The notes under the pieces: generated by a model
What the model was told of the DNA's origin: nothing
Seen by the model: the letters and a program-made list of their open reading frames with translations, nothing else
Databases searched by the model: none
Position numbers and translations under genes: made by a program
Origin: a virus
Direction: 5' to 3' (one strand)
DNA: 31,591 nucleotides
IMG/VR virus record: IMGVR_UViG_3300037485_000684
Span: 1-31,591 of that record
Shown: one piece after another, positions 1 through 31,591 of the stretch
Layout: every line of letters begins with the position of its first letter
Numbering within the stretch: the stretch's first letter is position 1

Positions 1-136
1 TCTAACTATACTAACTAACTTTATATGTAGCATAATAAGGAATATGCTTTTCATAAATAATATAACGGACCAGGTCCACGAAAATACTGCTCTGTTAGTC
101 AGTATTATTTAAATACTCAATATATTGAACCGTTTT

Positions 137-159
137 AACCGTATATAAGGTATATGGTT
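137..159. repeat. Imperfect palindrome in the leader
   Basis: AACCGTATA (137-145) faces TATATGGTT (151-159) with one mismatch, so this is a near-perfect inverted repeat around a short centre. A TATAAA hexamer at 176-181 lies just downstream and could be a -10 element, but no convincing -35 box stands at the right distance. The position upstream of the first early gene makes an operator or part of a replication origin possible. This is inferred from position only. Confidence 0.3.
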
Positions 160-184
160 ATGCGGTTATCTATTGTATAAATAT

Positions 185-220
185 GATTTGATTCTAATAA
201 CTGGTTATAGGAATCAAATC
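185..220. repeat. Inverted repeat upstream of the primase gene
   Basis: GATTTGATTC (185-194) and GAATCAAATC (211-220) are perfect 10-bp inverted arms. Inside them ATAAC (197-201) and GTTAT (204-208) also pair around a 2-base centre, so the 36 bp form an almost complete palindrome with two unpaired bases on each side. It ends about 30 bases before the start of the primase-helicase gene. There is no T-tract, so it is not a typical terminator. A repressor operator or an origin element recognised by the primase-helicase are the plausible readings. The rest of 1-252 shows no gene. Confidence 0.5.
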
Positions 221-252
221 ATTAATGATTTACAAATCAAGAAAGGGAAATC

Positions 253-2964
253 ATGCCAACGAAATCAGAATCAGTAAAGCAGTTCTTACAATCAAAGACT
301 CACGCTGATTTATATAATCTCTACGGATTGAATATGGAGTGCCAAGTCAATGTCGCACAAGATGGTGGAACAAGAATAGACGGTGATTTCAAAGGCAAGA
401 AGTGGCATGGTTGGACTGATGGAATCAGCACGTGGAAATCATTCCGAATACCATTGTTCGCGAACACTGATCCTGAATATACCGACTCTGAAATGAAATG
501 GGATTTAGAGCAACATGCCGAAGGAATCGGCATGACGGGTTGGGATTGGGTGAATAAGGTAAGTCGTTGGGTAGCTTATGATTTCGATGCTATTGTCGGG
601 CACAGCGAAAAGAATCTCAATAACCTGAATCCTGAACAACTTTCCAAAATCATTGACGAAGCCAAGAAGCTTGATTGGGTCACCGTGCGTAAGAGTACGA
701 GTGGCAAGGGTCTTCATATTTACGTGTTTCTCGATCCAGTTAAAACACAGAATCATGACGAACATGCAGCACTCGCACGAGCTATCCTTGGCAAGATGAG
801 TGCACTCACAGGCTTTGATTTCCATAATCAGGTGGATATTGTTGGTGGAAACATGTGGGTGTGGCATCGCAAGATGGAAGGTACGGATGGTCTAACACTG
901 ATTCAACAAGGTGGCAAGCTGTTCGACGTACCTATGAATTGGATGGACCATCTTAATGTCGTGCGCCGCACACGTCGTAAGAGCCTGCCACACGATATTA
1001 GCGAGAAGCAGGTTACACCTTTTGAAGAGTTATGTGGCAGAATCAGTAAGGTTCCCCTTGATGACTCACATAAGCAACTACTTAATTATCTGACAGAACA
1101 AAATCATATTTGGTGGTGGGACCAAGATCATCACATGCTCGTGACGCATACATTTGCGCTCTTGCAGGCGCACGAGCACCTGGGTATGCGTGGGATTTTC
1201 AAAACAACAAGTAAGGGTTCTGATCTGAATACACAGAATTGTTTTTGCTTTCCCTGCAAGCGGGGTGCTTGGTCAGTCCGACGTTATGGACAGGGGATTC
1301 AAGAAGATGATTCTTGGGATCAGGATAAGGAAGGTTGGACACGTTGCTACCTGAATAAAGAACCTGATTTCAGTCAGGCTTGTAAAGCGTTTGGTGGCAT
1401 CGAGAACCCCACTGGTGGATTCTTTTTCCGTGAAACGGAAGTCGCTAGTAAAGCTGCAACGCATCTTGGTGTAACGATTGAGTGTGACCCTTCTTTGTCA
1501 AGTAGAGAATGTACACTTAAGCAACATAAAGACGGAAGACTGATTGCACAAATCGAAAGGAAGCCTACTGACCAGGGTGACAAGATGGTTGGGTGGTTAG
1601 CAACAGGTAGTAAGCCTTGGACCAGGATTTTCAATACACCATCAGTAGAGAAGGACGAGCCCGATTCCGAGAATTTCGATGACACGCTCAGGCACATTAT
1701 TAACGAGATCAATGAGGATTGCGGTTGGGTTATCAAATCAGATAACCAGTGGCGTCAGGAACCATTAGCACATGTCAAGCCCGCATTAAGTAGCATGGGT
1801 TTGAGCAGTAATGAAATCACCGGGGTTCTTGGCTCCTGTATATTCAGGTGCTGGAAAATCGTAAATAAGCCTTTCCAGCCTGAGTACACTGGTGATCGTG
1901 AATGGAACAGGAACGCTGCACAATTCCGTTTTGCTCCAACAACCAGTCGTGAGAATCTACAGTACCCAACTTGGACAAAGATTCTACAACACTGTGGCTC
2001 GTCTCTTGATGAAGCAGTTAGTAAAGATCCTTGGACAAGTAGTAATGGAATCCTTACTGGTGCTGAATATCTTAAATGCTGGATAGCATCAATGTTTCAG
2101 GAACCTTATGAACCACTTCCATACCTGTTCTTTCACGGTAATCAGAATTGCGGTAAATCAATTTTCCATGAAGCCCTCTCTTTGTTAATGACTAAAGGTT
2201 ACGCACGAGCAGAAGCCGCTATTATGAGTAAAGAAGGATTCAACGGAGAACTAGAAGGAGCCATTCTTTGTGTCGCTGAAGAAATTGATTTACGATCGAA
2301 CCAAGCGGCTTACAACCGTATTAAAGATTTTGTTACGAGTCGTGAGCTACCTATTCATCCGAAGGGGTGTACTCCTTATCATATTCCCAATACAACTCAT
2401 TGGTGTCAGTTTGGTAATGATTACAAGTATTGTCCTATTTTTCCTGGTGACACTCGAATTACTATGCTCTATGTTGATAATCTCGATCCGAAGAATATCA
2501 TTCCCAAAAAAGTAATGATTCCAATGCTTGAGAAAGAGGCTCCTGATTTCATGGCTGAGATTCTTAATCTTGAACTTCCACTGTCTAACGATAGATTGAA
2601 TATTCCTTGCTTGAATACTGATGATAAATCCTTGATTCAGCAATTGAATAGATCGGCTATGGAAGCCTTTATTGATGAGAAATGCAAATTGGTTGCTGGA
2701 AGATGCCTTAAGTTCTCTAACTTTTTCGACAAGTTTCAGGAATGGCTTGAACCTAATGAAATCAATAAATGGACAAAGAATCGAGTTGCTAAAGAATTAC
2801 CAAGACTATTACCGAAGGGCAGGCAACATTCTGATGGGCAATTCTATATAGGAAATATTAGTTGGGTAGATGATTCTTGTGATATAATGTTTGACCATCC
2901 AGTTGTGTTGTGTGCAGGATATTTGGAGGCTGAGTATGGAACCGTTCCAAGAAGCGGAACCTAA
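253..2964 (+). CDS. Primase-polymerase / SF3 helicase fusion (replication protein)
   Basis: A 903-residue replication protein. The N-terminal third looks like an archaeo-eukaryotic primase (AEP) domain: the metal-binding D-x-D pair is seen as YDFD (D110, D112), followed by the STSGKGLH motif (148-155) with its catalytic histidine. The C-terminal half looks like a P4/D5-type superfamily 3 helicase: Walker A GNQNCGKS (629-636), an acidic Walker B region around ILCVAEEID (671-679), a sensor-1 asparagine in FGND (N722) and a likely arginine finger in GDTR (R735). The last 100 residues resemble the winged-helix tail of D5 proteins. A Cys-rich stretch (CFCFPC) lies between the two enzyme domains. 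AGGGA at 244-248 supports the ATG. It heads the early operon and probably primes and unwinds phage DNA. No DNA polymerase is visible here, so the phage may use another locus or the host for elongation. Confidence 0.88.
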   Translation: MPTKSESVKQFLQSKTHADLYNLYGLNMECQVNVAQDGGTRIDGDFKGKKWHGWTDGISTWKSFRIPLFANTDPEYTDSEMKWDLEQHAEGIGMTGWDWVNKVSRWVAYDFDAIVGHSEKNLNNLNPEQLSKIIDEAKKLDWVTVRKSTSGKGLHIYVFLDPVKTQNHDEHAALARAILGKMSALTGFDFHNQVDIVGGNMWVWHRKMEGTDGLTLIQQGGKLFDVPMNWMDHLNVVRRTRRKSLPHDISEKQVTPFEELCGRISKVPLDDSHKQLLNYLTEQNHIWWWDQDHHMLVTHTFALLQAHEHLGMRGIFKTTSKGSDLNTQNCFCFPCKRGAWSVRRYGQGIQEDDSWDQDKEGWTRCYLNKEPDFSQACKAFGGIENPTGGFFFRETEVASKAATHLGVTIECDPSLSSRECTLKQHKDGRLIAQIERKPTDQGDKMVGWLATGSKPWTRIFNTPSVEKDEPDSENFDDTLRHIINEINEDCGWVIKSDNQWRQEPLAHVKPALSSMGLSSNEITGVLGSCIFRCWKIVNKPFQPEYTGDREWNRNAAQFRFAPTTSRENLQYPTWTKILQHCGSSLDEAVSKDPWTSSNGILTGAEYLKCWIASMFQEPYEPLPYLFFHGNQNCGKSIFHEALSLLMTKGYARAEAAIMSKEGFNGELEGAILCVAEEIDLRSNQAAYNRIKDFVTSRELPIHPKGCTPYHIPNTTHWCQFGNDYKYCPIFPGDTRITMLYVDNLDPKNIIPKKVMIPMLEKEAPDFMAEILNLELPLSNDRLNIPCLNTDDKSLIQQLNRSAMEAFIDEKCKLVAGRCLKFSNFFDKFQEWLEPNEINKWTKNRVAKELPRLLPKGRQHSDGQFYIGNISWVDDSCDIMFDHPVVLCAGYLEAEYGTVPRSGT

Positions 2965-3151
2965 GCACGAAAAGTTCAGTACACTTTATGAAGAACTTTT
3001 AGGTCGAGCCGAGCGTATGCTTATGGAAGATGATTGTGATGTTCCTGAGCTTCTTATGATTTTGGAAGAGGTAAGAACAACTATTCGTGAAAGATATATC
3101 ATGGATACTGATCCTATGGAAGAAGAGGAACCGAATGACAAGGGGTATTGA
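2936..3151 (+). CDS. Small acidic protein, unknown function
   Basis: A 71-residue acidic, probably helical protein that I do not recognise. The ATG at 2936 is preferred over an in-frame ATG at 2891 because GGAGG stands at 2925-2929. This start lies inside the last codons of the primase-helicase gene, giving a 29-base overlap, so translation is probably coupled. The body has a leucine-rich helix (ELLGRAERMLMEDD) followed by an acidic tail with four consecutive Glu. No enzyme motif is visible. Its place directly behind the primase suggests an accessory replication role, but nothing in the sequence proves it. Confidence 0.6.
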   Translation: MEPFQEAEPKHEKFSTLYEELLGRAERMLMEDDCDVPELLMILEEVRTTIRERYIMDTDPMEEEEPNDKGY

Positions 3152-3341
3152 GAAGCATTGTCCTGATTGTAATAATCTAGTTAGCTATGCAGAAAAATAT
3201 GATGCCTATTATTGCCCTACCTGTAATGAGTGGCTAGAACAGAAGTGTAGTGATCCAGAATGTACATTTTGTCCGAACCGACCTGCTAATCCTGTGGAGG
3301 TCACTGATGAAACAGCCAGAACGGAAGAGACTAAAAAATGA
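3135..3341 (+). CDS. Small zinc-ribbon protein
   Basis: A 68-residue protein whose core is a classical zinc ribbon: CPDC near the start pairs with CPTC about 18 residues later, and three more cysteines follow in C-x4-C-x2-C spacing, perhaps a second partial metal site. The ATG at 3135 has GAGG at 3125-3128 and overlaps the end of the preceding small gene by 17 bases, in another frame. Such phage proteins are often nucleic-acid binding or bind the transcription machinery. The specific role here is unknown. Confidence 0.65.
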   Translation: MTRGIEKHCPDCNNLVSYAEKYDAYYCPTCNEWLEQKCSDPECTFCPNRPANPVEVTDETARTEETKK

Positions 3342-3477
3342 ATGGAAACGTGCTTGGTCTTATCGTTGCAAGACTAAGCGTGCAATGAAAGAGAAACGTG
3401 CAATCAAGAAACGAGCACACAAACGTGCCCGAAAGGGCGATGGTAAAATAAGACTAGACGGATGGGAGGTAATATAA
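3307..3477 (+). CDS. Very basic small protein, probable nucleic-acid binder
   Basis: A 56-residue protein in which nearly half of the residues are Lys or Arg (for example KKRAHKRARKGDGK). The ATG at 3307 has a strong GGAGG at 3296-3300 and overlaps the zinc-ribbon gene by 35 bases. An upstream in-frame ATG at 3250 lies deeper inside the previous gene and lacks support. Composition suggests binding to DNA or RNA, but there is no recognisable fold. It ends two bases before the next start, inside the same tight operon. Confidence 0.5.
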   Translation: MKQPERKRLKNEWKRAWSYRCKTKRAMKEKRAIKKRAHKRARKGDGKIRLDGWEVI

Positions 3478-3479
3478 GT

Positions 3480-4070
3480 ATGGGTTGCGAGCATATTACT
3501 ACAACAAGTAAAAATGGTAACATAGTTTGTTTGCAATGCGGAGAGTCACTTGGTCCTACAGATACGCACAAACGTAAGGAGTGTCCACACTGTCTTAGTT
3601 CAGTAGTAATTAAGAACGAGATTGACGGTTCGCACACCTGCCTCAAGTGCAAGAAAGATTTTGTTGATTCAGAAGTACCACTTATTGAGACTGTAGATAG
3701 AGTGGCATTCACGGAGGTCAAGGATTCTGGTAAGCGTGAGGATTTCAGTACAGGCAGTCGCAGGGACACACGTGAGGGCAAGGGTCGTTACGATCTGATT
3801 GCTCAAATCGCTTTGAAAAGATTGGCACAACATTACGAGAATGGTGCCAAAAAATATGGAGACAGGAACTGGGAAAAAGGCCAACCTGTGATGCGGTATC
3901 TTGATTCTGCAAATCGGCACTTATCTAATATTTTGCAGGGCGACAAAACAGAGGATCATGAATCAGCGGTAAGCTGGAATATGTTTGCCTACACACAGAC
4001 GCTTGCTCTAATCAAATTGGGTAAGCTCCCGAAAGAGTTAGACGACAGACCAGAACACATGAGGGACTAA
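3480..4070 (+). CDS. Zinc-ribbon protein with MazZ/DUF5664-type dNTP diphosphohydrolase domain
   Basis: A 196-residue protein with two parts. Residues 1-60 hold cysteine pairs: C3/H5 with C17-x2-C20, then C35-x2-C38 with C54-x2-C57, a normal zinc ribbon. Residues about 98-180 match the DUF5664 / dATP-dGTP diphosphohydrolase N-terminal family as I know it: GRYDLI (102-107), YENGAKKYGDRNW (119-131) and EDHESAVSWN (158-167), whose acidic and histidine residues belong to the all-alpha NTP pyrophosphatase active site. Such enzymes hydrolyse dNTPs to dNMPs and tune phage nucleotide pools. MazZ of Z-genome phages is one member. I chose ATG 3480 because GGGAGGT (3464-3470) is correctly placed, whereas the ATG at 3462 overlaps that site. 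The substrate cannot be told from sequence, and no PurZ gene is present in the window. Confidence 0.75.
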   Translation: MGCEHITTTSKNGNIVCLQCGESLGPTDTHKRKECPHCLSSVVIKNEIDGSHTCLKCKKDFVDSEVPLIETVDRVAFTEVKDSGKREDFSTGSRRDTREGKGRYDLIAQIALKRLAQHYENGAKKYGDRNWEKGQPVMRYLDSANRHLSNILQGDKTEDHESAVSWNMFAYTQTLALIKLGKLPKELDDRPEHMRD

Positions 4071-4972
4071 TGACTGAACCTAAAAGCCTACTGGATATGT
4101 TCGAGGAGCTAGATCAATATGACGAACGACCAACCGAATCAAATGAAATCGTCCGAGCACCCTTCGCTTATCCAGGAGCCAAACGGAATAGTGTTGAACA
4201 CATCTTGCCGCTACTCCCCTATCGAAAATCTTATATTGAACCATTCGGTGGCTCTGGAGCCATCCTGCTTGCAAGGAACAAAAGCCCACTCGAAGTCTTT
4301 AATGACAGGTATGGTGGGGTTGTGGCTTTATATCGCTGTGTGAAGGATAAAGAGAAGCTTGACAAATTACTTGAACTATTGTCTTTAACAATCCATTCAC
4401 GAGAAGAATGGGACTTCTGTAAATCTACCTGGTCAAACTGCTATGATGATGTTGAGCGCGCTGCTCGTTGGTACTATACTAACCGATATAGTTTTGCAAG
4501 CAAAAGCCTCCAGTTTGGTAGAAGCACTGGAACACAGAATGGGATGAGCGGCAAGATCATAAATAGTATCCCAAATTTCTATAAAGTACATGAACGTATC
4601 AAGAACGTACTAATCGAGAATCTCGACTGGAGCAAATGCTTTAAGGATTTCGATGGTCCTGAAGCGGTCTTCTACGTCGATCCACCTTACGTTGATTCAG
4701 GCTCACAAATTTATGATAATGAACTTACACATGCACAGCATCGTGATTTAATCAATACAATCTTTCAGACTAAAGGATTCGTTGCAGTGAGTGGTTACAC
4801 GAATCCATTGTATGAGGAACAGGATTGGGATGCTCGTTATACGTGGGAGGTTCCTTGCGGAATAAAAAGCCTGGCGTTCACAGATACTAATAACTGTAAA
4901 GATCTAAAAGGTCTTATCGAACGGGATAATCAAACGGAAGTCTTATGGATTAAGGAGTCAATACATGGGTAA
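4070..4972 (+). CDS. DNA adenine methyltransferase, D12 class (Dam-like)
   Basis: A 300-residue N6-adenine DNA methyltransferase of the D12 class. FAYPGAKR near residue 32 and EPFGGSGA (57-64) form the S-adenosylmethionine site, and DPPY (204-207) is the catalytic motif IV. The order, with the AdoMet motif before DPPY, is that of alpha-class Dam enzymes. Length is normal for the family. The start codon overlaps the preceding stop (TAATG), so it is translationally coupled. It probably modifies phage DNA to evade host restriction or to mark replicated DNA. The target is not certain, since a GATC specificity is only a family-level guess. No restriction endonuclease lies beside it. Confidence 0.9.
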   Translation: MTEPKSLLDMFEELDQYDERPTESNEIVRAPFAYPGAKRNSVEHILPLLPYRKSYIEPFGGSGAILLARNKSPLEVFNDRYGGVVALYRCVKDKEKLDKLLELLSLTIHSREEWDFCKSTWSNCYDDVERAARWYYTNRYSFASKSLQFGRSTGTQNGMSGKIINSIPNFYKVHERIKNVLIENLDWSKCFKDFDGPEAVFYVDPPYVDSGSQIYDNELTHAQHRDLINTIFQTKGFVAVSGYTNPLYEEQDWDARYTWEVPCGIKSLAFTDTNNCKDLKGLIERDNQTEVLWIKESIHG

Positions 4973-5597
4973 TAGTATGCAACACTGGAACGGCAATCAA
5001 TTGTGCTGTATTGATTGTGAAACTACTGGTCTCGATCCAACGCTTCACGAGATTATTCAAATCTGTATCTTGCCTCTGGATGCAAACAGTAACATTCGTC
5101 GTGATATTATTCCATTCAATATCTGTATGAAACCAGATAAGCCAGAGACTATTGATCCAGTTGCAATGACCGTGCACAAGAAGACGATGCTTAAAATCAT
5201 GAACGACGGTTTTGATCGTGAGACTGCTAAAGATCTTCTTGAGACTTGGATTAAGAAACTTGATTTACCTGTGAGCAAGTTCAGTAAGCTTCCGAAACGG
5301 ATAAAACCACTCGGACACAACTACGCTTTTGACATGATGTTCATTCGTTCTTGGCTTGGGATTGATTTGTATAATGAGATTTTTGATCACCGATTCATGG
5401 ATACTATGATTATTGCACAGTATCTCAATGACCGTGCTGCGATGCACGGTCTTGACCCGATTTATTTTAAGCTGAAGTTGGGATGGATCGCTGCTAAGGA
5501 GGGAGTTGACATCGAACGCGCGCATGACGCGTTGAGTGATTGTGTAACTTGTGCTAAGATTTATCACAAGTTCATTAAGCAAGGGTTCCTTGCTTAA
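4965..5597 (+). CDS. DnaQ-like 3'-5' exonuclease (DEDDh)
   Basis: A 210-residue exonuclease of the RNase T/DnaQ superfamily. Exo I is IDCETTG (D17, E19), Exo II is GHNYAFD (117-123, D123) and Exo III is HDALSD (H187, D192), giving the complete DEDDh catalytic set. AAGGAG at 4952-4957 fixes the ATG at 4965, which overlaps the methyltransferase gene by 8 bases. It may process DNA or RNA ends during replication, or act as a proofreading subunit. The lack of a polymerase domain means it acts alone or with a partner. Its stop overlaps by three bases the stop of the convergent minus-strand gene. Confidence 0.88.
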   Translation: MGNSMQHWNGNQLCCIDCETTGLDPTLHEIIQICILPLDANSNIRRDIIPFNICMKPDKPETIDPVAMTVHKKTMLKIMNDGFDRETAKDLLETWIKKLDLPVSKFSKLPKRIKPLGHNYAFDMMFIRSWLGIDLYNEIFDHRFMDTMIIAQYLNDRAAMHGLDPIYFKLKLGWIAAKEGVDIERAHDALSDCVTCAKIYHKFIKQGFLA

Positions 5598-6307
5598 AGC
5601 AGATTCTCTGGCGTGACCCAAAGTGTTGGGTAACCAGCAAGACTATTCTCTATTAAATCTTTATGGCGCAAGAAACGTTTTGCATCTTTACGGAATTTCG
5701 TACATGGGTAGCCTATGCACTTTGCATAGGCTACCTTTTTTTGTGTACAAGCATCAAAACACATGAGTATGAATTTGTTTGCTCCAAAACGTTTCATCAT
5801 CTCTATCGCTACAATAACTGTTAGAGCACCTTTACTCAATCCATATTCTTCTGGAATATAGACGTAAGTATTCTCGCAACCAGCATAAAAGGATTTCGCT
5901 TGTCTGCTTATGAATAGCGTTGCTCGTTTCGGTTTGCAAGTTGCTTTCAGTTCAGAATCCTGTTGAACACAGTAAATGGGATTCAGGATATTTAATTTCT
6001 CAACCTGATGTATAGAATCATTTATGCAAATCACTGGACTCTTATTATCGAAATACTTTTCGTTAATAGAATCAAGACTTGGACCCTTACCTATGATATA
6101 GACTGGACGATCAATAAATAGGCAACTAAGTAAGCCAACATCATTAACCTCTTGCTTGGCTATCCATCTTAATTCATTGGGTACACGAATGAATTGCAAA
6201 TCAAACTGTTCTTCAATAATTCGATTCTTTCTAACTAACCCAAAGGAGTCGTCTGAGTACCGTCGAATCTTTATGCCATTAACTTCCGTTGGGATAATAG
6301 TTTGCAT
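5594..6307 (-). CDS. DUF115-like protein (Rossmann-type, glycan or sugar-nucleotide related)
   Basis: A 237-residue protein with a central Rossmann-like domain opening on VYIIGKGPSLDSI, followed by CINDSI and FILMCFDA strands. This G-x-GPSL pattern is typical of DUF115 and related glycosyltransferase-like folds that bind nucleotide sugars or similar ligands. The ATG at 6307 is chosen because GGAGAAG stands just upstream; an in-frame TTG at 6319 overlaps that site. It overlaps the end of the next gene upstream by 29 bases. It is the last gene of the minus-strand operon and contains the plus-strand terminator. The exact reaction is unknown. A role in glycosylating virions or host surface, together with the two genes upstream, is inference. 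Confidence 0.6.
   Translation of the reverse strand: MQTIIPTEVNGIKIRRYSDDSFGLVRKNRIIEEQFDLQFIRVPNELRWIAKQEVNDVGLLSCLFIDRPVYIIGKGPSLDSINEKYFDNKSPVICINDSIHQVEKLNILNPIYCVQQDSELKATCKPKRATLFISRQAKSFYAGCENTYVYIPEEYGLSKGALTVIVAIEMMKRFGANKFILMCFDACTQKKVAYAKCIGYPCTKFRKDAKRFLRHKDLIENSLAGYPTLWVTPENLL
5707..5742 (+). terminator. Rho-independent terminator of the early operon, inside the convergent gene
   Basis: GGTAGCCTATGCA (5707-5719) and TGCATAGGCTACC (5723-5735) form a perfect 13-bp stem with a 3-base loop, followed by seven T (5736-5742) on the plus strand. It lies about 110 bases past the stop of the exonuclease gene and wholly within the coding sequence of the opposing gene (5594-6307). On the minus strand the hairpin is preceded by an A-run and is not followed by T, so it should terminate only plus-strand transcription. 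Confidence 0.88.
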
Positions 6308-7403
6308 AATCTTCTCCAATGAACTTTTTCAAGATTTTCAATCCGGGATCACGATTGCCTAATTTCCCGGTGTGCCCGTATGTTAGTCCTTGCCGACCAC
6401 CAAGACCCTTGATTCCTATACAATAGTCTCTTGAATTGATATCTACGGCTCTGAGTCCAGGATATGTACGCCAAAAATCTAAATCGAGGAAATGAGAATC
6501 ACCTTGGAACATTATTCCAAGGTGTTCATAGGCATTCTCAGTGAAACCAGTTTGACAGAAACTAGCATGAGCAGCATTGCCATTACGAATCCATGTACGT
6601 TTCGGTATATTATAATAGACCGTCTTACCCTGTCCGAACAGATCGAACTTACAAAGCTTCTCGTACATGTAGCTAATATATTCAGCATCATACCAGTCGT
6701 CATCTTCCATAATAACACACATCTTAGTCTTGACGTGTTTCATCGCTTCTTTCATATTGATTCTGAGAGTATGCTTAGGATCGTCTTTTTGTGGTTCTCG
6801 CCGAATTAGTGTATACTCGCCTGGACCTAAAGGATTCTTACCATCATCAACAACAATCCATTCTTTAGGTTTCGTGATTTGACGATTAAAATATTTTTGG
6901 CAGAGTTTGAACTGCTCAGGGCGATCACCTGTAGGTGTGATAACTGTGAGATCCGTATTCAGATAATCACGGATCGGAGCAACAAGCTTAGCTTTAGGAT
7001 CATAGAAGAGGTGCTTGATACTAGCTGCTTCATCATGTGCTGCCTGACGATTAGATGGGCACATGAAGATCACCTTCGTACAGCCCAACCATTTTGTGAG
7101 TTCAACAGCATAGCCTAGATATGTTTGCTTACCTAATTGATTGATATTATAAGACTCAGGATAATCAGTTTCTATATTAGTGATTAAGGAAGCTTCTTCT
7201 GGCTTAATAATATTATCTAATTGAATCGAGTAGATCTGGTTATGAATCTTCAAGTATTCGAGCTTTACATGAGCATCTTTTAACGCAATAACTGGTCCTT
7301 TTGGAATATCAGGATAACCTAGGTTCTTGAGTGATTCACCAGTATCAACAATAAATATTGTTGCACCAGCCCAGGTATTCTTAATAGTATTCAGGCTAAT
7401 CAT
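6279..7403 (-). CDS. Two-domain protein: DUF115-like domain plus GT2-type glycosyltransferase
   Basis: A 374-residue protein. The first half (about residues 10-145) begins with TIFIVDTGESLKNL, a variant of the G-x-GPSL motif of its two neighbours. The second half looks like a GT-A, family 2 glycosyltransferase: LTVITPTGDRPEQ begins the nucleotide-binding fold, VVDDG (D186, D187) is the usual nucleotide contact, and EDDDW (233-237) supplies the D-x-D metal motif. Family 2 enzymes transfer sugars from UDP or GDP donors. The start shares ATGA with the preceding stop, with GGGAG just upstream. The fusion and the paralogous flanking genes suggest one pathway that builds a small glycan. The acceptor is unknown. 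Confidence 0.72.
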   Translation of the reverse strand: MISLNTIKNTWAGATIFIVDTGESLKNLGYPDIPKGPVIALKDAHVKLEYLKIHNQIYSIQLDNIIKPEEASLITNIETDYPESYNINQLGKQTYLGYAVELTKWLGCTKVIFMCPSNRQAAHDEAASIKHLFYDPKAKLVAPIRDYLNTDLTVITPTGDRPEQFKLCQKYFNRQITKPKEWIVVDDGKNPLGPGEYTLIRREPQKDDPKHTLRINMKEAMKHVKTKMCVIMEDDDWYDAEYISYMYEKLCKFDLFGQGKTVYYNIPKRTWIRNGNAAHASFCQTGFTENAYEHLGIMFQGDSHFLDLDFWRTYPGLRAVDINSRDYCIGIKGLGGRQGLTYGHTGKLGNRDPGLKILKKFIGEDYANYYPNGS

Positions 7404-7891
7404 CTATGCTCCCATACTGGTTCTATTCCAGTCTGTGCAATTATTTCTAGTAACTTAATATTTATGTCCTTATATTTACTTACGATGCTAACTGCACCAA
7501 TTGATTCTATAGAAGCTGCGATATCTAAGCAGTTATCCATACTGTCGAAGCCAACAAAATGTATTCTTGTGTGCCCATAAAAGGCTAGAAGCTGAACAGC
7601 TAAGACAGCCGTCGAGTACAGATTCGTAGCTTCAAGACCCTTACTCCAAATTCTTTGATTCTTGAAACTGTATCCAACATGACTACTCTTACGCAGTATA
7701 AGTGTTCCTAGACCAGCTTCTCTATACTTATCTAAAACAGCATAGTCTAAAGCAATAGCCGCATAGGGATTTGGCACAACAAATACAGTTTCGTTAATAC
7801 AGTACCTGTACTCATTTGCTTTAGACCAGTCATACTTATCTAGGCTTGGTCCTTTACCTGCTAACCAACAATCGGCTGGTACTGTAAGCAT
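7400..7891 (-). CDS. Short DUF115-like protein
   Basis: A 163-residue protein consisting only of the Rossmann-like domain: WLAGKGPSLDKYDW near the N-terminus, then CINETV and IHFVGFDSMD strands that parallel those of the 5594-6307 product. It is shorter than that neighbour. The ATG at 7891 overlaps the Cys-rich gene upstream by 31 bases and has only a weak ribosome site, so translation is probably coupled. It is the first of three consecutive genes with this fold. A role in sugar transfer or sugar-nucleotide handling is inferred from the family and from the GT2 domain next door. Confidence 0.6.
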   Translation of the reverse strand: MLTVPADCWLAGKGPSLDKYDWSKANEYRYCINETVFVVPNPYAAIALDYAVLDKYREAGLGTLILRKSSHVGYSFKNQRIWSKGLEATNLYSTAVLAVQLLAFYGHTRIHFVGFDSMDNCLDIAASIESIGAVSIVSKYKDINIKLLEIIAQTGIEPVWEHR

Positions 7892-8121
7892 GTGTCACAC
7901 GTCTTTCTATTTACTTGTTTCTCAGGCTTGGGAAGCTTACAAAATATTCTATTGCTTTGGCAGCATCCTGTCTTTATCAGTCTGCGTTCTCTATATTTGC
8001 AATTAGGTAGGCACTTCCAGAATATGAAGGGATCACCTTCGTCTCTCTCAAAACCATCGGGGCAAGCCGGCGGCTTACCCCGATGCGGAGCCATTATGCT
8101 CCCGTCTGGTAATACTCTCAC
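7861..8121 (-). CDS. Small Cys-rich protein, unknown function
   Basis: Up to 86 residues with nine cysteines arranged as single, C-x3-C, CC, C and C-x2-C groups, suggesting one or two metal sites. I do not recognise the family. Two starts are possible: GTG at 8121, which overlaps the preceding stop (GTGA) and has AAGG seven bases upstream, or ATG at 8094 (MAPHRGKPPACPDGF) with GGGAG four bases upstream. The second begins directly at the conserved-looking part. A strong hairpin (8055-8085) follows the ATG. Nothing shows a function; it sits between a lysis-like cassette and the glycan cluster. Confidence 0.6.
   Translation of the reverse strand: MRVLPDGSIMAPHRGKPPACPDGFERDEGDPFIFWKCLPNCKYRERRLIKTGCCQSNRIFCKLPKPEKQVNRKTCDTCLQYQPIVG
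8055..8085 (-). other. GC-rich hairpin inside the Cys-rich gene
   Basis: CATCGGGG (8055-8062) pairs with CCCCGATG (8078-8085), and inside it AAGCC (8064-8068) pairs with GGCTT (8072-8076) around a 3-base loop, with one mismatch between the two helices. The stem begins nine bases past the alternative ATG at 8094 on the minus-strand mRNA. It is far more GC-rich than its surroundings. No T-tract follows, so it is not a normal terminator. It could slow translation or block RNA decay. Confidence 0.5.
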
Positions 8122-8414
8122 TTCTTAGCCTTCTGAATCAAATACTGTAAATCCTGTGCACTAATCAAGTACATACCACCTGCCTTCATTTTAGTAAGAA
8201 TCTTTTCTTTCCCTTCAACACTAACTAAAATCTCTTCGTTCTGAGCGACTTTTAGTGCACCATTCAATTCCGCTGGTACTGGAGCGAGGCTACTGTATAT
8301 TATTGTCTGTTGTTCCTTCAAACCTATTGAGCAACCAATCACTAGGAGGAGGGAGAGGGACAGTAAGACTGACATTAGAAACGCTTTTTTCTTCAGCAGG
8401 TGTGCGTAGAACAT
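8118..8414 (-). CDS. Small lipoprotein nested out of frame (outer-spanin-like architecture)
   Basis: A 98-residue predicted lipoprotein. A basic N-terminus (LLKKK) and a long hydrophobic stretch lead to the lipobox VIGC with C28 as the lipid-bearing cysteine; the mature part is about 70 residues. Its ATG has GGAGGT eight bases upstream, so the start is well supported, although it lies inside the gene 8290-8475 in another frame, with a 125-base overlap. A lipoprotein gene nested in a small membrane-protein gene next to a holin is the architecture of Rz/Rz1 spanins, which fuse inner and outer membranes at lysis. The mature region is not clearly proline-rich, so another envelope role is possible. 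Confidence 0.65.
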   Translation of the reverse strand: MFYAHLLKKKAFLMSVLLSLSLLLVIGCSIGLKEQQTIIYSSLAPVPAELNGALKVAQNEEILVSVEGKEKILTKMKAGGMYLISAQDLQYLIQKAKK

Positions 8415-8475
8415 CCTTTAATACCTCCGAAATTATGTTGCCGATGAACGCTAGAATCACACTAAGAATACTCAT
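8290..8475 (-). CDS. Small membrane protein overlapping the lipoprotein gene
   Basis: A 61-residue protein with a hydrophobic N-terminal helix (SILSVILAFIGNIISEVL) and a short polar tail containing a PLPPP stretch. Its ATG overlaps the stop of the holin-like gene (TAATG), so it is probably translated by coupling, since no strong ribosome site stands upstream. The 3' two thirds are read in two frames because of the nested lipoprotein gene. It could be an inner-membrane spanin partner or a holin accessory, but it lacks the long coiled coil expected of Rz. Function not proven. Confidence 0.5.
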   Translation of the reverse strand: MSILSVILAFIGNIISEVLKDVLRTPAEEKSVSNVSLTVPLPPPSDWLLNRFEGTTDNNIQ

Positions 8476-8825
8476 TATTGTTTCTTCGTCTTCGACAAGA
8501 GTTGCTTAATCAAACTAGCAACGCGTTCCTTGGTCCAGCTAAGAACAATATCCTTGGCCGGGCCGGTCGCAATCTCTTTAGCATGTTCCCACGCCATTGT
8601 CTTAGCCGCTTCAATCTCTTCTTTGGTGAGCTTACCGTCTTCTGCCATTGCCTTAGCTTGCCGAACGACCTCTTCCTGCGCAACAGCCATGCCTTCCAAT
8701 AAGCATTGCAAAGCCTCATTATCCTGATTCTTTGCAATCGCTCCGTCAATCAACTTCTTAATATAGTACGAAAGAACCGTTAGAACGCACGTTGCAACCG
8801 TACCGATAATCAAAGACCAGTCCAT
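8475..8825 (-). CDS. Probable holin (LL-H-like architecture)
   Basis: A 116-residue protein with one N-terminal transmembrane helix (LIIGTVATCVLTVLSYYI), then a charged helical body rich in Ala, Lys and Glu, ending in a basic tail (LLSKTKKQ). This layout resembles LL-H-family holins of about 110-130 residues. AGGCAGGA precedes the ATG. It follows the tail genes and leads the small membrane and lipoprotein pair, the normal place for lysis genes. No endolysin is found beside it. A small tail-associated membrane protein is the alternative. Confidence 0.5.
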   Translation of the reverse strand: MDWSLIIGTVATCVLTVLSYYIKKLIDGAIAKNQDNEALQCLLEGMAVAQEEVVRQAKAMAEDGKLTKEEIEAAKTMAWEHAKEIATGPAKDIVLSWTKERVASLIKQLLSKTKKQ

Positions 8826-8839
8826 ACTGTCCTGCCTTT

Positions 8840-9865
8840 CTAGTAGTTAATCATCGTATCAAAAGCCGGAACGCTCGCCCCGTAGAATCCGACACGATCT
8901 TGTTCAGTTGTAGCACCTTTATACCCAGGCGGTGAAAGAATATCTTGATTCGACTTCAAGATAAAAGACATTACTGTACCCATTCGATTAGTAATATTAC
9001 TGATTGGAATATCGAATTCATTAGCCTGGATATTGGCTTTAGTTGATCCAATAGTGAATCCAGTTGATGCTATAGAATCACAAAGATTATCAGTATTATA
9101 AGCATCAGCACTCGTTGGTGAACTGTCATCACTATTTGAAACATATAGTTCTATATTATAAGCATTTACTGTATTTATAGTAGAAACACGCGTCCACAAT
9201 AATGCTGAAATATAATTTTCCAAACCAGCCGGAACTTGTACACTAATTAAGGCTCGATACTCATTATGCTGTCTATTGTAATTCGGTGATGGAGAAAAGT
9301 ACGTCCATACATGTCCTACATACCCGAATCCACTACTAAGACTCTCAATATCACTAACTAATACCCCGCTCGTGTTGAACACCCTGACTCTTGTATTTAT
9401 GTTAGCACTGAGAATCTTGAGTGGGTAACCTTGCGTAGCAATAGCTAGAGCCTTCCGTACTTCCCACCAATCAATATGCTTGACCTCATCACCAATTGCT
9501 GGAGCGTTCGTGAACGTAAAACTTGTTCCTCCATCACTAAATATATCCTCTCTAAGCCTAAGGCGATTTATTGATTCTTGTAATGCCGTCCAATAACTTC
9601 CTTTAATCACGTGAGCATGAACGCGATCGCCAGCAGCAACATAGGGTGGAGTAGTGGTTGTTGAACCTTCACGCTGGTAATATCTTTTCCGTACCTCAGC
9701 GAAAAGCTGATTAACTCCTGATCTGTCATTGATCTCAACCTGAGTAGGAGGATTGCTGTAATCACTCTCTCCTGCTGTAAGTAGAAAAGGCAGATTAGCA
9801 TTCCATTTATAACGGTCGTCTCCGCTGCTCCCGATTCTTGGCGACCATATTATTGAATCGGTCAT
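8840..9865 (-). CDS. Putative tail or receptor-proximal structural protein
   Basis: A 341-residue protein that I cannot assign to a family. The start is ATG 9865, which shares ATGA with the stop of the tail hub gene. It opens with MTDSIIWSPRIG, has a mixed middle part with Trp-rich segments (DWWEVRKALAIA) and a C-terminal half rich in Ser, Thr and Asn with beta-strand character. There is no signal peptide or enzyme motif. Being last in the tail module, after tape measure, two small distal proteins and hub, suggests a distal tail or receptor-contact part. Confidence 0.55.
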   Translation of the reverse strand: MTDSIIWSPRIGSSGDDRYKWNANLPFLLTAGESDYSNPPTQVEINDRSGVNQLFAEVRKRYYQREGSTTTTPPYVAAGDRVHAHVIKGSYWTALQESINRLRLREDIFSDGGTSFTFTNAPAIGDEVKHIDWWEVRKALAIATQGYPLKILSANINTRVRVFNTSGVLVSDIESLSSGFGYVGHVWTYFSPSPNYNRQHNEYRALISVQVPAGLENYISALLWTRVSTINTVNAYNIELYVSNSDDSSPTSADAYNTDNLCDSIASTGFTIGSTKANIQANEFDIPISNITNRMGTVMSFILKSNQDILSPPGYKGATTEQDRVGFYGASVPAFDTMINY

Positions 9866-12204
9866 GCGTACACCATAGCGGGTGCAGCCCACTTAATGCC
9901 AAGAGCTTCATCAGAATCAGCTGTAAGAACCTGCCCGTTAGTGCCTACACCCAGCTTTGCTAAAGCCGTATCATAAGTAAGTAGATCACCTTTCGTGTCT
10001 AATGGAATATTAGCGGTTCCACCACTACCTATTGTTGGTCCATGATCCACGTCTAGTTGATTATCTGGAGTAGCTCTTTTACCTATCTGTTGATTTGTTA
10101 CTACCTTCACAGGATCAGAAACCGTAGTAACAGGCAAGGCGTCAGGCTCGACATCTCCTGTGTCACTCATCCAGAAATCAGCGAAGACAGTTACTGTTCC
10201 AGCCAAGGACGGAAGCATAGTATCAAAAGCAATAGTATTACCAGAAATATCATAAGACACTCCCTGTAGAATAGATTTGATACTAGCTATACTCAGATAG
10301 TCATTCAGCGTGAGAGTAGCACAATCGAAATTCTCAAGCTTTAGCTTAGTAAGGAACGTATTGAACTTAGATAATCTAAAAATATTACTGTATCTATTCT
10401 TCCAGAACGTAAGGCTCTTCTCTACAAGTGATTTATGTTGATAGATATAGAAATCGTATTCCTGTTTTCTGATTCCAAATAAGTCTATATTGTTTGTGTA
10501 CACTACTTTCTTTTCTTTATCATTAAGATAAGAATCTTTATACTTACCTGTAAGATAAGTTACTACATCTTCTATACTTGTGAATCCTAGTTCCAGAGTC
10601 TTCATCTCAATATCAGCAGCGCTTATAGTAGCGTCTGAGCTCGGCTCCACAGACAGGTATTTAATCTTTACTGTGTCACCTGAAATCACTAATCCGCATC
10701 TTGATTGCCAAGCGATCTCACGAACTGCATCAATAGCGTCTTTTTGATCCAAGATAGCAAAGTTGCAAGGATACTTATCCACGAGTGTTTTGACGGCAGT
10801 AAAGGTTGTTGTGTCTGGCGTCAGATCTGTGAAATCATTAAGAATAGTTTCAATGCACTCTGCACTATTATCGCTCTTACTACTAACTAAAGTAACCCAA
10901 ATTTCTTCATCGTAACCTTGCAGTTTTAATGGAGTCCCAAAGGTTATTGTAGTAGGAGTGAGCGTGGCATCAAAAGTTTCATTACTTAAGTCAACAGTAT
11001 ATAATGAAGATGGTATAATAACCAATTTACCATCTTGCTTACCTATGATTCTAGTAACACTGGTACTTGGATAGTAGTTAGCAACATATATATCATCGTC
11101 AACACCATCTACCTGTGTTACTATACAATCAATATTGAATCCAGTTAAGCCCCACGGCACCGGAAAAAAGATCATAACAAGCAAGGCTGTTGTAGTCGGT
11201 TGTGAGAGAACTGCACCTGAGTAATCCCAGGTTGCTCGTCCCACTTTAGCAACATCATCAATCTGATCTGTATCTGTTAATAGAACAGTAGCGCCAGTTT
11301 TATCGGTCCAAGCATATACGAACCAACACTTATTACCTTCTTGTTTCCAGCAGTAGTTGATTCTATGCTCGTCACTAGCTATTGTACTGTAACACCACAT
11401 GCCTACTAAATCAGCAGTTTCGTCTAACCAAACAACATGCGGGTCATCATAGTCAGGATCAGCGATATGATTGAATGCTCTGTCTTCGATACTTAGATTT
11501 GTATATCTTGAGATATTGAAATCAGTTACAGTGAACTCATTATCGCTCATCGTACCTTCAATCAATATTCCTAAAATATCAACGGTTATTGTACCAGTCT
11601 GCGGGAATCTTGTACCATCTTCAACAGTCATTGTATCTGGAGCATTTATCAAATCATAGTATTGAGTGAGCTTAGAAACCGGTTTGCGCTGAACCAGAGC
11701 AGCAGGAACATCTCTAGGTTTGCCGAACACAACAGGCCAACGCTTTTCTTCGTCATTAAGGATTGTGAACGTTCCCACGTCGGTGCTATTGATCTTACTA
11801 ATAACCTCAAAACTAAGCTTACGTTCACCTTCACTCCAACTGATTGTACCACTCACCTTACCAGTGAGAACCGTTATGAGATCAGCTTGTAACAAACCCT
11901 CGAAATGATGATAAATAGTACAATCCTTACCTTCGAGAACATTAGCTTCAATAATCGCTCTAAATCCTTCACTATCTACGTCACTAAGTTCTACACTCAT
12001 GCTACTGATCTCGCTAATCCCGTCTACGGACTTCTGACTAGCAAGAGCACCTAGACTAATAATAGAACCCTTGGCACTAATAGTGCCAAGGGTCAAATCT
12101 TTAGATGCGTAGTACGCACCTAATAGTTCAATAATTATGATGGGTTCAACCCCGTTGAGTTTGGCGACTTCTGCGATCGCAGAGGCGGTTAATGTCCTAG
12201 ACAA
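9862..12204 (-). CDS. Tail hub / tail tip protein
   Basis: A 780-residue structural protein. The N-terminal 180 residues resemble phage tail-hub or baseplate-type proteins: alternating strands around ISEISSMSVELSD and a typical segment WPVVFGKPRDVPA. The C-terminus ends in TKGDLLTYDTALAKL and GTNGQVLTADSDEALGIKW, a module common at the ends of virion proteins. The start is taken as TTG 12204, since AAGGAG is six bases upstream; the in-frame TTG at 12219 has that site inside the gene. It overlaps the preceding gene by eight bases. It probably closes the tail tube and links to fibres; precise orthology is uncertain. Confidence 0.65.
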   Translation of the reverse strand: MSRTLTASAIAEVAKLNGVEPIIIIELLGAYYASKDLTLGTISAKGSIISLGALASQKSVDGISEISSMSVELSDVDSEGFRAIIEANVLEGKDCTIYHHFEGLLQADLITVLTGKVSGTISWSEGERKLSFEVISKINSTDVGTFTILNDEEKRWPVVFGKPRDVPAALVQRKPVSKLTQYYDLINAPDTMTVEDGTRFPQTGTITVDILGILIEGTMSDNEFTVTDFNISRYTNLSIEDRAFNHIADPDYDDPHVVWLDETADLVGMWCYSTIASDEHRINYCWKQEGNKCWFVYAWTDKTGATVLLTDTDQIDDVAKVGRATWDYSGAVLSQPTTTALLVMIFFPVPWGLTGFNIDCIVTQVDGVDDDIYVANYYPSTSVTRIIGKQDGKLVIIPSSLYTVDLSNETFDATLTPTTITFGTPLKLQGYDEEIWVTLVSSKSDNSAECIETILNDFTDLTPDTTTFTAVKTLVDKYPCNFAILDQKDAIDAVREIAWQSRCGLVISGDTVKIKYLSVEPSSDATISAADIEMKTLELGFTSIEDVVTYLTGKYKDSYLNDKEKKVVYTNNIDLFGIRKQEYDFYIYQHKSLVEKSLTFWKNRYSNIFRLSKFNTFLTKLKLENFDCATLTLNDYLSIASIKSILQGVSYDISGNTIAFDTMLPSLAGTVTVFADFWMSDTGDVEPDALPVTTVSDPVKVVTNQQIGKRATPDNQLDVDHGPTIGSGGTANIPLDTKGDLLTYDTALAKLGVGTNGQVLTADSDEALGIKWAAPAMVYA

Positions 12205-12571
12205 TTTGTTCTCCTTCAATCTCTAAATTTGCCGAACAGAAATCACCCTTACTCTCAGTAACAACCTCAACTGGATTCGTTAGAATCTTTATCTTCCAAA
12301 TCAGCCCATCGTAATCAGTATATTTAAGATACTCTGAACCATAGGCTTCAACGAAGTCAAGTAGTGCGAGTGCCTGCGCTCTAGGTATTGATTCGAAATT
12401 CAGAGCTTTAGCAATTTGTATTGGTCCACGAATGTACGTTATGATTTGACCAGACATATTCTTCTTCGTATTGATTTGGTGTCGGTATGTGTCACTATCG
12501 CCAATTAGTGGATTCTCTAAATCCAGAGTAGAATCCACTGAACCAGTATAGGGGTACTCGAACTTTATCAT
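12197..12571 (-). CDS. Small distal-tail protein, paralogue B
   Basis: A 124-residue protein. It aligns end to end with the product of the gene just upstream (12580-12954), also 124 residues: both start MI-x3-YPYT, share L-x-NP-x-IGD, and have a KY-x-DY block near residue 80-88 and a Cys near the end. AGGAGG five bases before the ATG gives a strong start. The position between tape measure and hub is that of distal tail (Dit-like) or tip assembly proteins. The family name is uncertain, but the tandem duplication is clear. Confidence 0.65.
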   Translation of the reverse strand: MIKFEYPYTGSVDSTLDLENPLIGDSDTYRHQINTKKNMSGQIITYIRGPIQIAKALNFESIPRAQALALLDFVEAYGSEYLKYTDYDGLIWKIKILTNPVEVVTESKGDFCSANLEIEGEQIV

Positions 12572-12579
12572 ATTGCCTC

Positions 12580-12954
12580 CTAGCTGGTCATGGTAACCAA
12601 ATCAAAACTGGTTTCAAACAATGGACAGATTAGGCCAGGTATTGTCTTAAAGATTATATCTTCTGTCGTTATGATTCCCATCCAAGTTACAGACTCATAA
12701 TCAATATACTTAATAATCTTGCCTCTTGATGCTGCGAACAGCACTATTAGTTCAGCTTTCTTCGTTGCACTGATTTCTGAGAACGTAAGACTCAGACTGG
12801 TCGAACCCAACCAGAGGCCAGCTTGTTGAAGCTGACCTCCAGTTGAGCGTCGAATAAGATTATTTTGATCTAGCCTCTGGATATCACCTATATTAGGATT
12901 TCGTAATACTACACTAATAGTAGGACTCGTGTACGGATAGGATAATGTTATCAT
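12580..12954 (-). CDS. Small distal-tail protein, paralogue A
   Basis: A 124-residue protein, first of a tandem paralogous pair. Its ATG overlaps the stop of the tape measure gene as ATGA, so it is co-translated with it. Shared blocks with its neighbour are MI-x3-YPYT, L-x-NP-x-IGD, a GQ turn and KYIDY near residue 85. No catalytic motif is seen. Directly behind the tape measure gene one expects the distal tail protein that joins tube and hub, and this is the best guess. Confidence 0.65.
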   Translation of the reverse strand: MITLSYPYTSPTISVVLRNPNIGDIQRLDQNNLIRRSTGGQLQQAGLWLGSTSLSLTFSEISATKKAELIVLFAASRGKIIKYIDYESVTWMGIITTEDIIFKTIPGLICPLFETSFDLVTMTS

Positions 12955-15900
12955 GCAAGGCTCAACGTTCCACGTCTGATTGCACGTCTGAGTTCCTTGC
13001 CGATTGCAACAACATCAGTCTGAACAGAACCAGAAGCTTGCAAACTGACATTAACATTTCCTACACTATTGTTATTCACAATCCCTCCACGAGCATAGCC
13101 TTTGATTCCGCTGTTCATAGCAAGCAACTGACTATAATATTTGCCTGTTGCTGCTCGATTCATAACGAACTCGCCTGGACTTAGAACAGCATGTACTGAA
13201 TCCTGCGCATAGCCACCTCTTGCGAAATCATCCGGTCCTAATGGCCTCGTTAATGAACTCAAATCCATTGGTCTCTCAAGAATCAATTTATTGATCTTTT
13301 CTTCAATAGCAACACGTTGTTGCTGTGTACTCAAAATTACTTGGCTCTCCGTCTTCTGTAAAGTTATAGCGGCTTGAATTTTAGTATTAGCCTGAACACG
13401 TTGCTGTTCGAGAGCATTAAGATCTCTAGCTAAAGTAACAGAATCAGAAGCTTGATTCGCAACTGCTTGCAGCATATTTTGTAGATTAGGATTTCTTCCT
13501 AAAATCGCCCGCAAATCCTGAGTCTGGATTCTATTAAGAGTATCGCTTGATCTATTCTGAGCCTCACCAAAGGTCTTAGTCAAGAGCTTGGCATTTTTAG
13601 CTATATTAGGCAATACACTTGTATCCTTATCTTCAAGCAACTTCTTCAAATCTTCCTTAAGCTTCATTACGGCATCTTTTTCTTGACTTGGGAATTCAGA
13701 CATACTAACGAAAGTCAAGGAACTAAGGATTTGCTGTAGTTCAACGAAGTTAGCTCGCTGCGTCGCTAAGTTATCTACAGCAGCTTTCTTTTCTTTAACC
13801 TGCAAATCAATAAGTGAATTAAGTGTATCTTTCTGTTTTAATAATTCCGTATTATAGTCTTTAAGTGCTTGAGTCTTTTGATTGACATCAAACTGTTTTT
13901 GTTCGTTAGCAAGTAAATCTAAATAACGTTGCTCGTTAATGAGTTTGTCTTTATCCTTACCTTTGAACTGTTGTTCAAGGCTCATTAACTTTTTAATCGC
14001 ATCTTGTCTTTCCTTAAATGAACTCTCTCTAGCATCAGAAGTAGGCAGTTCAAGAATCTTACTGAGAGGCGTGTCTGAAACCATCTTTTTAGCGTCAAGA
14101 AAATCTTGTAAATCTATCTCGCGCTTGGCTTTTTCCGCAAAGAGATCATCTTCAACCTTTTTACGTTTGGCGTCCGCTGCTTCTTGAACTTTAGCAAGTC
14201 TATCAGCTAATCCTTGCATATAAGTAGTATAGTTAGTAGTTTGATTCTTAAGATTCTTAGTTTGTAAATCAGAGATTTTACCTTCAAACTCTTCTCTACG
14301 ATGCTGAATCTCTAGTTCAAGTTCTACTCTCCTATCCTTCAACTCCTTTAATTTAGCTTGCTGATTATCTCGATCATTATCTCCTAATCGATCAATCTTA
14401 TCTTTATATTTCTTAGCTTCAATATACTTGCCTTTAGCAATAAGAGCATTATATTTATCATAAAAGGTTTGACGCTTATCTAAATATTTTAAATCACCTG
14501 TCAGGGAAGCATGTTTTATCTGCTCATCTAATTGATTTAATTCCAAAGCAGATTTACGTTCAAACTCAACTCTATCTGATTCTACTTTCGGGCGCTGCTT
14601 ATTCTTCTTAGCGTCTTCTTTCTCGGCTTGAGCAATGAGTTTCATCATTGTTTTACCAAGATCAGCAGCTTCTTTAGCTGCGTCTTTGGCGTCTTCAAAC
14701 AGGCCAAGTCCAGCTGCCTTTTCAGAATAAGTCACCATCTCGTCTATACGTTTTTTATATGCGTTAATCTTTTCTTCCGGAAGTAGATCCTCAATATTGA
14801 TTTCAAACTGTTCACTCTCGATATTCTTTCGTAAATCTCTGATATTATCTGCAAACTTTTTTGTAGCTGCTTCATTATCAGCTACAGATTTATCAATACC
14901 GTCGATAACTTTTTGAATCAAATTACCAGTATAAGTTATTGCTTTCTCTAAATTCTTTACTAATTTATCGTGTACTTTCTCCAGAGTATTATATTCTTTA
15001 ACATATTGAGCAATAACCTCTGTAGAACCTTTCAATAAAAGCCGTACACGTTCGTCATTAGCTTTCTTTTCAGCACTAGCAATCTTGTCAATACTCGTGT
15101 ATGCTGTCTGTTTGAAAGCATCAGAATTGGCTTTGACCGCTGCATTTATTCTTTCAAGCTCTCTACGAGTAACAGTAGTAAGATACTCAACGGCAGTAGC
15201 GAAAAGCATGATCTTAGTAACTGCTAATCCAAAGGGATTTACTAAAGCTAATTTAAGCAACAGACCAGTGACTGCTACAATCGCAGCACTCAATACACCA
15301 GTCATTAAAGAAGCTAAGACTTTAATTGTATTATCCAAATCACCAAAGATATTTATTATTTTACTGATTTTATCAACCAAACCACTTCCGAGTTCAGTGA
15401 ACATATTCTTGATTTTATTAACAGTTACCTGAACATTTTTACCACTAGACTCCATAGCGATTTCTGTAGCTTTATCATAAGATTGCATGCCTTCTGTGAT
15501 CTTACTCAAAACCTCATTATACCGTTCTGCTGATGCACCTGTCAAACCCATCACGCCGGTCAAAGCGCGAACGTTATTGAACATAGTAGCAAGTTCAGTA
15601 GAACTGCCTTCTGTAGCTCTAGCTAGTCTTTGTAACGTTCCACCGAGGCCATAAATCTTAATAGCAGCTTCTGCGGAATCAACTCCAAGGATTTCACCAA
15701 AGGCTTTCTTCATATCTCTTGAAGGCTTAAGTAATTCAAGAATAACACCACGAATCTGTGTTATAGCTTCGTGCGCGCCAACGCCTTTTTCAGTAATAAC
15801 TGAAATAGCCGTACCTAATTCAGCCATGCTGATTCCTAATTGGCTGGCTGGTACTGCTATTCTACCAAATGTATTCGCAAGTTCACTAGCTTCAACACGA

Positions 15901-17285
15901 CCGATTTCAATTGTCTTGAACAAGAGGGCTGAAACATTTTTAGTTTGTGAAACATCTAATCCGTAAGCTTTCATTGCGCCTGACAAAAGATTTACGGCAT
16001 CAGTGCTAGTAGATACTGTTACAGTAGCGAACTTCGCAGCTTCCGCCATGAACGTAAATAATTCTGGACCTTTGGCAATTTGGTTAGATACTGCTTTATA
16101 AGCGGCAGTAGCCTCATCCATTAAATCAATACCCCAAGCGTCTGAGATACCTCTTAAGCTCTTAGCAAAAGTCTCATTACTTAATTGGGCTTCTTGGTTA
16201 ATGGTTCTGATTCTACTAATCTGAATCTGAAAATCTATTGCAGTCTGAATACCAATTTGCAAAGCATTTATCATACTTGTCAAGGCTTGATGTGCTAACT
16301 GAATCGTCAATATGCGTTGCATATTCTGCCACGTTAAGGTGAAATCTTGTGTCCGCTTTTCAGTAGCCGTTAAGTTACGTTGCAGATTATAGAATTGCTT
16401 ATCTGCTCCACTACTTACGGCAGCTAGAGCAGCATTCTTATCTTTCGTTTTGGCTAATGTAGAATCATATATGCTATTGAGTTTCAGTGCTTGAGCATAT
16501 TGCTTCTCTAAATCAACCGAACGGGCTTTATCAGTAGCAATCATAGCAGCATTCATTGCTTGCGCTCTTGATTGTGTCTTCAACATTACGTCATCGTATT
16601 TAGCATTAGCTTGTAAAGCAAATGTGTGCTGCTTATCATAGTCAATTTGCTTTTGTATGTTTGCTAAATCATTACTCTTGACAGCGAGCGTCTGAGTTCT
16701 ACCTAAATTACCTTGAGCCTTTTGAACCTTGACTAAAAGATCCTGGACTCTGCCAAGCTCACCTGTAAATGCCGAGAACTGGCCTTTACCTACTTGAGAC
16801 CAGATTCCTTTAACGTCGTCAGCAGCAATCCTATTCTTTGCTACAAACTCTGTTACTCTGGCTATCGAACGCTTATAAGCATAAGCTTCTTCAGGCGTGG
16901 ATGAACTAAGATCAACACCCTTCTGTAAAGAAGAACCGACTGATTTTGCTTCTCTTTTAGCCTGACGGCCTAATTGTAAATCTTTTAATCTAGCCTGTTC
17001 CTCGGCTAGACTGCTAAGAGCTCTTTTAGTTTCGCTTGCACCAATTGTTACTAATCGCAAGCCTTTTTCAGTTTGCTTGAGTGTAAGATTAACTTTTACA
17101 CCAGCAACCTGTACGTTACTTAGAGAGGCAGAAAGTAAATCACCAGCCTTATCAAATTGCACACTTGCTCTACCAGCTTGCTCAACAGCTATCCCGTATT
17201 CTGTAAAGAACTTTAGAACCTTATTAAATCCAGCACCTAAAGTTTCATCTACTTTCATGCCTATACTGATGAGATCTTCGTTCAT
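12951..17285 (-). CDS. Tape measure protein
   Basis: A 1444-residue protein, the longest in the window. Residues about 370-640 carry the TP901-type tape measure core, including VEASELANTFGRIAVPAS and ELGTAISVITEKGVGAHEA. Hydrophobic segments follow at about 655-715, then about 600 residues of Lys/Glu-rich coiled coil. Near residue 1365-1395 is the AVLSPGEFVMNRAATGKY signature often found at tape measure C-termini, followed by a Gly-rich stretch. GAGG eight bases upstream supports the ATG. It sets tail length and is probably ejected with the DNA. At about 0.15 nm per residue, the usual rule, the tail would be about 215 nm. It follows the tail chaperone genes as expected. Confidence 0.93.
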   Translation of the reverse strand: MNEDLISIGMKVDETLGAGFNKVLKFFTEYGIAVEQAGRASVQFDKAGDLLSASLSNVQVAGVKVNLTLKQTEKGLRLVTIGASETKRALSSLAEEQARLKDLQLGRQAKREAKSVGSSLQKGVDLSSSTPEEAYAYKRSIARVTEFVAKNRIAADDVKGIWSQVGKGQFSAFTGELGRVQDLLVKVQKAQGNLGRTQTLAVKSNDLANIQKQIDYDKQHTFALQANAKYDDVMLKTQSRAQAMNAAMIATDKARSVDLEKQYAQALKLNSIYDSTLAKTKDKNAALAAVSSGADKQFYNLQRNLTATEKRTQDFTLTWQNMQRILTIQLAHQALTSMINALQIGIQTAIDFQIQISRIRTINQEAQLSNETFAKSLRGISDAWGIDLMDEATAAYKAVSNQIAKGPELFTFMAEAAKFATVTVSTSTDAVNLLSGAMKAYGLDVSQTKNVSALLFKTIEIGRVEASELANTFGRIAVPASQLGISMAELGTAISVITEKGVGAHEAITQIRGVILELLKPSRDMKKAFGEILGVDSAEAAIKIYGLGGTLQRLARATEGSSTELATMFNNVRALTGVMGLTGASAERYNEVLSKITEGMQSYDKATEIAMESSGKNVQVTVNKIKNMFTELGSGLVDKISKIINIFGDLDNTIKVLASLMTGVLSAAIVAVTGLLLKLALVNPFGLAVTKIMLFATAVEYLTTVTRRELERINAAVKANSDAFKQTAYTSIDKIASAEKKANDERVRLLLKGSTEVIAQYVKEYNTLEKVHDKLVKNLEKAITYTGNLIQKVIDGIDKSVADNEAATKKFADNIRDLRKNIESEQFEINIEDLLPEEKINAYKKRIDEMVTYSEKAAGLGLFEDAKDAAKEAADLGKTMMKLIAQAEKEDAKKNKQRPKVESDRVEFERKSALELNQLDEQIKHASLTGDLKYLDKRQTFYDKYNALIAKGKYIEAKKYKDKIDRLGDNDRDNQQAKLKELKDRRVELELEIQHRREEFEGKISDLQTKNLKNQTTNYTTYMQGLADRLAKVQEAADAKRKKVEDDLFAEKAKREIDLQDFLDAKKMVSDTPLSKILELPTSDARESSFKERQDAIKKLMSLEQQFKGKDKDKLINEQRYLDLLANEQKQFDVNQKTQALKDYNTELLKQKDTLNSLIDLQVKEKKAAVDNLATQRANFVELQQILSSLTFVSMSEFPSQEKDAVMKLKEDLKKLLEDKDTSVLPNIAKNAKLLTKTFGEAQNRSSDTLNRIQTQDLRAILGRNPNLQNMLQAVANQASDSVTLARDLNALEQQRVQANTKIQAAITLQKTESQVILSTQQQRVAIEEKINKLILERPMDLSSLTRPLGPDDFARGGYAQDSVHAVLSPGEFVMNRAATGKYYSQLLAMNSGIKGYARGGIVNNNSVGNVNVSLQASGSVQTDVVAIGKELRRAIRRGTLSLA

Positions 17286-17295
17286 GGCTGGTACC

Positions 17296-17829
17296 TCACG
17301 ATTGTATTGTAGTGATGTATTTACTCAGTTTCGGTATCCTTGATTTCAGATTCCTTTTTATATAATCTTTGAATCTTTGTTCACCATAAGGAATCGCACC
17401 CCATTGACCTTCATTATACTTCCACTGCCAGACCTTTATATCGAATCTAAAAGTGAATACTTGATTACTGAATGACCCAAATTTCAATATATAAGAACTT
17501 TCACCAGCCTGACGACCAGCCTTCATACTTCGCCAAAGTTCTTTTCTGAATTTTCCATCCATACCAAAAGCCCCTCGTTTGGGGCCATTTGCACTAGCAC
17601 TGATGAATGATTGTATGGCAGATCCTAATTTTGCTTCTTTAGCTAGTGGGACTGCTGATGCTGCACTCATACCAGTATCTATATGAACCGTACCAGTATA
17701 GATGATAGCTTCAACAAACTCACCTGCTGCTTCTCTCCAAAGCTTCTTCATGGCATTATATAAATCACGTCTATATTTATCGGAATCAATCTTGACTCGT
17801 TTGATCCGCTTAATTGTCAATTTAATCAC
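17296..17829 (-). CDS. HK97 gp10-like tail/neck protein
   Basis: A 177-residue basic protein. VHIDTGMSAAS around residue 49-59 fits the DTG-x-L/M-x-x-S signature of HK97 gp10-type head-tail joining proteins, and its ending (AIPYGEQRFKDYIKRNL) also fits that family. The start is GTG at 17829 with AGGAGG five bases upstream, a strong site. In most siphophages a gp10-like gene lies before the tail tube gene. Here it sits between the tail chaperone and the tape measure, so it may do a different tail job. The preceding terminator hairpin could lower its expression. Confidence 0.55.
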   Translation of the reverse strand: MIKLTIKRIKRVKIDSDKYRRDLYNAMKKLWREAAGEFVEAIIYTGTVHIDTGMSAASAVPLAKEAKLGSAIQSFISASANGPKRGAFGMDGKFRKELWRSMKAGRQAGESSYILKFGSFSNQVFTFRFDIKVWQWKYNEGQWGAIPYGEQRFKDYIKRNLKSRIPKLSKYITTIQS

Positions 17830-17842
17830 TGTACCCTCCTAG

Positions 17843-17875
17843 AAAAATAGGGTAGCTTGGTTAGAGCTACCCTAT
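17843..17875 (-). terminator. Terminator or attenuator hairpin after the tail chaperone
   Basis: On the minus strand ATAGGGTAGCT (17875-17865), a 7-base loop and AGCTACCCTAT (17857-17847) form a perfect 11-bp stem followed by TTTT (17846-17843). The stop codon of the frameshifted chaperone (17869-17867) lies in the 5' arm. The hairpin is inside the late operon, just before the gp10-like and tape measure genes, so partial termination would set their dose relative to the tail tube. Confidence 0.8.
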
Positions 17876-18546
17876 CTTCGCGCCCAATATTTTGTATAGT
17901 TCAATCTGTTCTTCTCGTCTCTCATTATCTCGAATCATTGAGTAAGCAAGGAAATCAGCTTGTATGATTGCATTGTTATCCTCCCAGGCGTTTTTAGCGC
18001 CGGGAGGTAACAATCCAAACACTTCGCAGGCTCGCCAAGTAGCGTACTTTTCAGTACGATACTTTGGTATTACTGTTTGACGGGCAGAACCTGCTGACCA
18101 GCTAAAAAAGATTTCGTAGCCTGTTCAATCTTTTCTTCGTTCAAGCCACAAGCAGTGATTACCATATCTACAATCATTCGCAGTTCAAGATTTGAGAAAC
18201 CCGATTTCGTGAGTTCATCCGCGTAATTCTTCCACGTGGTTGAATCACTCATATTAACCGTTTCCCATTCCAAATTAGGCGTAGCAGACAATGATTTCAA
18301 CACCATCCAATGAACACGATTAGACGCCCAAATGTCAAGCTTTTTCAAGTAGTCTGAATCACGAACGTCCACGAACCGTTCTCCACCTGGTTTCAAGACT
18401 CCTGGTGCTTCTGGTTTGGGACATAACTTATCAAACTCATCGTAGTCCAGAACTGGTTGGGCTTTGAAAACAATGTTTTCATTACCTTTTGGAATCACAA
18501 GAACTTTAGGTTCCATTGCATTCACTACATGACCATTGATCTTCAT
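17867..18546 (-). CDS. Tail assembly chaperone, long form made by -1 frameshift
   Basis: A 226-residue fusion predicted from a -1 shift on T TTT TTA (18109-18103). Residues 1-148 come from the zero frame; the next 78 codons, from AGC at 18103 to TAG at 17869-17867, are open in the -1 frame and contain a well-formed segment (TWRACEVFGLLPPGAKNAW followed by EDNNAIIQADFLAYSMIRD). There is no ribosome site or start codon suited to a separate gene. Long siphophages make their tail chaperone as a short G-type and a long G-T-type product just upstream of the tape measure gene, exactly this position. The extension fills what would otherwise be a 240-base gap. The shift rate cannot be read from sequence. 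Confidence 0.85.
18070..18546 (-). CDS. Tail assembly chaperone, short form
   Basis: A 158-residue protein without transmembrane or enzyme motifs, with an acidic body and a helical C-terminal half (SGFSNLELRMIVDMVITACG). It lies directly behind the tail tube gene and before the gp10-like and tape measure genes, the normal place of the G-type tail chaperone that coats the tape measure before tube growth. GGCAGG upstream supports the ATG at 18546. It ends 11 codons behind the slippery site, so it is the majority product when no frameshift happens. Confidence 0.75.
   Translation of the reverse strand: MKINGHVVNAMEPKVLVIPKGNENIVFKAQPVLDYDEFDKLCPKPEAPGVLKPGGERFVDVRDSDYLKKLDIWASNRVHWMVLKSLSATPNLEWETVNMSDSTTWKNYADELTKSGFSNLELRMIVDMVITACGLNEEKIEQATKSFLAGQQVLPVKQ
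18103..18109 (-). promoter_or_regulatory. Programmed -1 ribosomal frameshift site, T TTT TTA
   Basis: On the minus strand the heptamer T TTT TTA falls in the X XXY YYZ phase of the zero frame (S146, F147, L148 of the short chaperone). It is one of the most slip-prone -1 sequences known. It lies 11 codons before the zero-frame stop. A small GCAG/CTGC stem follows within about 20 bases, too weak to be called a firm stimulator. Confidence 0.85.
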
Positions 18547-18572
18547 TGACTGCCTGCCTCTCTAACTATTGA

Positions 18573-19106
18573 TTAAGTCTGCGCGCTACGAGTAATTGTC
18601 GGAGCCAGCGCATTACACTTACCAGCACAACTGATCGTACCAGCACGTAAATCATGATCCAAAGATTCATAACGGAAATCAGGGAACAAGATCACTTCTT
18701 TATCACCGCACGTCGAAGGAACTGGCGCGTAGGTGAGTTCAATATCCACGGCATACGGACGGCAAGCATCAGAATCCGAACTCGCCCAGCCAGCTGCCGG
18801 TCCAGTATTCTTAAGAGCATCTTCAGCACTAGGAGCACCAGAGCTTGCGCCCTTGATGTATTCCCAAGTCAAACTGAAAGACACTTCCATCGGAACCTGA
18901 TCGCCTTCTTTGATTTCATCCAAATTGCCACGGTCCAAGGTATAGACAATATTCTTCTTTTCAGAATATGTCAAGTTACCTTCACCAACTACGATACTGA
19001 GTTCATTCGCAGTAGGTGTCGTACCATCAATCAACTTGATGGTAGCGTATTTCAAGTCAATCTGAGCGGACACGATTGACCACGGTCGGGCTAACAGAGC
19101 TTTCAT
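18573..19106 (-). CDS. Major tail tube protein (probable)
   Basis: A 177-residue protein with beta-rich character: N-terminal strands, a GEGNLTYSEKKNIVYTLDRG segment and a Gly/Ser loop, ending with TITRSAQT. Its size and its place between tail terminator and tail chaperone match siphophage tail tube proteins. AGGAGA precedes the ATG. The codons are richer in G and C than in the neighbouring tail genes, as for the coat gene, which fits high expression. It starts with MKALLARPWSIVSA, closely like the coat and scaffold N-termini. Several cysteines near the C-terminus (for example CAGKC) are unusual for a tube protein. Confidence 0.72.
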   Translation of the reverse strand: MKALLARPWSIVSAQIDLKYATIKLIDGTTPTANELSIVVGEGNLTYSEKKNIVYTLDRGNLDEIKEGDQVPMEVSFSLTWEYIKGASSGAPSAEDALKNTGPAAGWASSDSDACRPYAVDIELTYAPVPSTCGDKEVILFPDFRYESLDHDLRAGTISCAGKCNALAPTITRSAQT

Positions 19107-19108
19107 AT

Positions 19109-19591
19109 CTATTCTCCTGTTAAGTGCGTAACGTAATGACCTTCTACACTAGCCTGTAAGAGGCGAGCGTCCTTATCAACCAATCCAAAGTTATTTACTT
19201 GAATACGTTCCTTACCCCGATCGTCAGAAACGATTCGCAAACAACCAAACATTGATTGATCATTTTCTTCATCTGTTGATTCACCATATTTAAATAAAGG
19301 TATGGGCGTAAATATAGTGCTCACTTTACCCAAATTAGTATAAAATGTATGGGTATTCTTATCATCCTGAACATGTTGCAAAAGAAGGTTGACTTCAATA
19401 TACACCTTCCAGTAATCCTTACTTAGTTCAGTATAGTAAGGACCATCTATTCTAAGCTCAATAAATTTCTTTTTAGGATCACCAGTACGTTCACCTTCTA
19501 TATATAGAGGCATATCTTCGTCTCTATAGGTATCAAAATGTTTGCAAACGGAGGCGAATATCCAACGTTGCCATCTTTCGTTAATGGACAT
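19109..19591 (-). CDS. Tail terminator (tail completion) protein
   Basis: A 160-residue protein. The ATG at 19591 (MSINERWQRW) is preferred because GGAGG lies nine bases upstream; an in-frame TTG at 19615 and an ATG at 19600 place that site inside or too close to the start. It overlaps the preceding gene by 11 bases. A DYWKVYIEVNLLLQ strand and DKNTHTFYTNLGKVSTIF resemble tail terminator proteins that cap the finished tube and join it to the head. The position directly before the tube gene supports this, but recognition rests on context more than on a sharp motif. Confidence 0.6.
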   Translation of the reverse strand: MSINERWQRWIFASVCKHFDTYRDEDMPLYIEGERTGDPKKKFIELRIDGPYYTELSKDYWKVYIEVNLLLQHVQDDKNTHTFYTNLGKVSTIFTPIPLFKYGESTDEENDQSMFGCLRIVSDDRGKERIQVNNFGLVDKDARLLQASVEGHYVTHLTGE

Positions 19592-20015
19592 CTTCAACAT
19601 CCTCCGTAGCAGCAATATCTTTTATTTTGACAAGGTAGGCATACTCTAAATTTTCTAAATCAACAATCTCATGTCGGCGTTCATCATAGATAATAGAATC
19701 TTTAACAGTGAATTTGAAATCAGAAGGAATGTCTCTATTATCTATTAGCAAGGTTCTTTGTCCTGAAATGAATGTTCCACCGTAAGTAAAATTTTTACTT
19801 GCAGCGACATAAGATAAATCATAAGCGAAATCACGTTTTACTTTAGTAGGAAGTAGAACTGCACGATTAATAACTAAATCATTTTCATCTTGAGTAAGGA
19901 CACCAGTCGTTACATCACGACTTTCATACGTGATTTGACGAATGATTATACGTTTGCCGAATTTACGTTTGAGTCTGTAGATAACTACAGAAATCTGGCG
20001 AAGGCCGTCTCTCAT
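19581..20015 (-). CDS. Head completion / neck protein
   Basis: A 144-residue mixed alpha-beta protein with a basic N-terminus (YRLKRKFGKRIIIRQITYE) and strand-rich remainder including TFISGQRTLLIDNRDIP and FTVKDSIIYDERRHEIVDLENLE. The latter resembles the core of head-tail stopper proteins, in which a short Ile-rich strand pair precedes an E-x-L region. The start overlaps the preceding membrane-protein stop as ATGA. It lies between coat and tail terminator genes, where head completion proteins belong. Confidence 0.55.
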   Translation of the reverse strand: MRDGLRQISVVIYRLKRKFGKRIIIRQITYESRDVTTGVLTQDENDLVINRAVLLPTKVKRDFAYDLSYVAASKNFTYGGTFISGQRTLLIDNRDIPSDFKFTVKDSIIYDERRHEIVDLENLEYAYLVKIKDIAATEDVEDVH

Positions 20016-20266
20016 TCTTTTTTATCCTCCGCTAGACATTTTCTTGTTCGTAATTCGGAGACAAAGGTATTTATCAGAATCCCATTCGCCCGAATAGTAT
20101 CCATACTGCTTTTCGTAAGATCAGCAAGGACTGTTTTCTGATACTCTTCCATCTTCATGATTCTTGAGTAAAGTTCTTTTTCACGTTTGAAGTCCCGCCA
20201 AGCGTAAAGAAGAACTAGAACGAATGGAACACCTATGATTTTAGCAGCTTCAAGTAATTGTTCCAT
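20012..20266 (-). CDS. Small membrane protein with coiled coil (BhlA-like or holin-like)
   Basis: An 84-residue protein with one N-terminal transmembrane helix (IIGVPFVLVLLYAW), then a strongly charged helix (RDFKREKELYSRIMKMEEYQ) and a polar tail. The order, with no signal peptidase site, matches BhlA-type holins and similar small phage membrane proteins. AAGGAGAG precedes the ATG. It is unusual to find such a gene between the coat protein and head completion genes. With the probable holin at 8475-8825 this would be a second lysis-type candidate, or a membrane-bound assembly factor. Confidence 0.5.
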   Translation of the reverse strand: MEQLLEAAKIIGVPFVLVLLYAWRDFKREKELYSRIMKMEEYQKTVLADLTKSSMDTIRANGILINTFVSELRTRKCLAEDKKE

Positions 20267-20290
20267 TCTACTCTCCTTTTTAATAAAGTA

Positions 20291-20318
20291 GGGAGCGTAG
20301 GCACTTGCCTACGCTCCC
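20291..20318 (-). terminator. Hairpin after the coat protein gene
   Basis: GGGAGCGTAGGC (20291-20302) and GCCTACGCTCCC (20307-20318) form a perfect 12-bp stem with a 4-base loop, nine bases past the coat stop codon. On the minus strand it is followed by TACTTTATT, a broken T-tract, so termination would be partial. It may also protect the coat mRNA 3' end. It helps set coat mRNA far above the head completion genes. Confidence 0.7.
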
Positions 20319-20326
20319 AATACTAA

Positions 20327-21709
20327 TTATCCAAGTACGACGCAACCCAAATTCGTATCCAGGACTTTCACGCCAGCCAGCAAGTCAGCCGTGACTCGAT
20401 GACCTTGGTATTGACCATCATAAGTGATCGTAATACGAATGCTCAAACCCTTATAATTCGCAACATAAGATTTCGCACCAGAACCCGGAGCAGGAGCAGC
20501 CAACGGGCGAGTAACCAGAGCAATCGCGTTGCGGTGGAAAGCCAAACCGTAATCACCCACCGGACCGACACCGAGCACATCGTCATTGGTCATTGCAGCA
20601 GCCAAAGAACGATCAAACAGCAAGCTCGTGGCCGTCGGAGTTTCCATCAAACCGTAATTGACAGAACCGCACGAAATCATCTGACCAGTCTTCGCAGCGC
20701 CACCACCGAATCCGTCAACAACAATAGCCTTGTTCCAACCAGCATCCAAACCAGCAGTCACGTTACAAGCACCAGGCGTGTAGATCGTGATGACTGCATC
20801 GTTCACAACAGCAGAAGCCAGAGCCGGAGTGAACACGATATTCGTCGGAGTGCTGCCACCAGTCGAACTTACGACTTTATGCGGAATCATATCTCCAGCA
20901 ATCGTGAACCAAGAGCCAGCAACCGCTGCGCCAGTGATTCCGTCGCAGTCAACAGCCAAAGCGCCAGCAGCTTCACCAGCACTCTTGTTGATTGCGCCAG
21001 TCCGAACAGCAGAACTCAAAACCGGAGCCGGAGCGTTCTGATCCATGAACACACTGAAACCAAATTTCTTTCCCAACGAACCTTCACGCAGCGCAGTGCC
21101 GGCATCGCCAGTCTTTTCAGCATTAACGAAATCCGCGACGTTCAGCAACGCACCTTCCATGCCAGGCGTCACAATCAAATTACGACCTTCAAACGGGGCT
21201 TTGTTATCATTGAGCTTTTCGCGAGCAGCAATGACTGTAGCTTTTCCAGGATCAGTACCGAGAGCGCCGACGACGTTAGTCAAGAACCCGTAGGTCTGAT
21301 TCAGTACGATACGATCCAGAGCCTGCGCAATAGATTGCAGGGCCGGAACCAGATATTCATCCCGCAGAGATTTGAAACCCTTGCTCTCTTCACCATCATA
21401 GATAATGAAGGTCGTGTGCAAGTGTTGATCCAACGGAACGGCCACGTTCGTAGCAGTCGCGTCCTGAGTCGTAACCGCGTCGCCGTCAACCTTTCGCTTC
21501 GCAGTGAACGCCGCAGGTCGGCGCGTATTGACGATATCGCCAGCTCGCGCGATCTCATCTTCAAAATCTCGGTGCACCAAATTGGCAGCAACCAAATTGG
21601 CTTCCAACACCATCAATGATTCCTGAGCCCAAATTTCAGGAACGAACGCATCGTTGCTATTCGCAGAAACGATGAGCCACGGCTTCGCCAGAATATATGT
21701 CTTGAACAT
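20327..21709 (-). CDS. Major capsid protein, P22 coat-like
   Basis: A 460-residue coat protein. VPEIWAQESLMVLEANLVAANLVHRDF (about 23-50) and DIVNTRRPAAF are the opening blocks I know from P22 gene 5-type coats with the HK97 fold. An inserted beta domain is seen around residues 240-320 (AGSWFTIAGDMIPHKVVSS), in the place of the P22 insertion domain. GGAG precedes the ATG. The codons are clearly richer in G and C than elsewhere in the window, consistent with very high expression. The N-terminal YILAKPWLIVSA is shared with scaffold and tail tube. The coat follows the scaffold gene and is followed by a hairpin. Confidence 0.88.
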   Translation of the reverse strand: MFKTYILAKPWLIVSANSNDAFVPEIWAQESLMVLEANLVAANLVHRDFEDEIARAGDIVNTRRPAAFTAKRKVDGDAVTTQDATATNVAVPLDQHLHTTFIIYDGEESKGFKSLRDEYLVPALQSIAQALDRIVLNQTYGFLTNVVGALGTDPGKATVIAAREKLNDNKAPFEGRNLIVTPGMEGALLNVADFVNAEKTGDAGTALREGSLGKKFGFSVFMDQNAPAPVLSSAVRTGAINKSAGEAAGALAVDCDGITGAAVAGSWFTIAGDMIPHKVVSSTGGSTPTNIVFTPALASAVVNDAVITIYTPGACNVTAGLDAGWNKAIVVDGFGGGAAKTGQMISCGSVNYGLMETPTATSLLFDRSLAAAMTNDDVLGVGPVGDYGLAFHRNAIALVTRPLAAPAPGSGAKSYVANYKGLSIRITITYDGQYQGHRVTADLLAGVKVLDTNLGCVVLG

Positions 21710-21747
21710 GTGTGTCTCCTAATTGTTTTCTACTGTTAGTTTCTATG

Positions 21748-22509
21748 TTAGAAACTGATTTTGCCTTCAGCCCGAAGCTTTCGATAAGTAGCAGGATCTT
21801 TTGCAGCTTCTGCAACATCAAGCTGACCATCCTTAGCTTTCGAGAACTTACCAAGGCCACCATTACTATCATCGTTAAATAAATTAACAAATGCTTCTGA
21901 TTCCCGTAACCGCTTAACAGCATCTTTAGGATGCAGTTCAAGAGTTACTTGCTTTCCGTCTTTACCCATATCACTGAGTTTGACTTTTGGAATAAGGTTG
22001 CCAGTAGGCTTCCCATCTTCTCCGAGCTCCTCGACCATGCGAGTTTGCGGCTTAAGCAAAGCAATAATTTGTTCGGGGTTATAGGCTTTGCCTTCGACAG
22101 CCGCTTGTGTTAAAGCTGTACTAATATTAGAATCAACAAAACGTCTTTGCCAACTGTCTCTTTCCGTAATAGCCTGTTGCTTCTCAGTCTCAAGCTTTTT
22201 AGCAATCGTTTCTTTTTCTTTCTTAGCAAGTTCTTCTTTAGTCAGAAGCTCGTTACTAAGAGACTCAATACGACCTTCCATATCTTTACGTTCTTGGTCA
22301 GTGAGTGTAGCTTTTGATTTAACTAAGTCAAGTTCCTCAAGAGCCTTTTTAGTCTTTTCCGCGCTCTTTCTTCGTTCCTCAGCCAAGAACTTATTCACCT
22401 GATCTTGCGTAAAGGTTGTAGCAGGCGGTTCAGCCGGAGGCGCTGGAGGAGCGGGCGGATCTTCATGGACAACCAACCAAGCACGAGCAAGAATGAAATT
22501 CAAAGACAT
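21748..22509 (-). CDS. Scaffold protein (probable)
   Basis: A 253-residue protein. After the N-terminal FILARAWLVV and a proline-rich linker it has a long Lys/Glu coiled coil (about residues 38-125), then a C-terminal part with conserved-looking blocks such as GKPTGNLIPKVKLSDM. Coil-rich, Lys/Glu-rich proteins directly before the coat gene are typically assembly scaffolds. GGAG precedes the ATG. No protease triad is seen, so it is not fused to a prohead protease. The N-terminal peptide matching the coat start is unusual. Confidence 0.72.
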   Translation of the reverse strand: MSLNFILARAWLVVHEDPPAPPAPPAEPPATTFTQDQVNKFLAEERRKSAEKTKKALEELDLVKSKATLTDQERKDMEGRIESLSNELLTKEELAKKEKETIAKKLETEKQQAITERDSWQRRFVDSNISTALTQAAVEGKAYNPEQIIALLKPQTRMVEELGEDGKPTGNLIPKVKLSDMGKDGKQVTLELHPKDAVKRLRESEAFVNLFNDDSNGGLGKFSKAKDGQLDVAEAAKDPATYRKLRAEGKISF

Positions 22510-22527
22510 GTGGTACTCCGTTTCTAA

Positions 22528-22974
22528 TTAGGACACCCTAGACAAATCAATGGAACGATTATCTCGCAAATATGGTTTGATTAGTCTCCAAGCCACAATG
22601 CTTGGGACTCCGGCGATAATATGTTCTTGAACCATTGTTCGATCATAGGTAGTTTTTACTACATCAAAAGTCTGTTGCATCATCAGTAGTGATTCGTATT
22701 CAAGTTCAGGATCAACACCATCAAGAAAAGCTAAAGCGATTTCTGCACAAGCATCTTTAATATCCTGTGGTATTGTAGCATCCTGAAATCTAGGAAATTG
22801 ATTGTCTTGATTCGCATCTGTTTTCGTTCCAAGATAATTAAGCCTGTCTAATGTTTTAGTAGCCATAGTTAAGGATTTAGTTTGATCGTCCTCAGTAGCA
22901 TCATCCCAAACCTCAGTATTTAATCTTCCATCAAAATATGTTTGTGCCTCAGCGATAGTGAGATAGTTACTCAT
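22528..22974 (-). CDS. Head-tail connector / adaptor protein
   Basis: A 148-residue, mostly helical protein beginning MSNYLTIAEAQTYFDGRL, a pattern common in DnaT-like and HK97 gp6-like connector proteins: short helices, a WDDATEDDQTKSLTMAT turn and a following LDRLNYLG helix. The start overlaps the portal stop as ATGA. In a packaging order of terminase, portal, this gene, scaffold and coat, it probably forms the ring beneath the portal. That it comes before the scaffold is slightly unusual but not rare. Confidence 0.65.
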   Translation of the reverse strand: MSNYLTIAEAQTYFDGRLNTEVWDDATEDDQTKSLTMATKTLDRLNYLGTKTDANQDNQFPRFQDATIPQDIKDACAEIALAFLDGVDPELEYESLLMMQQTFDVVKTTYDRTMVQEHIIAGVPSIVAWRLIKPYLRDNRSIDLSRVS

Positions 22975-24719
22975 TTTCCATCTCCTCTCGTCTGATCTTC
23001 CGTGGTGTTTGAAAGGTCTGTGTTACGCGACGCTTCTTTCTCTTTTGAAGCAGCACTATTGTCAGACCCCAAATCAGCAACCCCACGAGCAGAAGCTTTA
23101 CTCTGAGCCAGCGCGATACGTGCAGCACGTTCGGCATGATCTTGTTTCGCTTTTTCGGATTCACCTTCTGGATACCCTCTCAATTGTGAAGCGAGTTCAG
23201 TACCAACGAATCCTGCTTCATGATCCTGTCTAATAGTCTCAGGATCAACAGCCATTGCTTCGGCTTCTTCAATCTCATTCTGCCAAGTCTCTAAATCATC
23301 AAGCTTGGCTTTGTGCCCAAGTGTTATGATTACGCACTCTTTAGCAACTGCTTTCTGGAATCCTGTACTCGGAATCTTTTCAGCAATCTCAAGCAGTGAT
23401 TTAGCTTCGTTCTTTCTGTCCTCATCAGTTTTGAGACTGAACTCAAGAGGATAAGTGATTTCAGCAACGTCTCGGTCATTCTCATACATAGACCAGATAC
23501 TAGCGATTTCACGTTCAGAATACTCAAGCTCCAAGGCAATATAAGATAAGCCAGCTTCCAATCCGCGAGCGTCCATTGCTTTGGATTCTGCACTAGCTTT
23601 CACTGGCGTCAGATTCGTGATTGCAAGATGCACTAACTGACGAATCTCTTCACGGATATCTTTCTGCTTCTCCATACTGATTGAGAGTGGCTCGCTTGAC
23701 GGATGAATAAAGGCCGGACGTTCCAATCCTTTCGGATAGCGACGACCTTTCGTTGCACCAGTTCTGATCTCAGGATTGCGAGCTATATTTGCATTTACTG
23801 ATTCACCAGGATTTCTTACCAGTTCACCATTAACCGTTTGCGTGAGTGTTGGTGCTGGCGGAAGTCCTGGAATGAACTCGTTAGCATTAAATTGTTCAGT
23901 ATAGAATGGGAAGTTAGCTTTCAGTGCATAGTTAATATCACTTGAAGCTAGATTCAGCAAACTGATTTGGTGATCGGCAATATCTGCAAGCAAGCTAGAA
24001 GACAGTTCGTAAATCACAAACGGTATTCTAGCAAGTTCAAGGACTGTTGCAGTGCCTGGAAGTTCTTCACCATTCTGTCCATAATACTTAACTAAGATTC
24101 CTGATCGTGTCCACTGCATGAATCTAAAAGTTTCAACTTCTTTGATTATAAGATTCGTGTCAGAATCACGCTCATAGATTCTATCTTTCAAGAGCAAAGT
24201 ATCAAGGATTTCAGTATCATCTGCATAGGACCAGTTCAAGATATCTTCTGCACAATACTTGTATAAGTAAGGATTCAGACCAAGACTAATCTTATCAGCG
24301 AGAGTAGCATTAACTGGCTTCACAGGCTTATCAATAAAAACACCTACTTTGCCGATAGCAAGTAGGTCGTCTAAAATCAATCTTCCTGTGAATGAATTCA
24401 TGGAATTGCCTTTTCGGTCAACGCCACGATTCTTGCCCTTCACCGCATCCTGGTAGCTAGTCGGACCACCCTTACGAATGATATCAATGAATCTCTTGAA
24501 GATTGAGTTCTTGATTTCCAGAATAGCCGCTTTGCTATGTGCTGGAGTATAGCTATTGTCAGAACGGTCTTGAAACTCTGTATCATCTTCACGAGTGCTG
24601 AACTTCTTCAGGTACTTGTGTTTGAAATCAGCACCATCACTCATGATTGTACGATATTTTTCCCATTTAGGGATTTTAACAAGATAGTCAGGATGGATTA
24701 AAGTAGCTATGCTCGGCAT
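22971..24719 (-). CDS. Portal protein (DUF4055-like)
   Basis: A 582-residue protein with the usual portal traits: about 550-600 residues, and a position between large terminase and head genes. Recognisable stretches are GGPTSYQDAVKGKNRGVDRKGNS (around 85-107), a conserved SLLADIADHQISLLNLASSD segment and GGIEARGLEAG-like text near residue 380 (SKAMDARGLEAGLSYIALEL). These resemble DUF4055-family phage portals. GAGGG precedes the ATG. The C-terminal 60 residues are a charged, Ala-rich tail. It forms the dodecameric gate for DNA packaging. Confidence 0.78.
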   Translation of the reverse strand: MPSIATLIHPDYLVKIPKWEKYRTIMSDGADFKHKYLKKFSTREDDTEFQDRSDNSYTPAHSKAAILEIKNSIFKRFIDIIRKGGPTSYQDAVKGKNRGVDRKGNSMNSFTGRLILDDLLAIGKVGVFIDKPVKPVNATLADKISLGLNPYLYKYCAEDILNWSYADDTEILDTLLLKDRIYERDSDTNLIIKEVETFRFMQWTRSGILVKYYGQNGEELPGTATVLELARIPFVIYELSSSLLADIADHQISLLNLASSDINYALKANFPFYTEQFNANEFIPGLPPAPTLTQTVNGELVRNPGESVNANIARNPEIRTGATKGRRYPKGLERPAFIHPSSEPLSISMEKQKDIREEIRQLVHLAITNLTPVKASAESKAMDARGLEAGLSYIALELEYSEREIASIWSMYENDRDVAEITYPLEFSLKTDEDRKNEAKSLLEIAEKIPSTGFQKAVAKECVIITLGHKAKLDDLETWQNEIEEAEAMAVDPETIRQDHEAGFVGTELASQLRGYPEGESEKAKQDHAERAARIALAQSKASARGVADLGSDNSAASKEKEASRNTDLSNTTEDQTRGDGK

Positions 24720-24732
24720 GATACCCTCGCTT

Positions 24733-26382
24733 TTAGGTAGTTATATCTCTAGGATTACTTAATGCAGCACCAAGAGCAAGAGCGATTTCAGAATACGTTC
24801 TTGCATGTGCAAAATGATCTTCTTTACCATCACCAGTTATATAACGACCTACTGGATTACCATCCTGATCTTTCTCATAATGTCTAATCGGCGTCTTTAC
24901 ATGATTCTTATATTCTAAGCTTAGATTCTTAGGTAAGCTGATTGTCCTAGCCTTGAATCGGCTTAAGCTTGTATCCATCCATGATGTACGATCTACTGAT
25001 ACTGAGAACTGCTCGTCATCGTGGCAATGAATTTGCTTGCTATTGATTCCGCGAGCATAGAAACACATCTTAATCATTCCACCGAAACGCTTACAAAGCT
25101 CAAGCGCCTTTCGGCGCTCAGGATTTGCATCAATAACACAGAATCTGATTCTGTATTTAAGAAGCAGATTGTCTAGTTCCTCAAAATGTAAGCATTTACC
25201 TTCCATTATGAGCCTGCACTTACTATTCGTGTTAATGTCAGCGTTTGTAATGTTAGTATTTAATGTCCATTCATCTACTTCCCAATGGAGCCATTTACCA
25301 ACGTCAATACCCATTGTTGTGAATGATCCGAGACTGTTCGTTTCTTGCTTAACGTGATCACCAAGACACTCTATTAGATTCTGATCCGTTATCTTAGCTC
25401 CAGCCACTGCATGAGGCAGGCCCATCTTACTATTATATAGTTCCTGTTCATCGGCCGGATTATATTGCGCACGTAGGACAGTTTTCGCAATATCGCTTGG
25501 CTTCGTAGCTGAACTGTATAACTGATTTATGTGAAATCCTCTAGCTACTTTATTTGTGAGTGTTGGTATCCAAATTCCTTCTTTGAGCCACTGGTATTTA
25601 GTCTCGTGCTCAAGTTTGCCCTTGCAATCCTTACAGATGAGATGAGACTCAAGAATCTTTGTGTCTGAAGGATCTTCACCGGCAATCACTAAGCAGTCTG
25701 GAAAGACTAATTCTGTTAAGCGTGAGCAGCAAGGACACTTGAAGAAGAAATGTTCTTGCGTAGAATCCATGAAATAGCGATTGATTCCAATATTGTCGAA
25801 CGTGGGCGTAGATAACAAGAAAACTTGCTTATTCATCTGGCCGCTTGTACGCTCGAAAGCAAGAACTAGATTGTCTTGATCCATTTCATCTACTTCATCT
25901 GCTATCACGACAGCAGCAGGTACTGATTTCATCTGACTTCTACTTCGAGAACCGCGAATATACAAATTAGCATTGCCTGCGCGCTTATGACCGATGTTCT
26001 TCACGTCTGTAAATAGGTTTTGTAGGTGTGCAGACATTTCAAGAGCAGGGTCAAAGCGCGCGGTGCTGAAATCATTAGCATCAGGTGTACTAGCCGGCAA
26101 GATGTATAGGACTGATTCTCCTAATACATCAATCGCGAAGAATGTTTTATTCAAAGCAGTCTCAGTAAATGCCATTTGAGCTGCTTTCTGTCCTACCATT
26201 AGCTCAGAATCACAATCGTGCATAGCTTTCGCCCACGGATGGTACTTAAATGTCCATTTCCCTGGGAAAGGCTTGCCCATGATTCTATATTCTTGGGACC
26301 ATTGAGCACAGGTTTTGATTGCCCGTCTCTTGAGTCCTGCTACGAGTGCGTTGGCGAAGGCATTTTTGAGTGTTTCATTCAT
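24733..26382 (-). CDS. Terminase large subunit, GpA-like
   Basis: A 549-residue packaging motor of the lambda GpA family. The Walker A is the deviant type found in this family: MVGQKAAQMAFTE (62-74). Walker B is VVIADEVDE with D162-E163. A zinc ribbon lies between ATPase and nuclease, seen as CPCC and CKDCKG. The nuclease half begins near MGIDVGKWLHWEVDEW, continues with VIDANPERRKALELC and ends with a DHFAHARTYSEIAL motif, giving the usual acidic residues. It shares ATGA with the small terminase stop. GpA-type motors usually go with cos packaging, but this is only a family tendency. Confidence 0.9.
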   Translation of the reverse strand: MNETLKNAFANALVAGLKRRAIKTCAQWSQEYRIMGKPFPGKWTFKYHPWAKAMHDCDSELMVGQKAAQMAFTETALNKTFFAIDVLGESVLYILPASTPDANDFSTARFDPALEMSAHLQNLFTDVKNIGHKRAGNANLYIRGSRSRSQMKSVPAAVVIADEVDEMDQDNLVLAFERTSGQMNKQVFLLSTPTFDNIGINRYFMDSTQEHFFFKCPCCSRLTELVFPDCLVIAGEDPSDTKILESHLICKDCKGKLEHETKYQWLKEGIWIPTLTNKVARGFHINQLYSSATKPSDIAKTVLRAQYNPADEQELYNSKMGLPHAVAGAKITDQNLIECLGDHVKQETNSLGSFTTMGIDVGKWLHWEVDEWTLNTNITNADINTNSKCRLIMEGKCLHFEELDNLLLKYRIRFCVIDANPERRKALELCKRFGGMIKMCFYARGINSKQIHCHDDEQFSVSVDRTSWMDTSLSRFKARTISLPKNLSLEYKNHVKTPIRHYEKDQDGNPVGRYITGDGKEDHFAHARTYSEIALALGAALSNPRDITT

Positions 26383-26924
26383 TCTTCTTCCTTCACGCCA
26401 CTGAGATTTCCTAATTCAGACATGATTTTGTCTGCGATCTCATTGATTTTGCCTTCTTGTCCTTCAAGTGATTCACCAATTATCCTGATTATGACACCTG
26501 AGAACGTGATTAAGGCTTGCTTATCGAGCAAATTGCCCATTGAACCTTCTAGCTTGTGACAGGAGCATACAAGCTTATCAATTTTGAGTACAAGATCACT
26601 GATTTGGGCAGATTGTACGATCAAATCGAAATTATCTTTACACTGATTTAAGCGTTCCTCAAGCATGAATCGCAAGATTCCGATTTCTTCGCGCAAACCC
26701 TTAATATTATCGGAATCAGCGTGGCGTTCGACCTGATCTTGGAACTTGGTTAAGCGATAGTTGCGAATATTTTCGCGCTTCTCAGCAGCTAATGCCGCTC
26801 CGCTACCGTGAGCCGGACAGTTCTTTGATCCAGGCATTGCTTCTAATGGACACTGCCCTCTGCCGGTCATGCCTTGACAGCGCGTTGGTGAATCAGGTGC
26901 CGCTCGCTTCATGCCTTCCGCCAT
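26379..26924 (-). CDS. Probable small terminase subunit with N-terminal zinc finger
   Basis: A 181-residue protein. Residues about 16-39 hold a compact Cys/His site (C16, C25, C36 and H39 in the run RCQGMTGRGQC and NCPAHG), followed by a long helical region that contains HADSDNIKGLREEIG and ends in an acidic tail (VKEEE). It overlaps the large terminase gene by four bases, and AAGGGAT precedes its ATG. Position implies the small terminase, which selects DNA for packaging. The zinc site, used here in place of an obvious helix-turn-helix, is not the textbook form, so identity is inferred from context. Confidence 0.6.
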   Translation of the reverse strand: MAEGMKRAAPDSPTRCQGMTGRGQCPLEAMPGSKNCPAHGSGAALAAEKRENIRNYRLTKFQDQVERHADSDNIKGLREEIGILRFMLEERLNQCKDNFDLIVQSAQISDLVLKIDKLVCSCHKLEGSMGNLLDKQALITFSGVIIRIIGESLEGQEGKINEIADKIMSELGNLSGVKEEE

Positions 26925-27057
26925 ATTGAAATCCCTTCTTCTGTCTTATGATTCTTAGAACTGATTGATTCCGATAATTGGACGGAATATTGGAATCACT
27001 CTCACCGTACTATAATACTGACGCATGAAAAGTATTTTTATACTGGAAAATTGATTC

Positions 27058-27696
27058 CTAATCTTGGCGGAAAACCGGAATCAATCCATCAGTCTTGAGG
27101 TAAGAATCGGCTATTGTGCGCTTCGTTCCCAATATGCTAGTCTGCTTAGGCTTAATCTGTATCGTGGATAGTGCTAGATCAACGAGCTCAGTACAGCACA
27201 GCTTACTTTTAGTCAGCCAATTGAATGAGAAATCATATTTCTTGCCTAACTGCTTAAGAGCGGTGTGCGCTACAAGCTCAGGGCCGAGTGGACAATCACT
27301 CACCGGTCTGAGAATACAGATCTTGTCCGTTTTCAGTAGTATGGAGAGAAGGTCTTCAGCAACAACACCGCTACTGATTGCATGAACGCACATGCGTGGG
27401 TACGGAGTCTGGTAAATGCTTGTGCATTGTGGTAGCATGTGCATCTGTTCTGATAATGCGCCTACATATACGATAGCATGCTTATAGAATCCTGGTATGA
27501 ACAGATTGGATAAGTACCAATTGTCCCTAGCTATGATGATGTCGCCTGTACGGATGATTTTCGTAATCTTACGGTAGGACAGGACACGATTCTTGTACAC
27601 GTTTCCGATAACAATATTAGGTGGTAAGCATAGTGCAGATACACAATGTGTGTCTCCCACAAGTGTTTTGATTTTATCCAATATATTATCAAACAT
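27058..27696 (-). CDS. YiiX-like permuted papain-fold hydrolase (NlpC/P60 superfamily)
   Basis: A 212-residue protein. TGDIIIARDNWYLSNLFIPG followed by YKHAIVYVG (catalytic His near H73) and later LCCTELVDLAL (catalytic Cys near C168, then E170) show the circularly permuted order His first, Cys second, typical of YiiX/C92 proteins. Such enzymes cleave amide bonds of peptidoglycan or lipids. No signal peptide is seen. GGAG precedes the ATG. It lies between tail-fibre genes and terminase, not in the lysis cassette, so it could be a virion-associated hydrolase, a lysis enzyme or an effector on the host envelope. Confidence 0.7.
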   Translation of the reverse strand: MFDNILDKIKTLVGDTHCVSALCLPPNIVIGNVYKNRVLSYRKITKIIRTGDIIIARDNWYLSNLFIPGFYKHAIVYVGALSEQMHMLPQCTSIYQTPYPRMCVHAISSGVVAEDLLSILLKTDKICILRPVSDCPLGPELVAHTALKQLGKKYDFSFNWLTKSKLCCTELVDLALSTIQIKPKQTSILGTKRTIADSYLKTDGLIPVFRQD

Positions 27697-27707
27697 CAGA
27701 AACTCCT

Positions 27708-27743
27708 AAAGCCACAGTGATTCTACAGAATCACTGTGGCTTT
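27708..27743. terminator. Strong hairpin upstream of the YiiX-like gene
   Basis: AAAGCCACAGTGATT (27708-27722) pairs perfectly with AATCACTGTGGCTTT (27729-27743) around CTACAG, which can add two more pairs. On the plus strand the stem is followed by TTTTTGTTTT, a good T-tract; on the minus strand it ends in TTT and then the ribosome site of the next gene. It may work on both strands: stopping antisense readthrough, or partly terminating the fibre transcript on the coding strand. Confidence 0.7.
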
Positions 27744-27748
27744 TTGTT

Positions 27749-27913
27749 TTATTTCTTATAGATTCTGTTAATCAGCTTCCACTGCTCATCAGTAGGAGGC
27801 GCAACCCTGAACCTTTGAATCATTACTTCGTACTTAGTGCCTTTTAGAGCTTCTAATTGGATATACTCATCAACGTTCCTTGGCTGAATAAGCATTAAGA
27901 TAAAGAGAATCAA
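27749..27913 (-). CDS. Possible tiny hydrophobic-leader protein
   Basis: A 54-residue reading frame from TTG 27913 (MILFILMLIQP) to TAA 27749, or 48 residues from ATG 27895. The TTG overlaps the stop of the coiled-coil gene, which suggests translational coupling, with GAGG about ten bases upstream; the ATG has no ribosome site. The N-terminus is hydrophobic and the rest is basic and mixed (TKYEVMIQRFRVAPP). I do not recognise it. It is the only open frame in the 27744-27909 interval on this strand and is followed at once by the hairpin. It could be chance. Confidence 0.4.
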   Translation of the reverse strand: MILFILMLIQPRNVDEYIQLEALKGTKYEVMIQRFRVAPPTDEQWKLINRIYKK

Positions 27914-28422
27914 GGCTTCACCGCCTCAATAGGTTCTTTCACGACTTTAGGTTCTAGCGTCGCTAATTCCGCCTTCAATGCGGCAACCTTTTGTGCTCTT
28001 AAAACATCATAAGCCTCAATAACTTGTGGGTCTGATTTAATGGCCTGCAATTCTGTATTCTTCTCCGTCAGTTGTGCATTTACGGTTTGAAGTTGAGTTT
28101 CGAGCATTTCCTTTTGCGCGGATAACACTGAAATTTGTTCTGCGCGTTCATTGGCGGTCTCACATGCGGATGAATGCAATCTTTCCAACTCAACAATTTG
28201 ACTTTGTTTTGTGCTGATAGAATCCTCGAAGATTTGTTCTTTTTCTGCGAGTTTTGTCGAGACAAAATCTCTTCCGCTCCTGAAGGTTTCAATCGTGGAT
28301 TCGTGGGTTGCGGTGAGGATAAAAAATTGCCTCAGCCTTTGGGCTGCCAGTAAAATCTGTTCCGGTTTTGCAGAGCCAGATTCCAAGGCAGCAGCCAGCT
28401 CGTTTGCATCGGGATAACTCAT
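27910..28422 (-). CDS. Coiled-coil protein behind tail-fibre genes (possible fibre chaperone)
   Basis: A 170-residue protein dominated by a long coiled coil (about residues 65-140, rich in Glu, Gln, Lys and Leu). AAGGAG precedes the ATG. It has no membrane segment and no enzyme motif. Its place directly behind the collar-domain fibre tip gene suggests a fibre assembly factor or a minor virion part. Neither can be proven here, and only the coil is certain. Confidence 0.55.
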   Translation of the reverse strand: MSYPDANELAAALESGSAKPEQILLAAQRLRQFFILTATHESTIETFRSGRDFVSTKLAEKEQIFEDSISTKQSQIVELERLHSSACETANERAEQISVLSAQKEMLETQLQTVNAQLTEKNTELQAIKSDPQVIEAYDVLRAQKVAALKAELATLEPKVVKEPIEAVKP

Positions 28423-28433
28423 TTTGTCTCTCC

Positions 28434-29228
28434 TTAAATCTTAATGATGTATTGGGCAACCCCGTATGGATTCATCACATCTTGGGCAGTGGCCGTGGTT
28501 GAGTTGTTTCCAGTAGCCGGGTCGGTATGTACATGGGAACTTCCTGCGGCACTTGTGCCGCTAACGCTATGCGTATGATTGGCAGATATATAGCCTGAAG
28601 TCCCGGATACTGAATGATAGTGTGAACCGTTTCCAGAAGTGGTGACGGCGGTTCCATCTCCACTGGTAGGATTTGGAGCCTCTGCCCCATATCCTCCACC
28701 ACTACTATGATTATGGGATGAATTTGAACCCCATTTCATTGGTGCTGTATGCTGGTGGTCACTGCTTGTACTGGTATTCGCACTAAAGGAGTGAGTGTGG
28801 TCTGCTGACACTGTTCCAGAAGTAATTGAAACTCCGTGCGTATGGCTGGCCTCTGCTCCTACGTTTCCGCCGCTGGCGTGAGTATGGGTTGGAAGATTAT
28901 TTGCTCCAATCGTTTTAGATTCACCACCGCTTTTGTCTCCACGAGCGCGGGAAGTTAAGCCACTGCCTGCACCGGCTCCTAAAATTGTTCGGCCTTTGAA
29001 GTCTGGTACATTAAAAGTGGTTGATTCGTCTCCTGCTCCATACGCTGTTCCAATCGCTGCAAATAAATAAGCATAGGTTGTTCGACTTACTGCAGCGCCA
29101 TCACAAAGAACCCAACCATCAGGCACTGCCGCTCCGGCATGTGGCAACACTATTCCAGACGGAAAACCTAAAGCGGTAGCAAATGCCGCAGGCGTCAAAC
29201 CACTAGGTAAAATCGCAGTCGTTCCCAT
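28434..29228 (-). CDS. Tail fibre tip with collar domain and eight HxH motifs
   Basis: A 264-residue protein. Residues 20-90 are a tail-collar domain (PDGWVLCDGAAVSR, FNVPDFKGRTILGAG). The following part carries eight H-x-H motifs at H115, H129, H144, H158, H172, H203, H218 and H232, spaced 14-15 residues apart except for one gap of 31. The ending NPYGVAQYIIKI is also typical of this class. In T4 gp37, H-x-H motifs hold iron ions along the trimeric fibre tip. A similar metal-bound needle is inferred here. The ATG overlaps the stop of the collagen-like fibre (TAATG), with GGAG upstream. It is probably the receptor-binding tip on that fibre. Confidence 0.82.
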   Translation of the reverse strand: MGTTAILPSGLTPAAFATALGFPSGIVLPHAGAAVPDGWVLCDGAAVSRTTYAYLFAAIGTAYGAGDESTTFNVPDFKGRTILGAGAGSGLTSRARGDKSGGESKTIGANNLPTHTHASGGNVGAEASHTHGVSITSGTVSADHTHSFSANTSTSSDHQHTAPMKWGSNSSHNHSSGGGYGAEAPNPTSGDGTAVTTSGNGSHYHSVSGTSGYISANHTHSVSGTSAAGSSHVHTDPATGNNSTTATAQDVMNPYGVAQYIIKI

Positions 29229-31591
29229 TATGAAGTCTCCAATATCCAGCCAGTTCCGACTATCTCACCGTAGAACTCAGTGCTGGATAATCTCTTTATG
29301 TGCAGCCAATCTCCAATTGTCGTGGACTGGATATAGCCAGCCGCCTTACTGATGCTCGCACCAACCCTTAACGTATTTGAAGCGGGCATCACAACCTTGA
29401 TTCCATCACCATCCTTAACTTGGAACCAGAACTCAGCGCCTTGCAAAGTTGAAGTCACAGTATAGACAATCAATGCACCAGCACCCTGATTCGTGAACAA
29501 ATACATATTATGCGAATCAGTAACGTTGATATCTGAATCTTGGTCAAGGACAGTAGTTGCAGAACCTGCTGGACCTTGTGCTCCTTGTGCACCGCTTGAA
29601 CCTTGTGCACCGCTTGAACCTTGTGCACCGCTTGAACCTTGTGCACCGCTTGAACCTTGTGCACCGCTTGAACCTTGTGCACCGCTTGAACCTTGTGCTC
29701 CTGCTTCACCCTGGGTGCCCTGTGCTCCAGCACTACCTTGTGCACCACTAGCTCCTTGTGCACCATCAGCACCTTGTGCTCCACTCGCACCTTGTGCGCC
29801 AGAGGAGCCTTGTGCGCCAGAGGAGCCTTGTGCTCCTGCTTCACCCTGGGTGCCTTGTGCACCACTAGCTCCTTGCGCACCATCAGCACCTTGTGCACCA
29901 TCAGCACCTTGTGCACCACTAGCACCTTGTGCACCACTAGCTCCTTGTGCACCAGAGGAGCCTTGTGCTCCCGCTGATCCTTGGCTGCCCGTAGCACCCT
30001 GTGATCCTGTAGCACCTTTAGCACCTTGCATGGCCATGACAAGCATATCAGCATGATTTATACCAGGTGTAGATACACCAGATACTCTTTTGAATCTGAG
30101 CTTAATAGTATAGGTTCCAGCGGACAATTCAGCAGAACGATGAGTAATAGCCCCGATTCCTTGATCATTAGACCCACTCAGATAACGTTCATAAGCATCA
30201 TAATCTGTACCGTTAATATTTATAGCTATGCCAATTGTACTAGCTGATCCACCAGATTGAGTCTGTAACTCAAAAGACGCAAGAACAGCGATTTCAACAT
30301 CTTCTTCCAGCGTTATTGTGGTACTCATGCCTGGGACGTCTTCGAGTGTCGCTGACGTCGTTCCTTGTGCTCCCGCAAGCTCAACATAGGAGGATGGTAA
30401 TTTGCCTGCAACAGCATCCGTTCCTTTATCACCAGTTCGAGCGAAAGCTAATGAATATACTGTAGCATCAGTAGGTAAGCCCCACTCGGAATCTGTAACA
30501 TAGGTTACAGCCAGTTCATAATAACCAGTCTTGGCTGTGACACTCGTTACAGCGAAAATATAGAATTGTGCTGAGGCACTGCCTTGAATATTTAAGTGCC
30601 CTTTGATTGGACTGTTTGATCCACCCAGCGTAGCGAGCCAATCACTAACATCAGTAGTTTCGGAATTCGAGTTATTCATCCAGATTTTAGTGACATTAGC
30701 TACAGTAGCATTATTGAATCTGAACGAGCCACCCATAGCCGCCATGCCAGTTTCAGTGATTTCATCGGCATCGAACGTCTGTAATACTAGATTACCTACT
30801 TTAATACCCTGATCTCCCTGATCACCCTGACTACCTGTGGAGCCTTGTGCACCAGCACTACCTTGCGCACCAGAGGAGCCTTGATTGCCTTGATCACCCT
30901 GTGAACCTTGACTACCAGTTGAGCCTTGACTACCAGCTGGTCCATCATGCCCCGCTGCGCCTTGCGAGCCTTGAGCCAAATAATCCCAATAAGCTGTTTC
31001 TGATTCCGGATTCTTGTTCGTACAATCTGATTTGCAAATGAATGAACCTACTACACTTGAACTGGAGTAATTAACAGCATCCAATGCAGAGTACGCGGTT
31101 CCTGAATCCCAGGCACCGCGCCAGTTCAGATTCTTGCCCTGAGTACCCTGAGTTCCTTGACTGCCTTGGCTGCCTTGACTGCCCTGTGAGCCTTGACTGC
31201 CCTGTGAGCCTTGACTGCCCTGGGCTCCTTTAGCAGCGAAGAGCGTCCAGTACGCAGCTTCAGAATCAGGTGATTTGTTTGTGCTATTTTGGATACTGAT
31301 GTATGAATTGCCGTTCAAGACGACAGCATCATTAACCAAATAACTGGTACCAGAATCCCACGTGCCTTTCCAGCTCATAGCACCGCCGGCCGCGCCCTGT
31401 GCACCAGGATCACCTTGTGCGCCTTGCTCACCCTGAGCACCAGAATCACCCTGACTGCCTGTGGAGCCTTGTGTACCCTGGGTGCCCTGTGTGCCTTGTG
31501 GCCCAGGGACTGTTGATGCTTGGCCCTGGGTGCCTTGTGCACCGCTTGAACCTTGTGCCCCTGCTTCACCTTGTGCACCATCAGAACCTTG
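29228..31591 (-). CDS. Collagen-like tail fibre, 5' end beyond the window
   Basis: At least 787 residues; the frame is open to the window edge, so the true start is missing, and the internal ATG at 31378 (GGAMSWKGTW) should not be taken as the start. From the N-side: Gly-x-x repeats, a CBM5/12-like module with WKGTWDSGTSY (about 74), more repeats, a second such module with WRGAWDSGTAY (about 157), repeats, two non-repetitive globular domains, a long Gly-Ala-Gln-Gly-Ser-Ser collagen-like stretch and a C-terminal head domain. Collagen repeats form trimeric rods, and the W-rich modules resemble chitin- or cellulose-binding domains. The whole is probably the fibre shaft, with the collar protein as tip. 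Confidence 0.85.
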   Translation of the reverse strand, partial: QGSDGAQGEAGAQGSSGAQGTQGQASTVPGPQGTQGTQGTQGSTGSQGDSGAQGEQGAQGDPGAQGAAGGAMSWKGTWDSGTSYLVNDAVVLNGNSYISIQNSTNKSPDSEAAYWTLFAAKGAQGSQGSQGSQGSQGSQGSQGSQGTQGTQGKNLNWRGAWDSGTAYSALDAVNYSSSSVVGSFICKSDCTNKNPESETAYWDYLAQGSQGAAGHDGPAGSQGSTGSQGSQGDQGNQGSSGAQGSAGAQGSTGSQGDQGDQGIKVGNLVLQTFDADEITETGMAAMGGSFRFNNATVANVTKIWMNNSNSETTDVSDWLATLGGSNSPIKGHLNIQGSASAQFYIFAVTSVTAKTGYYELAVTYVTDSEWGLPTDATVYSLAFARTGDKGTDAVAGKLPSSYVELAGAQGTTSATLEDVPGMSTTITLEEDVEIAVLASFELQTQSGGSASTIGIAININGTDYDAYERYLSGSNDQGIGAITHRSAELSAGTYTIKLRFKRVSGVSTPGINHADMLVMAMQGAKGATGSQGATGSQGSAGAQGSSGAQGASGAQGASGAQGADGAQGADGAQGASGAQGTQGEAGAQGSSGAQGSSGAQGASGAQGADGAQGASGAQGSAGAQGTQGEAGAQGSSGAQGSSGAQGSSGAQGSSGAQGSSGAQGSSGAQGAQGPAGSATTVLDQDSDINVTDSHNMYLFTNQGAGALIVYTVTSTLQGAEFWFQVKDGDGIKVVMPASNTLRVGASISKAAGYIQSTTIGDWLHIKRLSSTEFYGEIVGTGWILETS
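29589..29696 (-). repeat. Six exact 18-bp tandem repeats in the fibre gene
   Basis: GCACCGCTTGAACCTTGT occurs six times head to tail (29589-29606 through 29679-29696), coding for GAQGSS units on the minus strand. A further copy lies at 31539-31556 near the window edge. Flanking collagen repeats are similar but diverged. Perfect identity, including third codon positions, points to recent expansion by slippage or recombination, so the number of units is likely to vary between isolates. Confidence 0.9.

Follow-up and report, generated by a model that had tools for sequence, protein, structure and literature searches.

Does the short gene upstream of the tape measure gene in this uncultivated virus end at its stop codon for every ribosome, or do some ribosomes slip back by one base shortly before that stop and read on in an overlapping frame? 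The record comprises 31,591 bases, and we refer to this whole stretch of DNA as the window; all features located in it below lie on the minus strand. We consider, with a probability of about 0.88, that this virus, like phage lambda, produces its tail assembly chaperone in two lengths (G- and GT-type) through -1 programmed ribosomal frameshifting.

Layout of the two reading frames

The zero-frame gene (18070..18546) encodes 158 residues, the putative short or G-type chaperone product; it is conserved in 98 distinct sequences and its stop is codon 159. The slip site T TTT TTA (18103..18109) lies in phase within the codons TCT-TTT-TTA, i.e., S146-F147-L148. From there, the -1 frame provides an extension of 78 codons plus a stop (17867..18103), the T-type domain, recognized in the sequence and in the alignment of relatives. 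The opening codon of the extension, AGC, reuses the A of the slip-site TTA, and its stop occupies 17869-17867; reading after the slip gives SWSAGSARQTV...KILGAKIG, and the zero-frame N-terminus joined to the -1 extension makes a fusion of 226 residues. This frameshift layout had been proposed from the sequence alone and, when recomputed, the phase of the heptamer, the 78 open codons and the 226 residues proved exact. The further claim that the extension has no start of its own also stands: the scan of the window's ORFs gave no ATG, GTG or TTG that leaves at least 60 codons in it, and the earliest GTG and TTG codons come about 28-31 codons in. T TTT TTA had been called an established -1 slip heptamer, and it is indeed described as such, as U_UUU_UUA (PMC5009743).

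Across the 29 window genes, in-phase XXXYYYZ heptamers occur 20 times in 9,665 codons. The one at 18109 is the only one of the 20 whose -1 frame continues more than 60 nt beyond the stop of its gene, and at none of 9,376 random in-gene points of the window is the -1 frame open for 78 codons.

Relatives and the switch of coding frame

Searches with the zero-frame protein returned 8 loci and searches with the extension 12. In the alignment searches, 165 and 167 places matched, all of them in IMG/VR, and 80 of each were kept; merged and de-duplicated, the kept places make 98 distinct sequences, the window counted among them. Every one of the 178 locus entries with both halves places the extension at -1, and an in-frame fusion of the halves occurs in none of the 98 distinct sequences. 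Three loci have no extension, and each of these ends at, or a few bases from, a contig edge. The sequence-only reading had named stops in the -1 frame, or a broken heptamer, in relatives as what would speak against a shift; the frame is open in 178/178, and T TTT TTA is present in 76 of the 98 sequences. The conservation is deep, since the zero-frame half is only 28-54% identical to that of the window across relatives. Nothing matched in a tblastn search of 50,697 phage records with the zero-frame protein and the extension of one relative, and the GTDB genome contigs searched yielded no confirmed relative. Because about 100 environmental relatives preserve the same layout, the arrangement is, on this comparative evidence, almost certainly a real but familiar phage device; the protein family that carries it is newly described.

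The conserved motif YAxWRxCER lies nearly always 63 nt downstream of the slip site, and the 93 sequences with this spacing between slip site and YAxW were compared to locate the change of coding frame. In the -1 frame, stops occur at many codons ahead of the slip, among them -8 (51 sequences), -4 (11) and, as the last, -3 (1), and from the slip site through codon +29 there are none in any of the 93. Zero-frame conservation holds up to F-L and drops after the Leu codon, with a stop of variable position, and -1 residues are conserved right from the slip site (SWSG...PK.RT). Difference rates in the extension by codon position are 0.32, 0.21 and 0.62, the third position varying most. Since -1 stops are absent from the slip site through codon +29, conservation changes frame there and third positions vary most, the alignments indicate that the extension is translated, with the slip site as its starting point. 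As far as sequence comparison can establish it, then, the -1 frame is coding from the slip site onward, and selection acts on the slip site itself.

Variation at the slip site

Besides the 76 sequences with T TTT TTA, two of the 98 have T TTT TTG. The other sites are T TTT CTA (8 sequences), T TTT ATA (4), T TTC TTA (2) and T TTC TTG (2), and T TTT GTA, T TTT CTG, T TTT CCA and G TTT TTA occur once each. About one-fifth of the relatives thus do without the full heptamer, and it is therefore not required everywhere. Choice of TTA for the slip-site Leu is nevertheless strong, at 77 observed in 96 vs. 15.3 expected from per-genome Leu codon usage, and the excess includes genomes above 50% GC, where TTA makes up 0-15% of Leu codons.

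The loci with variant sites are L005, L008, L058, L083, L126, L129, L130, L135, L145, L156, L158, L159, L162, L169, L173, L175, L176, L178, L180 and L040. In the tree, a single sister clade of 17 rows holds most of the variant sites, and inside it T TTT TTA and T TTT ATA can be close sisters (L128 and L175); the pair L083/L158 and L040 fall outside it. What hardly varies at the slip site is T followed by a Phe codon (T_TTY), L040 with G_TTT being the exception. The codon after Phe is often rare (CTA, 0-5 per thousand in GC-rich loci), and at variant sites it is usually NTA.

To judge from these sequences, tRNA-Phe could re-pair at -1 on T_TTY and the next tRNA mostly could not at the variant sites: because they read T TTT CTA/ATA/GTA or T TTC TTA/TTG, only the Phe tRNA would re-pair well, and the sister clade with such sites is what sets this system apart from the usual kind. 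It is possible, if rather doubtful, that the variant-site phages rely on slippage of one tRNA only (Phe) when a slow codon follows, which would be “hungry-codon” slippage put to programmed use. If this single-tRNA reading holds, TTTTTTA in the window may be one state of a site with the invariant core T_TTY. Caution is due with the A of NTA, which is partly forced by the Ser/Thr codon of the overlapping -1 frame. Where the preceding codon is GTT, a slip on G_GTT_TTT one codon earlier could be an alternative to Phe-only slippage. Either way, the family is a natural collection of about 100 versions of one frameshift site, and for some of these versions the textbook two-tRNA mechanism should not work.

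Signals around the slip site

Upstream of the heptamer, many relatives carry GAGG about 10 nt before the slip site, whereas the window has AGG only, a weak SD-like element (18120..18122) that ends 10 nt before the heptamer and pairs with the anti-SD at about -2.5 kcal/mol. Among relatives, Glu at codon -7 is encoded by GAG in 37 of 48 cases vs. 23.2 expected, and an SD-like 4-mer precedes the slip site in 55% of relatives vs. 17% in the background.

Downstream, window RNA folds better than shuffled sequences (z -3.0 to -3.6), and a predicted stem with a nested hairpin (18026..18094), beginning about 8 nt past the heptamer, is a possible local stimulator. RNAalifold and windowed fold energies revealed no downstream structure common to the family. 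Some tailed-phage frameshifts seem to be without stimulators, according to the Atkins review (PMC5009743). Within the extension there is also an imperfect long palindrome, GTTACCTCCCGGCG-CTAAAAA-CGCCTGGGAGGATAAC (17984-18019), which codes for LLPPGAKNAWEDN; the local fold here is strong (z about -5 for the window at offset +60), and relatives do not share it.

At the far end of the extension, a 15-bp hairpin with a T-rich 3′ arm (17843..17879), terminator- or attenuator-like, straddles the -1 stop and precedes the next gene. Relatives show an enrichment of strong hairpins no more than about 40 nt from the -1 stop (18 of 83 non-redundant sequences), and for this reason the stretch between the chaperone and tape measure genes may be a point of control for transcription or RNA processing. 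As a family-wide terminator past the -1 stop, a T-run hairpin was found in only three sequences.

Gene neighbourhood and protein family

The tape measure gene (12951..17285) encodes a tail length tape measure protein of 1444 residues (phrog_23013, E 3.9e-29). Between it and the chaperone gene lies a gene for 177 residues (17296..17829) with no family match; the label “gp10-like”, which the sequence-only reading had given it, finds no support in Pfam or PHROG. Directly upstream of the chaperone gene, another gene for 177 residues (18573..19106), again with no family match, is by its position a candidate for the major tail protein. The order candidate major tail protein, chaperone, extra gene and tape measure is the same in L003 and L005, and in both of these the gene between chaperone and tape measure is of no recognized family (L003 5720-6316; L005 5665-6156). 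Elsewhere in the window, perfect sigma-70-like hexamers, TTGACA-18-TATAAT with 12 of 12 matches, lie within the tape measure gene (15545-15516), and strong terminator-like hairpins are found directly after the major head protein gene (20318-20291) and near the start of the tail gene 9862-12219 (12094-12066).

Pfam and PHROG searches with the two halves of the window protein gave no family match, and its search against the PDB and solved structures gave no usable one. The zero-frame protein is modelled with an alpha/beta N-terminal part (mean pLDDT 88.6) and the extension as two helices (mean pLDDT 86.9), for which a fold search found nothing. Weak Phage_TAC_5/XkdN-like matches appear in 3 of 73 family members (Phage_TAC_5 E 0.02-0.023). 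Position and architecture suggest a chaperone function, and direct family matches are weak.

For the structure model, the top viral match in Foldseek is a 152-residue protein of Bacillus phage Staley (E 5.5e-3, prob 1.00), and annotated TACs are among the weaker matches. The length of this target is matched by two genes of Staley in the neighbourhood of its tape measure gene. Profile comparison selects Staley_49 as the counterpart and rejects Staley_53; because it favours the former over the latter, the Foldseek target is presumably Staley_49. Comparison of the window family with the cultured-phage pair by hhalign gave E-values of 1.9e-5 and about 4e-4 for the two halves. The -1 frame of Staley_49 contains YIWLDICERYGLNP, which resembles the window family's YAIWRACERFGI.PP. 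The heptamer A AAA AAC is found in phase four codons ahead of the Staley_49 stop, and MaeS has it as well. As a control, the profile of each half was run against 136 stop-to-stop ORFs of 60-400 codons from 50 kb of Staley, and each independently ranked its own member of the overlapping -1 pair first, by about 60-70 times in E-value.

Phages Stahl and Stills and the Microcystis phage MaeS share the -1 layout of Staley, and among these four phages the predicted fusions have 214-216 residues (216 for Staley_49/50). Staley_49/50 and their equivalents, QJT70410/QJT70409 in MaeS, are annotated as two hypothetical proteins. Staley, Stills and MaeS thus appear to have an unannotated shift at A AAA AAC. 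In Stills, an annotation for a frameshifted tape measure chaperone sits on another, downstream gene pair; since it is this different pair that bears the chaperone label, the annotation may be misplaced. The gene pairs concerned are at L182 28120-28769, L184 1501-2150 and 2635-3390, and L183 1501-2144.

Alternative explanations

Two ORFs in different frames would also result from a single gene broken by a sequencing error or by decay, and in one sequence an ordinary frameshift would look alike. The identical split in 98 distinct sequences, none of them fused in frame, makes this explanation practically negligible. The -1 ORF might instead be a separate small gene whose own start lies within the overlap or just ahead of it, translated by internal initiation or by stop-start coupling, and the GTG and TTG codons about 28-31 codons into the extension would offer it starts. 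However, 49 of 96 sequences have no start that leaves even 35 codons, relatives have no internal start codon in common, the conserved -1 residues already begin at the slip site, ahead of the candidate starts, and the slip site is conserved at the nucleotide level, all of which renders a separate gene very improbable.

A shifted message could also arise before translation, by transcriptional slippage, given that polymerases can slip on runs such as the six T of the window site. Relatives argue against it, because their runs of four T (CGT TTT ATA, GAT TTT CTA, GCT TTC TTA) and even three (AAT TTC TTG) are too short for usual slippage; the constant phase and the SD-like element upstream point the same way, and we hold this origin to be quite improbable, although the window itself keeps the full run. 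Finally, the frameshift may be real and the protein no chaperone but some other part of the tail or virion that is made to a small extent in a longer form. Family matches are weak, and other phages do have coat and tail proteins that are extended by frameshifting (PMC5009743), but the position before the tape measure gene, the size, the short and long forms, the weak TAC_5/XkdN-like matches and the annotated TACs among the weak Foldseek matches all favour a chaperone. We judge this alternative unlikely.

Comparison with known systems

Under the preferred reading, a -1 ribosomal frameshift between two forms of a tail assembly chaperone, most ribosomes would terminate at 18070 and release the 158-residue chaperone. 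A minority would pause at U UUU UUA, slip back by one base and read on to 17867, and the slipped product would have 226 residues, the shared N-terminus followed by a helical C-terminal domain. The two forms would be made in a fixed ratio, as in lambda. If their roles follow those of lambda gpG/gpGT, the tape measure protein would be coated by the short form, and the major tail protein would be brought in by the added domain. For this phage, we infer the production of both proteins, their ratio or the shift efficiency and the details of tandem slippage.

Lambda gpG/gpGT is like the window in its short product and its rare -1 product with a second domain, both upstream of the tape measure gene. 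It differs in that there is no detectable sequence relation and in gene order, since H follows immediately on G/T in lambda and a further gene intervenes at this point in the window; the lambda slip site is G GGA AAG and that of the window T TTT TTA. With the window, a chaperone family whose known members come nearly all from uncultivated phages would join the conserved G/GT frameshift of Xu, Hendrix and Duda, as this is cited in PMC5009743.

The heptamer itself is identical to U_UUU_UUA of HIV-1, with unrelated genes and stimulators, and the HIV-1 site shifts by tandem or single-tRNA slippage (PMC5009743, PMC11818727). With Phage_TAC_5/XkdN-like proteins (PF08890, phrog_389), the likeness consists of the weak profile matches in those three relatives, and the window protein itself has no match. 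The Bacillus phages Staley, Stahl and Stills and the Microcystis phage MaeS, on the other hand, are distantly related to the window in both halves and share the -1 arrangement, but with the slip site A AAA AAC instead of T TTT TTA. Through them, the family is connected to unannotated frameshifts in cultured phages of Bacillus and Microcystis.
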